A DNA stretch of 64,000 bases, taken from the NCBI GenBank assembly GCA_031287575.1, contig JAITSV010000056.1, forward strand, positions 1 to 64,000, written 5' to 3'. Below, in pieces: positions 1-64,000 of this stretch. The position numbers were made by a program, and so were the translations under genes. The notes under the pieces were generated by a model that made no database searches, had not been told where the DNA came from, and was given only the letters and a program-made list of their open reading frames with translations. Source of the stretch: Desulfovibrio sp. (GTDB taxonomy: Bacteria; Desulfobacterota; Desulfovibrionia; Desulfovibrionales; Desulfovibrionaceae). The number at the start of each line of letters is the position of its first letter. Positions within the stretch are counted from its first letter, which is position 1.

Positions 1-324
1 GCCGCCCGGTTTTGCGGGTGGGTCCGCGCCCGGGGGGGGGCCGGGGGGCGGGCCGCGGGGGGGGGGGGGGGGGGGGGGTGGTCTCCCCCCCCCCCCCCCC
101 CCCCCGCCGGAGGCATAACGAGATCGAGCGGGCTCAACAGGGGGCTACTGTCTTCGTAGAAACCGCTCCCAACAACGCACAACACTTCCCCCTCTCCTTC
201 CCCCTCCCCATCTTTCCTCCCCGCGCCAGCGCCCCCCACCCACCCCTCGTCACCGTCTTGCCATCATTGCCCGGCTGTGCGAAAACGTGGTGCCTTGAGC
301 GGGCATCCACGACAAGGACACTCA
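1..324. other. low-complexity G/C-homopolymer region without a gene
   Basis: This stretch has long runs of G (around 33-78) followed by long runs of C (around 86-105), then ordinary GC-rich sequence up to the DUF4390 gene. Open reading frames cross it, but their translations are Gly/Pro/Arg low-complexity and do not resemble proteins. No RNA gene or promoter stands out. The pairing of a G tract with a C tract could form a very strong hairpin, but it may also be an assembly or sequencing artefact. Confidence 0.5.
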
Positions 325-993
325 ATGCCGCCGCACTCCCAGCTTCGCCGTTCCTCCGCCCAGCCGCACCGGCCCGCTCCGGTCCGGCCTTTTGCCGTGC
401 GCGCCCTGCCCGCCGTCAACGGCCTCGCCCTTCCTCTTCTTCTGCTTGTCCTGCTCGCCCTCTTGCTGCTGCCCGCCGCCACTCCGGCACAGGCCGCCCC
501 CCCCCGCCAGTTCGTGCTCGACACCTTCGCCATCGAAACCCGCGACGGCACCCTGGTGCTGCGCCTGGGGGTTGGCGTGGACGATCCCGACGGCCTGCGC
601 GACCTGTTGAAGGACGGCGCCGAAATGGAACTGCGCGGCACGGCCACGCTCACCCGGCGCCGGGGGGTGCTGCCCGACGTGACCCTGGCCGAAAAGGTCT
701 TTGCCTGCGTGCTGCGGCACGACACCCTGACCCGCGAGTTCGAACTGCGCCTGGAAGGCCGCGAGGCCCCCTGGCGCGACAAGAACCTTGGACGCCTGCT
801 GGAGGGCACCTGGAAGCGCCTGGTGCTGCCGCTGGCGCCCATCGCCGGGCTGGAAAAGGGCGAGCCGCACCGGGTTTCGCTGGCCCTGTCCCTGCGCCAC
901 ACCGACGTGCCGCCCTGGCTCTCGCGCACCCTGTTCTTCTGGTCCTGGGAAGTCGTGCCCGACGCGACCTTCACGCAGGACTTCACCTACTGA
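325..993 (+). CDS. DUF4390 family exported protein
   Basis: This encodes a 222-residue protein of the DUF4390 family, whose biochemical role is not known. Residues 34-57 form a Leu-rich hydrophobic stretch ending in AQA, which reads as a signal peptide or membrane anchor, so the remaining ~165 residues should lie outside the cytoplasm. ATG at 325 is chosen because AAGGA lies six bases upstream; an in-frame GTG at 277 has no such site. The stop codon is only 14 bases before the kinase gene. DUF4390 genes commonly sit directly before NtrY-type kinases, and that arrangement is kept here, which suggests a joint role in signal reception. That role is inference. Confidence 0.8.
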   Translation: MPPHSQLRRSSAQPHRPAPVRPFAVRALPAVNGLALPLLLLVLLALLLLPAATPAQAAPPRQFVLDTFAIETRDGTLVLRLGVGVDDPDGLRDLLKDGAEMELRGTATLTRRRGVLPDVTLAEKVFACVLRHDTLTREFELRLEGREAPWRDKNLGRLLEGTWKRLVLPLAPIAGLEKGEPHRVSLALSLRHTDVPPWLSRTLFFWSWEVVPDATFTQDFTY

Positions 994-1007
994 CCCCCCG
1001 CCTCCCC

Positions 1008-3419
1008 ATGGCCCGCCGCACCGTAACGCCCGACCCGCCCTCCGGCCGCCCACCGGACGGACAGCCAAACGGTCAGCCGAACGGACACGATCCTGTCGGC
1101 GCCCCCGGCCCGCACAATCCGCCCCCCATGCCCGACGATCCGGACGCTCCGCGCGTCATCCGGGTGAACCCCAGCGACTCGCGCGAACGCAAGCGCCGCC
1201 AGCGCGAAATCTACGTGGCGGCGGGCGTGCTGGTTGGCATGCTGGTGGCCACCTGGGTCGAACTGAACCTGTTCGGCGTCGATTCCTACATCTTCCTCGT
1301 TTTGCTGAACATCAACTTCATCCTGTTGCTGGTGGTGCTGTTCATCGTGCTGCGCAACGGGGTGAAGCTGATCCTCGAACGCCGCCGCCGGGTGTTCGGT
1401 TCGCACCTGCGCACCCGGCTGGTGCTGGCCTTCATGGCCCTGTCGCTGGTGCCCACGGTGATCATGTTCCTGGCCTCCAACCGGGTGGTGGGCACCTCGG
1501 TGGACTACTGGTTCAACAACCAGGTGGAAGTCTCGCTGGACAGCGCCCTGGACGTGGGGCGCAGCTTCTACACCGCCTCCGCCGACAGGTTGCGCGCGCG
1601 CGGCGAATCCATCGTGGCGGAAATAGCCGACCGCCACCTGACCTGGGGCGGTCAGGCCATGGATACCCTGCTGGAACGCAAGCGCAAGGAATACGGCCTG
1701 TCGCTGACCGGGGTCGTCACCCCCGGCCAGGTGGAACAGAACTGGCACGCCCCGCCCGACCTGGCCCCCACCTGGAAGGAGGCCCGGCGCAGGATCGCCT
1801 GGGATCAGGCGGCGGCACAGCGCTACGTGTCGCTGCTGTGGAAGGGCGAGAGCGCCGACTACGTCTTCGGCGTGCTGGCCGTGGACGGCGGCCGCACCGG
1901 CTATCTGGTGGTGGGTGAATCCATCGGCGAGGGGGTGATGCTGAAGCTCGAGCGCATCGCCCAGGGCTTCGACGATTACAAGAAGCTGAAAACGCTGAAA
2001 CGGCCGCTGAAGGTTTCGTTCCTGTTCATCCTCGCGGTGCTCAGCGTGCTGATCATCCTGGGGGCCATCTGGTTCGGCTTCCGGCTGTCCAAGGAACTCA
2101 CCGCGCCCATCCTGGCCCTGGCGGAAGGGACGGAGCGCATCGCGCGGGGAGACCTGTCCTTCCGGCTGGAGGACGCGGCCACCGACGAACTGGGGCTGCT
2201 GGTGCGCTCGTTCAACCGGATGGCCGAAGACCTGTCCGTCAGCCGCACCCGACTCACCGACGTCAACGAAATGCTGGCCCTGCAAAACGTGGAGATAGGC
2301 GAGCGCAGCCGGTACATCGCCACCGTGCTCGACAACATCGCGGCGGGGGTGGTTTCCTTCGGGCCGGACGACCGGGTGGCCACCATCAACGCCGCCGCCT
2401 GCGCCATGTTCGGGGTGGAGCCGGGTTCAATCGTGGGTCGCGACCCGCTGGAATACCTGTCGCCCGAAGATGCGGCGCTGAACCGCCAGATGCTGGAGGA
2501 GGTGCGGGCCCGGCCCGGCCGCCGCTGGCAGCGCCAGGTTGAATACGGCAAGGGCGACCGCGCCCTGAAGCTGCTGCTGACCGCCGTCAGCCTTACCACC
2601 CCCGAAGGCGAGTACCGGGGCGCGGTGGCCGTGTTCGAGGACATCACCGAACTGGAACGCATGCAGCGCATGGCCGCCTGGCGCGAGGTGGCGCGGCGCA
2701 TCGCCCACGAGATCAAGAACCCCCTCACCCCCATCAAGCTTTCGGCCCAGCGGCTGGAGCGCAAGTTCGCCGGTGCCGTGGGCGACCCGGTGTTCGGCCA
2801 GTGCACCGACCTCATCGTGCGCCAGGTGGAACACCTGCAGCAGATGGTGGAAGAATTCTCGGCCTTCGCCAAGCTGCCGGAGGTAACCCCCCGGCCCGGC
2901 AACCTCACCCCGCTGCTGGAGGAATTGACCGCCCTGTTCCGCAACAGCCACAGCAACATCGCGTGGACGCTGGACATTCCCGCGCCTCTGCCGGTGCTGC
3001 CCATGGACCAGGAAGCGCTGCACCGGGCCTTCCTGAACATCCTGACCAACGCGGCGGAAGTGCTGCAAGACCGCGCCGACGGCGCGGTGACCATCACCGC
3101 CGTGTACAACACGGCCCTGAACCTGGTGCGGGTGGACGTGGCCGACAACGGCCCCGGCCTGACGCCGGAGGAACGGTCGCGCCTGTTCGAACCTTATTTC
3201 TCGCGCAAGAAGGGCGGCACGGGCCTTGGCCTGACCATCGTGAAGTCGGTGGTGTCGGACCATCGCGGCTACGTGCGCGCCCATGCCGCCCCCGGCGTGC
3301 CCGAGGGGCCGGATGCGCCGACGGGGCAAGACATGCCCGATACGCCCGGCGCGTCCCCCGCGCAACGCACCCCCGGTACCTCCGGCACCGTTGTCACCGT
3401 CGAGCTTCCTGTGGCATAA
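1008..3419 (+). CDS. ntrY: NtrY-type membrane sensor histidine kinase
   Basis: The 803-residue product is a membrane-bound sensor kinase of the NtrY family. Visible in order are a Pro-rich N-terminus (1-60), membrane segments near 68-86, 94-116 and 137-156, a periplasmic sensor region, a fourth segment near 332-355, a HAMP linker, a PAS domain (about 420-560), a HisKA box with the phospho-accepting His567 in RRIAHEIKNPLTP, and an ATPase domain with GGTGLGLTIV. The C-terminal ~35 residues are low-complexity. ATG at 1008 has no clear ribosome site; ATG at 1128 is an alternative that removes only the disordered N-terminus. The natural partner is the NtrX-like regulator at 6129, although two unrelated genes separate them. 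The ligand is unknown; NtrY families often sense nitrogen or redox state. Confidence 0.88.
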   Translation: MARRTVTPDPPSGRPPDGQPNGQPNGHDPVGAPGPHNPPPMPDDPDAPRVIRVNPSDSRERKRRQREIYVAAGVLVGMLVATWVELNLFGVDSYIFLVLLNINFILLLVVLFIVLRNGVKLILERRRRVFGSHLRTRLVLAFMALSLVPTVIMFLASNRVVGTSVDYWFNNQVEVSLDSALDVGRSFYTASADRLRARGESIVAEIADRHLTWGGQAMDTLLERKRKEYGLSLTGVVTPGQVEQNWHAPPDLAPTWKEARRRIAWDQAAAQRYVSLLWKGESADYVFGVLAVDGGRTGYLVVGESIGEGVMLKLERIAQGFDDYKKLKTLKRPLKVSFLFILAVLSVLIILGAIWFGFRLSKELTAPILALAEGTERIARGDLSFRLEDAATDELGLLVRSFNRMAEDLSVSRTRLTDVNEMLALQNVEIGERSRYIATVLDNIAAGVVSFGPDDRVATINAAACAMFGVEPGSIVGRDPLEYLSPEDAALNRQMLEEVRARPGRRWQRQVEYGKGDRALKLLLTAVSLTTPEGEYRGAVAVFEDITELERMQRMAAWREVARRIAHEIKNPLTPIKLSAQRLERKFAGAVGDPVFGQCTDLIVRQVEHLQQMVEEFSAFAKLPEVTPRPGNLTPLLEELTALFRNSHSNIAWTLDIPAPLPVLPMDQEALHRAFLNILTNAAEVLQDRADGAVTITAVYNTALNLVRVDVADNGPGLTPEERSRLFEPYFSRKKGGTGLGLTIVKSVVSDHRGYVRAHAAPGVPEGPDAPTGQDMPDTPGASPAQRTPGTSGTVVTVELPVA

Positions 3420-3437
3420 GGGAATGTATACCGGTAC

Positions 3438-3468
3438 GCCGTGACCGCGCATGGTGCGCGGTCACGGC
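3438..3468 (+). terminator. 14-bp perfect hairpin after the ntrY-like gene
   Basis: Arms at 3438-3451 and 3455-3468 are perfect complements around a 3-base loop. There is no T-run, so it may be a Rho-dependent stop, an mRNA-stabilising hairpin or a protein site. It begins 18 bases after the kinase stop codon. Confidence 0.5.
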
Positions 3469-3510
3469 CCCTGTCCCCGCCCACTGCGGCACATGCCACG
3501 GAGTTTCCGC

Positions 3511-4443
3511 ATGCACGTCGTCATCCTTGGCGGCACGGGCTTCATCGGTTCGGCCCTCGCCCGTGCCTTGCTGGCGCGGGGCGATACGGTCACCGTACCC
3601 TCGCGCACGCCGCGCGCCGCCGTGGCGCGGGGCATCGTCCACGCACCATGGAACGGGCGCGACCCGGAACCGCTGGCCCGCCTGCTGGAGGGCGCGCAGG
3701 CGGTGGTCAATCTGCTGGGCGAAAACATCGCCGGTGGCCGCTGGACGCCACGGCGCAAGGCACGCATCGTGGACAGCCGCGTGGCGGCCGGGCAGGCCGT
3801 GGCCGCGGCGCTGGGCGCCATGAACGGCGCCGGGCTTCCGGCGGTGCTGGTACAGGCGTCGGCGGTGGGGTATTATGGCGCCTGGCCCGACATGGCCGCC
3901 GCCCCCCGCTGCGGCGAAGGCGACCCGCCGGGGGACGGATTTCTGGCGGAAACCTGCGCCCGGTGGGAGGCGTCGTCCGCCCCGGCCCAGGCCATGGGCG
4001 TGCGGCGCTGCATCATCCGCAGCGGCGTGGTGCTGGGGGCCGGGGGCGCGCTGGCACGCATGCTGCCCGCGTTCCGGGCCTGGCTGGGCGGTCCGCTGGG
4101 CAGCGGCAGACAGCCGTTCCCGTGGATACATCTGGCGGACGAGGTGGGGGCCATCCTGCACCTGCTGGATACCCCGTCCTGTTCCGGCCCGTACAATCTT
4201 GCCGCGCCGCAGGCCGTGGACAACGCCGGATTCACGGCGGAACTGAACCGCGCCGTGGGGCGCCCTGCCTGGCTGCCCGCGCCGCCCGCGCCCGCCTTCG
4301 TCCTGCGCCTGGCCCTGGGCGAACTGGCGGAAGAGGCCCTGCTGGCTGGCCAGGTGGCCCCGCCGGAGCGCCTGGCCGATTCCGGCCATGCATTCCGGTT
4401 CCCCACGCTGCGCGCGGCGCTGGCGGATCTGCTGGCCACCTGA
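3511..4443 (+). CDS. TIGR01777 family epimerase-like protein (SDR fold)
   Basis: This 310-residue protein is a short-chain dehydrogenase/epimerase homologue of the TIGR01777 (YfcH-like) family. The nucleotide-binding glycine motif GGTGFIG is at residues 7-13 at the very N-terminus, and the C-terminal ~50 residues match the small DUF1731-type tail of this family. ATG at 3511 is supported by GGAG seven bases upstream; longer in-frame starts exist but place extra residues before the Rossmann motif. Family members bind NAD(P), but their substrates are not established. It lies between the NtrY-like kinase and a cyclic-di-GMP type regulator, and nothing visible ties it functionally to them. Confidence 0.82.
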   Translation: MHVVILGGTGFIGSALARALLARGDTVTVPSRTPRAAVARGIVHAPWNGRDPEPLARLLEGAQAVVNLLGENIAGGRWTPRRKARIVDSRVAAGQAVAAALGAMNGAGLPAVLVQASAVGYYGAWPDMAAAPRCGEGDPPGDGFLAETCARWEASSAPAQAMGVRRCIIRSGVVLGAGGALARMLPAFRAWLGGPLGSGRQPFPWIHLADEVGAILHLLDTPSCSGPYNLAAPQAVDNAGFTAELNRAVGRPAWLPAPPAPAFVLRLALGELAEEALLAGQVAPPERLADSGHAFRFPTLRAALADLLAT

Positions 4444-4505
4444 CGCATGGCGCGCCCGGCGTCATTCCCGCGCGCAACACGACATCCCACAGCTCCGGAG
4501 CGGGC

Positions 4506-6095
4506 ATGGCATACTGCAAGATACTGCTGGTCGAGGACGAAGCCGTTTCGGCGCTGGACATGCGCCGCAGGCTGCGTTCGCTCGGCTACGGCGAACCGGT
4601 GCTGGCCAACAACGGCGAACAGGCCGTGGAAACGGCCCGCAACCAAAAGCCCGACCTGGTGCTGATGGACATCGTGCTCGGCGAAGGCATGGACGGCATC
4701 GATGCCGCCTCGCGCATCCTGGCCCTGCATGCCGTGCCCGTCATCTACATGACCTCGCACGAGGACCCGGAAACCCTGCAACGCGCCAAGATCACCGAGC
4801 CGTTCGGCTACCTGCTGAAGCCCTTCGAGGACCGCGACCTGCGCACGTCCATCGAGATGGCGCTGTACAAGCACCAGATGGATCACGAAACCCGGCGCAA
4901 GGAACGCTGGTTCGCCACCACCCTGCGCTCCATCGCCGACGCGGTGCTCACCGTGGACCGCCACGGACGCATCACCTACATCAACGCCAGCGCCGAGGCC
5001 ATGACCGGCGCCGACCACCACACCTGCATCGACCGCCATTTCGCGGAGCACGTGGACATCCGGCCCGGCGGCAACGGCCACAGCCTGCAAGACCCCAACG
5101 ACCTGCTGGCCCAGCCGGTGCCGCCCGTGCCACCAGGGCAGCCGGTACAGCCGCCGCAGGGCTTCGGGGCAAACTCCGGCCTCCACGCGCCGTTCTTCCC
5201 GCCCCTTTCCCCCCTCGCACAAGGGGTGTCCGCCCCCCGGCATGGCAACCTGTCCGGTGACCTGTCCGGTGACCTGTCCGGCAACCTGTCCGGCGATATC
5301 CCTGGCCAGCCCGCCTTTGCGGGGCAATCGTCCCCCACGGGGCCGACGGCCATGACCGAAGCCTTCGTGCACGGCCCCGACGGCCGCGCGCACCCCATCG
5401 AGATGAGCGCCTCGCCCCTGGCCGACCCGGACGGTCGCCGGGTGGGCACGGTGCTGGTGTTCCGCGACATCACCGAGCGCCGCCAGTCGGAAGCGGCCCT
5501 GCGCCGCAGCGTGGAGGATTTGCGCCGTACCCTGCGCCAGACCGTTTCCGCCCTGGCCACCGCCTCGGAAAAGCGCGACCCGTACACGGCGGGCCACCAG
5601 GCGCGCGTGGCGGAGCTGGCCCACGCCATGGCCGTGCGGATAGGCCTTTCCGGCGAGCGCCTGGAAGGGCTGCGCGTGGCGGGCATGCTGCACGACATCG
5701 GAAAAATTCACATTCCCGCGGAGATACTGGCCAAGCCCACCCGCCTGTCCGACCTGGAAATGGGCATCATGCGCACCCACAGCCAGGTGGGCTACGACAT
5801 CCTGAAGGAAATCGAGTTCCCCTGGCCGGTGGCCCAGATCGTGCTGCAACACCACGAACGGCTGGACGGCACCGGCTACCCCCACGCCCTTTCGGGCGAC
5901 GACATCCTGCTCGAGGCGCGCATCCTGGCCGTGGCCGACGTGGTGGAGGCCATGTCCTCGCACCGGCCCTACCGCGCCTCGCTGGGGCTGGGCCCGGCCC
6001 TGGCGGAGATTGCGGCCGGGCGCGGCACGCGGTACGACCGCAACATGGTGGACGTGTGCGTCAGCCTGTTCCACGACGGCTTCATCCTTTCCTGA
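4506..6095 (+). CDS. response regulator with PAS and HD-GYP domains (probable c-di-GMP phosphodiesterase)
   Basis: The 529-residue cytoplasmic protein joins a receiver domain (1-120, phospho-acceptor Asp55 in VLMDIVL), a PAS domain (about 135-325) and a C-terminal HD-GYP domain (about 345-529). The catalytic landmarks are intact: His396-Asp397 in MLHDIGKIHIP, and HHE at 449-451 followed by DGTGYP. HD-GYP enzymes hydrolyse cyclic di-GMP, so phosphorylation probably adjusts that second messenger. The PAS domain is split by a ~90-residue insert rich in Pro and Gly that ends in four copies of a four-residue LSGD/LSGN unit. ATG at 4506 follows CGGAG by five bases. It lies 34 bases before the NtrX-like gene and may share its transcript. 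Confidence 0.88.
   Translation: MAYCKILLVEDEAVSALDMRRRLRSLGYGEPVLANNGEQAVETARNQKPDLVLMDIVLGEGMDGIDAASRILALHAVPVIYMTSHEDPETLQRAKITEPFGYLLKPFEDRDLRTSIEMALYKHQMDHETRRKERWFATTLRSIADAVLTVDRHGRITYINASAEAMTGADHHTCIDRHFAEHVDIRPGGNGHSLQDPNDLLAQPVPPVPPGQPVQPPQGFGANSGLHAPFFPPLSPLAQGVSAPRHGNLSGDLSGDLSGNLSGDIPGQPAFAGQSSPTGPTAMTEAFVHGPDGRAHPIEMSASPLADPDGRRVGTVLVFRDITERRQSEAALRRSVEDLRRTLRQTVSALATASEKRDPYTAGHQARVAELAHAMAVRIGLSGERLEGLRVAGMLHDIGKIHIPAEILAKPTRLSDLEMGIMRTHSQVGYDILKEIEFPWPVAQIVLQHHERLDGTGYPHALSGDDILLEARILAVADVVEAMSSHRPYRASLGLGPALAEIAAGRGTRYDRNMVDVCVSLFHDGFILS
5247..5297 (+). repeat. 12-bp in-frame tandem repeat within the PAS domain
   Basis: About four copies of a 12-bp unit (core CCTGTCCGG) encode repeated Leu-Ser-Gly-Asp/Asn. 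Because the unit is a multiple of three bases, copy-number change would leave the reading frame intact. Confidence 0.75.
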
Positions 6096-6128
6096 CCACC
6101 CTTTTCCGCACCCGCAACCGGACACGCC

Positions 6129-7598
6129 ATGCACGCCCGCATCCTGATCATCGACGACGAAGACGGCATCCGCTTCTCCCTGCGCGGCATTCTCGAAGAC
6201 GAAGGCTTCGAGGTGCTCGAGGCACCCAGCGGCGAGGACGGCCTTGCCCTGCTGGCCCGCGAGACCCCCGACCTGGTGTTCCTGGACATCTGGATGCCCG
6301 GCATGGACGGCCTGGCCGTGCTGGACCAGTTGCACGCCCAGCGCCCCGACCTGCCGGTGATCATGATCTCCGGCCACGGCACCATCGAAACGGCGGTCAA
6401 CGCCATCCGCAAGGGCGCGCACGACTTCATCGAAAAGCCCCTGTCGCTGGAAAAGGTGCTCATCGCCGCCCAGCGCGCCCTGGAATACGGCGACCTGCGC
6501 CGCGAGAACGAGGCCCTGCGCGACAGCCTGCCCACGGCCCACGCCGACGAGATGAACGGCCGCTCGCCGGTGATGGAGACCCTGCGCGGCCAGATCGCGC
6601 GGGTGGCCCCCACCGACGCCTGGGTGCTGATCACCGGAGAAAACGGCACCGGCAAGGAACTGGCGGCGCGGGCCATCCACGCGGGCAGCCGCCGGGCCGA
6701 CCGGCCCCTGGTGGCCGTGAACTGCGCGGCCATTCCGGAAGAACTCATCGAAAGCGAACTGTTCGGGCACGAGAAGGGCGCCTTCACCGGGGCGGATTCC
6801 GCCAAGGCGGGCAAGTTCGAAATGGCCCACAAGGGCACGCTGTTCCTGGACGAAATCGGCGACATGAGCCTGAAGACCCAGGCCAAGATACTGCGCATCC
6901 TGCAGGAGCAGCAGTTCGAACGGGTGGGCGGCCACCGCACCATGCGCGTGGACGTGCGCGTCATCGCCGCCACCAACAAGAACCTGGAGGACGAAATCGC
7001 CGCCGGTACCTTCCGCGAGGACCTGTACTACCGGCTGCGGGTGTTCCCGCTGGTGCTGCCCCCCCTGCGCGAACGCGAGGGCGACGTGCCCCTGCTGATC
7101 GACCTGTTCGCGCAGCGCCTGGCCCGCGACTACGGCGTGCGCCCGGCCACCTTCGCCCCCGACGCGCAGGAGGCGCTGGCGCGGTATCCGTGGCCCGGCA
7201 ACGTGCGAGAACTGCGCAACTTCGTGGAGCGCATGCTCATCCTGCATGCGGGACTGGAAGTGACGCGGACCATGCTGCCTCCGGAATTCCTGCCCCGGTC
7301 CGGGGCAGGCACCAACGGAATCGCGGGGGCGGGAACGGCGACGGGTGGCAGGGCCTCATGCGGGGCCGGGCCCGACCGGGAACCCCAGACCGCGCCGGAC
7401 AACCTGGCCGACATGGCCGCGCTGCTGGCCCCGGGCATGGACCTGAAGGCGGCCCGCGCCGCCTTCGAGGCGCAGTACCTTGCCGCGCGCCTCGCGGAGT
7501 GCGGCGGCAACGTCACCCGGCTGGCCGAGGCCGTGGGCATCGAGCGCAGCCATCTGTACCGCAAGCTGAAAGGGTACAACATCCAGACGGCCGACTGA
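6129..7598 (+). CDS. ntrX: NtrX-type sigma-54 response regulator
   Basis: This 489-residue transcription activator has a receiver domain (1-120, Asp53 in LVFLDIWMPG), an AAA+ domain with Walker A GENGTGKE (170-177), the sigma-54 contact loop GAFTGA (217-222) and a Fis-type helix-turn-helix at the C-terminus (GGNVTRLAEAVGIERSHLYRK). It should open sigma-54 promoters when phosphorylated. The receiver and the kinase at 1008 fit an NtrYX pair, and the operon order DUF4390-kinase-(two genes)-regulator supports it. A Gly/Ala-rich linker of about 40 residues (roughly 395-435) separates the AAA+ and DNA-binding parts. No good ribosome site precedes ATG 6129, but the receiver begins right after it, which fixes the start. 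Confidence 0.88.
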   Translation: MHARILIIDDEDGIRFSLRGILEDEGFEVLEAPSGEDGLALLARETPDLVFLDIWMPGMDGLAVLDQLHAQRPDLPVIMISGHGTIETAVNAIRKGAHDFIEKPLSLEKVLIAAQRALEYGDLRRENEALRDSLPTAHADEMNGRSPVMETLRGQIARVAPTDAWVLITGENGTGKELAARAIHAGSRRADRPLVAVNCAAIPEELIESELFGHEKGAFTGADSAKAGKFEMAHKGTLFLDEIGDMSLKTQAKILRILQEQQFERVGGHRTMRVDVRVIAATNKNLEDEIAAGTFREDLYYRLRVFPLVLPPLREREGDVPLLIDLFAQRLARDYGVRPATFAPDAQEALARYPWPGNVRELRNFVERMLILHAGLEVTRTMLPPEFLPRSGAGTNGIAGAGTATGGRASCGAGPDREPQTAPDNLADMAALLAPGMDLKAARAAFEAQYLAARLAECGGNVTRLAEAVGIERSHLYRKLKGYNIQTAD

Positions 7599-7685
7599 CC
7601 GGCAGACTGCCGACTGGCCGGGCGCCCGCCTCCGGGCATGGGCGCAGGTCACAAATGGCGCCCCGGTGGGCCGACGGGAGGGAAC

Positions 7686-8435
7686 ATGCATACGCTGGTA
7701 CTTCTGCGTCACGGGCAAAGCGCGTGGAACCTGGAGAACCGCTTCACCGGCTGGACCGACGTGGACCTTGCGCCCGAGGGCGAGCAGGAGGCGCGCGACG
7801 CCGCCCGCCTGCTGGCGGACGAGGGGCTGACCTTCGACGTCTGCCACACCTCGGTGCTGACCCGGGCCATCCGCACCCTGTACATCGTGCAGCACGAAAT
7901 GGGGCTGTCCTGGCTGCCGGTGCACAAGCACTGGCGCCTCAACGAACGCCACTACGGCGGGCTGCAAGGGCTGGACAAGGCGGAAACCGCCGCCCGCTTC
8001 GGCGAGGAGCAGGTGTTCGAATGGCGGCGCAGCTACGACACGCCGCCCCCGCCCCTGCCAGCCGACGATCCGCGCAACCCCGCCGGGGATGCCCGCTACG
8101 CGGGCCTTGCACCCGACGTGCTGCCCGCCAGCGAAAGCCTGAAGGAAACCGTGGCCCGCGTGCTGCCCTACTGGCACGACGTCATCGCGCCGCAGGTGCT
8201 GGCCGGGCGGCGGGTGCTGGTGGCGGCCCACGGCAACAGCCTGCGCGCCCTGGTCATGCACCTGGACGGGATGACCCAGGAAGCCGTCACCAGGCTGAAC
8301 ATCCCCACCGGGCTGCCGCTGGTCTACACCTTGGACCACAAACTGCGCCCGCTGGGCCACCGGTACCTTGGCGACCCGGCAGTGGCCGAGGCCAAGGCCA
8401 AGGCCGTGGCGGCGCAGGGGGCGGCGCGGAAATAG
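7686..8435 (+). CDS. gpmA: 2,3-bisphosphoglycerate-dependent phosphoglycerate mutase
   Basis: The 249-residue cytoplasmic enzyme interconverts 3- and 2-phosphoglycerate in glycolysis and gluconeogenesis. The catalytic RHGQSxWN signature is at residues 8-15, and the family blocks [35 protein letters not shown] and [10 protein letters not shown] follow in order. Length equals that of the dPGM family. ATG at 7686 is preceded by a strong GGGAGGG site. The C-terminal ~10 residues are Ala/Lys-rich. The gene is 87 bases after the NtrX-like gene on the same strand; a metabolic link with that gene is not evident. Confidence 0.95.
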
Positions 8436-8587
8436 CGGACGACATGCTGCCCATGTCACGCCGGGGGGGACAGGGCACGCACGGGCCGGTGGTCGGATGC
8501 GGGGAGCGAACGCGCACGGCTCGCCACGTTATGCGAACCGTGATAGGATTGCGGGCGGAGCAGTCTGCGCAAAACGCTCCGAACAAC

Positions 8588-8629
8588 GTCAGCCACCGCT
8601 TACATGGCGGAGTCAGCTGCCGCTTACAT
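8588..8629 (+). repeat. pair of 18-bp direct repeats ahead of a -35-like element
   Basis: Two copies of GTCAGCNNCCGCTTACAT (8588-8605 and 8612-8629) match at 16 of 18 positions and are 24 bp apart. They end exactly where a TTGACA hexamer begins (8629-8634), as tandem activator sites often do. No protein is known to bind here. Confidence 0.6.
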
Positions 8630-8657
8630 TGACAAGCCCGGAACGCATACCTACCGT
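8629..8657 (+). promoter_or_regulatory. candidate sigma-70 promoter for the receiver-TPR gene
   Basis: TTGACA (8629-8634) and TACCGT (8652-8657) are spaced by 17 bases, 83 bases before the start codon. The -35 is perfect and the -10 is weak, which fits an activator-dependent promoter with the direct repeats just upstream. Confidence 0.45.
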
Positions 8658-8739
8658 TCCAACCGTGCCCGGCACGGACGACACACTCACAGGCCAGCGT
8701 CCTCTGCGGGGGGGGGGAAGCGTGCCGCAAGGAGCAAGC

Positions 8740-10104
8740 ATGGCGAGTAACATCAACCTCAAGCTCAAGCAGAAGCAGTACGAGAGTACCGTCGTTGAAT
8801 TCATCAACGAAAAGAAAGGCTACTTTCTTGTCGTGAGCGACGACCAGAACTTCATCTCGCTGCTGCGCAACACCGTTGCCAAGCATCTCGCCATCGCCAC
8901 GGACGCCCTTTCGGTGGTCACCAACACCGACTACATCATCAAGTCCATCCGCGATGTCTCCATGCGCAAGAAGAACGTGCTGGTGTTCATGGAGCGCATG
9001 CTGGAAGGCCGCGACACCGGGATTCTGGTCCGGCAGGTCAAGAACGCCTACTCGGACGTGAAGATCATCATCCTCACCGGCGAGACGGAGCGGCAGCGTC
9101 TGGTGCTGCTGCACGAAATCGGCGCGGACAACTTCATCAGCAAGCCCATCTCGGTGAACACGCTGATCGAAAAGATCGCCTTCACCATCAAGCCGCAGGG
9201 CAAGCTGGGCCAGCTCATCGACACGGCGCGGGCCATGGTGCAGCAGGGCTCGCACGAAAGCGCCCTGAAGGTGTGCCGCAAGATACTGGAGCTGAAGCCC
9301 AACAGCGCCGCCGGGCTGCTGGTCATGGGCGATGCCTACCAGGCGCTGGGCAAGATGGACCGCGCCCGCGAATGCTTCGAGGAAGCCAGCCGCAACGCCG
9401 ACCTGTATCTGGAGCCGTTGAAGAAGCTGGCCGACCTGAACAAGCAGATCGGCGACAACGAGGCCCAACTGGGCTACCTGGAACGGCTGGACCGCCTCTC
9501 GCCCCTCAACGTGGAGCGCAAGGTGGACATGGGCGAAATCCACGTGGAAATGGGCAACCAGGAAAAGGCCGAAGAACTTTTCGAGCTTGCCGTCACCCAG
9601 GCCACGCGCGAGGCCATGGCCTACATCGGCGACATTTCCGAGCGCATCGCCACCATCTACAGCGAACGCGACCCCGAACGGGCCGAGCGGTTCCTGCGCA
9701 AGGCTCTGGACGCCAAGGGCGACATGCTGGACCGGGGGGACCTCGGCACCTTCAACCGCCTGGGCATCGCCTTGCGCAAGCAGGGCAAATGGCGCGATGC
9801 CACCATCGAATACCAGAAGGCCCTGCGCATCGCGCCGGACGACGAGAACCTGTACTACAACATGTCCATGGCCTTCGCCGAAGGCAAGGAATTCCGCGAT
9901 GCGCGGTCCAACATGCTGAAGGCCATGACCATCAACCCCGACCTGCCCCGCCGCGACAAGACCATCGCCTTCAACATGGGCCTGGTGTTCATGCGGGCGG
10001 GCGGGCGCGACTACGCCGAACGCTGCCTGAAGGTTGCGCTGGAACTGGACCCTGACTTCGAACTGGCGCGCCAGGCCTTGGAGCGATTGGGACAATCATC
10101 CTGA
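8740..10104 (+). CDS. receiver-like domain fused to TPR repeats
   Basis: The 454-residue cytoplasmic protein starts with a response-regulator-like domain (about 25-150) followed by tetratricopeptide repeats to the C-terminus. The receiver keeps an acidic pair (VVSDDQ), the Thr switch (ILTGETE) and the conserved Lys (FISKPI), but where the phospho-acceptor Asp is expected the sequence reads VLVFMERML, with no Asp. It is therefore probably a phosphorylation-independent receiver, with the TPR part acting as a protein-binding scaffold. AAGGAG five bases before ATG 8740 fixes the start. The gene stands alone, with a candidate promoter upstream and a terminator downstream. The partner proteins cannot be told from sequence. 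Confidence 0.85.
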   Translation: MASNINLKLKQKQYESTVVEFINEKKGYFLVVSDDQNFISLLRNTVAKHLAIATDALSVVTNTDYIIKSIRDVSMRKKNVLVFMERMLEGRDTGILVRQVKNAYSDVKIIILTGETERQRLVLLHEIGADNFISKPISVNTLIEKIAFTIKPQGKLGQLIDTARAMVQQGSHESALKVCRKILELKPNSAAGLLVMGDAYQALGKMDRARECFEEASRNADLYLEPLKKLADLNKQIGDNEAQLGYLERLDRLSPLNVERKVDMGEIHVEMGNQEKAEELFELAVTQATREAMAYIGDISERIATIYSERDPERAERFLRKALDAKGDMLDRGDLGTFNRLGIALRKQGKWRDATIEYQKALRIAPDDENLYYNMSMAFAEGKEFRDARSNMLKAMTINPDLPRRDKTIAFNMGLVFMRAGGRDYAERCLKVALELDPDFELARQALERLGQSS

Positions 10105-10134
10105 GGAATTCCCGATTGATCCGCAATTTCATGG

Positions 10135-10161
10135 GGGGGGCCTGCAAAGGTCCCCCTTTTT
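10135..10161 (+). terminator. intrinsic terminator after the receiver-TPR gene
   Basis: A nine-pair stem (GGGGG-G-CCT with AGG-T-CCCCC, one G-T pair) closes a GCAA tetraloop and is followed by five T. It is a textbook intrinsic terminator 30 bases after the stop codon. Confidence 0.88.
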
Positions 10162-10166
10162 GCGGG

Positions 10167-10195
10167 TTGCAATCCGGACTGTTTTTCCATATGCT
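10167..10195 (+). promoter_or_regulatory. candidate promoter for the DUF39 gene
   Basis: TTGCAA (10167-10172) and TATGCT (10190-10195) are separated by 17 bases. Each matches the sigma-70 consensus at four of six positions. The site lies directly after the preceding terminator. Confidence 0.45.
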
Positions 10196-10247
10196 GATAT
10201 CCTGATGTAATGAACCGGCGCTCGCGCCACCAACGGAGGATAGCAAG

Positions 10248-11420
10248 ATGGCGAGTTTCAAGGTGAACAAGACGATCGCGGAAATCAACGAACGCATTCG
10301 CCAGGGCAAGGCCGTGGTCCTGAATGCCGAGGAGATGACCGAGGCCGTCCGTCGAATGGGCAAGGAAAAGGCCGCCCGCGAAATCGACGTCGTCACCACC
10401 GGAACGTTCTCGCCGATGTGTTCCTCCGGGCTGCTCTTCAACATCGGCCAGCAGGATCCGCCCACCCTCAAGACCTCCAAGGTCTGGATGAACGACGTGC
10501 CCGCCTATGCGGGGCTTGCCGCCGTGGACTCCTACCTGGGCGCCACCGAACCCACCGAGGACGACCCGCTGAACAAGGTCTACCCCGGCCGGTTCAAGTA
10601 CGGCGGCGGGCATGTCATCGAAGACCTGGTGCGCGGCAAGGCCGTGCACCTGCGGGCAGAGGCCTACGGAACGGACTGCTACCCGCGCAAGTCGCTGGAC
10701 AAGAAGATCACCCTGTCCGAGCTGCCCTATGCGCACCTGCTGAACCCGCGCAACTGCTACCAGAACTACAACGCGGCCGTGAACCTGACGAGCCGCATCA
10801 TCTACACGTACATGGGCCCGCTGAAGCCCAACCTGCGCAACGTCAACTTCGCCACGGCGGGCCGCATCTCGCCGCTGTTCAACGACCCGCTGTTCCGCAC
10901 CATCGGCCTTGGCACCCGGATATTCCTGGGCGGCGGCAAGGGGTACGTACTTGGAGCGGGCACGCAGCACGTGGCGGCGCCCAAGCGCACCGAACGCGGC
11001 CTGCCGCTTTCCCCGGCAGGCACCCTGATGCTGAAGGGCGACCTGAAGGGCATGAACGCGCGCTACCTGCGCGGCCTGTCCTTCCTGGGGTACGGTTGCT
11101 CGCTGGCGGTGGGCGTGGGCATCCCCATCCCCATCCTGAACGAGGAAATCGCCTGGTTCACCGGGGTGGACGACAGCGACATCCAGATGCCGGTCAAGGA
11201 CTACGGGCACGACTACCCCAACTGCCTGCCGCGGGTCATCCAGCACGTGACCTACGAGGACCTCAAGAGCGGCGAGGTGGAGATCATGGGCAAGAAGGTG
11301 GAAACCGTCCCCATGACCAGCTACCCGCTGTCGCTGGAAGTGGCCAACACGCTGAAGTCGTGGATCGAAAAGGGCGAATTCCTGCTTACCGAACCGGTGG
11401 AACTGCTGCCCTCGGCGTAA
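10248..11420 (+). CDS. DUF39 / homocysteine biosynthesis protein
   Basis: The 390-residue protein belongs to the DUF39 (HcyBio) family, which in methanogens and Desulfovibrio is needed to make homocysteine from aspartate semialdehyde by a route that does not use the usual O-acyl-homoserine step. The family hallmark regions are visible: TTGTFSPMCSSGLLFNIG near residue 50, several conserved Cys (CSSG, TDCYPRK, NCYQNY), and the Gly-rich GTRIFLGGGKGYVLGAGTQH block near 225. GGAGG nine bases before ATG 10248 supports the start. In relatives it works with a NIL/ferredoxin-domain protein, but no such gene adjoins it here, so the partner must be elsewhere. It is flanked by its own promoter and a strong terminator. 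Confidence 0.87.
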   Translation: MASFKVNKTIAEINERIRQGKAVVLNAEEMTEAVRRMGKEKAAREIDVVTTGTFSPMCSSGLLFNIGQQDPPTLKTSKVWMNDVPAYAGLAAVDSYLGATEPTEDDPLNKVYPGRFKYGGGHVIEDLVRGKAVHLRAEAYGTDCYPRKSLDKKITLSELPYAHLLNPRNCYQNYNAAVNLTSRIIYTYMGPLKPNLRNVNFATAGRISPLFNDPLFRTIGLGTRIFLGGGKGYVLGAGTQHVAAPKRTERGLPLSPAGTLMLKGDLKGMNARYLRGLSFLGYGCSLAVGVGIPIPILNEEIAWFTGVDDSDIQMPVKDYGHDYPNCLPRVIQHVTYEDLKSGEVEIMGKKVETVPMTSYPLSLEVANTLKSWIEKGEFLLTEPVELLPSA

Positions 11421-11452
11421 GGATTTCCTCCCTGACCACGCACACGGACTGA

Positions 11453-11496
11453 AAACCCCGCCGGGCGCGCACAAACAACGCGCACCCGGCGGGGTT
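11453..11496 (+). terminator. strong intrinsic terminator after the DUF39 gene
   Basis: Arms starting AACCCCGCCGGG and ending CCCGGCGGGGTT pair over 12 bases, with an inner GCGC/GCGC extension. The hairpin is followed by CGCTTTTC. It lies 32 bases after the stop codon. Confidence 0.85.
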
Positions 11497-11756
11497 CGCT
11501 TTTCGGCTTGGCGGGGCGTGCTTCGGAGCCCCCCTGTCCGCGTCCGCCCCACTTTCCAATTCCCAACGGTGCCCTTGCCGACCGGCATGGCGGGCACTAC
11601 CTTCCTGATGCTGCTTTTCTGCTGCCCAAAGAGCGAACCCCCAGCCCAGTGCAAGCATCGTTGATTTTTCCCCGTCCGGGGCTGCCTTTTTACCTTATAC
11701 TCCGCGCTGGTCTTCCGGCGCGGATGGCTGGTGCGGGCAGGATGCAAGAAATTACG

Positions 11757-11855
11757 TTTTTTGTGGTCGGGCAAGGCGGATTGACATTTTTGAGCGCAGC
11801 GTACTCTTGTACGTGAGCATCAAAAATGCCAAGCCAACGCCGCCCGACCGCAAAA
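11757..11855. repeat. long imperfect inverted repeat (hairpin element 1)
   Basis: A ~100-base hairpin with paired blocks GGTCGGGC/GCCCGACC, CATTTTTGA/TCAAAAATG and CGTAC/GTACG around a TCTT loop; the outer flanks are TTTTG and CAAAA. It contains no reading frame. Its apex (11791-11808, read on the minus strand AAGAGTACGCTGCGCTCA) resembles the apex of the element at 35311-35439. It lies 44 bases before the LarE-like gene and could act as a repeat element, attenuator or transcript end. Confidence 0.7.
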
Positions 11856-11898
11856 GGCGGATTTTGACGGCAACCTCCCCGCTACCTCCAGGCCACCC

Positions 11899-12768
11899 AT
11901 GCCACATCATATGAGTTCCACAGACCCCACCGCCCAGCCCAATGCCTTGTCCGACGCCCTGCCCCCTGCCCTGCTGCGCCTGCTGGCCACCATGCCGGAA
12001 CTGGCCGTGGCTCTTTCCGGCGGGCTGGACAGCCGCTTCCTGACCCACGCCGCCCTGCTGGCAGGCTGCCGCGTCACCACCCTGCACATCACCGGCCCGC
12101 ACATGCCCCCCCGCGAAACCGAGGAAGCGCGCAGCTGGGCCACCGCGCGCGGGGCCACCTTCACCACCGTGCCGCTGAACCCGTTGACCATCCCGGCCAT
12201 CGCGGCGGGCGAGCGCGACCGCTGCTACCACTGCAAGCACGCCGCCTTCACCACCCTGCTCGCCACGGCAGCCCCCCTGCCCCTGTGCGACGGCACCAAC
12301 GCCGACGACCTGACCGCCCACCGCCCCGGCCTGCGCGCCCTGCGCGAACTGTCCATCCGCTCGCCGCTGGCCGAGGCGGGCCTGTCCAAGGCCGACATCC
12401 GCGCCCTGGCCGCGCGCACCGGCATGGACAGGCCGGACCAGGCCGCCCGTCCCTGCCTGCTGACCCGGCTGGCCTACGGCATGCGGCCCGACGCCGCCAC
12501 CCTGGCCCGCCTTGCCGCCGCCGAAGAAGAACTGGAAAACCTTGGCCTGTGGGACTTCCGGCTGCGGCTGGCGCCGGACGCGCCGCCACGCCTGCAACTG
12601 GGCCCGGCGCACGCAATGCCGGGAACCACCCCTGCAGGAACCACGGCAGCAGGCACCGCAACACCTCCGCCTTCGCCCGGCGACCTGCTCCGGGTACTGA
12701 CCCGGCACGGCTTCGGCGATGCCGTCATCGACGCGGGCAGCCCGGTAAGCGGCTATTTCGACCGCTGA
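11899..12768 (+). CDS. LarE-like ATP-dependent sacrificial sulfur transferase
   Basis: The 289-residue protein is a PP-loop ATPase of the LarE/ExsB-like family. It shows the ATP-binding SGGLDS motif (40-45), the RCYHCK pair (Cys109 and Cys112), GTNADDL, and PCLLTRLAYG with Cys186 at the position of the sulfur-donating Cys of LarE. LarE gives up its Cys sulfur to build the nickel-pincer cofactor of lactate racemase and related enzymes. The C-terminal 60 residues contain a Pro/Thr/Ala-rich linker. No larB or larC genes are nearby, so another sulfur-transfer role is possible. No clear ribosome site precedes ATG 11899; ATG 11911 is an equally possible start. Confidence 0.78.
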   Translation: MPHHMSSTDPTAQPNALSDALPPALLRLLATMPELAVALSGGLDSRFLTHAALLAGCRVTTLHITGPHMPPRETEEARSWATARGATFTTVPLNPLTIPAIAAGERDRCYHCKHAAFTTLLATAAPLPLCDGTNADDLTAHRPGLRALRELSIRSPLAEAGLSKADIRALAARTGMDRPDQAARPCLLTRLAYGMRPDAATLARLAAAEEELENLGLWDFRLRLAPDAPPRLQLGPAHAMPGTTPAGTTAAGTATPPPSPGDLLRVLTRHGFGDAVIDAGSPVSGYFDR

Positions 12769-12918
12769 TCCCGGCCGCGCGGCCGCCTTGCCTGACTCGT
12801 CCGGTCCCCTGGCTCGTCTGGCGCGCCCGCACCACCATGTCACGCAGCACTGGACAAAACCCGTGGTTCGCGATAGGTGGTCCCTCTTATCTCACGCGAT
12901 TTCACGGAGGAGTCCCCC

Positions 12919-13029
12919 ATGGCCCACAAGAAGATCGAACGCAAGAAAGAACTGGACCGTCGCCGTCAGCGCCGCGAAAAGCGTCTGAAGCAGCGCGTGC
13001 GCGAAGCGAAGGCCGCCGCCAAGTCCTAA
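12919..13029 (+). CDS. 36-residue basic peptide
   Basis: This short gene encodes 36 residues, about half Lys or Arg, starting MAHKKIERKKELDRR and ending KAAAKS. A strong GGAGGAG site lies seven bases before ATG 12919, and the whole peptide is predicted to be one charged helix. The composition suggests binding to RNA, DNA or the ribosome. I do not recognise it as a named ribosomal protein. It has its own space between the LarE-like and FmdB-type genes on the same strand. The good ribosome site and codon usage like the neighbours argue that it is real; its function is unknown. Confidence 0.75.
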   Translation: MAHKKIERKKELDRRRQRREKRLKQRVREAKAAAKS

Positions 13030-13334
13030 GGCATCCAGGTTTTTCGTTCCGCCGCAAGAACGCCCCGCGCTTCGCGCAACGTGCCCCCGAAGGCACGTCG
13101 CCCGAGGCGCGTGTGCTTCCTGCGGGACGGATCGCCCCACGTACCCGCATCCTTGCGCCGTATTGCATGCGGCATGCATCGGGTGGCACGGGGCGATTCA
13201 TGCACCAGCCGGAACATATACCTCGCCATGCATGCAGCACCCGGCAGCGGGCATGGCGGTGACCACGCCCCGTCCGTCGCACGGCACCACACCGCCGTGC
13301 ATGCCTCCCGTGCTCCATCGCATGGCCTTCCCGT
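13030..13334. other. intergenic stretch without a gene
   Basis: No reading frame here has a ribosome site or protein-like composition. The region contains several GCATGC-type short palindromes (13167-13240), and ends at the promoter for the FmdB-type gene. Confidence 0.5.
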
Positions 13335-13363
13335 TTGACAACGCGTGCGACGCTGTTTAGGCT
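13335..13363 (+). promoter_or_regulatory. sigma-70-like promoter for the FmdB-type gene
   Basis: TTGACA (13335-13340), 17 bases, then TAGGCT (13358-13363), about 36 bases before the start codon. The -35 is perfect and the -10 keeps the key T, A and final T. Confidence 0.6.
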
Positions 13364-13398
13364 CGTGCATCACGCGTAGGTTCTGCAAGGAGGGTAGC

Positions 13399-13788
13399 AT
13401 GCCCATCTACGAATATCGTTGCAGCGACTGCGAGCAGATCTTCGAGGAATGGCTGAAGACCTTCGACGAAGCCCCCCGCTCCTGTCCGGTGTGCGGTGGC
13501 CACGCCGACCGCATCGTGTCCAACACCAGTTTCGTGCTCAAGGGCGGCGGCTGGTACGTCACCGACTACGGCAACCGCTCGTCCACCGATTCGCATGCGG
13601 GCGCGAGCGCGGAAGCCTCCGGCAACGGCGACGCCGGGTCCAATGGATCGAATGGATCGGGCGACGCCTCTGATTCCGGTACCGCCACCGCGTCGACCGA
13701 CACCGCGACCTCGGGCGCAAGCCCGGCCAAGTGTGCCTCGGCCGCCCCGTCGGGCGGCTGCGCCGCCGCGTCGACCACAGGCTCGTAG
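13399..13788 (+). CDS. FmdB-type zinc ribbon protein
   Basis: The 129-residue protein begins with an FmdB/CxxC zinc ribbon: MPIYEYRCSDCEQIFE with a second pair CPVCGG, then a short strand region ending WYVTDYG. The four Cys (8, 11, 29, 32) should bind one zinc. Residues 60-129 are a Ser/Gly/Ala/Thr-rich tail that includes two further Cys, a layout usual in this family. AAGGAGG five bases before ATG 13399 and a promoter upstream support the start. FmdB-type proteins are often called regulators on thin evidence; the role is unproven. Confidence 0.85.
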   Translation: MPIYEYRCSDCEQIFEEWLKTFDEAPRSCPVCGGHADRIVSNTSFVLKGGGWYVTDYGNRSSTDSHAGASAEASGNGDAGSNGSNGSGDASDSGTATASTDTATSGASPAKCASAAPSGGCAAASTTGS

Positions 13789-13792
13789 CATC

Positions 13793-13820
13793 AGGGGCAG
13801 CCAGCAGGGCTGCCCCTTTT
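13793..13820 (+). terminator. intrinsic terminator after the FmdB-type gene
   Basis: A ten-pair stem AGGGGCAGCC/GGCTGCCCCT with a five-base loop is followed by TTT. It begins five bases after the stop codon. The right arm and following bases (13810-13832) are nearly repeated at 13844-13866 (21 of 23 bases). Confidence 0.85.
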
Positions 13821-14048
13821 CACGACCGGTCCAGTCCGCAAGACTGCCCCTGTTCACGACAGGTCCCAGCTTCGCGCATAACTCGCGCCAGATCTGCGCC
13901 AGTTCAGCATACACCAGCGCCCATCCCGTGCGCGTCACCGCGCGCCGCACCGGCCAGAAAATTCAGGCGCACCGGCCCCCGCCGGCCAGCCACGCCGCTC
14001 CGGCGGCCCAAGCAACCGCACCAGCACAGCATCAGCAAGGAAGCCACG

Positions 14049-15347
14049 ATGATCGACCGTTACTCCCGCCCAGAGATGGCCCGCATCTGGACCCTCGAAA
14101 ACCGCTTCCGCGCCTGGCTCGACGTTGAACTGGCCGTGTGCGAGGCCTGGCACCGCCTGGGCGTCATCGGCGCGGACGACATGCGCGTCATCCGCGAAAA
14201 GGCCGACTTCGACGTGGACCGCATCCTGGAAATCGAGCAGGAAACCCGGCACGACGTCATCGCCTTCCTCACCGCCGTGGAAGAAAAGGTGGGCCCCTCG
14301 GCCCGGTTCATCCACCTTGGCTGCACCTCGTCGGACATCGTGGACACGGCCAACGGCCTGCTGCTGGGCCAGGCCGGCGAACTGATCCTGAAAGGCTTCG
14401 AGCGGCTGCTGTCCACCCTGGAAACCCTGGCCTTCGCCAACAAGGGCCGCCTGTGCATGGGCCGCACCCACGGCATCCACGCCGAACCCACCAGCTTCGG
14501 CCTGAAGATGGCGGGCTTCCACGCCGAATTCCAGCGCCACGTGGCCCGCTTCCGCGACGGGCTTGAAAGCGTGCGCGTGGGCAAGATTTCCGGCGCCGTG
14601 GGTACCTACGCCATGCTCGACCCCCGCGTGGAGGCCATTGCCTGCGAAATCCTGGGCCTGGCCGTGGACCCCATCTCCACCCAGGTCATCCAGCGCGACC
14701 GGCACGCCCATTTCTTCACCTCGCTGGCGCTGGCCGCGGGCGGCGTGGAACGGCTGTGCGTGGAACTGCGCCACCTGCAACGCACCGAAGTGCTGGAGGC
14801 CGAGGAAGGCTTCGCCAAGGGGCAGAAGGGGTCGTCGGCCATGCCGCACAAGAAGAACCCCATCTCGGCGGAGAACATGACCGGCCTGTCGCGCCTGATC
14901 CGCACCAACTCGCTGGCCGCCATGGAAAACATGGCCCTGTGGCACGAGCGCGACATCAGCCATTCCTCCGTGGAGCGGGTGATCATGCCCGACTCCACCA
15001 TCCTCATGGACTACGTGCTGCACCGCCTGTCGGGCCTGCTCTCCAACCTGCGGGTGATCCCCGAGAACATGGACCGCAACCTGGCCGGTTCGTACGGGCT
15101 GTACTACTCGCAACGCGTGCTGCTGGCCCTGGTGGAAGCGGGCATGGCCCGCCAGGAGGCCTACGTGATGGTGCAGCGCTGCGCCATGCAGAGCTGGGAA
15201 ACCAGAAAGCCCTTCCCGGACATGGTGCGGGCCGACGCGGACATCGCCGCGCGCCTTGCCCCCTCCGTCCTTGATGAACTGTTTGATCCCGGCTACTATC
15301 TGCGCCACGAAAACATGATCTTCCAGCGGGTGTTCGGCCGCAGCTGA
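14049..15347 (+). CDS. purB: adenylosuccinate lyase
   Basis: The 432-residue enzyme removes fumarate from SAICAR and from adenylosuccinate in purine synthesis. The fumarase/aspartase superfamily signature SSAMPHKKNP is near residue 262, with HLGCTSSDIVDTA near 95 and the active-site region GRTHGIHAEPT near 138. Length matches the short bacterial PurB class. AAGGA upstream of ATG 14049 fits a ribosome site. It is followed on the same strand by pyrE, 151 bases away, putting a purine and a pyrimidine gene side by side; a GGGCGG/CCGCCC hairpin lies between them. Confidence 0.96.
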   Translation: MIDRYSRPEMARIWTLENRFRAWLDVELAVCEAWHRLGVIGADDMRVIREKADFDVDRILEIEQETRHDVIAFLTAVEEKVGPSARFIHLGCTSSDIVDTANGLLLGQAGELILKGFERLLSTLETLAFANKGRLCMGRTHGIHAEPTSFGLKMAGFHAEFQRHVARFRDGLESVRVGKISGAVGTYAMLDPRVEAIACEILGLAVDPISTQVIQRDRHAHFFTSLALAAGGVERLCVELRHLQRTEVLEAEEGFAKGQKGSSAMPHKKNPISAENMTGLSRLIRTNSLAAMENMALWHERDISHSSVERVIMPDSTILMDYVLHRLSGLLSNLRVIPENMDRNLAGSYGLYYSQRVLLALVEAGMARQEAYVMVQRCAMQSWETRKPFPDMVRADADIAARLAPSVLDELFDPGYYLRHENMIFQRVFGRS

Positions 15348-15498
15348 GACATACCGGGCGCGCCCAGCACTTCTGGGGGGGGCCAGACGGCTCCGGCACG
15401 TCGGGCGGTCCATCCGCCCGGTGCGCCAACGCACGGTGCCCCAGCGCAATGGCCACCGGACCACGGAACCACGCACACCCGCCGTCACAAGGATACCC

Positions 15499-16059
15499 AT
15501 GAACGACCTTCGCACCCGTCTGGCCCGCCTGCTCGTGGAAAAATCATACCGCGAGGGCGATTTCACCCTTACCTCGGGCCGAAAGAGCGACTACTACTTC
15601 GACTGCAAGCAGACCGCCCTGCACGCCGAGGGCTCGTGGCTCATCGGCTCGCTGTTCAACGATCTGCTGCGCGACGTGCCGGTGGTGGGCGTGGGCGGCA
15701 TGACCCTGGGCGCCGACCCGCTGATTTCCGCCACCACGGTCATCTCGCACGAACGGGGCCGCCCGCTGGCGGGCTTCATCGTGCGCAAGCAGCCCAAGGG
15801 GCACGGCACCGACCAGTACGTGGAAGGCCTTGCCAATTTTGCCCCCGGAGACCCGGTTGCCATGCTGGAAGACGTTGTCACCACTGGCGGTTCCCTGTTA
15901 AAGGCTTGCGAACGGGTAGAGGCCGCCGGGCTGCGCATCGTGGCCGTGTGCACCGTGCTGGACCGCGAGGAAGGCGGCAGGCAGGCCATCAAGGATGCCG
16001 GGTACGACCTGATTTCGATCTTTACCCGCAAGGAACTGGTGGACGCCGCGCGCTCGTAG
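15499..16059 (+). CDS. pyrE: orotate phosphoribosyltransferase
   Basis: The 186-residue enzyme joins orotate with PRPP to make orotidine monophosphate. The PRPP-binding signature reads VAMLEDVVTTGGS (near residues 115-127), preceded by FTLTSGRKSDYYFDCK, the usual substrate region. ATG at 15499 has AAGGAT just upstream, and the in-frame GTG at 15421 would add only non-conserved residues. The C-terminus ends in the family-typical FTRKELVDAARS. It probably has its own or purB-coupled transcription; no attenuator is evident. Confidence 0.95.
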   Translation: MNDLRTRLARLLVEKSYREGDFTLTSGRKSDYYFDCKQTALHAEGSWLIGSLFNDLLRDVPVVGVGGMTLGADPLISATTVISHERGRPLAGFIVRKQPKGHGTDQYVEGLANFAPGDPVAMLEDVVTTGGSLLKACERVEAAGLRIVAVCTVLDREEGGRQAIKDAGYDLISIFTRKELVDAARS

Positions 16060-16297
16060 GCGGGTCCCCCAATCCGAACAGTCCGAACTGGCCGGCCTCC
16101 GGCAGGCCGGACACCCCGGCCAGCCAGGCACGAGCCTGACTGCATCGGCAGAGACAGCACAAGGCCCCGGCGGCCAGTCCCCACCGGCACCGCGCCCTTG
16201 CGGCGCAGGCCGGTCATCACGACGGGGAACAGGCTCCATATCCGCCGTTTCGACGGATCACCGTACCCCTGCGGGGGTGCACAGCCCGCGCACCGAG

Positions 16298-17596
16298 ATG
16301 CATCGAAGCACCATCCGCGCCCTTCACCGCCTGCTGCCTGCCGCTGCCCTGCTGCTTTCCCTTTTCTGTCCCCTTTCCGCCGCCGCCGACGGGTGGCACG
16401 TGCGCATCCCGGACGACGCGGGCACGCCGCGCCGCCTGGTGGCCGTGGACAAGGAAGACCAGAAGCTGCACATCTACGAGCGGCACAGCCCGCTCAAGCT
16501 CGCCGCCAGCTACATCTGCACCACCGGGCAGGCCACGGGCGACAAGCAGACGGCGGGCGACCTGAGGACCCCCGAAGGCATCTACTTCGTGGTCAACAAG
16601 CTGTCCGCCGGGCTGGACATGGAGATGTACGGCGGCATCGCCTACACCCTGAACTACCCCAACCCCGTGGACAAGCTGCGCCGCAAGACCGGCTCCGGCA
16701 TCTGGATCCACAGCAAGGGACACGACATCATCCCGCGCGAGACCAAGGGCTGCATCGCCCTGAACCGGGCCGACATCGACAAGGCGGGCAAGCTGTTCGT
16801 GCCCGGCACGCCCGTGGCCGTGGCCGGCGACGTGGGCACCGACGCCTCTCCCCCCAAGGAAGACAAGGCCACCGCCCGCAAGCTGGAAGACAAGGTCAAG
16901 GGCTGGGCAAAGGCGTGGGGCTCCCGCTCGCCCGCCATGTTCGACTACTACGATCCCGATGCCTACACCGCCGCGCAGGAAGAATCCTTCTCCGCGTTCC
17001 GCAGCCAGAAGGAACGGCTGTTCAAGCAGCTGGCGTGGATCCAGACCTCCGTTTCCGACGTGCAGGTGATGCAGGGCCCCGGCTACTGGGTGACCTGGTT
17101 CAACCAGTACTACCGCGCCCCCAACATGACCACCGAAGGCATCCGCCGCCTGTACTGGCAGCCCGACAGGAAGGGCGAGTACCGCATCGTGGGCATGGAA
17201 TGGGTGCCCGCCGACGTGGGCATGGAAGCCAACTACCTCGAAACGGTATCGCCCCAGGTCACCGCCTTTGTCGAAAAGTGGCGCAGGGCGTGGGAACGCG
17301 GCGACGTGAAGAACTACATCGCCTGCTACGCCAACGACGCCGAACAGGCCCCGCGCAAGGGCGCCGCGTCCATCCGCCAGCAGAAGCAGGAACTGTGGCG
17401 CAAGGCCAAGCCCGCCAAGGTCCAGTTGAAGGGCCTGCGCATAGAGGCCGTGGCTGGCGGCGTGCGTGCCGACATGACCCAGGAGTACCGCGACGTGACC
17501 GGAAACGGCGACCGTGGCGTGAAGACCCTGCTGCTGCGCCAGGACGGCCAGAACTGGGAAATCGTCAAGGAAGAATGGAGTCCCTCCGCCCGATGA
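16298..17596 (+). CDS. exported L,D-transpeptidase (YkuD) with a C-terminal NTF2-like region
   Basis: The 432-residue protein has a clear signal peptide (Leu-rich, ending SAAA near residue 29), then a YkuD domain with the catalytic block GIWIHSKG and ETKGCIAL, where the Cys is the nucleophile. L,D-transpeptidases cross-link peptidoglycan stems or attach proteins to them in the periplasm. After a Lys/Glu-rich linker (about 185-210), the last ~210 residues look like two NTF2/SnoaL-like units (WFNQYYRAPNM; FVEKWRRAWERGDVKNYIACYA), an architecture seen in Erf/YbiS-like exported proteins. ATG 16298 is preferred over GTG 16277 because it begins the signal peptide. Its stop overlaps the next gene, so the two are translationally coupled. 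Confidence 0.87.
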   Translation: MHRSTIRALHRLLPAAALLLSLFCPLSAAADGWHVRIPDDAGTPRRLVAVDKEDQKLHIYERHSPLKLAASYICTTGQATGDKQTAGDLRTPEGIYFVVNKLSAGLDMEMYGGIAYTLNYPNPVDKLRRKTGSGIWIHSKGHDIIPRETKGCIALNRADIDKAGKLFVPGTPVAVAGDVGTDASPPKEDKATARKLEDKVKGWAKAWGSRSPAMFDYYDPDAYTAAQEESFSAFRSQKERLFKQLAWIQTSVSDVQVMQGPGYWVTWFNQYYRAPNMTTEGIRRLYWQPDRKGEYRIVGMEWVPADVGMEANYLETVSPQVTAFVEKWRRAWERGDVKNYIACYANDAEQAPRKGAASIRQQKQELWRKAKPAKVQLKGLRIEAVAGGVRADMTQEYRDVTGNGDRGVKTLLLRQDGQNWEIVKEEWSPSAR

Positions 17597-18441
17597 TGAC
17601 CGACGAGAAGTACAGCCTGCTGCTCATGCGCGACGACTGCCGCGTGCGTCGCCTGCGCGTGAGCCCCCTGGCCCTGCGGCTGCTCACCATTTCGCTGGTG
17701 CTGCTGCCGCTGCTGGCCGCGTTCGGGGTGTGGGCGGGCTTCTCGTTCTGGCAGGCCAATCGGGCGCTGGTGAACCAGAACCAGTCCCTGGACCGCGAGC
17801 TGAAGGAAGCGCGGGTGGAACTGGAGCGGCTTTCCAACCTGGAATCCCTGCTGCGCAACAGCGACCCCGAGGAACTGCGCGCCCTGCTGGGCAGCGCGGC
17901 CCTGGCCTCGCCCCCGGCTCCGGCGCCCGCCGCTCCGGGCGACGCCAACGGGGCCGGGGACGGCGTAGTGCCCGGCCAAGTGGCTGGACAGGCGTCCGCC
18001 GACGCCTCGGGCACCAACGGTGCCGGTGCACGCGTGCCCGACGCGGCCAGCCAGGCCGTGGCCGCCGCCGTGGCCGACTCGCCCGGCGAGGCGCGCGAGC
18101 CCCTCAGCACCGGCGAGGCCCGCGTGGACAACGTGGCCGTGCGCCACGGATCGGGCAAGCGGCTGCGCATCAACTTCGACCTGACCAACCCCGACCCCAA
18201 GAAGCAGCTGACCGGCCAGGCCGTACTGTCCGTGCAGGCCGCCGACGGGCGCATCCTGCCCCTGAAGGTGGACCCGGACACCATCCGCTTCCAGATTTCC
18301 CGCTTCAAGAAGATGGTCACCTCCGCACCGCTGCCCGAAGGGCTGGCCCCCGCCGACGTGCAGACCCTGGTGGTGGAACTGGAGGCCGAAGGCCGGATCA
18401 TCTACCGCGAGCAGTACCCCGTTCCCGCGCCGGAAAAATAG
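17593..18441 (+). CDS. single-pass membrane coiled-coil protein
   Basis: The 282-residue product is not recognised as a named family. It has a short cytoplasmic N-terminus, one membrane segment (about 29-54), a coiled coil (about 58-100: NQNQSLDRELKEARVELERL), an Ala/Gly/Pro-rich linker to about 175 and a compact C-terminal domain of about 100 residues (VDNVAVRHGSGKRLRINFDL onward). The layout resembles peptidoglycan- or septum-linked membrane proteins. The start overlaps the transpeptidase stop (ATGA), which suggests the pair works together on the cell wall. ATG 17575 in the same frame is an alternative start, but its Shine-Dalgarno spacing is too short. Confidence 0.78.
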   Translation: MMTDEKYSLLLMRDDCRVRRLRVSPLALRLLTISLVLLPLLAAFGVWAGFSFWQANRALVNQNQSLDRELKEARVELERLSNLESLLRNSDPEELRALLGSAALASPPAPAPAAPGDANGAGDGVVPGQVAGQASADASGTNGAGARVPDAASQAVAAAVADSPGEAREPLSTGEARVDNVAVRHGSGKRLRINFDLTNPDPKKQLTGQAVLSVQAADGRILPLKVDPDTIRFQISRFKKMVTSAPLPEGLAPADVQTLVVELEAEGRIIYREQYPVPAPEK

Positions 18442-18678
18442 CACACTGCCCAGCGCCCCGCCCACGCTGCCCTTTTCTTCCCAGCCTCTTTCGGCCGCCG
18501 CTTGGCGGCCATTTGCATTTCCGGCCCGTACCGCACCGCTTCAGCCTGCGCGCCGTACGCAGCCATGCTTGTCGCTCCTGCCCTCCGCTCTCCCATCTAC
18601 CCGTTTCGTGGCACCCGCACCGCCTGCACGTTGATGCTCCGCGCCGACCGCGACGCCCCTTCCGTCCACTTGACGCAA

Positions 18679-18713
18679 AACCGCCCGGCTTGCGCGGGGC
18701 ATGCCGGGCGGTT
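18679..18713. terminator. bidirectional intrinsic terminator between convergent genes
   Basis: Arms AACCGCCCGGC and GCCGGGCGGTT pair perfectly over 11 bases. On the minus strand the hairpin is followed by TTTTG, and on the plus strand by GTTCATT. It separates the converging genes that end at 18441 and 18748. Confidence 0.8.
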
Positions 18714-18747
18714 GTTCATTCCGTACTGCGCGTTACGACCGTGCCGG

Positions 18748-19089
18748 TCACTCCCGCAGGGGGGCGTCCCCGCCGTCCGGTCCCACCAGGGGCTGACGGG
18801 CGTCGGGTTCGGCGTCATGGTCACGGGCTGCCGTCCCGGCCTGGCCGTTGCCGTTGCGCCCATCGGCGGGGCGCACCGAGTCCAGCACCTCGCGCACCGT
18901 GTCCAGGGCCTGGCCGCGTTCCTGGGCCAGACGCTGCCACTTCTTCTTTTCCTTCTTCAGCGCCTCCACGGTCTGCAACAGGTCGCGCACGGTATGCGCC
19001 GGGTAGCCCGGCGTGGCGTGCGCGCCACGACGCAGTTCCTCGTCGTTGCGCTGGCGGATGGCTTCGAGCTGGGTGGCGTTCAGGATCAC
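18748..19089 (-). CDS. small coiled-coil protein of unknown function
   Basis: The 113-residue frame begins with GTG at 19089 and encodes ILNATQLEAIRQRNDEELRR, then ATPGYPAHTVRDLLQTVEAL and a Lys-rich coiled coil (KKEKKKWQRLAQER) before a disordered acidic tail. The pattern of AIRxRN..., ATPG and a following DLLxxVExLKxE coiled coil recalls small proteins often found in phages and in mobile regions, but I cannot place it in a named family. No clear Shine-Dalgarno precedes the start, and it is 107 bases downstream of nrdD on the same strand. It could be read-through from nrdD. Confidence 0.55.
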   Translation of the reverse strand: MILNATQLEAIRQRNDEELRRGAHATPGYPAHTVRDLLQTVEALKKEKKKWQRLAQERGQALDTVREVLDSVRPADGRNGNGQAGTAARDHDAEPDARQPLVGPDGGDAPLRE

Positions 19090-19195
19090 GGGGTCACGGG
19101 TGGAACCGTGGGCGGTTCCGGGTTCGGGTCAGGACATGACGGGCATACTACCGCAAACAACGCATCATGGCCGAGCCAGGCGCAACAACGCAGCC

Positions 19196-21310
19196 CTAGT
19201 CTGCCGTGGCGGGCTCCGGCAGCCTGGTATCCACTTCGGTGGCGGGCGCGCCGCAATCGCAGAACGAGCCCATGCCGTACTCCACGCGTTCCTTGTATTC
19301 CTGCTGCTTGCCGAGGTTCCAGCGGCTGACCGGGCGGTAGTAGCCCACCACGCGGGTGTACACTTCCGCCTCTTCGCCGCACTCGGGGCAGTTCATGTGC
19401 TCGCCGCGCAGGTAGCCGTGGGTCTGGCACACCGAGAAGGTGGGCGTGACCGAGATGTACGGAATGCGCGTCTTCTGCATGGCCTTCAGCAGGTAGTTCT
19501 TCACCGAGGCCTCGTCGGGCGCGGCCTCGCCGAGGAAGGAGTGGAACACCGTGCCGCCGTTGTACAGGGTCTGCAACTCGTTCTGGTGCTCCAGCGCGGC
19601 GAACACGTCTTCGGTGAAGCCCACGGGCAGCAGGGTGGAGTTGGTGTAGTACGGCGTGTCCCCGCCGGAGGTCGCAATGTCTTCGTACAGGGCGCGGTCG
19701 ATGCGCGCAAGGCGGTAGCAGGTGCCTTCGCCGGGCGTGGCTTCAAGGTTGTACATGTGCCCGGTTTCTTCCTGAAAGCGCACGGTCAGTTCGCGCAGGT
19801 GGTGCAGCACGCGCTTCATCAGGCGCAGCCCGGCCTCGGTCTCGATGCCCTTGCCCAAGAGGTTCAGGCAGGCCTCGTGCCCGCCGATGAGCCCGATGGT
19901 GGAGAAGTGCCCCGCGTAGCCGTTCTTGAGGTAGCGACGCGAGAACGGGAACATGCCCGCCTCCAGCATCTGGGTGCACAGCTTGCGCTTGTATTCCAGG
20001 GCGTCGCGGGCCATTTCCGCGTACTCGGTGATCATGTCCAGGAAGTCTTCCTCGCCCTGGGCCAGGTACGCATACTTGGGCAGGTTCAGGGTGACCACGC
20101 CGATGGAGCCGGTCAGGTCGCCCGAGCCGAACAGGCCGCCGGTGCGCTTGCGGATCTCGCGCAGGTCCATCTGCAGGCGGCAGCACATGGAGCGCACGTC
20201 CTCGGGGTTGAGGTCCGAGTTGATGAAGTTCTGGAAGTAGGGCGCGCCGTACTTGGCCGTCATGCGCAGCAGCATCTTGCCGGTGTCGGTGTCCCACGGA
20301 AAGTCGGGAGTGACGTTGTAGGTGGGGATGGGGAAGGAGAAGATGCGCCCGTCGGCGTCGCCTTCCAGCATCACCTCTATGAACGCCCGGTTGAACATGT
20401 CCATCTCCGCGGCGTAGTCGCCGTAGGTGGAATCCTGGAACTCGCCGCCGATGATCACCGGCTCGCCCGCGATGTGCCTGGGCGGGGCCATGTCCAGGGT
20501 AAAGTTGGTGAACGGGCTCTGCCCGCCCCAGCGCGAGGTGGTGTTCAGGTTGTACACCAGCTTCTGCACGCCCTGCTTGACCTCGTCGTAGGTCAGCTTG
20601 TCGTGGCGGATGAACGGGGCAAGGTAGGTGTCGATGTTGTTGAACGCCTGCGCGCCCGCCCATTCGTTTTGCAGCGTACCCAGAAAGTTGACGATCTGCC
20701 CGCAGGCCGCGTCGAAGTGGCGCGCCGGCGAGGCGCAGCAGCGGCCCTTCAGGTTGAAGCCTTCCAGCAACAGGTCGCGCAGGCTCCAGCCCGCGCAGTA
20801 CCCGGCCAGGCCGAAGGACAGGTCGTGGATGTGGAAATAGCCGTGGGTGTGGGCCAGGCGGATTTCCTCGGGGTACTTTTCCAGCACGTAGCGCGCCTGC
20901 ACCGACCCCGCCATGTGCAGGATGAGCCCCTGGAACGAATGCCCCATGTTGGAGTTTTCGTTGACGCGCCAGTCGGAACGGTCGAGGTAGCTTTCGATCA
21001 TCCGGGCCACGTCAAGGTAGGCCTCGTTCTGGCTGCGCATTTCGCGGCGCTTTTCGCGGTAGATGATGTACCGCTCGGCCACGGCGTACAGGCGCGCTTC
21101 CATCAGCACGCGCTGGACGAGGTCCTGCACCTGCTCCTGCTCGGGCATGTCCACGCCGTCGAGCTTGGCCTCCACCCGCTGCGCCAGGCGCTTGCCCAGC
21201 AGGGGGTCCTTGATGCCGCTGGCCTTCAGGGCCTTGTTGATGGCGTGGCCCACCCGGTCCACGGACCAGGTTTCCACGCGGCCGTCGCGCTTGCGAATAT
21301 GTTGGGGCAT
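19196..21310 (-). CDS. nrdD: anaerobic (class III) ribonucleoside-triphosphate reductase
   Basis: The 704-residue glycyl-radical enzyme reduces ribonucleotides to deoxyribonucleotides without oxygen. The N-terminal ATP-cone (MPQHIRKRDGRVETWSVDRV, about 1-90) is an allosteric domain. The C-terminus has two Cys pairs for zinc (CPEC and CDC) flanking TRVVGYYRPVSRWN, which carries the glycyl-radical Gly. GGGAG about nine bases before ATG 21310 fits a ribosome site. The activating enzyme nrdG is not adjacent. A cobalamin riboswitch lies upstream in the leader, so expression should fall when B12 is plentiful. Confidence 0.96.
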   Translation of the reverse strand: MPQHIRKRDGRVETWSVDRVGHAINKALKASGIKDPLLGKRLAQRVEAKLDGVDMPEQEQVQDLVQRVLMEARLYAVAERYIIYREKRREMRSQNEAYLDVARMIESYLDRSDWRVNENSNMGHSFQGLILHMAGSVQARYVLEKYPEEIRLAHTHGYFHIHDLSFGLAGYCAGWSLRDLLLEGFNLKGRCCASPARHFDAACGQIVNFLGTLQNEWAGAQAFNNIDTYLAPFIRHDKLTYDEVKQGVQKLVYNLNTTSRWGGQSPFTNFTLDMAPPRHIAGEPVIIGGEFQDSTYGDYAAEMDMFNRAFIEVMLEGDADGRIFSFPIPTYNVTPDFPWDTDTGKMLLRMTAKYGAPYFQNFINSDLNPEDVRSMCCRLQMDLREIRKRTGGLFGSGDLTGSIGVVTLNLPKYAYLAQGEEDFLDMITEYAEMARDALEYKRKLCTQMLEAGMFPFSRRYLKNGYAGHFSTIGLIGGHEACLNLLGKGIETEAGLRLMKRVLHHLRELTVRFQEETGHMYNLEATPGEGTCYRLARIDRALYEDIATSGGDTPYYTNSTLLPVGFTEDVFAALEHQNELQTLYNGGTVFHSFLGEAAPDEASVKNYLLKAMQKTRIPYISVTPTFSVCQTHGYLRGEHMNCPECGEEAEVYTRVVGYYRPVSRWNLGKQQEYKERVEYGMGSFCDCGAPATEVDTRLPEPATAD

Positions 21311-21484
21311 GGGCAATGGCTCCCGGACGGCGGGCCGACGGAATTCCGCGCGCCAAAGGCGCACGGCGGCGGGCCGCCCGTGGTAGGGCGCGTCGCGGGG
21401 GTACGTCGGTAACGTCCCTCGGCGCGCGGCGTGTTCCGTGAATCTTCTTGAGTCCGTTGCGGGCATCCGCGTGCCCGTGGCGGC

Positions 21485-21735
21485 AAGAAGCGCTCCGGCC
21501 AGGTCTTCTGGCTTTCCCCCGTCCGGCCCGCCTTCCCGGCGCGGGCGGAACCCGGTGCCAGTGGCGCTGCGGCGGCGGGACGAAGCTGGATGCTTCCTGC
21601 CCGTGCCGGGGCGGACGTTGCGCGCCGTGCGCGCGGGGATCACAGCGGCGGGACCGCTCCGGTGTCGCACCGGATTCCCTTTGCCGGAGATCCTTGGAAA
21701 TCTTCGTGGCTGTTTTTCGCAGGGGTGGCGTGGCC
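21485..21735 (-). promoter_or_regulatory. cobalamin (B12) riboswitch in the nrdD leader
   Basis: Read on the minus strand, the consensus parts of a cobalamin riboswitch appear in order: GGGAATCCGGTGCGAC (about 21680-21664), the GCCGCTGTGA segment (about 21650-21640), the B12 box GCCACTGG (21565-21558), GGGAAGGC (21537-21530) and AGCCAGAAGACCTGGCC (21513-21497). The aptamer ends about 175 bases before the nrdD start, leaving room for an expression platform. Boundaries are approximate. Such elements usually shut off B12-independent enzymes when the B12-dependent isozyme can work. Confidence 0.9.
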
Positions 21736-21960
21736 GTACGGCGCACGTCGCCAATGCCTCCAGCATGTAGCAAAACAGGGGGGCGGCTTCAACATCCAAG
21801 CTTGCCGCCGGGTGCCCCAAATGGCCCCGGCGTGCCTCGCAGCCCTTGCCGCCCTAGGCGGAAAAAAAGCGGCTCGCACACACTTGCTCCCTGCCCGGTC
21901 CGTCCTGCCCGCCGGAAAGTGCGCCCGCGCACGAAACGGCGACCAGCGAAACGGCATCCC

Positions 21961-21987
21961 TAAAGTTTGCGGCAAAACATCCGATAC
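21961..21987 (+). promoter_or_regulatory. sigma-28 (FliA) flagellar promoter
   Basis: TAAA (21961-21964), 15 bases, then TCCGATAC (21980-21987), matching the TAAA-N15-GCCGATAA consensus at ten of twelve defined positions. Transcription would begin near 21995, which excludes an ATG at 21993 as start and favours GTG 22029 for the flagellin-like gene. Confidence 0.75.
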
Positions 21988-22028
21988 GCCTCATGAGGCG
22001 TGGCATATCCACACGCCGGGGAGCGGAC

Positions 22029-22856
22029 GTGACCGACAAGTCGCTGAACACCATGCTGGTGGAATATTCGCTGCAACTGCTGCAGCAGGACATGCTGACC
22101 AATTCGCTGTTCATGGGCGGGTCCGTCGGCAAGTCGCTGCGCGACATGTTGCTGACCGAAAGCCAGTCGCGCACGGTCACGGACCCCACCGCCGCCGCGC
22201 TCACCGGCAGGTTGCGGTCCGACGCGGGCATGCTGCGCCAGGCGTCCAGCAACGTGTCCGAGGCCAAATCCATCATGGACCTGGCCAACTCCGGCGTCAC
22301 CACGCTCAAGACCGCCCTCACCCGCATGAAGGACCTGGCCAACGGCGTGGCCACCGGCACCATGACCTACGCATCGGTGCAGGCGGAATACAATTCGCTG
22401 GCCTCGCAGATCACCCAGACCGTGGCCTCCACCTCGTACAACGGCATCGCCCTGCTGGACGGTTCGGCCTGGGCATCCGACGACCGGGTCACCGTATCCG
22501 GCGGTTCGGGCACCATCAAGATACAGTCCGGCACCAGCAGCTTCGACCTGGCACTGACCAGCTTCGCGTCGTTCAAGAACGCCTTCACCAGCACCCAGAT
22601 CAACACCGTGGCCAAGGCCGCCGCCATGGTCACCACGCTGAACGGGCACATCACCACCGTGGGCACCGCATCCACCAACTACGCGGCACGCGCCACGCTG
22701 CTGGACAGCCAGGCGTCTTCGCTGGCCTCGCAGGCGGACATCATGGACACCGCCGCCCAGACACGCGCCAGGGCCAACGAAAGCCGCTCGCTTGAAGAAC
22801 TGGTGCTGGACCTTCTGCTGCGCGAAACCGGCACCATCACCGACGAAGAGGCCTGA
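22029..22856 (+). CDS. flagellin-like protein
   Basis: The 275-residue protein resembles flagellin in its helical parts. Residues about 40-140 follow the flagellin order (DPTAAALTGRLRSDAGMLRQ, then MDLANSGVTTLKTALTRMKDLANG, then YNSLASQITQTVASTSYNGI and LLDG), and the C-terminus has the matching helix (LASQADIMDTAAQTRARANE). The N-terminal 35 residues do not match the usual flagellin start, the centre is short, and no export signal is visible, so it is a reduced or divergent filament-type protein. GTG 22029 follows GGGGAG by about five bases. A sigma-28 promoter upstream marks it as a late flagellar gene. No other flagellar gene is in the window. Confidence 0.75.
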   Translation: MTDKSLNTMLVEYSLQLLQQDMLTNSLFMGGSVGKSLRDMLLTESQSRTVTDPTAAALTGRLRSDAGMLRQASSNVSEAKSIMDLANSGVTTLKTALTRMKDLANGVATGTMTYASVQAEYNSLASQITQTVASTSYNGIALLDGSAWASDDRVTVSGGSGTIKIQSGTSSFDLALTSFASFKNAFTSTQINTVAKAAAMVTTLNGHITTVGTASTNYAARATLLDSQASSLASQADIMDTAAQTRARANESRSLEELVLDLLLRETGTITDEEA

Positions 22857-22952
22857 GCCCGCTCCGCCCTTCACGCCAGTCCTACCCACCGCCCTTTCCC
22901 CGCTCCTGCCTTCCGGCGCTGTGTCACGGTCCCCGCCGCGAACCTGCCACTT

Positions 22953-22974
22953 CCGCCAGCAACACTGCTGGCGG
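22953..22974 (+). terminator. hairpin after the flagellin-like gene
   Basis: CCGCCAGC and GCTGGCGG pair perfectly over eight bases with a six-base loop, about 100 bases after the stop codon. No T-run follows, so termination strength is uncertain. Confidence 0.4.
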
Positions 22975-23065
22975 ACCCCGGTTGGCACCAACGCGCCTTG
23001 CCTTGAAGACTGCCTTGCTCCCCCAGGCACGCCCACACTCTTCCGTTGCCGCCCCGCTACGGCGT

Positions 23066-23080
23066 GTTACGAAGTGTAAC
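23066..23080. promoter_or_regulatory. GTTAC inverted repeat, candidate operator
   Basis: GTTAC-GAAGT-GTAAC is a perfect five-base inverted repeat upstream of the Arg/Asp-rich gene. Twenty-odd bases further on lies TTGACT (23097-23102), with GATATG 17 bases after it, a weak promoter. The role of the repeat is unknown. Confidence 0.35.
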
Positions 23081-23263
23081 TTGTGGCCCGCCACCGTTGA
23101 CTTCGCGCGCGTTCGGCGCGATATGCGCGTCGACGTGCCGGTGTGCCCGGCACGAGCGACCCCGCCACGCTACGGCCCGTGCCGCATGCGAGGGGCGCCT
23201 GTTCACGGACTCCGGCCCCGCACGTGCGGGACCAACCCTCGGTTTTCATGAAGGAGAACCGCC

Positions 23264-23671
23264 ATGTTGCAAAAAACGACCACCCTGTTCGCCTCGCTCG
23301 CCCTTGCCGCCGCCGTTGCCCTGCCCGCCATGCCCGCCATGGCAAACGACGAGACACCCCCCGACGGTCGCCCCGACCTGCGCAAGGAACGCAAGGATGA
23401 CCGGCAGGAACATCGACAGGAACGCAAGGATGCCCGCGGGGAACACCGCGACGACCGCCGTGAGCAGCATATGGAGCGCAAGGACGACCGCATGGAGCGC
23501 CGCGACGATCGCAAGGACCAACACATGGACCGCAAGGACGATCGTATGGAGCACCGCGATGATCGCAAGGACCATCGCGACGACCGCAAGGACGACCGGC
23601 GAGATCGGCGCGAAGACCGCAAGGACGATCGCGGCAACGACCGTCCCGTTCCGCCCGCTCCCGCCGAATAG
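23264..23671 (+). CDS. exported Arg/Asp/Lys/His-rich repeat protein
   Basis: The 135-residue protein has a standard signal peptide (residues 1-27, cut after AMPAMA) and then an almost entirely charged body made of RKDDR, HRDDRK and similar units, with no hydrophobic core. It is predicted to be secreted or periplasmic and intrinsically disordered or a single charged helix. AAGGAG eight bases before ATG 23264 supports the start. The mix of Asp, Glu, His and Arg could bind metal ions or polyanions, but this is a guess. The nearest genes (flagellin-like, DUF486) give no clue. The DNA shows the same repeats, so length may vary among strains. Confidence 0.7.
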   Translation: MLQKTTTLFASLALAAAVALPAMPAMANDETPPDGRPDLRKERKDDRQEHRQERKDARGEHRDDRREQHMERKDDRMERRDDRKDQHMDRKDDRMEHRDDRKDHRDDRKDDRRDRREDRKDDRGNDRPVPPAPAE

Positions 23672-23762
23672 CGCCCGATAGCGCCCGGTCTCATCCGGAC
23701 GCGCCACCCGCCCTGCCTGATGGCATGTGGTGACGCGTGGCGGCGCATGTTGACGACGGACA

Positions 23763-23794
23763 GGGGCCGCCGACCTTCACCGGTCGGCGGCCCC
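23763..23794 (+). terminator. strong hairpin downstream of the Arg/Asp-rich gene
   Basis: GGGGCCGCCGACC and GGTCGGCGGCCCC pair over 13 bases around a six-base loop. No T-run follows. It lies about 90 bases after the stop codon and would be a stable transcript end or Rho-dependent stop. Confidence 0.5.
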
Positions 23795-23962
23795 GCATCG
23801 TTGCAACATCACCGCGCCCGCTCACTGCCCGCAGTTGGCTGCCACGCATACCCTGCGACGACGGCCCGCGCCGGACACCTTGCCAGCCGCCGCGGGCCGT
23901 GCGAAAAGGCAGCGGCCTCGCGGCGCGCACTACCCGCATGCCCCGCCGCCCCCACTATGCCC

Positions 23963-24012
23963 CGTTCACCCAGTTCGCCCAGTTCGCCCAGTTCACCCAG
24001 TTCACCAGTTCA
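23963..24012 (+). repeat. 9-bp tandem repeat upstream of the DUF486 gene
   Basis: About five copies of CCAGTTCGC/CCAGTTCAC occur in tandem, ending about 60 bases before the DUF486 start codon. The repeat is outside any coding region, so copy-number change could alter spacing of regulatory sites. Confidence 0.7.
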
Positions 24013-24072
24013 CATCGTCACCATCCGTCGCGGCCTGCCGCATCCCGCCGCGCCCCCAAACCGGAGCCTCCC

Positions 24073-24432
24073 ATGCCCGTCCCCTTTGCCCTGCCCGTGC
24101 CGGTGGTCACCGTTGGCCTGCTGCTGCTTTCCAACGTGTTCATGACCTTCGCCTGGTACGGCCACCTGAAGTTCAAGGCCAGCCCGCTCATGGTGGCCAT
24201 CCTGGTGAGCTGGGGCATCGCCTTCTTCGAATACTGCCTTCAGGTGCCCGCCAACCGCGCGGGCTACGGCCATTTCAACGCAACGGAACTGAAGACCATC
24301 CAGGAGATCATTTCGCTCTCCGTGTTTCTGGTCTTCTCGGTGCTCTACCTGGGCGAGCCGCTGAAGTGGAACTATCTCGTGGGGTTCTGCCTGATCGTGG
24401 TGGCCACGTTCTTCATCTTCAAGGAATGGTGA
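24073..24432 (+). CDS. DUF486 family membrane protein
   Basis: The 119-residue integral membrane protein has four hydrophobic helices (about 10-30, 36-56, 75-95 and 100-117) and the DUF486 pattern FMTFAWYGHLKF, SWGIAFFEYCLQVPANRAGY and TIQEIISLSVFLVFSVLYLGE. This family has the size and shape of half a drug/metabolite transporter, but its substrate is unknown. ATG 24073 follows CCGGAG by six bases. Its last 14 bases overlap the end of the diguanylate cyclase gene on the other strand. Confidence 0.85.
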   Translation: MPVPFALPVPVVTVGLLLLSNVFMTFAWYGHLKFKASPLMVAILVSWGIAFFEYCLQVPANRAGYGHFNATELKTIQEIISLSVFLVFSVLYLGEPLKWNYLVGFCLIVVATFFIFKEW

Positions 24433-26923
24433 GCAGGGTATCGGCGTCGTCGCCCGTGCCGCTGGTGCCAGACAGATCGCCCGGCAGGCCGCCCGACGGC
24501 TCGACGGCCCGCTCCACGCGGTTGCGGCCACCCGCCTTGGCCCGGTAGAGCGCCCTGTCCGCCTCGCGCAACAGCGTATCGGCCCCGTCGCACGGGGGGC
24601 TTGCGGCCATCCCCAGGCTCAGGGTGACGGAGAGTGGTCCGGCGGCGGTCGGCAGCGGCGCCACCTCCACGGCCATCCGCAGCCGTTCCGCCACGGCCAT
24701 GGCTTCTTCCGGCGCGGTGTCCGGCAGCAGCACGGCGAATTCCTCGCCGCCGATGCGCCCCACGGTGTCCACGTCGCGCACCTCTGCCCGGCAGATGGCG
24801 GCCAGCGAACGAAGCACCTCGTCGCCCACGGCATGGCCCCAGGTGTCGTTGACCCGCTTGAAGCGGTCCACGTCGATGGAGATCAGGGCCAGGGGGGTGC
24901 CATAGCGCCGGTGGCGCTGCACCTCGTGCTCCAGCGCCTCCAGAAACCGCCTGCGGTTGGCGAGCCCGGTCAATCCGTCCGTGGTGGCCAGCTGGCGCAG
25001 CCGTTCCTGCGCCTCGCGGTGCTCGGTGGTATCGGTGATGATGCCGCAGTAGACGATGCCCGGCTCCTCCGGCAGTTCCTCCGCGCCGGATTGCCCCGCG
25101 TGCACGGGCCTGGCCTCGCCCCGCCACCAGCGCACCTCGCCACGGGGCAGCACCAGCCGCCCTTCGAACGTCCAGCCGCCGCGCCGTTCCGCCGCGTCGC
25201 GCAGCGAAAGTTCCCACACCGTGCGGTCCGACGGATGCACCGGCAGGGCCCGCCAGTCCTGCAGCAGCCGTTCGGGGGGCACGCCCAGTATCTCCTGGCT
25301 GCGCGGGCTGACGTAGGTGAACCGCCGGTCGCCGGGCACCTCGCGCCATTGCAGCACCACCCCCGGCACCGTGGCCGCCATGGCCCGCAAATGCGCCTCG
25401 CTGGTGCGCAACTCTTCCACCATGCGCCGCAGCGCCGTGACGTCGCGCCCCACGCCGTAAATCAGCCCCTGTTCGGGCACGAAGGCGGAATTCCAGGATA
25501 TCCAGCGCCACGAACCGTCGCGGCACTGATAGCGGTTCTCCACGTTGGTGATCACGCCGCGCTCGCGCAGCATGTCCATGCCCTGCATGGTGGCGGCGCG
25601 GTCGTCGGGGTGCACCAGCGCCGCCCACGGGCGGTCCAGCAATTCCTCCCTGGACCAGCCCAGCACCTCCTGCCAGGCGGGGTTCAGTTCGCGGAAGTAG
25701 CCGTCCATGCCGCCCACGCACATCAGGTCCGGCGACAGGTTGAACAGCCGCCGCCGGTCCTCTTCCGCGCGCCGCCGGACGGACACGTCGCGCACGATGC
25801 CCGCCACCCGCAGGGGCAGGCCGTCGCCGCCGCGTTCCACCACCCGGCCGGTTTCCTGAATCCAGCGCCACGCGCCGTCCGCCCCCCGCACGCGGTATTC
25901 CGCCTCGTAGCGGGGCGTGAATCCGGAAAGATGCCGCCGCCGCGACCGTTCCAGCCCCGGCAGATCGTCCGGATGCACCAGCGCCCGCCACGATTCCATC
26001 ATGGACGCGCATTCCACCCGGCCAAGACCCAGCACCACGCCCCAGCGGGTGTCGCAGCCCACCTCGTCGGTGAGCGCATGCCAGCTGAAACTGCCGATGC
26101 CCGCCCCGTCCATGACCATTTCCAGGTGCTGTTCGCTGCGGCGCAGGGCTTCCTCGGCCCGGACGCGGTCGGTGATGTCGTGGATGATGGTGTACAGCAG
26201 GGGACGTTCGAACAGCCGCACCGGCACGGAGTGCACTTCGACGTCGCGCACCTCGCCCGAGGCCAGCCGGTGGCGCGAGGTGAAGCGCGTCAACCGTCCC
26301 TCGCGCAGGTCGGCCAGCCGTTGCGCCTGCTCTTCCGGCCCCAGGGTGCCGATGTCGTTGACGGACACGCCGCACAGCGCCCCGTCCGGATAGCCGTAAA
26401 AAACGGATGCCGCCGGGTTGCCCTCGATGATGCAGCCCGTTTCCGCGTCCACCAGCAGCATCACCGCCGAATGGTACCGGAACAACTGCTCGTACAGCGA
26501 TACGCCGAAGGACAGGGACGCCGGAGGGTCGCAGACATGCCCGCCCGATGAATCTGCCCCAGACGAATCAGCCCCGAACGAATCTGCCCCAGACGAATCG
26601 GGCCCGGACAGGTCAACTCCAGACGAGCCGGATGACGCCGCGAAAAAGGGCGCATCCAGAAATTCAGGGGATACGGAAGATGCGGAGGGCGCCGGGGAAG
26701 CGGGAGACGCAGCGGTATTGAAGACCTTGTGCGCACCGGAAGCATCGGGCGCATCAAGAGCGCCGGGCGCATCAAGAGCGCCGGGCGCATCGGGCGCACC
26801 GGGCTGGCCGATCGAAGAGGCATGACACCCTCGCGAGGGCTTCCGCCCCTTGCCGTCCCGGTCCGCCCCGGCACCCGCCGTCGCCGACGGTCCGGGGGTC
26901 TGTTGCCTGTTGCCGCGCGCCAT
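24419..26923 (-). CDS. multi-PAS diguanylate cyclase
   Basis: The 834-residue protein has an N-terminal ~140-residue region of Ala/Gly/Asp/Ser repeats, four PAS-type sensor domains, and a C-terminal GGDEF domain with the active site GGEEF and the inhibitory-site motif RDVD five residues before it. It should make cyclic di-GMP from GTP and be inhibited by the product. No transmembrane segment is evident, so the signals are cytoplasmic. GGGAGGG six bases before ATG 26923 supports the start. The N-terminus contains two blocks of tandem repeats (15 bp at about 26550-26625, and another at 26747-26808). The gene is alone and faces the DUF486 gene. Confidence 0.9.
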   Translation of the reverse strand: MARGNRQQTPGPSATAGAGADRDGKGRKPSRGCHASSIGQPGAPDAPGALDAPGALDAPDASGAHKVFNTAASPASPAPSASSVSPEFLDAPFFAASSGSSGVDLSGPDSSGADSFGADSSGADSSGGHVCDPPASLSFGVSLYEQLFRYHSAVMLLVDAETGCIIEGNPAASVFYGYPDGALCGVSVNDIGTLGPEEQAQRLADLREGRLTRFTSRHRLASGEVRDVEVHSVPVRLFERPLLYTIIHDITDRVRAEEALRRSEQHLEMVMDGAGIGSFSWHALTDEVGCDTRWGVVLGLGRVECASMMESWRALVHPDDLPGLERSRRRHLSGFTPRYEAEYRVRGADGAWRWIQETGRVVERGGDGLPLRVAGIVRDVSVRRRAEEDRRRLFNLSPDLMCVGGMDGYFRELNPAWQEVLGWSREELLDRPWAALVHPDDRAATMQGMDMLRERGVITNVENRYQCRDGSWRWISWNSAFVPEQGLIYGVGRDVTALRRMVEELRTSEAHLRAMAATVPGVVLQWREVPGDRRFTYVSPRSQEILGVPPERLLQDWRALPVHPSDRTVWELSLRDAAERRGGWTFEGRLVLPRGEVRWWRGEARPVHAGQSGAEELPEEPGIVYCGIITDTTEHREAQERLRQLATTDGLTGLANRRRFLEALEHEVQRHRRYGTPLALISIDVDRFKRVNDTWGHAVGDEVLRSLAAICRAEVRDVDTVGRIGGEEFAVLLPDTAPEEAMAVAERLRMAVEVAPLPTAAGPLSVTLSLGMAASPPCDGADTLLREADRALYRAKAGGRNRVERAVEPSGGLPGDLSGTSGTGDDADTLLTIP
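26550..26808 (-). repeat. in-frame tandem repeats in the N-terminus of the diguanylate cyclase
   Basis: Two arrays, at about 26550-26625 (unit like GACGAATCTGCCCCA, encoding Ser-Gly-Ala-Asp-Ser) and about 26747-26808 (units like GGCGCATCAAGAGCGCC), are multiples of three bases. They make a disordered linker whose length could vary. Confidence 0.7.
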
Positions 26924-27103
26924 GTGCCGCCCTCCCTCTGGTCTGGCATTCTATGCCCACTCCGGAGAATATGCGCAAACCCGTTAGAATGGCGCCAGCC
27001 GGTCCCTGGTCCGGCAACGGTCCGGCATGCACCTGCACCACCCGGCAGCGGATCGATGTTCCGGAATCCCGCAGACCGGCGCGGGCGCAAAGGTCATCCA
27101 GAC

Positions 27104-27139
27104 AAAAAGCGCGCGGGAAGATCCTGCCCTCCCGCGCGC
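27104..27139 (-). terminator. terminator of the liv operon
   Basis: On the minus strand GCGCGCGGGA pairs with TCCCGCGCGC across an 11-base loop and is followed by five T. It lies 43 bases after the stop of the binding-protein gene. Confidence 0.85.
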
Positions 27140-27181
27140 CATGGTGTCGCATCACGGTGCGTGCCGCAACAGCGGCTGCCC

Positions 27182-28399
27182 CTATTCGACCATCACGAAC
27201 TTGCCGCCCTTGACCTGCAACATGACCATGGAATCCTCGCCGAGGCCGTTGTGGTCCTGCGGACCAAGGGTGAACACGCCGCTCACGCCCACCAGGCCCC
27301 TGGTGGCTTCCAGCGCGTCCCGCACCCTGGCGGGTTCCGTGCCCACCTTGCGCATGGCCTCCACCAGCAGCAGCAGGGCGTCCCATGCATAGCCGGAGTG
27401 AGTGTTGATGGGGTACTGCGCGTCGTACTTGTACTCGTCGCGGTACAGGCGCACGAACTCGGCGATGACCTTCTTCTGCGGGTCGCCGTCGGGCAGGGCT
27501 TCCCAGGTCATCAGCTTGGTGGCGGGCATCAGGTCGCCCTCGGACGCCTCGCCCGCCAGCTTGATGTAGGCCGGGTCGGGCAGGCCGTGGCATTGCAGCA
27601 GGGGCATGGTCAGTCCCAGGGCGTGGTGGTTCTTGGACACGAGCGCCCCGGCGGGTCCGATGGTCCAGCAGATCACCGCCTGCGGGCCCTTGCCCGCCAG
27701 CGCGGTAAGCTGGGTCTTCATGTCCACGTCGGTGGGCTTGAACTGCTCGGTGCCTACGATCTCGATGCCGTATTCCGGGGCCAGCGAACGCAGCCAGCGT
27801 TCGCCGTCCTGCCCGAAGTTGTCGCCGGAAAGCAGCAGGGCCACCTTGGTCAGCTCATGCTTCTTCAGGTAGCCCAGCACCTTGCGCACCGCCGTGGACG
27901 ACCGCTGCGGCGACTTGAAGACCGACCGGGCCGTGCCGAAGTCCATGTTGCCCAGCTTGCCCTCCATGATCACCGGGTCGCCGCCCACGGTCATCACCGT
28001 GGGAATGCCGGAAGATTCGATCTGGCGCTTTACGGCCATCCCCTCGTCGGTGCGGGTGGGGCCGATGACGGCAACGACCTTTTCCTCACTGACAAAACGC
28101 TTGAAGGTCAGCACCGCCTTGGTGGGATCGCCCTCGGTGTCGCCCAGCACCAGTTCGATGGGCCGGCCGTTGATGCCGCCTTCCTTGTTCACCTTGTCCA
28201 CGAACATCTGGGCCACCAGCTTGGTGGGGGTGCCCACGGGCGCGGTGGGCCCGGACAGGGCGAAGAACGCGCCGATCTTCACCGGGTCGGCGGCCCGCGC
28301 GGTGGCGGCGGGCAGGCCCGCGCCCAGCAGCAGCGCCGGAACCGCCAGTGCGGCCACGCCCAATCGGCATGCCGCGCGTACCATGGATGCGAAGTTCAT
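27182..28399 (-). CDS. branched-chain amino acid type ABC transporter, periplasmic binding protein
   Basis: The 405-residue protein has a signal peptide (residues 1-36, ending ARA) followed by a type I periplasmic binding protein fold. Family patterns are ADPVKIGAFFALSGPTAPVG at the mature N-terminus, GGINGRPIELVLGDTEGD and a second lobe with YDAQYPINTHSGYAWDALLLL. These proteins deliver ligands such as leucine, isoleucine, valine, amides or urea to the LivHM permease. GAGGAG about eight bases before ATG 28399 supports the start. The gene is the last in the transcription unit, and a hairpin precedes it, which could raise its mRNA relative to the permease genes. The exact ligand cannot be read from sequence. 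Confidence 0.9.
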   Translation of the reverse strand: MNFASMVRAACRLGVAALAVPALLLGAGLPAATARAADPVKIGAFFALSGPTAPVGTPTKLVAQMFVDKVNKEGGINGRPIELVLGDTEGDPTKAVLTFKRFVSEEKVVAVIGPTRTDEGMAVKRQIESSGIPTVMTVGGDPVIMEGKLGNMDFGTARSVFKSPQRSSTAVRKVLGYLKKHELTKVALLLSGDNFGQDGERWLRSLAPEYGIEIVGTEQFKPTDVDMKTQLTALAGKGPQAVICWTIGPAGALVSKNHHALGLTMPLLQCHGLPDPAYIKLAGEASEGDLMPATKLMTWEALPDGDPQKKVIAEFVRLYRDEYKYDAQYPINTHSGYAWDALLLLVEAMRKVGTEPARVRDALEATRGLVGVSGVFTLGPQDHNGLGEDSMVMLQVKGGKFVMVE

Positions 28400-28459
28400 G
28401 CGAATCTCCTCTCCCACACGGCGCAGGGGGCAGCGCATGGGGCGTGGTTGCGCACCGTG

Positions 28460-28487
28460 CCGGTGCCGCGAAACGCCACGGCACCGG
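28460..28487 (-). other. intra-operon hairpin between the regulator and binding-protein genes
   Basis: CCGGTGCCG and CGGCACCGG pair perfectly over nine bases around a 10-base loop in the 103-base gap. There is no T-run. Such hairpins often protect the downstream binding-protein mRNA. Confidence 0.5.
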
Positions 28488-28502
28488 AGCGGCGCGAAAG
28501 GT

Positions 28503-29252
28503 TCATGATTTTTCCGATGCGGCCTTGCCGGAAGGATGCCGCGCGGGTGCGGCAACGGGAGTGACACCGGGTACGGACGCTGCGCCATCCGCCCCACCAT
28601 CAGGCTGACGCAGGGTGTCCAACACCGCCTCGCCCCCATGCAGCACATGGACACGCATGGCCTCGGCGGCGCCCTCGGCATCGCCCGCAACCACGGCGGC
28701 CACGATGCGGGCGTGGTCCTCGTCCGACCATTCCCCGGCCTCGCGCAGGGGCACCAGCGCGCGGATGATGCGCTCCACCACCCCTTCGATCTCGTCCAGC
28801 AGCCGGGCCAGCAGCAGGGAACCGCCCGCCGCCCGCAGCAGCAGGTGGAATTCGGTGTTCAGTTCGGCCAGCCGGACCACGTCACCCTTGGCCGCCGCCT
28901 CGCGAAAGGCCGTCAGGTTGGCGCGCAGGGCCTCCACCTGTTCCGGCCCGGCCCGGCGCGCGGCCAGCGCGGCCACGCGGGCCTCCAGCAGGGCGCGCAC
29001 CTGCACCGCCTCTTCCACCTCTTCGGCGTCGAAGGGGCGCAGCACGTAGCCACCGGCGGAGCGCTTCTGCAACAGGCCCTCCTGCTCCAGCCGGTGCAGG
29101 GCCTCGCGCAGGGGGGTGCGGCTGATGCCCAGTTCCGCCGCCAGGCGGTCCTCCACCAGACGCTGGCCGGGCTCCAGTTCGCCGTCGATGATCATGCGCT
29201 TGAGCATGCGCGTCACTTCCTGCCCCAGCGACTGCTTGACCAGTCTCGCCAT
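28503..29252 (-). CDS. GntR-family regulator with FCD domain
   Basis: The 249-residue DNA-binding protein has an N-terminal winged helix-turn-helix (LEPGQRLVEDRLAAELGISRTPLREALHRL, residues about 27-58) and a C-terminal FCD ligand domain (about 75-225) with the metal-binding His pattern of FadR-type proteins. It lies inside the liv operon, sharing one base between its ATG and the livF stop, so it is probably the operon's own regulator. GGAGG seven bases upstream supports the start. A candidate operator with TTTGTATACGG lies before livH. The C-terminal ~25 residues are Pro/Ala-rich and disordered. Confidence 0.9.
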   Translation of the reverse strand: MARLVKQSLGQEVTRMLKRMIIDGELEPGQRLVEDRLAAELGISRTPLREALHRLEQEGLLQKRSAGGYVLRPFDAEEVEEAVQVRALLEARVAALAARRAGPEQVEALRANLTAFREAAAKGDVVRLAELNTEFHLLLRAAGGSLLLARLLDEIEGVVERIIRALVPLREAGEWSDEDHARIVAAVVAGDAEGAAEAMRVHVLHGGEAVLDTLRQPDGGADGAASVPGVTPVAAPARHPSGKAASEKS

Positions 29253-30082
29253 CAGTTGCCCTCCTGCGTGGCGCTGCCGCGCCGTGGGTCGTCCTGCATG
29301 TCCTTTGCTATCCCAGGTGCCGTCCCAAACGCTGTCCCGGACGCTGCCCCGTCCCTTTCACTGACAGGGCCAAGGAACGCCTCGCGCAGCAGCTCGTCGG
29401 AAAGAATGTCGGCGGAAGTGCCGGAAAACCGGATCTGCCCGCTGGTGATGATGTAGCCCCGGTTGCAGATGGCCAGCGCGCCCAGCGCGTTCTGTTCCAC
29501 CAGCAGCACCGAGCAGCCCATGGAGGGCAGGTCGCGCACCACCCGGAAGATGGCCGCCGTCACCCTGGGCGCAAGGCCCAGGCTGGGTTCGTCCAGCAGC
29601 AGCAGGCGGGGGCGGGCCATCAGGGCGCGGCCCATGGCCAGCATCTGCTGCTCGCCGCCGGAAAGGTTGCCCGCTGGCTGGCCGATGCGCTCGCCCAGTA
29701 CCGGAAACAGGTCCAGCATGCGGGCCAGGTCGTCGGCCACGGCGGCGCGCCCTGCCCGGCCCCCCTTCTTCAGGCGCAGGTAGGCGCCCATCTCCAGGTT
29801 CTCGCGCACCGAAAGCTGGGTGAACACCCGACGCCCTTCGGGCACCTGCACCACCCCGGCGGCCACGATGCCCGCCGGACGCGGCGGCAGCGGCGCGCCG
29901 TCCAGCAGGATGGACCCGGATGCGGGCCGGGCAAGTCCGCTGACAAGCGACAGCAGCGTGGTCTTGCCCGCGCCGTTCATGCCCAGCAGGCACACCGCCT
30001 CTGCCGTGCCCACGGAAAGGGACACGTCGAACAGCACCTTCGCGCCGCCGTAGGAAAAGGAAACGTCGCGCAGCTCAAGCAT
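29252..30082 (-). CDS. livF: branched-chain amino acid type ABC transporter ATPase LivF
   Basis: The 276-residue ATPase has Walker A GMNGAGKTT, the signature LSGGEQQM and Walker B LLLLDEPSLGLAP. With LivG it powers the LivHM permease from the cytoplasmic side. ATG 30082 overlaps the livG stop by eight bases (ATGCTTGA). The last ~30 residues are a low-complexity tail beyond the usual LivF length of about 235. The stop shares one base with the start of the GntR gene. Confidence 0.95.
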   Translation of the reverse strand: MLELRDVSFSYGGAKVLFDVSLSVGTAEAVCLLGMNGAGKTTLLSLVSGLARPASGSILLDGAPLPPRPAGIVAAGVVQVPEGRRVFTQLSVRENLEMGAYLRLKKGGRAGRAAVADDLARMLDLFPVLGERIGQPAGNLSGGEQQMLAMGRALMARPRLLLLDEPSLGLAPRVTAAIFRVVRDLPSMGCSVLLVEQNALGALAICNRGYIITSGQIRFSGTSADILSDELLREAFLGPVSERDGAASGTAFGTAPGIAKDMQDDPRRGSATQEGN

Positions 30083-30854
30083 GCAGGCCGAACTCCTCGC
30101 CCCCGCCAAGGTAGGCGTTGACCACTTCGGGGTTGCGTTTCACCTCGCCGGGGGCGCCCTCGGCGATCTTGGCGCCGGAGCACAGCACCACCACGGCGTC
30201 GCTCACGCGCATGACCAGCGACATGTCGTGCTCGATGAGCAGCACGGCCACCCCCCGTGCGCGCAGGGCCAGGATCAGCCCGCCCATCTCGTGGGTTTCC
30301 GCCGGGTTCAGACCCGCCACGGGTTCATCCAGCAGGATCATGCGCGGGTCGCCCACCAGGGCGCGGGCCAGCACCAGCCGCTTCTGGTCGCCGTAGGGCA
30401 AAAGCCCGGCGGCCTCGTCGGCCCTGCCGGACAGCCCGGCGAAGTCCAGCGCCTGCATGGCCGCATCGCGCATGGCCCGTTCGGTACGGCGCACGCCGGG
30501 CAGGCGCAGCATGCTGGAGAGCATGCCGGTGCGCACGTGGCCGTGCAGCCCCACCATGACGTTTTCCAGCAGGCTCATGGAGCCGAACACCCGCAGGTGC
30601 TGGAAGGTGCGGGCAAGGCCCAGGCGCGGCAACCGGTGGGCGGCCATGCCGGTGATGTCCCGCCCGTCAAAGGTCACGCTGCCGGAATCGGGCCGCACCA
30701 TGCCGGTGACGCAGTTGACCAGGGTGGTCTTACCCGCGCCGTTGGGGCCGATGAGCGCGGTGATGGCCCCGGCCCGTGCCGTGAAACTGGCCGCGTCCAG
30801 CGCGCGGATGCCGCCGAAGGCCACGGAAAGGTCGCGTACCGCCAGCAGGGTCAT
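30075..30854 (-). CDS. livG: branched-chain amino acid type ABC transporter ATPase LivG
   Basis: The 259-residue ATPase has Walker A GPNGAGKTT, an ABC signature in the divergent form LPYGDQKRL and Walker B MILLDEPVAGLNP. The divergent signature is typical for LivG-type proteins. It overlaps livM by four bases and livF by eight, so the genes are translated as a coupled set. Confidence 0.95.
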   Translation of the reverse strand: MTLLAVRDLSVAFGGIRALDAASFTARAGAITALIGPNGAGKTTLVNCVTGMVRPDSGSVTFDGRDITGMAAHRLPRLGLARTFQHLRVFGSMSLLENVMVGLHGHVRTGMLSSMLRLPGVRRTERAMRDAAMQALDFAGLSGRADEAAGLLPYGDQKRLVLARALVGDPRMILLDEPVAGLNPAETHEMGGLILALRARGVAVLLIEHDMSLVMRVSDAVVVLCSGAKIAEGAPGEVKRNPEVVNAYLGGGEEFGLHA

Positions 30855-31951
30855 GGCCGGACCTCCCCGTCGCCCCTGTCCCGGCTGTCCCGGCTGTCCC
30901 GGCTGACTCCGGGCCGCTTGCCGCCGCCCAAGCCCTTCTTCAACAGATCACGCAGCCACGGCGACACCCCGCGCGGCATGAAGATGAGCATGACCAGCAG
31001 GATCGCGCCAAAGATCAGGTCGTGGTGCTCCTCGAACACGCCCAGCATCTGGGGCAGCACGGTCAGCAACAGCGCACCGGCCAGCCCGCCCCACAGCGAC
31101 CCCATGCCGCCGATGAGGCACATGGTCACGAACTCCACCGACTTGAAGATGTCAAAGGTCTTGGGGGCCACGATGCCCAGGTAGTGCGCGTGCAGCGACC
31201 CGGCCAGCGAGGCGAACACGGCGGACAGCACGAACACCTGTACCTTGTAGCTGGCCGTGGGCACGCCGCAGGCTTCCGCCCCCGGCTCGGAATCGTGGAT
31301 GGCCCGCAGGGCGCGCCCCACCGGCGAATGCACCAGGTTGCGCGCGGGAATGAGCAACAACAGCGCCACGCCCCAGGCCAGCCAGTAGAACGAGCGGTCG
31401 GTGTCGAACGAGATGCCCGCCACGGACAGCGGCGGCACGCCCACGAAGCCGCTGGAACCGCCCGTGACATCGCTCCACTGCACCAGGATCACGTCCACGA
31501 TGAGGTTGAAGCCCAGCGTGGCCATGACCAGGTAGTTGCCTTTCAGGCGCAGGGTGGGCACGCCGACAGCAGCGGCGGCCACGGCCACCCCGCAGGCGGA
31601 AACGCCCATGGCCAGCCACGGGTCCACCCCGTGGGTGGTGGAAAGTATGGCGCTGCCGTAGGCCCCCATGCCGAAGAACGCGGCGTGGCCGTAGCTGATC
31701 TGCCCGGCATAGCCCATCAGCAGGTTAAGCCCCGTGACCACGATAAGGTTCACCGCCACCACGTTGAGCACGGTGAACTGGTAGCCGGAGCGCAGGGCCA
31801 GCGGCAGCAGGGCCATGGCCACGGCCAACGCCAGCCAGCCGCGCATGAAGCGGCGGGCGGGCGGGGTGAACAGCGGATGGCGGGTGGAAGAGCCGGAGGA
31901 GGCGGGCGCGGGTGTCTTCACGGTACCGGGGCCAGTTCCGGGAACGGTCAT
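30851..31951 (-). CDS. livM: branched-chain amino acid type ABC transporter permease LivM
   Basis: The 366-residue inner-membrane permease has about eight to ten hydrophobic helices and the LivM patterns GYAGQISYGHAAFFGMGAY, RLKGNYLVMATLGFN and VEFVTMCLIGGMGSLWG. An N-terminal Pro/Thr/Ser-rich stretch (1-34) and a C-terminal tail containing three Ser-Arg-Asp repeats (encoded by a 9-bp tandem repeat at about 30876-30905) exceed the family core. ATG 31951 overlaps the livH stop by four bases. Confidence 0.95.
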   Translation of the reverse strand: MTVPGTGPGTVKTPAPASSGSSTRHPLFTPPARRFMRGWLALAVAMALLPLALRSGYQFTVLNVVAVNLIVVTGLNLLMGYAGQISYGHAAFFGMGAYGSAILSTTHGVDPWLAMGVSACGVAVAAAAVGVPTLRLKGNYLVMATLGFNLIVDVILVQWSDVTGGSSGFVGVPPLSVAGISFDTDRSFYWLAWGVALLLLIPARNLVHSPVGRALRAIHDSEPGAEACGVPTASYKVQVFVLSAVFASLAGSLHAHYLGIVAPKTFDIFKSVEFVTMCLIGGMGSLWGGLAGALLLTVLPQMLGVFEEHHDLIFGAILLVMLIFMPRGVSPWLRDLLKKGLGGGKRPGVSRDSRDSRDRGDGEVRP

Positions 31952-32835
31952 GCGCGCCTCCCGGTGGTGCCGAACAGCCCCTGCGGCCGCACGAACAATA
32001 CGAGGATGAGCAACCCGAACACCAGCACGTCGCGGTAGGCGCTGGTCACGTAGCCCGCGCCGTAGCTTTCGAACAGGCCCAGCAGCACCCCACCCGCCAC
32101 GGCCCCGGCAAAGCTGCCGTAACCGCCCAGCACGGCGGCGGCAAAGCCCTTCAGCCCCAGCATCAGGCCGATGTCATAGGAAAGGGACGTGATGGGCGTG
32201 ATGAGCATGCCGCCCAGCGCGCCCAGCGCCCCGGCAAAGGCGAAGGACAGCGTGGTCAGCCGTTCCACCTCCACCCCCATCAGCCGGGCGGTGCGCGGGT
32301 CCGCCGCAGCGGCGCGCATGGCCTTGCCGGTCACCGTGGCGCGAAAGAACCAGGCCAGCGCCGCGATGCCGCACAGGGTCATGCCCATCACCCACAGGTT
32401 CTGCGGGGTCAGCACGGCGCCCAGCAGGCGAAAGGGCACTTCGGGCGAGAGGGGCGGCAGGGCCAGGGGCAGCTTGCCCCAGCCCTGCTTCATCAGGCCG
32501 CGCATCAGCGTGGAGGCGGCCATGGTGATGAAGATCAGGATGATCATCTGGCGGCTGCGGGCAGGGCGCAGGCACACCCGCTCCACCAGCGCGCCCGCCA
32601 GGGCAACGAGCAGGATGGTGGCGGGAAAAGCCGCGAAGATCGGCAGCCCCTGGCTGACCAGCAGGCTGTACAGCACCAGTCCGCCAAGGCTCAGAAAATC
32701 GCCCTGGGTGAAGTTGACGATGCCCGTGGCGTTGAAGATGAGGCTGTAGCCCAAGGCCAGCAGCGCGTAGACCGACCCGGTGGTCAGCCCGCTGAGGGTG
32801 TACTGCGCAAGGGCGTTGATGGCGTCTGGCGGCAT
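31948..32835 (-). CDS. livH: branched-chain amino acid type ABC transporter permease LivH
   Basis: The 295-residue permease is the first gene of the operon. It has the LivH features SVYALLALGYSLIFNATGIV near the N-terminus, DFLSLGGL, and the EAA-like segment GLKGFAAAVLGGYGSFAGA near the C-terminus. ATG 32835 starts immediately before the first helix; it lacks a good ribosome site, and a GTG at 32910 adds 25 unconserved residues. The gene order livH-M-G-F-gntR-binding protein makes a complete importer. Confidence 0.93.
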   Translation of the reverse strand: MPPDAINALAQYTLSGLTTGSVYALLALGYSLIFNATGIVNFTQGDFLSLGGLVLYSLLVSQGLPIFAAFPATILLVALAGALVERVCLRPARSRQMIILIFITMAASTLMRGLMKQGWGKLPLALPPLSPEVPFRLLGAVLTPQNLWVMGMTLCGIAALAWFFRATVTGKAMRAAAADPRTARLMGVEVERLTTLSFAFAGALGALGGMLITPITSLSYDIGLMLGLKGFAAAVLGGYGSFAGAVAGGVLLGLFESYGAGYVTSAYRDVLVFGLLILVLFVRPQGLFGTTGRRA

Positions 32836-32916
32836 GAGGGTGTGCGTCCGGTTGCGAGAGGCGGCGTGGGCCGAAGTGAAAAGTGCCGCGCACACGGGCG
32901 CGGCTGGCACTGCATA

Positions 32917-32944
32917 CCGTATACAAAGTACGAAGACGGGTCAA
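32917..32944 (-). promoter_or_regulatory. candidate liv operon promoter and GntR operator
   Basis: On the minus strand TTGACC (32944-32939) is followed by CTTTGTATACGG, which contains most of the TTGTATACAA palindrome bound by many FCD-type GntR proteins. The operator overlaps the expected -10 region, where a repressor would block transcription. The assignment to the in-operon GntR protein is inference. Confidence 0.45.
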
Positions 32945-33111
32945 TCCTGCGCTTGCCGCGCGCACATTGACATGCCGTTCCAATACGGAGACACAGAAAG
33001 CAGGATTCCGTCCGCGTACGGCATGCAAAACGTTGCCTAGGTGGCCCTTCCGCCACGCTGCCCCGGTCACCCGCCCCCTTCCCAAAGGTTCCATCCGCCA
33101 AGGAGCCAACC

Positions 33112-35307
33112 ATGTCCGCAGCCAGCCCTTCCCCCGGTTCGTCCACGGCATCCCATCCCCCATCCCGCCCGATCCTGCGGCTTGCCCCCCGCGTGGTGCG
33201 CACCTCGTGCCGGGGATGCCACGGCGTCTGCCAGGTGCTTGTACATCTGGACGACGCGGGCAACCCGGTGCGCGTCACCGGTGATCCGGACAGCCCCACC
33301 AGCCGGGGTTACATCTGCCCCAAGGGCGCGGCGGGGCCGCAACTGGTCGCCCACCCCCACCGGGTGCGCCGCCCCCTGCTGCGCACCGGGCCGCGCGGCG
33401 CGGGCCAGTGGAAGGAAATCGGCTGGGAGGCGGCGCTTACCCTCATGGCCTCCACCTTCGACCGGGTGCGGCGCGAATCCGGGCCGGAATACATCGCGCT
33501 GTGCCAGGGCACGGGCCGCCCGTACACCGAATTCACCGGGCGGTTCATCCACGCGCTGGGTTCGCCCAACTTCGTCTCGCCGGGGCACAACTGCTTTCTG
33601 CCGCGCGTCATCGCCTCGTCCATCACCGTAGGCTGGCTGCCCGTGGCCGACGTGTACGGCCACGGCGGCGCCATGCCGCGCTGCATGCTGGTCTTCGGGG
33701 CCAACGCCATGGAAACCGGGGCCGCCGATGGCATGTGCGGGGCCATGATGCGCCGCGCCCTGCGCGGGGCGGAACAGGTCATCGTGGCCGACCCGCGCCG
33801 CACCTCCGCCGCGCGCGCGGCCACGCAGCACCTGCAACTGCGCCCTGGCACGGAGTGCGCGCTGGTGCTGGCCCTGCTGCACGTGATCATCGGCGAGGGG
33901 CTGCACGACGCGGACTTCGTGTCCCGCCACTGTACCGGCTTTGCCGAACTGGCCGAGCACGTGCGCGCCTTTTCGCCGGAGTGGGCCGCGCCCATCACCC
34001 GCGTGCCCGCGCAGGACATCATTGCCGCCGCCCGCACGCTGGCCACGGAAAAACCCGCCAGCCTGCTGTGGGGCAACGGCATAGACACCAGCGTCAACGC
34101 CTTCCAGACCGGACGCGCCCTGCTGCTGCTCATGGCCGTCACCGGCAACCTCGACGTACCGGGCGGCATGGTGCACTGGGTGCCCCCGCCGGACATCCGC
34201 TGCAAGTCGCCGCTGGAAAACAAGAAGGTGCTGGGCATGCACCTGCTGTCGCCGGAGCAGAAGGCCCGCATGATCGGCGCGGGGCGCTTTCCCTTCGGCC
34301 CCGGCTGCCATCAGCCCGGCTTCTGGCGGGCCTGCGTCGACGGCCAGCCGTACCGCCCCCGCGCGGTGTGGCTGGTGGGCACCAACCCCATGCTTACCGC
34401 CACCCGTGGCGACGTGGTGGAAGCCGCCCTGCGCGACCACGTGGAGTTCAGCGTAGTGTCCGATTTCTTCCTGACGCCCACGGCGCAACTGGCCGACCTG
34501 GTGCTGCCCGCCGCCCACTGGCTGGAGCAGGACGACGTGGTCTACTTTCACAAATTGTGGTGCGTGCTGGCCCGCCGCAGGCTGGCCCATGGCCCGCATT
34601 CCGGCGAGGCCCGCGACGACCGCGCCGTGATCCTGGACCTGGCCCACCGCCTGGGCCTGGACGAGGCCTTTCCCTGGCCGGACTGGGACGCCTATCTGGC
34701 CTGGCTGCTGGAACCTTCCGGCATGGACTTTCGCGCTTTCACCGAAAAGGGGCTGGTGCTCGGCCCCATGCGCTACCGCAAGCACGAGACGGACGGCTTT
34801 CCCACGCCCAGCGGCAAGGTGGAACTGGTCAGTTCCGTCATGGCCGGGGCAGGCCGCCCGCCCCTGCCCGTGTACGTGGAACCGCCCCTGTCGCCGGTAT
34901 CCACGCCCGAGGTGGCCGCCGCGTACCCGTTCATCCTCATGTCCGGGTGCAAGGTGCTGCCCTTCTTCCATTCCGAGGGGCGGCAGATCGACGCGCTGCG
35001 CCGCCTGCGCCCGGAACCCCGCGTGGCCGTGCACCCCGATGCGCTGGCCCGCCTGGGTCTTGCCGACGGCGACGCCGTGCGGGTGGTCTCCCCATACGGG
35101 CAGGCGCTCTTTGTGGTTGCCGCCGACGACAGCCTGCCGCCCGACGTGGTGCAGGCCGACCATGGCTGGTGGTTTCCAGAACGGCCCGGCCCGGACCACG
35201 GCTGGCGCGAAAGCTGCGCCAACCTGTTGTACGGGCACGACCACTTCGACCCGGACAGCGGCGCGGAGCCGTTGAAGTGCGGGCTTTGCCGCATCGAACG
35301 GGCGTAG
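33112..35307 (+). CDS. molybdopterin (Mo/W) oxidoreductase catalytic subunit
   Basis: The 731-residue protein is a DMSO-reductase-family enzyme with an N-terminal [4Fe-4S] site (Cys33, Cys36, Cys40 and Cys69: SCRGCHGVC...CPKG). A Cys in SPGHNCFLP (Cys161) sits where the metal ligand is in polysulfide/thiosulfate reductases and acetylene hydratase. The C-terminal ~120 residues match the dinucleotide-binding domain. No twin-arginine signal is visible and no iron-sulfur or membrane subunit adjoins it, so it is probably a soluble cytoplasmic enzyme acting alone. AAGGAG six bases before ATG 33112 supports the start. The substrate cannot be told. Confidence 0.87.
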   Translation: MSAASPSPGSSTASHPPSRPILRLAPRVVRTSCRGCHGVCQVLVHLDDAGNPVRVTGDPDSPTSRGYICPKGAAGPQLVAHPHRVRRPLLRTGPRGAGQWKEIGWEAALTLMASTFDRVRRESGPEYIALCQGTGRPYTEFTGRFIHALGSPNFVSPGHNCFLPRVIASSITVGWLPVADVYGHGGAMPRCMLVFGANAMETGAADGMCGAMMRRALRGAEQVIVADPRRTSAARAATQHLQLRPGTECALVLALLHVIIGEGLHDADFVSRHCTGFAELAEHVRAFSPEWAAPITRVPAQDIIAAARTLATEKPASLLWGNGIDTSVNAFQTGRALLLLMAVTGNLDVPGGMVHWVPPPDIRCKSPLENKKVLGMHLLSPEQKARMIGAGRFPFGPGCHQPGFWRACVDGQPYRPRAVWLVGTNPMLTATRGDVVEAALRDHVEFSVVSDFFLTPTAQLADLVLPAAHWLEQDDVVYFHKLWCVLARRRLAHGPHSGEARDDRAVILDLAHRLGLDEAFPWPDWDAYLAWLLEPSGMDFRAFTEKGLVLGPMRYRKHETDGFPTPSGKVELVSSVMAGAGRPPLPVYVEPPLSPVSTPEVAAAYPFILMSGCKVLPFFHSEGRQIDALRRLRPEPRVAVHPDALARLGLADGDAVRVVSPYGQALFVVAADDSLPPDVVQADHGWWFPERPGPDHGWRESCANLLYGHDHFDPDSGAEPLKCGLCRIERA

Positions 35308-35310
35308 GGG

Positions 35311-35439
35311 TTCCAAATTGTCCTTTCGCCCGTTGGCTGCGTCAAACTTCGCCTGCCATGTCGGTCGAATACGGTAAGAGTATACTCCCTCATGGCAGGC
35401 TCGTTTTCCTTGCCAACGAACGAAAATCCTAATTTGGAA
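35311..35439. repeat. long imperfect inverted repeat (hairpin element 2)
   Basis: Paired blocks TTCCAAATT/AATTTGGAA, TTTCG/CGAAA, GTTGGC/GCCAAC and GCCTGCCATG/CATGGCAGGC run inwards to an apex containing AAGAGTATACTCCCTCA (35376-35392). It starts four bases after the oxidoreductase stop and contains no reading frame. The apex resembles that of the element at 11757-11855. It could end transcription or be a member of a dispersed repeat family. Confidence 0.75.
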
Positions 35440-35602
35440 ACAGCCCTTGATCTGGGGGCGATCTAGGAGGAAAATGTAACGGGGTTCCCCCCCCCCGAAT
35501 TGACCGGGCACACCACTTCCCGTATCCTGCTGCATCTTTCTTCGCGTCCCGGACGGACCGCCTGAACGGCCGCCGGAAAACCCCCAGCAGGAACGCACGA
35601 TC

Positions 35603-37312
35603 ATGAGCGATCACAATGCCAGCGAGCCCGACCGCAAGGCCGAGCCGGGTCTCGACTTCATCCGCGCGCTGATTACGGCGGACAACGCCAATGGCCGCTT
35701 CGACAGCCGGGTGCACACCCGCTTTCCCCCGGAACCCAACGGCTACCTGCACATCGGGCATGCCAAGTCCATCTGCCTCAACTTCGGGGTGGCACGGGAA
35801 TTCGGCGGCAAGTGCAACCTGCGCTTTGACGACACCAACCCGCTGAAGGAAAGCCAGGAATACGTGGATTCCATCCGCGAGGACGTGAAGTGGCTTGGCG
35901 GCGACTGGCAAGACCGCGAATTCTACGCCTCCGACTATTTCGAGCAGCTCTACCAGCACGCGGAGCAGCTGATCCTGGCGGGCAAGGCCTACGTGGACAG
36001 CCTGTCGGCGGACGAAATCCGCGCGCATCGCGGCACGCTGACCGCCCCCGGCACGGAAAGCCCCTACCGCAACCGCAGCGTGGAGGAAAACCTGGACCTG
36101 TTCCGGCGCATGCGCGCGGGCGAGTTCAAGGACGGCGAACACGTGCTGCGCGCCAAGATCGACATGGCCTCGCCCAACGTGGTCATGCGCGACCCCACGC
36201 TGTACCGCATCCGCCATGCCCATCACCACCGCACCGGTGATGCGTGGTGCATCTACCCGATGTACGACTACACGCACTGCATCTCGGATTCCATCGAGGG
36301 CATCACCCACTCCGTGTGCACGCTGGAATTCGTGAACAACCGCGAACTCTACGACTGGACGCTGGATACCCTGGGCATCTACCACCCGCAGCAACTAGAA
36401 TTTGCCCGGCTGAACCTGACCTACACCGTACTGTCCAAGCGCAAGCTGATCCAGCTTGTGGAGGGCGGCTACGTGAACGGCTGGGACGACCCGCGCATGC
36501 CCACCATCAGCGGGCTGCGCCGCCGGGGCGTAACGCCCGAGGCGTTGCAGGACTTCTGCGCGCGCATCGGGGTGGCCAAGGCCGATTCGGTGGTGGATTT
36601 CTCGCTGCTGGAATTCTGCATGCGCGAACACCTGAACGCCGTGGCCCCGCGCGTGATGGGCGTGCTGGACCCCATCAAGGTCGTCATCGAGAACTACCCC
36701 GACGACCAGGTGGAAACCTTCGACATGCCCTACCACCCGGAGGATGCGTCGCACGGGTCGCGCACGGTGCCGTTCTCGAAGGTGCTGTACATCGAACGCG
36801 ACGACTTCCGCGAAGACCCGCCCAAGAAGTACCACCGCCTGGCCCCAGGCGCCGAGGTGCGGCTGCGTTACGCCTACTACATCACCTGCCGCGAGGTGGT
36901 GAAGGACGCGGACGGCAACATCACGGAACTGCGCTGCACCTACGACCCGGCCACCAAGGGCGGCTGGTCGCAGGACGGGCGCAAGGTGAAGGGCACCATC
37001 CACTGGGTGTCCGCCGCGCATGCCCTGCACGCGGAAGTGCGCCTATACGAACACCTGTTCTCGGTGGAAAACCCCAACGCGGCGGAAGAAGGCAAGACCT
37101 TCGTGGACTACCTGAACCCCGATTCGCTGAAGACCGTCACCGCCATGCTGGAACCGGCCCTGGCCGACGTGGCCCCCGGCACCCGCGTGCAGTTCGAGCG
37201 CATTGGCTACTTCTGCGCCGACAAGGATGGCGCGCCCGGCAAGCCGGTGTTCAACCGCACCGTGGGCCTGCGCGACAGTTGGGCGAAGATCGAGAAGAAG
37301 GAAGGCGCGTAA
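35603..37312 (+). CDS. glnS: glutaminyl-tRNA synthetase
   Basis: The 569-residue enzyme charges tRNA-Gln with glutamine. The class I signature HIGH appears as [15 protein letters not shown] near residue 50, and VLSKRKL corresponds to KMSKS. The catalytic and anticodon-binding beta-barrel domains are complete and no C-terminal Yqey-type extension is present. ATG 35603 is preceded by a weak AGGA. A poly-C run (35487-35495) lies about 110 bases upstream. Confidence 0.97.
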
Positions 37313-37344
37313 ACCCGCGCAGAACAGAGACAGAAGAATGCACG

Positions 37345-37378
37345 ACACCCCGGCGGGAGCCATCCCGCCGGGGTGTTT
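37345..37378 (+). terminator. terminator after glnS
   Basis: ACACCCCGGCGGG and CCCGCCGGGGTGT pair over 13 bases with a six-base loop, followed by TTCGGTTTTG. It starts 33 bases after the stop codon. Confidence 0.85.
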
Positions 37379-37451
37379 CGGTTTTGGGGACGAACGAGGT
37401 TACCTGCCTGCCCTACCCCTCAAAAGAGAGAGGGGAACAAACAGGAGCGCC

Positions 37452-38531
37452 TCAGTATCCCATGTGTTTCTTGACCGACTTCACCATCTTGCCGAAGGCC
37501 TTGTCCTTCCTGCGCCGGTCGAGCTGCGATAGTTCGCTGAACTCGGCCTCTTTTCGCAGCTTCAGATAGTTACGGTAGTGCGAGGCGGACAGCTCGCCAC
37601 GGTCCACGGCGGCCCGCACGGCGCAGCCCGCCTCGTGTTCGTGGCGGCAGTCGGCATAGCGGCACTCTCCCGCCAGCAGGGCGATGTCCGCAAAGCCTGC
37701 GTCCACGCCATCCGCCGCAGCCACGGTGCCCACCTCGCGCATGCCCGGCGTGTCCACCACCAGCGCCCCGCCATCCAGCATGGTAAGCTGGCGACGGGTG
37801 GTGGTGTGGGTGCCTTCGCCGGTGGCGCTCACAGCACGTGTGGCATGCGCGTGCCCGTGCAAGGCTTCCGCCCCTGCCTGCCCGCGCGTCAGCTGGTTGA
37901 GCAGAGTCGTTTTGCCCACGCCCGACGAACCGAGCAGGCAATAGGTCCTGCCCGGCGCAAGCGCCTGACGCAGCGCATCCAGCCCGGCCCCGGTCACGCT
38001 GCTGAGGGCGATGACCCGCGCAGGCGTGACGGCAGCCACCACCGCCTGCAGGTTGGCGAGATCGTCCGGGGTGACCAGGTCCGTCTTGGTCAGCACCACC
38101 ACAGGCTCCACGCCCCCGTCCGCCAGCATGACCAGATAGCGTTCCAGCCTGCCGGGGTTGAAGTCGTAGTGGCACGACTGCACGACAAACGCCGTGTCGA
38201 TGTTGGCCGCGATCATCTGCATGGCGTAGCCGTCGCCCGCCGCCTTGCGCCGCAGCACGGTCCGGCGCGGGAACACCCGGTGGATGATGCCCGCCGTTCC
38301 GTCGCTGTGCCACTGCGCCGTCACCCAGTCGCCCACGCACGGCAGGTCGGCGGGATTGTCCGTATGGTAGGCAAGCCTGCCCGCCAGTTCCGCCGGAACC
38401 TCGCCCCCTTCGCCCCGTATGCGGAACACCCCCCGGTCCACCGCGCAGACTCGGGCAACGCCGCAACCTTCCATGAACATTTCCGCCGTGTGTGCGGCAA
38501 ACCACGGGTCGAAACCCCATGATTGCAACAT
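37452..38531 (-). CDS. rsgA: ribosome small-subunit GTPase RsgA
   Basis: The 359-residue circularly permuted GTPase shows the G4 motif LTKTDL first, then G1 GSSGVGKTTLLN and G3 DTPGMRE, and a C-terminal zinc site (ECRYADCRHEHEAGC). RsgA helps mature the 30S subunit. ATG 38531 places the start just before the oligonucleotide-binding N-terminal domain (MLQSWGFDPWFA), as in relatives. ATG 38546 in the same frame is an alternative; both have GAGG-like sequences upstream because of a tandem ATGAGGTA repeat. Confidence 0.93.
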   Translation of the reverse strand: MLQSWGFDPWFAAHTAEMFMEGCGVARVCAVDRGVFRIRGEGGEVPAELAGRLAYHTDNPADLPCVGDWVTAQWHSDGTAGIIHRVFPRRTVLRRKAAGDGYAMQMIAANIDTAFVVQSCHYDFNPGRLERYLVMLADGGVEPVVVLTKTDLVTPDDLANLQAVVAAVTPARVIALSSVTGAGLDALRQALAPGRTYCLLGSSGVGKTTLLNQLTRGQAGAEALHGHAHATRAVSATGEGTHTTTRRQLTMLDGGALVVDTPGMREVGTVAAADGVDAGFADIALLAGECRYADCRHEHEAGCAVRAAVDRGELSASHYRNYLKLRKEAEFSELSQLDRRRKDKAFGKMVKSVKKHMGY

Positions 38532-38605
38532 GATGGTATACCTCATGCCTACCTCATGAAGGACCGGGCGCATGCCTCGGCCCCTTCGGGTTGTCGTTGT
38601 TGGCG

Positions 38606-39142
38606 CTAGGCCTGTTCCGCGAAAGCCGGGTGGGCGACGATGTCGCCCTGCGGCTGCCAGTGGCCGAAGCGCACGGCCAGCACGTACTGGTCGGGCACGC
38701 CGGGATAGTGCAGCCCCGGCACGCAGGCAAAGCCGAGGCGGGTGTAGTAGCCGGGGTCGCCCACCAGCACCACGCCCAAGGCCCCGGCGTCGCGCATGCG
38801 GCGCAGCGCCTCGCGGATCAGGGCGGAGCCGATGCCCCGGCCCTGCATGGGCGGCAGCACGCCCACAGGCCCCAGCAGATGCCAGCCCGCCCTGTCCGAA
38901 CCCACATGGTCTTCTCCCACCACGGCGGGCGAAAGGGTCACGTGGCCCACGGGTTTGCCGTCCACCTCCGCCAGCAGGGAAAGGGTCAGGTCGCCGCTGG
39001 CGCGCAGCAGGCCGGGGATCAGGTGCTCGGTGGGTTCTGCGCCGGGGGCGTGCATGGGGTGGCCCTTGAAGGCCGCGTATTCGATGTGAATGATCGTCCG
39101 GCTGTCCTGTTGGTTGCCGGGGCGTTCGTCTCTGATGTGCAT
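38606..39142 (-). CDS. GNAT-family N-acetyltransferase
   Basis: The 178-residue protein has the GNAT acetyl-CoA motif GVLPPMQGRGIGSALIREAL (about residues 94-113) and the YhbS-like pattern VVLVGDPGYYTRLGF. It should transfer an acetyl group to an amine, but the acceptor is not known. GGAG seven bases before ATG 39142 supports the start. It lies 74 bases upstream of rsgA on the same strand and may share its transcript. Confidence 0.9.
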   Translation of the reverse strand: MHIRDERPGNQQDSRTIIHIEYAAFKGHPMHAPGAEPTEHLIPGLLRASGDLTLSLLAEVDGKPVGHVTLSPAVVGEDHVGSDRAGWHLLGPVGVLPPMQGRGIGSALIREALRRMRDAGALGVVLVGDPGYYTRLGFACVPGLHYPGVPDQYVLAVRFGHWQPQGDIVAHPAFAEQA

Positions 39143-39773
39143 TGCGTCACTCCTGAAGTACGGCGCGCGACACGACGGGCGCGGACCGGACAGGCTGCCC
39201 GGCGGCGCACGACCGCCATGCGGCGCGCATGGCGAAAGATCGGCCTGGAAACGTCAGAAGGATGGTTGCGGGACGAGAGCAAAGACCACCATCCGATGAC
39301 ATCGGACGGAACCGGCAGGGCGGGATGGGGCGGGGCCGGGTGACGGCCCCGTGCGGGCAGCGCCCCCTTCGGGCAGGGGACGGCATGCCGTCGCGCCTAC
39401 CGGGTGCGGCTTTCGCCAGCAATTTGCTGGCAATTTTCCCGCAACCGGGGGGCGACAATCTCTGGTGCGAATCGCTGCAAAAAAACCTCGGCGCGTACGC
39501 CTGCAAGCAGAAAGACGTGAGCCGGACGGGCCGCGCCGCAAGCCTTGGGGCAGCGCGCGGGGCAATCCGCCGGGTGTCCGATGCGGACAGGCCGAACATA
39601 GTACGAATTTTCGCGGCGGCAAAGCCCCCGCCAGGATGGAAGGCATACGCCTGCGGCGGTCAGCGGGCGGTCAACGGAGCGCCCTCACGGCTCGACACAT
39701 CCCAACAATAAATTACGGTTCCAGCGTATTACGCACAAAAAATAAAAACTGCGCACACCTCGCGCATTTCCCG
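39143..39773. other. intergenic stretch without a gene
   Basis: Reading frames here have low-complexity Arg/Pro translations and no ribosome sites. Structures seen are a GGATGGT/ACCATCC hairpin (about 39266-39297) and a perfect GCCAGCAA-T-TTGCTGGC hairpin with following AATTTT (39415-39437), which could end a transcript. No conserved RNA was recognised. The tRNA promoter follows. Confidence 0.5.
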
Positions 39774-39802
39774 TTGACAACCGGGGGCCTGACGGATAGA
39801 TA
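39774..39802 (+). promoter_or_regulatory. promoter of the tRNA-Gln/tRNA-Glu unit
   Basis: TTGACA (39774-39779), 17 bases and TAGATA (39797-39802) end 14 bases before the first tRNA. The upstream stretch is AT-rich (ACAAAAAATAAAAA), typical for stable RNA promoters. Confidence 0.8.
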
Positions 39803-39816
39803 CACAACCTCGTTGT

Positions 39817-39891
39817 TGGGCTGTCGTTCAATTGGCAGGACGGCGGATTCTGGCTCCGCTAATCTAGGTTCGAGTCCTAGCAGCCCAGCCA
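39817..39891 (+). tRNA. tRNA-Gln (CTG)
   Basis: The acceptor stem pairs TGGGCTG with CAGCCCA, followed by G and encoded CCA. The anticodon stem GCGGA/TCCGC encloses TTCTGGC, so the anticodon is CTG. The T-arm is CTAGG-TTCGAGT-CCTAG. Confidence 0.93.
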
Positions 39892-39897
39892 ACATGC

Positions 39898-39974
39898 GTT
39901 CCCATCGTCTAGCCGGCCTAGGACAACGGCCTTTCACGCCGTCGACGGGGGTTCAAATCCCCCTGGGAACGCCA
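39898..39974 (+). tRNA. tRNA-Glu (TTC)
   Basis: The acceptor stem pairs GTTCCCA with TGGGAAC, followed by G and encoded CCA. The anticodon stem ACGGC/GCCGT encloses CTTTCAC, so the anticodon is TTC. Six bases separate it from the tRNA-Gln gene, and both should be cut from one transcript. Confidence 0.93.
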
Positions 39975-39984
39975 CCACGCCATC

Positions 39985-40014
39985 AAAGGGGTCACGGTTC
40001 ACCGTGACCCCTTT
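39985..40014 (+). terminator. terminator after the tRNA pair
   Basis: AAAGGGGTCACGG pairs perfectly with CCGTGACCCCTTT across a TTCA tetraloop. It begins 11 bases after tRNA-Glu. Confidence 0.85.
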
Positions 40015-40147
40015 CGCGTATATGCGGCGCGCCGCCGCGCGAAAACGCGGGTTCGCCCGCAGCCCCACCACGCCCGCACACCGCGCGGCATGCCGGAATC
40101 TGCCATTCCACTCCCCCCCGGCCGCCCGCGCACAAGCAGGAGGCCCC

Positions 40148-41488
40148 ATGGACATCGCCGCCTTTTTCGCCGCCGAAGTAAAGCCCGCGCTGGGCTGCAC
40201 CGAACCGGGGGCCGTGGCCCTTGCCGCCGCCACCGCCGCGCGCCATCTGCCCGCCCCGCCGGAGCGCATCCATCTGCGCCTTTCGGCCAACATCTACAAG
40301 AACGGCCAATCCGTGGGCATTCCCGGCGCGCAGGGGCTGCGCGGCAACATGCTGGCATCCGCGCTGGGCGCACTGGCAGGCGATGCGGACATGGGCCTGC
40401 AAGCACTGGCCGCCGTTACCGCCGACGACGTGGCCGCCGCCCGCGCCCTGACCGAACGCGGTGCGGTAACTCAGGAAATCGTGCAGGACGTGCCCACCGT
40501 GTACGCCGAGGCGGAACTGTACCGCCCCGGCCATCTGGTGGTGGCCGTGGTGGCCGGGCGGCACGACCGCGTGGCCGAGGTGCGCCACAATGGGCAGGTG
40601 GTCTACCGGGCGGAAGACGCCCTGGGCGGCGACAGCCTGCCCCCGTACATGGCCGACCTGCAACGGGCCGCCTTTGACGACCTGTGGAACTGGGCCGAAG
40701 GGATCGACGCAGACCTCGCCCGCGACCTGCTGCGCGGCGCGGAAATGAATCTGGCCGTGGCCGAACAGGGGCTGACCAGCCCGTGGGGCCTGGCCGTGGG
40801 GCATACCCTGGGAATGGCCCTGCGCGGCGGAGATTGCCGGAACGCCAGCTCTTCCGACGCCCGCGCACCCGGCTCCTGTGCACATGACGCCTGCGGGCCG
40901 GACATCAGCGCCCGCGTGAAGGCCACCACGGCTGCCGCCGCCGACGTGCGCATGGCCGGGGCCAACCAGCCGGTCATGAGCAGCGCCGGTTCCGGCAACC
41001 ACGGGCTTACCGCCATCATTCCCCCGGCCCTGGCCGCGCGCGCCTGGGGCCGCAGCGATGCAGAACTGGCCCGCGCGCTGGCCCTGTCGCACTTGGTCAC
41101 CGGCGCGGTAAAGGCCCGCACAGGCCGCCTTACCCCGCTGTGCGGCTGCGCCGTGGCCGCCGGGGCGGGCGCCGCCGCCGCGCTGGTGCGCCTTGCGGAC
41201 GGCACGCCCGCGCAGGCCGAACAGGCCGTGGCGCTGGTGTTCTCGTCGGTCATGGGGATGATCTGCGACGGGGCCAAGGGCGGCTGCGCGCTGAAGGTGG
41301 GCACCGCCGCGGCAGAAGCCTGGAGTGCCGCGCAACTGGCCCTGCACGGGCCGGGCATGAACGGGGCCGAGGGCATCGTTTCGCCCGACTTCCGCGCCTC
41401 GCTGCGCTCGCTGGGCGAAGTGTCCAGCCTGGGCTTCGCCGCCGTGGACGTGGCCATCATCCGCCTGCTGGAGCGCGGCGTGCAGTAG
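40148..41488 (+). CDS. UPF0597 / L-cysteine desulfidase-like protein
   Basis: The 446-residue protein belongs to the UPF0597 family, related to serine dehydratase alpha chains; characterised relatives (CyuA/CdsB) break L-cysteine into pyruvate, ammonia and sulfide with a [4Fe-4S] cluster. Cluster ligand regions are kept: Cys17 in LGCTEPGA, TPLCGCAVAAG and MICDGAKGGC. An insert with three Cys at about residues 237-258 (CRNASSSDARAPGSCAHDAC) is not typical. AGGAGG before ATG 40148 supports the start. In a sulfate reducer it could help use cysteine, but that is inference. Confidence 0.87.
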   Translation: MDIAAFFAAEVKPALGCTEPGAVALAAATAARHLPAPPERIHLRLSANIYKNGQSVGIPGAQGLRGNMLASALGALAGDADMGLQALAAVTADDVAAARALTERGAVTQEIVQDVPTVYAEAELYRPGHLVVAVVAGRHDRVAEVRHNGQVVYRAEDALGGDSLPPYMADLQRAAFDDLWNWAEGIDADLARDLLRGAEMNLAVAEQGLTSPWGLAVGHTLGMALRGGDCRNASSSDARAPGSCAHDACGPDISARVKATTAAAADVRMAGANQPVMSSAGSGNHGLTAIIPPALAARAWGRSDAELARALALSHLVTGAVKARTGRLTPLCGCAVAAGAGAAAALVRLADGTPAQAEQAVALVFSSVMGMICDGAKGGCALKVGTAAAEAWSAAQLALHGPGMNGAEGIVSPDFRASLRSLGEVSSLGFAAVDVAIIRLLERGVQ

Positions 41489-41521
41489 GCGGCGCATCGC
41501 CCCCGCGTTCTGGACATACTA

Positions 41522-41558
41522 CAAGAACGGCCCGCCGCATTGCGACGGGCCGTTCTTG
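41522..41558 (+). terminator. terminator after the cysteine desulfidase-like gene
   Basis: CAAGAACGGCCCG and CGGGCCGTTCTTG pair over 13 bases with an 11-base loop. It begins 34 bases after the stop codon and would also act on the minus strand. Confidence 0.8.
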
Positions 41559-41616
41559 CGTCTGACCGTGACAGAGGATCGCAGCGGGGCGAGAAAAGCC
41601 CGCTCCGCACTCCGCG

Positions 41617-42072
41617 TCATTCCGACCAGTGGACCGCTGTTTCCACCTTGATGATGCGGAGTTCCCCGGCCTCCTTCCCAAGAAACACGAGAAGCGACGT
41701 GCATTCCGGCTTGTCCCCTGCAAAATTCACGGGGACCACCATGACGGAATCATTGATGGCTATTGCCTTGTAAACATGAATGGTTTCAAGCCATTCCTCG
41801 TTGGAATCCTGAGAATCCAGAAAATAGTCTGACCAGTAATTCCCCCTGTCCAGTTCGACAAGGTTTCTGTGTACCGTATCTGCATACACATACCGATATA
41901 TTTCTCCATTCTTCAGCGGCTCGTTGCCAAGCAATATTGCCTCTCGCATGTACCACTGATAAAAATAGTAAACAAATTTTTCCGGACTTTCTGAAAACTT
42001 TCGCACAGTGGCATGTCCAGATGCACATCCGCACATAAAGACAAGCATAAGCAGGTATACATATTTTTTCAT
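41617..42072 (-). CDS. DUF3828-like lipoprotein
   Basis: The 151-residue protein has a lipoprotein signal (MKKYVYLLMLVFMCGC, lipid-anchored Cys at residue 16) and a body with FYQWYMREAI, DYFLDSQDSNEEW and VVPVNFAGD, the pattern of DUF3828 (YbjP-like) proteins. The DNA is distinctly AT-richer than its surroundings. It is a paralogue of the gene at 42155, showing FYxWY, YRYV/YKYV and a matching C-terminal strand region. GAGGG seven bases before ATG 42072 supports the start. It lies downstream of a broken Rhs gene on the same strand, where immunity proteins usually sit, but an immunity role is only a hypothesis. Confidence 0.72.
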   Translation of the reverse strand: MKKYVYLLMLVFMCGCASGHATVRKFSESPEKFVYYFYQWYMREAILLGNEPLKNGEIYRYVYADTVHRNLVELDRGNYWSDYFLDSQDSNEEWLETIHVYKAIAINDSVMVVPVNFAGDKPECTSLLVFLGKEAGELRIIKVETAVHWSE

Positions 42073-42154
42073 ATGCACCCTCTTGCGAATCATATGAAAT
42101 AAAGTTGAACGATGCTCAAGCGCTGTTCGCTCTCACCGCATCAACCAATACCCT

Positions 42155-42595
42155 TTACATAAAAGGATACACGTCCATAACCTTGAATATTTTCAGCTCG
42201 CCATCATAGCTCTTTACCAAAACAATCACACTTCGCCTCTCCTGTCCCAGAACAAATTCCACAGGTATCATGGAGACGCCCCCTCCAATGCTAACCGCAT
42301 CCTTCACATCGACAACAACATCAACCCACCACGCCCCATAACTGCCAACCTTGGTGAAATAGTATATCCCGGACGTATCCGCGCGAACATCCGTGATAAG
42401 AGGCTTGGCTACATATTTATAAATTGCATCATTCTTCTCCGCCATATCTTCACCACGGTCTGCCACGAAATACCACGCATAAAAATCATGCACGACTTGT
42501 TCGGGTGACCGCTCCGTGCAGTAGCCATCGACCGCATGAAGAAACAGCATCGCAACTAGCGTGACAATACAATATACCCATCTCAACATCTTCAT
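42155..42595 (-). CDS. DUF3828-like secreted protein, paralogue of the 41617 gene
   Basis: The 146-residue protein has a signal sequence (residues 1-23, MKMLRWVYCIVTLVAMLFLH) and the same core as its neighbour: VVHDFYAWYFVADRG, KNDAIYKYVAKPL, VSIGGGVSMIPVEFVLG and ELKIFKVMDVYPF. It lacks a lipid-anchor Cys. GGAGG five bases before ATG 42595 supports the start. The DNA is AT-rich, unlike flanking genes. The two copies are 82 bases apart on the same strand and probably arose by duplication within the same acquired segment. Confidence 0.72.
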   Translation of the reverse strand: MKMLRWVYCIVTLVAMLFLHAVDGYCTERSPEQVVHDFYAWYFVADRGEDMAEKNDAIYKYVAKPLITDVRADTSGIYYFTKVGSYGAWWVDVVVDVKDAVSIGGGVSMIPVEFVLGQERRSVIVLVKSYDGELKIFKVMDVYPFM

Positions 42596-42966
42596 CTTAT
42601 CCTCCGAAAATCTCGCAGGCTTCTTACCAACACAGCAAATATTGACCGCGTCATTGCAATTGACAAGACCGCATAAATCCAAGAAAAAATACTATATCTC
42701 TACATTTTATCATATCGCACTAAATCCCAGATTTTCATAAAAAGCACAACTTCTAGCCACGACAGAAAGCAACCCAGGCTCCTCCAGAGCGCGTCGCACA
42801 TAGTGCAAAAGCGTAAGGACAGCCTTGACACTATCGGGCAAAAGAAGGACACAAAGACCACTACGCACCATCACACCAGCACCAAACCCGCAGTCCACAC
42901 GCTTTTCATGACATGTGACCATCACACCCGTGTGGACTTCCTCCACCCCTAATCTGGATTAGTATT
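42596..42966. other. AT-rich gap with a doubtful remnant frame
   Basis: A 78-residue minus-strand frame starts with GTG 42946 and ends at 42710. It has no ribosome site and no family match I recognise, so I do not call it a gene. CTAATC-TG-GATTAG (42949-42962) is a perfect palindrome just before the plus-strand membrane protein start, and could be an operator. Confidence 0.4.
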
Positions 42967-43380
42967 ATGGAAACAACCAATCACACCAAAAAAATAATTA
43001 CGATACTATGCATATTCCTGTCAGAATCACTTATCTGGCACTTCTTAGACATATTTGACGATGTAAACACACCCTATGTATACACGTTCATCATATTCTG
43101 GGCATCAATACTGCTCATGACCGCAGCCAACACAAAAAACAATAAAAACATCACAAAAATCGCATCATGTATAATGATATATTCTTCTTTTCTATTTATG
43201 GCATTTATGTTTACCTCATGGTCACATAACATCACATGTGGCGATAATGTGAGGCCAGATTTATTTCTGTTCAAAAAGAATGAACACATAGAAATTGGAT
43301 TTAGAGGATATTTTGCAGGATACATCCAATGCATATACTTAATTATAATATATAACACAATTAAAAAAAATGAAAATTAA
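42967..43380 (+). CDS. AT-rich small membrane protein
   Basis: The 137-residue protein has four predicted membrane helices (about 10-30, 37-54, 63-82 and 115-130) and is very rich in Ile, Asn and Lys, unlike the GC-rich genome. The frame is unbroken in AT-rich sequence, where stop codons are frequent, which favours a real gene. There is only a weak ribosome site before ATG 42967. It converges on the Rhs gene, with a hairpin between them. The function is unknown; a membrane immunity protein is possible. Confidence 0.55.
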   Translation: METTNHTKKIITILCIFLSESLIWHFLDIFDDVNTPYVYTFIIFWASILLMTAANTKNNKNITKIASCIMIYSSFLFMAFMFTSWSHNITCGDNVRPDLFLFKKNEHIEIGFRGYFAGYIQCIYLIIIYNTIKKNEN

Positions 43381-43382
43381 AA

Positions 43383-43425
43383 GCACCTGTGACTACTTGG
43401 CGAAGACACAAGTAACCACAGGTGC
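43383..43425. terminator. hairpin between the convergent membrane protein and Rhs genes
   Basis: GCACCTGTG pairs with CACAGGTGC and TACTTG with CAAGTA, forming a stem with small internal loops. It lies three bases after the plus-strand stop and 21 bases below the Rhs stop, so it can serve both. Confidence 0.55.
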
Positions 43426-43445
43426 ACCACACAAAAAATTGCCTG

Positions 43446-45256
43446 CTATTTTTTAGCATTTTCCTCTCGACGCCTTTTCTCTCTTTTCTTCTTCATGTGG
43501 TCTATTCCCATTTTCGCCCCTTCAGACAACAAGAACTCTTGGGCGTTTATTCCGCCTCTCCCCACGTTCTCCATTGTTTTCGCCCAACCCTGAATATTAG
43601 GGGTCATAGCTTCCTGCATTTTTGCAATGCCATCTTGCTTCTCTTTGCTGCCATAGGGGTACATCCACCACGGACGCAGGCGTTGCAATATGTCTTTCGC
43701 CTTGGAGTCTCCACCACTTTTGCCCTGCCCGTCAGCCCCCGCAGTTGGGACATCGCGCGTGCCTGTTGCATCCCCCGCAGGCCGACCTTCTTGCTTTTGC
43801 ACATTGCCCCTCGCGGCGGCACTTCCCGCCGCGCCGCCATGGGCAAACGTGAACCTGCCGTCCGTGGCGCGCGGGTGTTCCGACTCGTCCCAGCCGCGCG
43901 CGGCAAGGCCCTGCTGGATCAGCCCCGTCGGGTCGTACGCGCTGACCGGATCGTCCACGCAGTAGTCGTACAGGTCATGGTCCCCACCCGTGTCCCCCAG
44001 GGGGGCCGGCGCCGTAAAGCGCCCCGTGCGCGGATCGTAATCGCGGAAGCCGAAGCGTACAAGGCCGGTGTGCCGGTCCACAAGTCCCCCGGCAAACCCC
44101 AGCGGTAAGAAGAAATACGGGCAGGTATCCAGCAGCGGCAGGCCGAAGCTGTCGTACTCCAACCGCTTGACCACCGTGCCGTCGGGATCGGTGAGCGCCT
44201 TTACCGTACCCACCTGGTCGCAGCCGATGCGAAAGGTGACGCTACGCGCATGGGCCGCCCTGTTCTCCGCATCGGTACGAAAAAGGGACGGGGCAGCATG
44301 CCGCCGCCCAGATTGTCCAGGGCCGGGCCACGCACGGTGACAGCGTGCGGCACGCGGCGCATGCCAGCCCTTGCTTCCGGCTTGCCTTCGCCCGCCTCGT
44401 AATGAAACACGTACTCCGTGCCGGTCCGATGGTCGCGGAACCGCGCCAGGCGCAACGGGTCATGCCACTGGTATTCCTCGCTGGGCGCATCGTTACGCAA
44501 CACCAGAAACGGCATGCCCACATCGTTGTAACGATACCGGACGGTATCGCCAGAGGGCAGCAGCACGGAATCCAGCGTCACCGGGGCGACGAGAATGCGG
44601 TGGGCATTCCGGCGCGCGCCGTCACGCACCACTACCTCCCGGACACTGCCGTTGCCGTACTGGAAATACGCACGTTCCCGCCCCTCCTCCCGGCAGCGCA
44701 GGGTACCATCGGGAGCGTAGCCCTATCGCGCACGTCCCGCATGGACCATCCGCCCCTCCCTGTCGTAGGCAAAGCTCCGTTCCGGCTCCAGACCGCGCCG
44801 CGCATCCCTCGACATACCCGGTACGGTAACCGTCCGCGCCCTGATGCGCTGGCCTGCCGCATTGCAGGTGTATTCCTCCGCCAGTGTACCGTTGCGGCGC
44901 ACTTCGGACAGATGGCCGCGCTCATCAAAGGTGTAGCCGTATTCAATGACATGGCCGCCGCAGGTCTCCAACTTGGTGCGCAACTTGCCGTCGGGGCCAA
45001 AATCGCAACAACGGGAGAACCCCGAGCTGGCGGCTGGCTCAGCCAAATTCCCCCCTGACACGGCGGGGGCGGGCAGCGGCATTCCGCCGGAAATATCTAC
45101 AACGACATCCGGCGCACCTGCACGGAGCTCCGAGCGCCCATCCTTGGGCTGCCTGGCAAACACGATGTCACGCAGAAATGCTTCCGTGGACATGGCGGGA
45201 CGGGCGATACGGGGGCGCAAAGTCTGCTGCCTGCTGGTGCGGGAATACGAGGGCAT
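43446..45256 (-). pseudogene. Rhs-repeat protein, broken by a stop codon and a frameshift
   Basis: Three frame pieces together encode a roughly 600-residue Rhs-type protein. The first (45256-44723) starts MPSYSRTSRQQ behind AGGAG and carries YGYTFDERGHLSEVRRNG repeats. At 44723-44725 a TAG interrupts RAR-GYAPDGTLRC, where Tyr (TAC) is expected. The next piece runs in the same frame to about 44280, where one T appears to be lost from a six-T run (five A on the plus strand, 44280-44284). The last piece continues as IGCDQVGTVKALTDPDG, the Rhs core YGFRDYDPRTGRFT...DPTGL and a unique ~145-residue C-terminus. Rhs proteins deliver such C-terminal toxins; here the full protein cannot be made. The toxin type is not recognised. 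Confidence 0.85.
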
Positions 45257-45736
45257 GGCACTCTCCTGAGTTATGTCGGCATGCGTGGCTGGCACCGCCG
45301 ATAGCATGCCCGCATCCCGAAATTTCACCCGCAAGGGGGTTGGCAGGGGATCACAAGGCCATCCGAACGGGGTTCCGCCATGACCGTTTTCCGTGGCGCA
45401 ACGCCCCCGACCCGCTTTCCCCCTCAGGCCGTCCAGTGCCGGAAGCCGACATGCGCCTGTCCGCCTGCATGGGGCAACCACATCCATGTGAAGATGTCGC
45501 ACCGCTCTTCCCGGCGGGACATGGGCACCAGAAAACGCAACGGGCCGCGTCACCACGACGCAGCCCGTTGTTCATCACTTTCCGACACGTTCGACACATT
45601 GCTGCCGGACATACAGGACGCCACACGACAGCACACGGCACGGTACGCCCACCGGTTGCACGCGAGGGGCAACCGCGCCCCCCTCCGCCACAATTCGGCC
45701 CAGCCCGATGGCGCGCTGGGAAGCGCCCCTTCCCCC
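45257..45736. other. intergenic stretch without a gene
   Basis: No convincing reading frame. It contains a terminator hairpin for the nitroreductase gene (CAACGGGC/GCCCGTTG, 45538-45570, followed on the minus strand by CGTTTTC). The region up to 45300 carries the upstream region of the Rhs gene. Confidence 0.55.
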
Positions 45737-46528
45737 TCAGTCCACCCAGACCACCTCGGGCACGTCGCGCGGGGGCACCCGGTGGTACTTCATGGCGGGC
45801 ATGCCCAGCATCATGGCGCCCACCACGTCCAGATCGTCGGCAAGGCCCAGCGCGACGCGGGTGGCCTCGTGATTGCGGGCGGCCCACATCACCAGACCGG
45901 CCCAGCAGGTGCCTATGCCCCGCGCCGTGGCCGCGAAATCCAGCGTGGTGGCGGCGATGCCGCCATCGCACGCGCCGAAGGGGTAGGTTTTCGGTGCGGT
46001 ACAGTACGCCAGGTGCGGCGCGCCGCGCAGCACCTTGTCGCCGCCTGCGGCGAATGCGGCCAGCGCATCCGGGTAGTAGCCCGATGCGCTCAGCCATTCG
46101 GAAACCACCCCGGCCAGCGCCCGCGACGCGGCGGCGGACCGGATCACGTGCCAGCGCAGCAGGCGGCTGTTGCGGGCGGTGGGCGCATGGCGCACCACGT
46201 CCATCAGTTCGTGCAGGGCAGCATCCGGCAGCGGGCGGGGCGAAAAACGGCGGATGGAGCGCCGGTTGCGGATCAGCGCATCCATGGCCGCGGCGTCGGC
46301 CTGGCCCGGCTGCACCGGCAGAAAGGACGCCAGCGGCAGGCGGGCGTGGCGCAGGGCGTTGGTGGGACACACGGCCACGCAGTGGCCGCAGTCGATGCAT
46401 TGTTCCGCCGCGTCGGGCACGGGCACGGGATGGCCGTTGGCGTCCGGTTGCAGCAGCCCCTTGGGGCAGGCGGCCATACAGTGGCCGTCGCCCGTGCAGG
46501 CATCCGTATCGAGGGTGATCAGTTCCAT
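45737..46528 (-). CDS. ferredoxin-nitroreductase fusion protein
   Basis: The 263-residue protein has an N-terminal two-cluster ferredoxin (CTGDGHCMAACP and CIDCGHCVAVCP, residues 10-55) fused to a nitroreductase domain with RRSIRRFSPRPLPDAAL and a matching C-terminal GMPAMKYHRVPPR. Such proteins use ferredoxin-delivered electrons and a flavin (FMN) to reduce a substrate that is not known. AAGGAGG six bases before ATG 46528 is a strong ribosome site. It lies alone, with LysE upstream on the same strand. Confidence 0.92.
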   Translation of the reverse strand: MELITLDTDACTGDGHCMAACPKGLLQPDANGHPVPVPDAAEQCIDCGHCVAVCPTNALRHARLPLASFLPVQPGQADAAAMDALIRNRRSIRRFSPRPLPDAALHELMDVVRHAPTARNSRLLRWHVIRSAAASRALAGVVSEWLSASGYYPDALAAFAAGGDKVLRGAPHLAYCTAPKTYPFGACDGGIAATTLDFAATARGIGTCWAGLVMWAARNHEATRVALGLADDLDVVGAMMLGMPAMKYHRVPPRDVPEVVWVD

Positions 46529-46705
46529 GCGGGCCTCCTTGGGCGTTGTGCCCATGGAGCCCTTTTGCCATGTACGGCGTTTTCGGCAAGAAGGCACAAT
46601 TGGGGAAGCGAGTACCCCACGGGAAACAGGGGCACCTGCACGAGACCGCCCCCAGCCCCAGCAAAACGGGGGGAGGGGGCGGCAAAGCGGGAGGCAGGAA
46701 CGGCG

Positions 46706-47449
46706 CTACCTGTCGGACAGGGCCAGCCCCGCCCCGCTGCCGATGAAGGCCACGCCCACGGTGCGGTTGTACCAGCGCGCGGCGCGGGTGGTGGCCAGCA
46801 GCGCGGCAATGCGCGCCCCGGCCACGGCGTAAAGCATCATGCCCAGAAAGGCGATGACGGCCAGGTCCGCCACCAGCAGGGCGCTGCGGGCCAGGGTGTC
46901 GCCGGGGGCCAGGAATTGCGGGAACAGCGCGGTAAAGAACACGATGGCCTTGGGATTGCCCGCCGCCACGAAAAACGCCTGCGCGAACAGCTTGCGCGCG
47001 TCGGGTCCGCCGGGGGGTTCCGATGTTCCGGCAGTGCTGGCCATGCCGGACGTGCCCGCGCCAACGCCGCCCTCCACTCCTTCAATCCCGGTGGGCCCGG
47101 TGGGTCCGGTGATCCCGGTCGCCCCCGTTGCCCCCGTCGCCGCCGCATTCAGGGGCACCGCCGGGGCGCGCAGCATGCACACCCCCACGTACACCAGATA
47201 GGCCGCGCCCGCGTAGCGCACCACCCGGAACAGGTCTTCCGATGCGGCCAGCACCACGCCCAGACCGGCCACCGCCACCAGTGCCTGCAACACCGAAGCC
47301 ACGGTGTTGCCCATGGCGGATGCCAGCGCGCGCCGCACGCCGTAGCGCACCCCGTGCGTCAGGGCCAGCAGCATGCTGGGGCCGGGGGTGATGGTGGCCA
47401 CCAGCACCGTCAGCGTATACACGATGAGGAAATTCCACGAGATGGACAT
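46706..47449 (-). CDS. LysE/RhtB-family amino acid exporter
   Basis: The 247-residue membrane protein has the LysE-type N-terminus (FLIVYTLTVLVATITPGPSMLLAL), about six helices and the RhtB pattern GNPKAIVFFTALFPQF. It should export an amino acid or derivative. The central loop carries a collagen-like run of Gly-X-Y triplets (GATGATGITGPTGPTG) encoded by a short repeat at about 47085-47150. AGGAG about nine bases before ATG 47449 supports the start. Confidence 0.9.
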   Translation of the reverse strand: MSISWNFLIVYTLTVLVATITPGPSMLLALTHGVRYGVRRALASAMGNTVASVLQALVAVAGLGVVLAASEDLFRVVRYAGAAYLVYVGVCMLRAPAVPLNAAATGATGATGITGPTGPTGIEGVEGGVGAGTSGMASTAGTSEPPGGPDARKLFAQAFFVAAGNPKAIVFFTALFPQFLAPGDTLARSALLVADLAVIAFLGMMLYAVAGARIAALLATTRAARWYNRTVGVAFIGSGAGLALSDR

Positions 47450-48177
47450 GACGCGGCGCTCCTGCGGCGGAATAGGGGAACAGGGGAAAGGACGGGACGC
47501 CTGGCGGTAGCGTGACGGGCAGGGCCGCCCCGTGCGGTCTTGCTGCCGTATCGTGTAGCCTGTAGCGCGGCACGGTTTGCACGGCAAGCATCTCCCCTGT
47601 CAACATCGCCGCCCGATGGCTGGCTCGTCGCGACCGAAACCGCCTCTGCCGTCGCTGCCATCCCTGCCCGCCTGGGTCTGCCATACCTGCCCCCCGGCCT
47701 CATCCCCACGTATTCCGCCTTGTCCCCGCTCATTCCGCCTTGTCCCGGCCCACCCCCGCCAGACCTATCTGCCCTTCCCGCCACTACAGAAGACCGCACT
47801 CCGCCCCCCTCCGCACAACGACGAAGGGCGCCCCCGATGGGCGCCCCTCTGCCAGTTCTGGCTGTCGTGTCCCTGTGAAGGAGATCCAAGGCGAAACCAT
47901 GTCTGCAATGCGCCGCGCGGGCGATGATTCGGGCAGCGGGCCCCGGAAAGGACCAGCCTGCCCGGAATACCCCTCAACAGCCTGGGACGGGCCTTTTCCG
48001 GCCCGGCGGGCGCGCCGTGGGAAATCGATCCGGCGCGCGCCGCATGCCGCCCGCGCGGCACGTCATGTCGTCGTGCAATCAGTTCGTCAGGCAATCAGGC
48101 CGCCCATGCGGGTGGCAGCATACCTTTTGTTCCGGCGGGGACCATCCGCCCCCGCCGTTCCTTCCTTTCCCGCCGCC
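47450..48177. other. intergenic stretch without a gene
   Basis: No convincing coding frame; translations are Pro/Arg/Ser low-complexity. Hairpins seen are GGGCGCCC-CCGAT-GGGCGCCC (about 47827-47847) and a larger CCCGGAAAGG...CCTTTTCCGG structure (about 47941-48000), either of which could help end nrfA transcripts. Confidence 0.5.
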
Positions 48178-49779
48178 TTACTGGGCCGCGGAAACCAGCT
48201 TCTTCTGGCCGTCCCACACCTTGTCCGCCTTGGGCAGGACAGGGATGTACTTGAACCAGACATGCGTCTTCATGTGCTCGGGGTCCTGTTGCAACTTGCG
48301 GCTGTGCTTCAGGATGGGCGGCACGATCTTGTGAATGTCGCCCGCGAGATCCTTGGAGATGGCGAAGCCGGTGGCCTCGCTGGCCAGGTCCACGGCCTGC
48401 TGGCTGTACTGCTGCGAAGAGGCCAGCGTATCCAGCGCCTTGGCCGGGTTGTGGAAGCCCACGCTGTTTTCGGCGGACACGTAATCCCAGAAGAACTGGC
48501 CCTTGCGCACCATTTCGCGCGCCTGGATCATCAGGTCGTCATGGTTGGCGGGCTTGGCGCCCTGGAATTCCGAGGCCAGACGCACGGCCTCGTGCGCCTT
48601 CACCGACAGGTCCTGGGCCTTCAGCAGCTGGTCGAAGGTCTTCTGCTGGCTGAACAGCACGCGCGAGCGCAGGTAGTCGGGGCTCTTGTCCGAATGGCAC
48701 TGGCGGCAGGCGCGCATGTCCGGGTCCTTCAAGGGCGAGGTCCACCAGTGGCCCGAGATCTTCTTCTTGTCGTCGGTGCGGGTGTAGCCCATGTGGCAGT
48801 CGGCGCAGGAGACGCCCGCCGCGCCGTGCACGCCGTTCTGCCACATTTCGTATTCGGGGTGCTGGGCCTTGATCATGGGCGTCTTGGACACGGGGTGCAC
48901 CCAGTCCACGAAGTTGCCCTCGAAGCCCTTGGCCTGCGAATTGCCCGCCGTCTTGTAGTAGGCGTACATGTCCTGCGGGTCGTAGCCGTCGGCCCAGGGG
49001 AACACGGGCTTCTTGGCCACGCCCTTTTCCTTGTCCTGGAAGTAGTATTCCACGTGGCACTGGCCGCAGACCAGCGAACGCTTCTCGTTGCGCGAAAGCT
49101 TGTCCCAATCCTTGCCCTGCGCCTTCAGCTGGTCCTTCAAGGGTTCGCTGTACAGGCGCAGTTCCATGGTCTGCGGGTCGTGGCAGTTGGCGCAGCCGAT
49201 GGTCTCGTCCTTCATGTCGATCTTGTCGCGGAACTCGTTGACGTCCTTGGCCCAGAAGTCGTCGCCGTACTGCTTCACCCAGCCCATCATCTTGGGGGTC
49301 TTGCAGTTCCAGCAGGTGGCGGGCAGGCCGCCCTTTTCCGCATAGGTGTTGATGCGGTCGATGTGCAGGAAGTCTTCCAGCGCCTTGGTGTGGCCGCGCG
49401 CGTTGCGGTACTCGTAGCTGAAGGGATAGCCCAGCCACAGGTTCTTCAGGTACGGCTGGGCGTGCTTGTAGCCTTCGGGCAGCGGATCGACGTTGTCGTT
49501 CTTGTTGAACGGCACCGAGCCGTTGAATTCGGTCATCACGGTGCTTTCGTCGTTGCGCTGGTAGCTGGCGTACTGCTGGGGAAATTCCGCCTTGAACGCG
49601 CTGCTGCGGGTTTCCTCTGCCGCGATCTTGGTCTTGAACACCGGGGTCTTCAGTTCCGCAACGTCGGAACAGCCCGCGAGAACGAAGGGAACGAGCGCGG
49701 CGGCAAGCAGCAGGGCCCCCCTGCGGACCATGCCGCGCACCGTACGCGGCGACAGCGTGTCTTTCATCAGGTTATCCAT
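48178..49779 (-). CDS. nrfA: cytochrome c nitrite reductase, catalytic subunit NrfA
   Basis: The 533-residue enzyme reduces nitrite to ammonia in six-electron steps on the outer face of the membrane. Five heme sites are present: the catalytic CWNCK and CANCH, CGQCH, CADCH and CRQCH. A lipoprotein signal (ALVPFVLAGC) shows it is membrane-anchored. ATG 49779 overlaps the nrfH stop by eight bases. Electrons come from the quinol-oxidising NrfH just upstream. In sulfate reducers this enzyme protects sulfite reductase from nitrite. The adjacent two-component system probably controls it. Confidence 0.97.
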   Translation of the reverse strand: MDNLMKDTLSPRTVRGMVRRGALLLAAALVPFVLAGCSDVAELKTPVFKTKIAAEETRSSAFKAEFPQQYASYQRNDESTVMTEFNGSVPFNKNDNVDPLPEGYKHAQPYLKNLWLGYPFSYEYRNARGHTKALEDFLHIDRINTYAEKGGLPATCWNCKTPKMMGWVKQYGDDFWAKDVNEFRDKIDMKDETIGCANCHDPQTMELRLYSEPLKDQLKAQGKDWDKLSRNEKRSLVCGQCHVEYYFQDKEKGVAKKPVFPWADGYDPQDMYAYYKTAGNSQAKGFEGNFVDWVHPVSKTPMIKAQHPEYEMWQNGVHGAAGVSCADCHMGYTRTDDKKKISGHWWTSPLKDPDMRACRQCHSDKSPDYLRSRVLFSQQKTFDQLLKAQDLSVKAHEAVRLASEFQGAKPANHDDLMIQAREMVRKGQFFWDYVSAENSVGFHNPAKALDTLASSQQYSQQAVDLASEATGFAISKDLAGDIHKIVPPILKHSRKLQQDPEHMKTHVWFKYIPVLPKADKVWDGQKKLVSAAQ

Positions 49780-50251
49780 CGGCGACCTTCCTTGTGCTGA
49801 TCGGCGTCATGCGCATGTGCTGGACGTTGCGGTGGCAGTCCACGCAATAGGGTTTGGAATCCATGCTGGCCACCTGCGTGTTGGTCATGGTGTGGCATGC
49901 CTTGCAGTTGGCGTTGACCACGTCCTTGGTGGACTGGCCCGAATGGATCACGTCGTCCGGCCTGCCCAGCGTGTTCATGTACACGTCCTTGGCCCCCGCC
50001 ACCGCCTTGAAGGGCAGCTTTGCAGCCAGGTTGTGCGGAGCGTGGCACTCGTTGCAGGCCAGGTTGGCGTGGGTGGACGCCTTGTGCGTCAACGCCGCCT
50101 CCTGCATGATGTGACAGCTCGCGCAGAACGGACGCCGGTCCGTGACCTTCATGCCGAAGCCCGCCCCCGCCGCCAGCACGACCCCAAGGGCCGCCCCGAC
50201 GACGATGAGCCGCAGCCCCGTACGTCCGTTGCGAGGTGCTTCCTCTGACAT
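49772..50251 (-). CDS. nrfH: NapC/NirT-family quinol dehydrogenase NrfH
   Basis: The 159-residue membrane-anchored tetraheme cytochrome passes electrons from menaquinol to NrfA. One membrane helix (LRLIVVGAALGVVLAAGAGF, residues 13-32) precedes heme sites CASCH, CNECH, CKACH and CVDCH. AAGGAGG six bases before ATG 50251 supports the start. The gene lies divergent from the heme-containing kinase at 50575, with 323 bases between. Confidence 0.96.
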   Translation of the reverse strand: MSEEAPRNGRTGLRLIVVGAALGVVLAAGAGFGMKVTDRRPFCASCHIMQEAALTHKASTHANLACNECHAPHNLAAKLPFKAVAGAKDVYMNTLGRPDDVIHSGQSTKDVVNANCKACHTMTNTQVASMDSKPYCVDCHRNVQHMRMTPISTRKVADG

Positions 50252-50354
50252 TTCCGCCTCCTTGCTGTGGAGGGCGCCCGCCCCGCCCGCGTGCGGCCGG
50301 GAGTCCACGCCTCCGGGTGCATCCGTGCCCGCGCCCGTTCAGCCCGACGGGTGC

Positions 50355-50375
50355 GCACGGCACTTGATGCCGTGC
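50355..50375. promoter_or_regulatory. inverted repeat near the predicted nrfH transcription start
   Basis: GCACGGCA-CTTGA-TGCCGTGC is a perfect eight-base inverted repeat, just downstream of the -24/-12 element for nrfH. It may be a protein site or a leader hairpin. Confidence 0.4.
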
Positions 50376-50378
50376 AGT

Positions 50379-50395
50379 CTTCAAGACCCGTGCCG
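50379..50395 (-). promoter_or_regulatory. candidate sigma-54 promoter of nrfHA
   Basis: On the minus strand CGGCACGGGTCTTGAAG matches the sigma-54 consensus TGGCACG-N4-TTGCA except at the first T and the -12 C. GG and GA are separated by ten bases, as required. The divergent regulator at 53700 is a sigma-54 activator, which makes the match meaningful. Confidence 0.45.
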
Positions 50396-50489
50396 TTGCG
50401 TGAAATCCGGCACATCCCTTCGTTCAAAAATAATTTCAACGTGTTGCCATTAGGAGCACAAAGGAAGTACGGCAAGGCGGCCTTGCACT

Positions 50490-50507
50490 TGTCATATTTA
50501 CATGACA
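50490..50507. promoter_or_regulatory. palindrome, candidate activator site for nrfHA
   Basis: TGTCAT-ATTTAC-ATGACA is an 18-bp inverted repeat, about 128 bases above the predicted nrfH transcript start and 68 bases before the kinase gene. The spacing fits an upstream activator site for a sigma-54 regulator. Confidence 0.5.
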
Positions 50508-50574
50508 GATAGACAGAAAAATCTGACCGAGTCAGCCTTTTCGGACTTTCCTGACTCCGCACAGGGGCTACCCC

Positions 50575-53500
50575 ATGACCCAACACCAGACACAGACCGA
50601 ACCCCCGGCGCGCCCGGCACCGCCGGCCGGCGAAACGCCCGGTACCACCACGGCACGCGCGGCAGGCAGCCTGCGTTCCCGGCTGCGCCGCAGACGTCCG
50701 GCCCTGCGCTGGAACATCCAGACCTTCATCGTGCCCGCCGTACTGGTGGCCCTGTGGGGGGTGCTGCTGTTGGCCCTGTACCAGTGGAACGCCCGCACCG
50801 AGGCGGCCCACGTGCGCGAACTGGCGCTGTTGCAGGCCCGGGCGTTCTTTTCGCAGATCGTGTCCACCAGGGCCTGGAACGCGGCCCACGGCGGGGTGTT
50901 CGTGCGGACCAGCGAACTGGGACGGCCCAACCCCTGGCTGCCCCCCGACCAGCGCACCCTGCTGGCGTCGGACGGCACCCTGCTCACCCGCATGAACCCG
51001 GCCTACATGACCCGCCAGATCTCGGAATTTCTCACCACCAGCCAGGGGGTCAGTTTCCGCATCACCGGCCTGCACCCCCTGCGGCAGGAAAACGAGGCCG
51101 ACCCGTGGGAAAACGAATCCCTGCTGGCCTTCAGCAAGGGCGCGCGGGAAACCTTTACCCTGGCCCTGCCCCCGGCACACGAGCATCCCCACGCGGCGGA
51201 GAGCGCCGCCAGCAACGGCGACACCCGGCACGGCCCCAGTTTCCGCTACATGGCCCCGCTGATGGCCGACCAGTCGTGCCTGGGCTGCCACCGCACCGCC
51301 GACGACACCGTGGGCGGCCTGCGCGGCGGCATCAGCGTATCCATCGCTGCGGCGCCACTGCTGGCCCTGGAACGCCAGCGCCTGGACCAGACGGCGCTGG
51401 CCTACGCCATCATCGGGGTGGTCGGGTTGCTGGGCATTGGCGGGGCGTCGTTGCAGGTCAGCCGCAAGAAGGCCCTGGCCGAGGCGGCCAACCGCATGAA
51501 AAGCGCCTTCCTGGCCAACATGAGCCACGACATGCGCACCCCGCTCACCGGCATCATCGGCATGGCGGAGCTGCTGTCCGGCTTCCAGCCGGGGCAGCCG
51601 GGCGAAACGGGCGGGACGGAGAACACGGGCGCCACCTCCGGTGTGGCATCCGCCGCCCCTGCCAACGCTCCCATATATGATGATGCGCAGCAGGCGGCAT
51701 ACGGGGCCCGTTACCACGAATACCTGGGCCAGTTGCGCTGCGCCGCCGCGAACCTTCTGGAAATCGTCAACGACATCACGGACTTCTCATGCCTGGAATC
51801 GGGCCGGATGCGTCTTGCGCCGCGCACCTTCCGGCTGCGCCCCGCGCTGGAGGCGTGTCTGGGGGTGTTCCGCTTCGCGGGTGAACGCAAGGGGCTTTCG
51901 CTGTCGCTGCACGTGGCGGAGAACGTGCCCGAGGCGCTGGTGGGCGACGACTTCCGGCTGCGCCAGGCCCTCGGCAACCTCATCGGCAACGCGGTGAAGT
52001 TCACCCGGCAGGGAGGCATTGCCGTGGTGGTGAACCTGGTGCCGGAACCCGCGCCGCACACCGTCCCGGCGGCAGCGGCAGCGGCCGCGCCAAGGTCGGG
52101 CTCCGGAACCGTCCCGTGCGCCGTGCTGCTGCGCTTTGCCGTGGTGGATACGGGCGTGGGCATTCCGGCGGAACAGCAGGAAACCATCTTCGAAAGTTTC
52201 GTGCAGGGCGAGGCGGCCAGTTTACTGTGCCTTGGCGGCACCGGCCTCGGCCTGGCCATCTCGCGCGAGATCGCCCGCATGCTGGACGGCGACATCGGCG
52301 TGTCCAGCACGCCGGGCGCGGGCAGCGAATTCTGGTTCACCGCCCGGTTCACCGTGGCGGGGCCGCCCCCCGACGGCGGTGCGGATAGTGACGCGGGCCG
52401 CGCCCTTCACGGTGACGCCGCCAGCGCCCGGAACATCTGGAACATCCGGAACATCCAGAGCATGGGGCTGGCCGCGTGGGTGGGCACCGCCGGAAACCAC
52501 ACAGCCTGCCCGGCCCCGTCAATGATGCCAACCACCGCGCGCCCCCCGGAAACCATACCTGCCAGCGGCACCGTCTCCCCGTTGCGGCTGCTGGTGGCCG
52601 ACGACAACCCGGTGAACCGGCTGTTCATGCAGGACGTGCTGCGCGGCGCCGGACATCAGGTGGCCGTGGCCGCGGACGGCGTGGAGGCCCTGCGCCTGCT
52701 GGAGGAACTGCGGCCCGACCTGGCCCTGCTGGACGTGCGCATGCCCGGCTGCGACGGCACCGAGGTGGTGCGCCGCCTACGCGCCGGACAGGTGCCGGGG
52801 GTTGCGCCGGACATGCCGGTGCTGGCCGTCACCGCGTCGGCCGTGGGCCGCGAAAGCGCCGCCCTGCTTGGCGCGGGCATGACCGGCTGCGTATGCAAGC
52901 CGCTGACCACCGCCATGCTGCTGACCGCCGTGGCCGACGCCGCCACCGGGGGCACCCCGTTGGAATGCCCCGGCACCAACGGCTACGCCAACGGCATGCA
53001 CCATTGGCGCGAAGGGGACGGCCCGACACCTTCCCACGCAGGGACGCCGCCCACCGAAGCTATCACGGCTGAATCCGCCGCGACTGAATCCGCCGGCCCC
53101 GCCACGCCCGGCCTTTCCGCCACCTTTGCCGCACCTGAAGCCCCCGCTGGCCCCGACTCATCCGACCCATCTGACACACCCGGCACACCCGACTCACTCG
53201 GCGGGCCCGACGCAATGGACGAGGCCGCAGCGCTGGAAGCCTTGGGTGGCAACCGCCCCCTGTTCGTGAAACTGTGCCGGGCCTTCCTGGACGAGGTGGA
53301 CACCCGGCGCGCCGCGCTGACCGCCGCCGTGCGCGAGGGCCGACGCCAGGACGCCCTGCGCGAGGCGCACGCCCTGCGCAACTCGGCGGGCATGCTGCGC
53401 CTTTCGGCCCTGCACGGCCTGTGCGACGACCTGGAGCAGGCGGCAGGACTCCCCGCCGCCGCGCCCGGCGGCCAACTGCCCGACCTGTTGAACCTGCTGG

Positions 53501-53699
53501 ACCGGCTGCTGCCGCTGCTCGAAGCGGGCGTGGCCCGCGTGCGTGCCGTCACCACGGCGGCTGGCGCTACTGGTGCGGCTGCCGCCACTGGCGCGACGGG
53601 CACGACCAGCCCAACCGGCACAACCGGCACGACCAGCCCAACCGGCACAACCGATACCGCAACGCCGGGCACCTCCCCGGCGAAGGAGACTGGACGCTG

Positions 53700-53700
<1 letters not shown>
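50575..53700 (+). CDS. heme-c sensor hybrid histidine kinase (probable nrf regulator)
   Basis: The 1041-residue protein has a membrane helix (about 49-70), an extracytoplasmic sensor domain of the Tll0287/DUF3365 type with a heme c site CLGCH (235-239), a second helix (about 274-294), a HisKA/HATPase kinase (His318 in ANMSHDMRTPL; GGTGLGLAISREIARML), a receiver domain (ALLDVRMPG) and a C-terminal Hpt domain (AHALRNSAGM). The heme should sense a redox agent or ligand such as nitrite or NO. The C-terminal tail has Gly-Thr-Thr repeats from a 15/30-bp tandem repeat (about 53600-53660). The next gene, an overlapping sigma-54 regulator, is its likely target. Confidence 0.9.
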
Positions 53701-55484
<1,784 letters not shown>

Positions 55485-55582
55485 CCGCGAAATGCCCCCC
55501 AGGCGGCTGGTCTGGACAGACGGCTGGCCGGGCTGTTGGCCGGGCAGGCCGCATACGCCCCAGCCCCCCCGCCGGATACATT

Positions 55583-55622
55583 GCCGCGCCGCGCCCGCCA
55601 TCCGGGCATGCGGCGCGGCTTT
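55583..55622 (+). terminator. terminator after the sigma-54 regulator
   Basis: GCCGCGCCGC and GCGGCGCGGC pair over ten bases, with an inner GCCCG/CGGGC stem, followed by TTTTCGCATTTTTTT. It lies 99 bases after the stop codon. Confidence 0.85.
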
Positions 55623-55667
55623 TCGCATTTTTTTCCGCTTCCTGGCCCACCATCTCAATGACGGCAA

Positions 55668-55707
55668 GCCCCCTTTCCGGCGCGGAGCGGGCAACCGGAA
55701 AGGGGGC
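55668..55707. terminator. second strong hairpin downstream of the regulator
   Basis: GCCCCCTTTCCGG and CCGGAAAGGGGGC pair perfectly over 13 bases with a 14-base loop. It could be a back-up terminator or a leader structure; no T-run follows on the plus strand. Confidence 0.5.
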
Positions 55708-56253
55708 ACAATACAGAGCCTGCCACGAGTGGGGGGAACCCGTGACGATGCCACGTTACGACAATCGACGACAGGCTTCCATTATTTTTACATCTTTCGT
55801 GTGGGCTGAATTTTTACGCGGGAGCACCGCAAAACAATATTCGATATTCCCATATCATCCACTGTGCAGGATTCTCGAAACATATACATCGTTCCGCATC
55901 CACCTTCCACATGATATCATGTATTCCTTGCACCCGCACGGCATGGAACTTTCTCGCCCGGCTCTTTCTCTCTCTCCACGTTCCTGCCTGCGTCCAACCC
56001 CCACGCACACCACGCATTTGATCCGCCAGGTACGGGCCAAGCGCCATCCCACCCGGCGAAACGGCAAAATTTCTCCCAAAAACCTTCATGCCTTGCAACT
56101 AACCCTATTGCGCATGACGGCCAAAACAATGTACTGTTGCATGTAGTATCGCCGTAAAAGTTGAAAGTGCGGGGTTGCCCGTGCCATGTTTTCGGAATCA
56201 ATACGCGCTCTCCGATCCGCGTGTACGGTGGGGGGCCAACGAGGAGGACTGTC

Positions 56254-57606
56254 ATGAAGGAAAGGAAATCGCAAAAACGGCGCTGGCTCGCGTTCTGCGC
56301 GCTGGCCGCCGTATTGGGGCTTGCGATCGGGGGGCCGGCGCAAGCACAGGAAGTGACGCTGAAAGATTCGGTCGTCAACACCCTTGAAACGCATCCTCGC
56401 CTCAAGGCCTTCCAGGAAAACCGCCAGGCCGCCGAACACGACGTTGACCGCGCGCGTGCCGGTTGGTTCCCGCGCCTTGACGTGCGTGGCGGCGTGGGCG
56501 TGGAACAGTACAACGACGCCAGCACCCGCAGCTCCGGCCATGAAAACGACTGGTACGACCGCAGCGAAGGGTCGCTGACCCTCAGCCAGACCATCTGGGA
56601 CGGCCTTGCCACCGCCAGCCGCGTGGACATCAACAAGAACAAGCTGGGGTCGGTGGACAACCGCCTCATCGACAATGCCGAAGCCCTTGGCCTGGACGCC
56701 GTGCTCGCGCACATCGAAGTGCTGCGCCAGCGCGAAATCGTCCGCTTGTCCGAGATCAACGTGCAGCAGCACGAATCCATCCTGGGTTCGCAGCAGGAAC
56801 GTTCGCGCATGGGCGCGGCCAGCGTTTCCGACGTTACCCAGACCCAGGGCCGTTTGGCCCGCGCCCAGTCGACCCTGACCGAAGCCCGCAGCGCGCTGCA
56901 GGTGGCCGAGGCCGCCTATCTGCGCCTGACCGGCAAGGTCGTGCCCGAAACCCTGGGCCCGGCGGAAGCGCCCACGGCCACCCCGCCCAGCGCCGACGCC
57001 GCCCTGGCCGACAGCCAGTCCAGCAACCCCAAGGTGCAGGCGTTGATTGCCGACGTACGCACCTCCGAAGCGGAAATCGACCTTGCCAAGTCCGGCTACC
57101 ATCCCGTGATCTATGCGGAAGTGGGCCCCACCTACAAGGACCAGGTGGAAAGCAGCCGTACCTATGAATGGGGCACCGCCGCCATGCTGCGCATGAGCTG
57201 GAACGTATTCAACGGCGGCGCCGACGTGGCCGCGGTGAAGGGCGCCTCCGCCCGCTCGCGCCAGAGCCGCCAGGAACTGCAGAACCAGATCGACGAGCTG
57301 GGCCGCGAAACCCGCGCCACCTGGACCCAGATGCTGTCCGCCCGCGAACAGCAGCGCTACTTCCTGTCCGCCATCGACTACAACGTGCAGACCCGCGACG
57401 CGTACATGCAGCAGTTCCTGGTGGGCCAACGCAGCCTGCTGGACGTGCTGGACGCCGAAAACGAACTGTACAGCTCGTCCATTCAGGAAGTGACCTCGCG
57501 CATGAACGATTCCGGCGCCCAGTACCGCCTGCTGGCCCTTGGCGGCAAGCTGCTGGACAGCCTGGGCATCGACCGCGACGCCCTGCGCAAGAACACCGAG
57601 CAATAG
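56254..57606 (+). CDS. TolC-family outer membrane channel
   Basis: The 450-residue protein has a signal peptide (cut after AQA near residue 31) and the TolC helical pattern (SVVNTLETHPRLKAFQENR; a second copy SNPKVQALIADVRTSEAEI). It should form the outer membrane duct of a type I secretion system. GAGGAGG about six bases before ATG 56254 supports the start. The RTX adhesin at 59734 is a natural cargo, as in LapE-type systems, although an adhesin-specific ABC transporter and adaptor are not in this window. Confidence 0.9.
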   Translation: MKERKSQKRRWLAFCALAAVLGLAIGGPAQAQEVTLKDSVVNTLETHPRLKAFQENRQAAEHDVDRARAGWFPRLDVRGGVGVEQYNDASTRSSGHENDWYDRSEGSLTLSQTIWDGLATASRVDINKNKLGSVDNRLIDNAEALGLDAVLAHIEVLRQREIVRLSEINVQQHESILGSQQERSRMGAASVSDVTQTQGRLARAQSTLTEARSALQVAEAAYLRLTGKVVPETLGPAEAPTATPPSADAALADSQSSNPKVQALIADVRTSEAEIDLAKSGYHPVIYAEVGPTYKDQVESSRTYEWGTAAMLRMSWNVFNGGADVAAVKGASARSRQSRQELQNQIDELGRETRATWTQMLSAREQQRYFLSAIDYNVQTRDAYMQQFLVGQRSLLDVLDAENELYSSSIQEVTSRMNDSGAQYRLLALGGKLLDSLGIDRDALRKNTEQ

Positions 57607-57634
57607 CCGCTCCCGCAGAGAACGGCATACCTGA

Positions 57635-57663
57635 AGGGGCCGGTCGCACGACCGGCCCCTTTT
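57635..57663 (+). terminator. terminator after the TolC-family gene
   Basis: AGGGGCCGGTC and GACCGGCCCCT pair over 11 bases with a four-base loop and are followed by TTT. It begins 29 bases after the stop codon. Confidence 0.85.
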
Positions 57664-57848
57664 GCGTGGGCAGGAGCGTGAGCAGGGGACGGGACCGCCA
57701 AGGCCGGGCGGGAGAGCGTTTCACGCAGGCCAGGAGCGGGCAGGGAGTCGCTCCTCCCCTGCGGGTGGCGGTCCGCGTAACGCCGCCGTACGCCTGACTG
57801 GTCATGACTCGGCCCGCGTGCAGCGGGGAGCTCCTTACGCGCGCCATC

Positions 57849-57911
57849 AAAAAGTGATCAATGCTTGACTTTTTGGCATAAAAATCTATTTAAGTGAAAA
57901 ATACATCACTT
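57849..57911 (+). promoter_or_regulatory. hipBA promoter and candidate operators
   Basis: TTGACT (57865-57870), 16 bases and TATTTA (57887-57892) form a promoter 35 bases before the antitoxin start. Inverted repeats AAAAAGT/ACTTTTT (57849-57874) and AAGTG/CACTT (57892-57911) flank it, as expected for antitoxin autorepression sites. Confidence 0.55.
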
Positions 57912-57926
57912 CTTATTGGAGTGCAC

Positions 57927-58175
57927 ATGGACGCTTTCGAGATCGGCATGACCATCAGGAACGCCCGGAAGGAGCGGCGAGTCACCCAGGCAGCCCTCGC
58001 GCAGGCTGCCGGGCTGTCCCGCGAGACCCTGATCCGGCTCGAAAAGGGAACCATCCACGACCTCGGGTTCAGGAAACTGATCCGCGTTCTGGAGGCCATG
58101 GATTTCGAACTGCATGTCCGCCCTGCCGGGCACCTGCCGGTTCTTGGCGAAACCATGGAGGACGACCATGCTTGA
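57927..58175 (+). CDS. hipB: HipB-type antitoxin, helix-turn-helix protein
   Basis: The 82-residue protein is an XRE-type DNA-binding antitoxin (VTQAALAQAAGLSRETLIRLEKG, residues 21-43). With the HipA kinase it forms a toxin-antitoxin pair and represses their joint promoter. GGAG five bases before ATG 57927 fits better than the upstream GTG 57894. Its stop overlaps the hipA start by eight bases. Confidence 0.9.
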   Translation: MDAFEIGMTIRNARKERRVTQAALAQAAGLSRETLIRLEKGTIHDLGFRKLIRVLEAMDFELHVRPAGHLPVLGETMEDDHA

Positions 58176-59451
58176 CGTCTGGGCCGGAGACACCCCGAGC
58201 GGCTTACTGAACCGCCATGGCCAGTGGGAATGCTCCTTCACCTACCGGCCGGGAACCCAGCCCGGCGGAGCCGTATCGGTCATGATGCCGCCCCGCCCGG
58301 AAAGCTGGCTACACCATGGGCTGCACCCCATCTTCGAGCAGAACCTGCCCGAGGGTGCACTGCGCCTGTGGTTCGACACCGTGGTCGCAAAAACCCTGCC
58401 CCGGTATGACGACCTGGAACTGCTGCGGCTCACCGGGCGTTCCCAGATCGGCCGCCTGCGCTACACCGCGCCAAGCGAGCCGCTTGCGGAACAGCCGGAA
58501 CGACCGGGTCAACCGGATGGGGGGGGCGACATGCCCGCCGTCAGTCTTGGCGACATCCTGTGCGCCAAGGGCACGGAGAACCTCTTCGAAGACCTGATGC
58601 GCATGTACGCCCTGCATTCCGGCCTCTCCGGCGCGCAGCCAAAGGTCATGGTCCGGGCGGCGGAGGCGGACCGCGCGGAGGCCGAACCGGCCCGGCTGAC
58701 CGTGCGGATGCCCACGCACATCGTGAAGACCTGGCAGGCTGGGGAATTTCCCGAACTCGCGCTCAACGAGACCCTGTGCATGCTGGCGGCTGCCCGTGCC
58801 GGTCTGCCGGTGGCCCGCACCGAGATGTCCGATGACCGCCGCTTCCTCGTGGTCAGCCGATTCGACCGTAACCCCGACGGCAGTTTCATGGGGTTCGAGG
58901 ATTGCTGCGTCCTGCTCAACAAATCGGCCCGGCAAAAGTACACGGGCTCATACGAGCAGGCGGCCAGGGCGCTTCGCACCTTTGTGGTGGCAAACGCCCG
59001 TCCGGCGGCCCTTGCGCAGTTTTTCAGGACGGTGGCACTCTCGGTGGCCATCCGGAACGGCGATGCGCACCTGAAGAACTTCGGCATCGTCTATGCTTCG
59101 CCAGCCACCCGCCAGGGCACCATGGCCCCGGCCTTCGACCTTGTCACCACCACGCCGTATCTCCCGCACGACGTCATGGCGCTGACCATGCAGGGCACCA
59201 AGCGCTGGCCGGACAGAAAGGCCCTTATGGAGTTCGGGCGCACGGCGTGCGGGCTGAATGCGCGGGAGGCGGGCCGTTGCCTGGAAGATGTGGAGCACGG
59301 GGTTTACCGGACCATGGAAGACCTGAACGCCTGGATACGGGATGAACCGGCGTTCCGCCATGTGGGGCGCGCCATGCGCGCGGCATGGGAGGCTGGCTTG
59401 CAGACGTTGGCGTTGCGCCCTGGCCAGAATGCAGCCGCCCCGCCTGCCTGA
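58168..59451 (+). CDS. hipA: HipA-type serine/threonine kinase toxin
   Basis: The 427-residue kinase has the HipA N-terminal (LDVWAGDTPSGLLNR), the catalytic loop NGDAHLKNFGI and the metal-binding AFDLVTTTPY. Related toxins phosphorylate tRNA synthetases such as GltX and arrest growth; the target here is not known. ATG 58168 overlaps the hipB stop. A ~15-residue charged insert at about 180-195 (EADRAEAEPARL) is the only departure from the usual length. Confidence 0.93.
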   Translation: MLDVWAGDTPSGLLNRHGQWECSFTYRPGTQPGGAVSVMMPPRPESWLHHGLHPIFEQNLPEGALRLWFDTVVAKTLPRYDDLELLRLTGRSQIGRLRYTAPSEPLAEQPERPGQPDGGGDMPAVSLGDILCAKGTENLFEDLMRMYALHSGLSGAQPKVMVRAAEADRAEAEPARLTVRMPTHIVKTWQAGEFPELALNETLCMLAAARAGLPVARTEMSDDRRFLVVSRFDRNPDGSFMGFEDCCVLLNKSARQKYTGSYEQAARALRTFVVANARPAALAQFFRTVALSVAIRNGDAHLKNFGIVYASPATRQGTMAPAFDLVTTTPYLPHDVMALTMQGTKRWPDRKALMEFGRTACGLNAREAGRCLEDVEHGVYRTMEDLNAWIRDEPAFRHVGRAMRAAWEAGLQTLALRPGQNAAAPPA

Positions 59452-59669
59452 ACACGGCGGCAGCCTTTTCTGGTACGGTGGCGGAAAGTTCATAAAATTC
59501 CTGATGTTATCTCAACATGCGCCTGTTGCAGGAGTGAAAAGAAGAGCCAACATCACGCCAACTGAGCGGCGACTGAAAGTGCGCAAAATTCTGGACACTA
59601 CCCTGGACACTACCTGTGACAGTTCGTGTGCTGGGGGCCACCCGCACCAATCCCGCCCCGCAAACGCAA

Positions 59670-59695
59670 GACGCCCCGGCCAAGGCCGGGGCGTC
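59670..59695 (-). terminator. terminator of the RTX adhesin gene
   Basis: GACGCCCCGGCC and GGCCGGGGCGTC pair perfectly over 12 bases with a two-base loop, followed on the minus strand by TTGCGTTTG. It lies 39 bases after the adhesin stop and may also end hipA transcripts. Confidence 0.75.
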
Positions 59696-59733
59696 CGTGT
59701 GTTCAGGGTGTGCCGCCGGGGGCGGCGCGCCGG

Positions 59734-62700
59734 TTAGCTGTTTTCAGTGATGATCTTGTGGTTCAGGATGTGCTGCTCAATGGCCTGCAACTGGCTATCC
59801 ATATTCGAAGAGGAGCCGCTCAGGACATTCTGCAGTACCACCGTCTGCTCCGCTCCGCTGTGATGCAGGGTAATCTGCACGTCGTTGGCCTGGCCCGAAC
59901 TCTCGTAGTTGATCTTGCTGATTTCCATCTGGATACCGTTGCTTCCGGAATTCGAATCCAGCAGCACATCGGCAAAACGCAACACGTCTTCTTTGATGTT
60001 GAAGTCTGTCACGACGTCCTTGGCATTGGCCGTGAAGTCCTCCGCGTTCCACACGAACGTGTCGTTGCCCGTTCCGCCGGTCAGAGTATCACTGCCATGG
60101 CCGCCGTACAGCACATCGTTACCGGTGCCACCGTTAAGGATGTCGTTACCTTCACCGCCGATGAGGATGTCATGCCCACCGAGGCCGTTCAGGGTATCGT
60201 TGCCGGCAAGGCCCATCAGCACGTCGTTGCCGCTGGTGCCGTCATGGACATCGTTGCCGGAGGTGCCCAGCCATTCCGCATGGGCGGCAGCAGAGCCACT
60301 ACCCGCATGGATGGTCAACAGCGCGTAGTCGGAGTCGGTGCTGCTGGCCAGCTTGTAGGCGAACACGTCGTCACCGGTGTGCCCTTCGTGCGGCACGTAG
60401 TGGTATTCGCCGTAGCTGTTGATGTACAGATCGCCGTGTTCACCACCAATGGCCGTGTAGCCGTCGGTGCCGATGCCGTGTCCGTTCACCTCGGTGATGG
60501 CCGCCGTATGCCCGTGCAGGGCGTCCTGGACATCCGCGCCGTTGTGGTCAGTCACCACGTTGCCGTCAAGCACATGCGCGGTCACGTCGTCCACAGTGGC
60601 GGTGAAGTTCCTATTGTCGCTGTTGTTGTTACCTCCCCCAGTATCTTCCGCAACGATGCGGACCTCGTAGTTGCCCGCCACCGCAAAGGTGTAGAAGAAG
60701 ATACCGTTGGCGTACTGGGCCATATCACCAGAATGAATGATCATGCTGTCCACTTCGGTGCCACCCAGCCGCACCACCAGCCGCAGCCTGTCGTTGCTCG
60801 CGTCACGCCCGCTGCCTTCCCGATCGTAGGTCCACTTGAAGGCCATGGTGGAGCCTGCGGTGACCTCGTTGTAACTCTTGGTCATGGTGCCGCTTTCATT
60901 GTTCTCGATGGAGAACTGGACGGCTCCGTCGCTACGGAACACTTCGGCGTCGCTATCGCTGCCGCCGTTCGTGAACGTCCAGACATCATTGCCGCTACCA
61001 AAGTCATCCACCACCACCGAGCCGAGCGACTCGGTGTTGTTGTTGGCAATGAGATCCCCTGCGGTCAGGCTCAGGGTCAGGGTCGAGGATATCTGCGTGC
61101 CGTCGGCGTCCACGATGGTGTAGCCGACGACCGCGTTGCCGTTGGGGTTGGAACCAGGGATGTACACGTAGGTGCCGTCGTCGAAGTCGATCTTCAGCGT
61201 GCCCTGGTTGTTGGCCAGCGTCAGGACAAGCACATGCCCGTCCCAGGTGCCGTTGTCGCCGTTGACGCCGATGACGTAGTTGTCGTCGCCGGTGTTGCCG
61301 TCCCCGTTGTTGTAGTTCACGCTGGCCAGCTTGGCACCGACGGGCCATCCGTCGGCCCCGGCGCTGTCGTCGGCCACAAGGCTGCCCTGCGTCGGCACGG
61401 TGGCGAGCAGGTGACCGGTCAGGTCGTCCATGTTGGTGATGACGGCGACGGTATCCGCGTCGCTGGAGGTTCCACGTTCCCAGCCCACGGGCTCGAGGGC
61501 CGAGGTGTCGGTGATGCCGGTGCCCATGCCGAATGCATAGACCATGTCGATGGGCGAATCCTGCAAGGCATTCTGCCACTGCGTCGTTTCCGTGGCGTCC
61601 AGTCCATCGGAGTCGGGGTTCGGATCACCGTCCGACAGGAAGTACACCACCGAATGATCGGCGGGCGGCAGGCCGTTGGCCAGTTCGCTCTTCACCAGCG
61701 TGATGGCGTCGTCGTAGTCGGTGTACAGAACGGGGTCCAGATCATCCAGCACGCCGTCGGCCAGCGCGAGCACGTTGGCGCCGGTGAGCCAGCCCGTGTG
61801 GGTTGCCGCATCATCGCTGAACCACACGATCTTCACGTTCAGCGCGCCAAGGTCCTTGTAGGCTTCCAGCAGTTCGGCAATGGCGTCCTTGGCCATGTCG
61901 AGGCGGCTGGCGTTGCCGGGGCCGTTGCCGTCGGCATCCTCGTTCATGCTGCGCGACACGTCGAGCACGATCACCACGTTGGTGGTCATGCCGCCGGTGT
62001 AGGTATCCGTGTCCGCCACGGCCGTCGGATGGTCGTCGACGATGTTGATGTTCAGGGTACCGGTGGCATTCGGCGTGCCCGCGGTGTAGTTGTCGGAGAC
62101 TTCCACAGGGAGGGACAGCGTTCCGCCAGCCGGATGCGTGGCGTTGTCATCCAGGGTGAAGTGGTAGTTCACCGTGTAGGTGCCGCCAGCACCGGGCACC
62201 ACGGAATCGACCACCAGGAACCCGTTGGAGGTATCCACGGTGCCGCCGTTAACCACCACGCCGCCGTTGATCACCGTGGTGCCGCCGATGGACACTTCGT
62301 CGAGCCCGGCGGTGGCGGTGATGGTGAAGGCGCCGGTCATGCCGAGGTCCACGCCGTCCACGCCGTCCACGCCGGAACCGCCCGGCAGGCCGGATTCGTG
62401 CACGGTGCCTTCCGGGTTTTCCAAACCCGACAGGTTCAGCACGTGGTTTTCGTTCGCGCCGTTGATGTCCACCGTCAGGGTGGCCTTGCTGAAGTCGCCG
62501 TCGCCATCCGTAAGGGTGTAGGTGAACTGTTCCGCCACATCGCTGCTGGCGGTCAGGTTCTGCACCAGCGGATTGCTGTTGTCCAAGGTGTAGGTGTAGC
62601 TGCCGTTCTGGTTGACATGCAGCATCCCGTACGGGGTGTCGATGTCCACGCCGTCCGCATCCACCACGTAGTCGGTGGCGCCGAACTTGACGCTGGTCAC

Positions 62701-64000
62701 GATGGCACCGTCCGCGCCCTTCACGTCGGCGGCGGGGTCAAGGATCAGGTTGCCGGTGGCCACCTGGCCCAGGCCGCTGTCTTCCGTCACGCTGGCGGCG
62801 TTGTTGTACGCAGTGGGCACGTCATCCACGATCTGGATGGACAGGGTGCCGTTGGCCACGTCGGTATCGGTGTCGGTCACCTTCACGTCCAGATGCAGGA
62901 AGGTGTTGTCGGCACCCGCCGCCGAGTGCGCGGCAGCCGCGTCGAGCTTGAAGCTGTAGCCCACTTCCCCGGTGGCCGCGTTGAACGTGGTGATCACCAG
63001 GTTGCCGTTGGCGGTGTCGATGGTGCGGTCGGCCACGTTGGCCACCAGCAGGCCGTTGTCGATCACCTTCACGCCGCCCACCCACACTTCGTCCAGCCCG
63101 TCGGGGGCCGAGACGTTGAACGTACCGTTCTTGGTCAGCGCCGCATCATCGGGCGAGCTGCCGTTGGACAGGTCGTTCTCGTTGACGGCGAACTCGCCAC
63201 CCTGCGCCGCAGGCGTCAGGTTGGTGATGGTCACGCCGTCGTTCTTGCCGTTGATGGTGATGTCCAGCGTGGCGGTATCGATGTCGCCGTCGCAGTCCTT
63301 CAGGGTGTAGGTGAAGACGTCGTGCAGCTTTTCACCCGTGGTCAGGCCCTGCACATCGGCGTTGCCGTTGTTCAGGCTGTAGGTGTAGGTGCCGTCGGCC
63401 TTCACGAACAGGGTGCCGTACTGGCCGTTGATGGTTTCGCCATCCGCGTCCACGTTGGACGAGGTAGACCCGGCGATGTGCGAGACGGACGCGCCGTCGG
63501 CGCCCTTCACGTCGCCCGGGCTGTTGGTGACCAGGTTGCCGGTGGCAGTGAGGGAAATGTCTTCCGTCACGCTGCCGGTGTTGTCCTTGGCATCGGGGAT
63601 GTCATCCACGATCTGGATGGACAGGGTGCCGGGGGCCGAGGTGTCGCCGTCGGTGTCCTTCGCCGTGACCGTCAGGTCGAGGAAGTACGGGTCGGCACCC
63701 GAGGCGGTATGGGGCGCGTTGTCATCAAGGGTGAACTTGTAGCTCACCTGCCCGGTGGACGCGTTGAACCCGGTGACCACCACGTTGCCGTATGCGGTGT
63801 CGATGGTGCGGTTGGATTCGGGTCCGCCCACCAGCGCACCGTTGTTGATCACCATCTTGCCGCCGATCCACACTTCGTCCAGCCCGTCGGGGGCCGAGAC
63901 GTTGAACGTGCCGTACTGGGTCAGCGCGCCGCTGTTGGGCGAGCTGCCGTAGGACAGGTCATTCTCGTTCACGGCAAGTTCGCCACCCTGCGCCGCAGGC
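59734..64000 (-). CDS. RTX adhesin with vWFA domain and 262-residue repeats (5'-truncated by the window edge)
   Basis: The visible 1422 C-terminal residues come from a larger protein whose frame is open to the window edge. It has VCBS/T1SS-type repeats of 262 residues (at about 63184-63969, and a second copy at about 62400-63183), a shorter diverged repeat, a von Willebrand A domain with DVSRS at about 61957-61977, then RTX nonapeptides (GGxGxDxLx type, about 60056-60262) and a C-terminal type I secretion signal region. It should be exported by a TolC-type system and work at the cell surface in adhesion, with Ca2+ binding to the RTX part. The N-terminal retention domain is not in the window. 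Confidence 0.95.
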   Translation of the reverse strand, partial: PAAQGGELAVNENDLSYGSSPNSGALTQYGTFNVSAPDGLDEVWIGGKMVINNGALVGGPESNRTIDTAYGNVVVTGFNASTGQVSYKFTLDDNAPHTASGADPYFLDLTVTAKDTDGDTSAPGTLSIQIVDDIPDAKDNTGSVTEDISLTATGNLVTNSPGDVKGADGASVSHIAGSTSSNVDADGETINGQYGTLFVKADGTYTYSLNNGNADVQGLTTGEKLHDVFTYTLKDCDGDIDTATLDITINGKNDGVTITNLTPAAQGGEFAVNENDLSNGSSPDDAALTKNGTFNVSAPDGLDEVWVGGVKVIDNGLLVANVADRTIDTANGNLVITTFNAATGEVGYSFKLDAAAAHSAAGADNTFLHLDVKVTDTDTDVANGTLSIQIVDDVPTAYNNAASVTEDSGLGQVATGNLILDPAADVKGADGAIVTSVKFGATDYVVDADGVDIDTPYGMLHVNQNGSYTYTLDNSNPLVQNLTASSDVAEQFTYTLTDGDGDFSKATLTVDINGANENHVLNLSGLENPEGTVHESGLPGGSGVDGVDGVDLGMTGAFTITATAGLDEVSIGGTTVINGGVVVNGGTVDTSNGFLVVDSVVPGAGGTYTVNYHFTLDDNATHPAGGTLSLPVEVSDNYTAGTPNATGTLNINIVDDHPTAVADTDTYTGGMTTNVVIVLDVSRSMNEDADGNGPGNASRLDMAKDAIAELLEAYKDLGALNVKIVWFSDDAATHTGWLTGANVLALADGVLDDLDPVLYTDYDDAITLVKSELANGLPPADHSVVYFLSDGDPNPDSDGLDATETTQWQNALQDSPIDMVYAFGMGTGITDTSALEPVGWERGTSSDADTVAVITNMDDLTGHLLATVPTQGSLVADDSAGADGWPVGAKLASVNYNNGDGNTGDDNYVIGVNGDNGTWDGHVLVLTLANNQGTLKIDFDDGTYVYIPGSNPNGNAVVGYTIVDADGTQISSTLTLSLTAGDLIANNNTESLGSVVVDDFGSGNDVWTFTNGGSDSDAEVFRSDGAVQFSIENNESGTMTKSYNEVTAGSTMAFKWTYDREGSGRDASNDRLRLVVRLGGTEVDSMIIHSGDMAQYANGIFFYTFAVAGNYEVRIVAEDTGGGNNNSDNRNFTATVDDVTAHVLDGNVVTDHNGADVQDALHGHTAAITEVNGHGIGTDGYTAIGGEHGDLYINSYGEYHYVPHEGHTGDDVFAYKLASSTDSDYALLTIHAGSGSAAAHAEWLGTSGNDVHDGTSGNDVLMGLAGNDTLNGLGGHDILIGGEGNDILNGGTGNDVLYGGHGSDTLTGGTGNDTFVWNAEDFTANAKDVVTDFNIKEDVLRFADVLLDSNSGSNGIQMEISKINYESSGQANDVQITLHHSGAEQTVVLQNVLSGSSSNMDSQLQAIEQHILNHKIITENS
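62400..64000 (-). repeat. 786-bp repeats within the RTX adhesin
   Basis: The motif NENDLS(Y/N)GSSP with LDEVW(I/V)GG and LSIQIVDD(I/V)P recurs with a period of 786 bases: gtt of the motif lies at 63967 in one copy and at 63181 in the next. The copy nearest the C-terminus is complete, and the outermost is cut by the window edge. Confidence 0.85.

Follow-up and report, generated by a model that had tools for sequence, protein, structure and literature searches.

The AT-rich block downstream of an rhs gene in a Desulfovibrio sp. contig encodes two predicted exported proteins, P1 and P2, which sequence and modelled fold identify as homologues of Tai3, the protein that confers immunity to the peptidoglycan amidase Tae3. 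We conclude with considerable confidence that the pair is a cassette orphaned by the loss of its Tae3 toxin. No Tae3 lies beside P1 and P2 in the window (the whole stretch of 64,000 nucleotides analysed here), whereas their orthologues in the congener G100 and their relatives in genus g40 do adjoin Tae3. A third protein of the block, P3, pairs with the Rhs C-terminus that is now present and is probably its immunity protein.

An AT-rich block with two Tai3 homologues

Over 41.5-43.5 kb the GC content drops to 0.40-0.48, compared with about 0.65-0.72 in the surrounding DNA (1-kb windows). By gene it is 0.459 for P1, 0.466 for P2 and 0.312 for P3, against 0.661 for the Rhs core and 0.667 for the window. 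The AT-rich block noticed in the preliminary description was thus borne out, as 45% GC inside DNA of 67% GC, and so were two exported paralogues on the strand of the rhs gene (Table 1), both of which have N-terminal hydrophobic leaders. Leaders and signal peptides of P1 and P2 were assessed by eye. The other flank of the block holds a gene of the serine dehydratase family and tRNA-Gln/tRNA-Glu. Directly 3' of the serine dehydratase gene there is a 37-bp near-perfect inverted repeat (41522-41558), kept in the genomes G066, G100 and G124, which is probably the terminator of that gene.

Table 1 Features of the locus, in window positions
Feature	Position	Strand	Basis or remark
P1, B-type Tai3-like periplasmic or lipoprotein immunity protein (predicted), 151 aa	41617..42072	-	phmmer, AF2 fold, dN/dS
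Gln-Asp codons of P1	41806..41811	-	align with VQD of R. pickettii Tai3
P2, A-type Tai3-like protein, about 146 aa	42155..42595	-	phmmer, AF2 fold, motif column
Recombination breakpoint inside P2	42478..42494	-	5' part like G100 A1, 3' part like A2
ORF, 78 aa	42710..42946	-	common to G066; dN/dS 0.62
P3, small polytopic membrane protein; candidate for immunity to the present Rhs C-terminus	42967..43380	+	linkage
Strong hairpin between convergent P3 and rhs	43383..43425	both	z = -4.9 (+), -5.2 (-)
Present Rhs C-terminus, PWWxYPYGSxEK type	43446..43816	-	G100 identity ends at 43817; replaces Tae3 end
Rhs core common to G100, now a pseudogene	43817..45256	-	95% DNA identity to the intact G100 gene

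P1 and P2 share 30% identity (BLASTP, E = 5e-8). Among solved structures, the top phmmer match of both was the Tai3 chain 4HZ9_B (E = 2.3e-11 for P1 and 8.9e-8 for P2), and profiles of the two subtypes matched Tai3 with E values of 7e-18 and 2e-15. The AF2 models pointed to the same protein. The P1 model (mean pLDDT 81.5) matched 4HZ9_B best in Foldseek (E = 1.7e-8, TMt 0.86) and the P2 model (pLDDT 88.9) matched 4HZ9_C (E = 1.5e-8, TMt 0.82), with 4HZ9/4HZB far ahead of YbjP and 3KZT. 4HZ9 is the Tae3-Tai3 effector-immunity complex of R. pickettii, and no DUF3828 protein is better characterised than Tai3 (PMC13082787). The preliminary description knew of no proof that DUF3828 proteins act in immunity; for Tai3 such proof is in the literature (PMC13082787, PMC6099711). 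Against the Pfam family PF12883, P1 scored 22 bits, short of the gathering cut-off of 26, and P2 gave no match of its own; the G100 paralogue B1 clears the cut-off with 30.9 bits. A PF12883 match in G016 was discarded as a false positive, as its ORF resembles an MlaC-type protein.

The two proteins differ at the site that matters for inhibition, for which a QDX motif has been implicated (PMC13082787). In the motif column, taken from an alignment of about 100 Tai3 domains, P1 has the Gln-Asp of R. pickettii Tai3, and in P2 it is replaced by G-S and preceded by a shorter loop. In A6, Q87 is invariant and D88 is at least 90% conserved. Judged from these aligned positions, P1 carries the Tai3 motif and P2 is a Tai3 homologue without it. 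The paralogy proposed in the preliminary description holds, but the two are not simple recent duplicates; they represent two ancient, different subtypes.

P1 and P2 could instead be housekeeping DUF3828 proteins that sit beside rhs by chance, as relatives of E. coli YqhG and YbjP, with which they share the Pfam family and an NTF2-like fold; in fold comparison P2 matches YbjP, though distantly. We regard this as extremely improbable. YqhG and YbjP are not linked to toxins and are distant in fold scores, the closest solved relative being Tai3 by a wide margin over YbjP and 3KZT. Relatives of P1 and P2 are also spread patchily, in 13 of the 348 genomes of the class, and occupy a fixed position 3' of Tae3. 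A scan of genome contigs with P2 alone gave no matches. E. coli ybbC, which lies beside rhsD, was considered as a DUF3828 precedent and set aside, since it belongs to a different family (PF15631).

The Tae3 end of a congener's Rhs protein

At the same site, G100 (locus L038) encodes an intact Rhs protein of 732 residues, the last 110 of which are a Tae3 domain (E = 4.7e-26 to 4HZ9_A). The stop codon of this rhs-tae3 gene overlaps the start of the first of four Tai3-like genes in a row; P2 is the orthologue of the third and P1 of the fourth. Positions 43817-46499 of the window align with G100 at 95% and positions 41001-42540 at 90%, and the stretch between them differs. On this comparison the two loci share the Rhs core and the downstream flank and have different C-termini in between, which is the arrangement of displaced immunity genes, and the Tae3 end of the G100 protein would be the cognate toxin of the pair. 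Neither the alignment to G100 nor a Tae3 HMM revealed a recognisable Tae3 remnant in the window. The small ORF at 42710-42946 looked suggestive of a Tae3 fossil by eye and was rejected, six of 1000 shuffles having beaten its Tae3 HMM score.

The rhs gene of the window (43446-45256, minus strand) is not intact; it is broken by an in-frame stop codon (44723-44725) and by a 1-bp frameshift near 44294 relative to G100. With another C-terminus in the place of the Tae3 end, and with rhs disrupted, the P1/P2 pair is left as an orphan. The earlier suggestion of an immunity-gene remnant that has lost its toxin is supported for P1 and P2, given their homology to Tai3 and the Tae3 domain in G100, and does not extend to P3.

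P2 is itself a mosaic of two genes that remain separate in G100 (170 informative sites, maximum chi-square 71, permutation p<1e-4), and the same mosaic is found in G066. The simplest history is that A1-B1-A2-B2 became A1/A2-B2 by unequal recombination and that the Tae3 end was replaced. The ancestral locus would have had an rhs gene ending in a Tae3 amidase domain and followed by A-B immunity cassettes in the same direction, as in G100. In the lineage of the window and G066, the Tae3 end would then have been swapped for an unrelated C-terminal module that brought its own membrane immunity gene, the convergent P3. Two cassettes would have been collapsed into one by recombination of A1 with A2, and the pair would have stayed as orphan immunity. 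For the direction of this swap we rely on the usual company of Tai3 with Tae3, no outgroup being used.

Both V. cholerae (PMC5361080) and CDI/Rhs loci (PMC3150448) provide known cases in which toxin ends are exchanged and immunity genes stay. In the T6SS arrays of V. cholerae, as proposed here, a new effector-immunity module displaces the effector and the old immunity genes stay downstream (PMC5361080). Our locus differs in that an Rhs C-terminus is exchanged and not an effector of a T6SS cluster, that a two-gene cassette is retained and that the incoming immunity gene is encoded on the other strand. Orphan cdiA-CT/cdiI and rhs modules likewise reflect C-terminal exchange past a conserved core with remnants downstream (PMC3150448), but here the immunity genes persist without a recognisable toxin fragment. 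The locus would be a clear example of a toxin exchange that leaves orphan immunity behind.

Both reading frames of the pair are intact in the window. P1 has a dN/dS of 0.14 against G066 and 0.28 against G100, and the 3' part of P2 has 0.15 against G100, figures that span the time before as well as after the loss of the toxin; P1 and the 3' part of P2 are under purifying selection between species. Since rhs is broken here and carries another frameshift in G066, where P2 also has a nonsense codon, the module may be in decay and no longer of use. That the pair is already a relic with no present function seems to us unlikely, although it deserves serious weight: rhs is broken in G124 too, from which the block between ~41.71 and 44.59 kb has been lost, and promoter-like sites at the pair are no commoner than in shuffles. 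The intact genes and their dN/dS values speak against decay, and orphan immunity genes of CDI systems are expressed and protective (PMC3150448). As orphan immunity, the pair may at present protect against the Tae3 of neighbours. The deletion in G124 (L039, near position 550) fuses the equivalents of window positions ~41.71 and ~44.59 kb at a short common sequence; it removed most of P1 together with P2, P3 and the Rhs end.

The present Rhs C-terminus and a convergent membrane protein

P3 has three clear hydrophobic segments (residues 10-28, 36-54 and 65-83) and, by eye, a probable fourth at the C-terminus. The four-helix protein of the preliminary description is accordingly confirmed as a convergent membrane protein with three clear segments, its fourth helix being only probable. 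We found no convincing relative of P3 in Pfam, NCBIfam, PADLOC or the PDB, and in a search of the 348 class genomes its relatives were confined to the genus of the window. Nine cases are known, more distant relatives read from loci included: the window, four in G066 (one of them in L049), two in G085 and one each in G038 and G136. In 9/9 the P3 gene is directly downstream of an Rhs gene and convergent with it. The eight Rhs C-termini that we aligned are of the PWWxYPYGSxEK or FWAPYGSKEK type, so the C-terminal type of the window recurs beside other P3 relatives and P3 is consistently linked to one type (eight aligned pairs plus G136). In no case is P3 the same-strand gene right after the toxin; it is convergent in every one.

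Because P3 always adjoins such Rhs genes and converges with them, it is the stronger candidate for the immunity protein of the current C-terminus, and from linkage and topology together it probably has that role. The same evidence would suggest that the present C-terminus is a membrane-acting toxin. The preliminary description had placed P3 in one array with P1 and P2, a grouping that we abandon in view of its opposite strand and its pairing with the present C-terminus. Bar one small ORF, the first genes 3' of rhs on its own strand are P1 and P2, which could themselves be the immunity proteins of the present C-terminus, but we consider this very improbable. All eight aligned relatives of that C-terminus pair with a P3-type protein, and among loci with this C-terminus the P1/P2 relatives (from the 13 genomes mentioned above) occur only in the window and G066. 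P1 and P2 moreover match Tai3, and their G100 orthologues adjoin Tae3.

None of 200 shuffles was as stable, on either strand, as the hairpin between P3 and rhs. A consensus terminator scan found no terminator there; the hairpin is nevertheless likely to be a terminator common to the two genes. Other Rhs genes of the genus (L044:8132-10924 and 6314-8062, L045:7-2010 and L040:3849-5657) end in one domain type, which in L044 is pesticin-like (phage-lysozyme type; PF16754, E = 2e-4, below the cut-off). Rhs genes of this type are followed by a secreted-looking protein of 577-582 aa, of no known family, which is possibly their immunity protein.

Alternating Tai3 cassettes

The preliminary description had proposed a survey of the association of DUF3828 genes with toxins. 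We carried it out on 80 Tae3 loci from named genomes, found with a Tae3 alignment, and Tai3-like genes adjoin Tae3 in 55 of them; such genes also adjoin Rhs-Tae3 fusions in two related genera. Outside the Desulfovibrio-type genera, the Tai3 beside Tae3 is usually a single gene and nearly every complete copy has Q-D. In the family of the window the order beside Tae3 is always Tae3 and then A-B pairs: two in G100, three each in G153, G175 and G273, and two up to the contig end in G068. The window and G066 have one A-B pair without Tae3. The Q-D/E motif is present in 15/15 copies of the B type and 0/15 of the A type, which have G followed by another residue. In genus g40 the order is Tae3-A-B-A-B-A-B, and in G175 Rhs and Tae3 form one open frame; our Rhs pattern search was too strict for this genus, and the lack of Rhs matches there is not evidence. 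In G153 (L042:10242-11958) the Tae3 frame is off the Rhs frame upstream, unlike in G175, through real decay or an assembly error.

A tree recovered a single A/B split (support 93/90) older than both genera. In genus g40 the tree of A matches that of B cassette for cassette (Mantel r = 0.87, p = 5e-5), and the cassette order varies among genomes. A and B therefore travel together as cassettes as far as gene order and trees go, a co-variation that linkage alone could yield and that does not imply binding.

Compared with R. pickettii Tae3-Tai3 (PDB 4HZ9/4HZB), P1 and P2 are Tai3 homologues, the B type keeps Q-D and the toxin beside the G100 orthologues is a Tae3 homologue. Known Tai3, however, is normally one gene after a stand-alone Tae3, whereas in G100, whose genus has no T6SS sheath gene, Tae3 is the Rhs C-terminus and is followed by repeated cassettes in which A genes, lacking Q-D, alternate with B genes, which have it. 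What is new is that, in the loci compared, Tai3 occurs beside Tae3 in two Desulfovibrio-type genera only as alternating A-B cassettes. We found no description of Rhs-fused Tae3 with such cassettes in the open-access literature.

The crystal structure shows a Tae3-Tai3(4)-Tae3 heterohexamer with two Tai3 per Tae3, in which a Tai3 loop inserted in the active site inhibits the enzyme (PMC6099711). Two Tai3 per Tae3 leave room for non-equivalent Tai3 subunits. We propose that P1 (B type), once exported, would block the active site of Tae3 by inserting its Q-D loop and that P2 (A type) would join P1 in a mixed Tai3 oligomer without inserting a loop itself. The general form of this model has Tai3 in these sulfate-reducer-type genera as an obligate two-gene antidote, in which B inserts the Q-D loop and A, without the loop, fills the other positions. 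The A-B cassettes would be inherited and shuffled as units; beyond this, the genes of small membrane immunity proteins would lie convergent to those of their Rhs toxins and have a bidirectional terminator in common with them. We put this general form forward tentatively, at slightly less than an even chance.

A and B may alternatively not be partners, each serving alone as the immunity protein to its own variant of Tae3. V. cholerae is known to have arrays of variant immunity genes (PMC5361080), and the cassettes diverge more than Tae3. We nonetheless think this unlikely, if worth keeping in mind, as A and B always alternate, occur in equal numbers and co-vary as cassettes, and as the inhibition-linked motif is gone from every A copy. 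G017 also fuses two Tai3 domains, though neither has Q-D. If the two-gene model is true, a Tai3 split with and without the inhibitory motif, in strict pairs, would represent a homo-oligomeric antidote becoming hetero-oligomeric, and the role of the second Tai3 would become directly testable.

A search for a T6SS sheath gene (PF05943) in the eight genomes of the genus gave none, and the short Rhs proteins here have no recognisable delivery domain. Tae3 amidases at Rhs ends in bacteria without a sheath gene raise the question of their delivery.

The protein of G017 with two Tai3 domains (L164:7637-8482) is an orphan fused immunity protein, no Tae3 having been detected in the 16-kb locus L164. 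The usual order is reversed at L111 of Rahnella sp. AA (4875-6339), where a Tae3 domain in an open frame of 984 aa is preceded by two Tai3-like genes.
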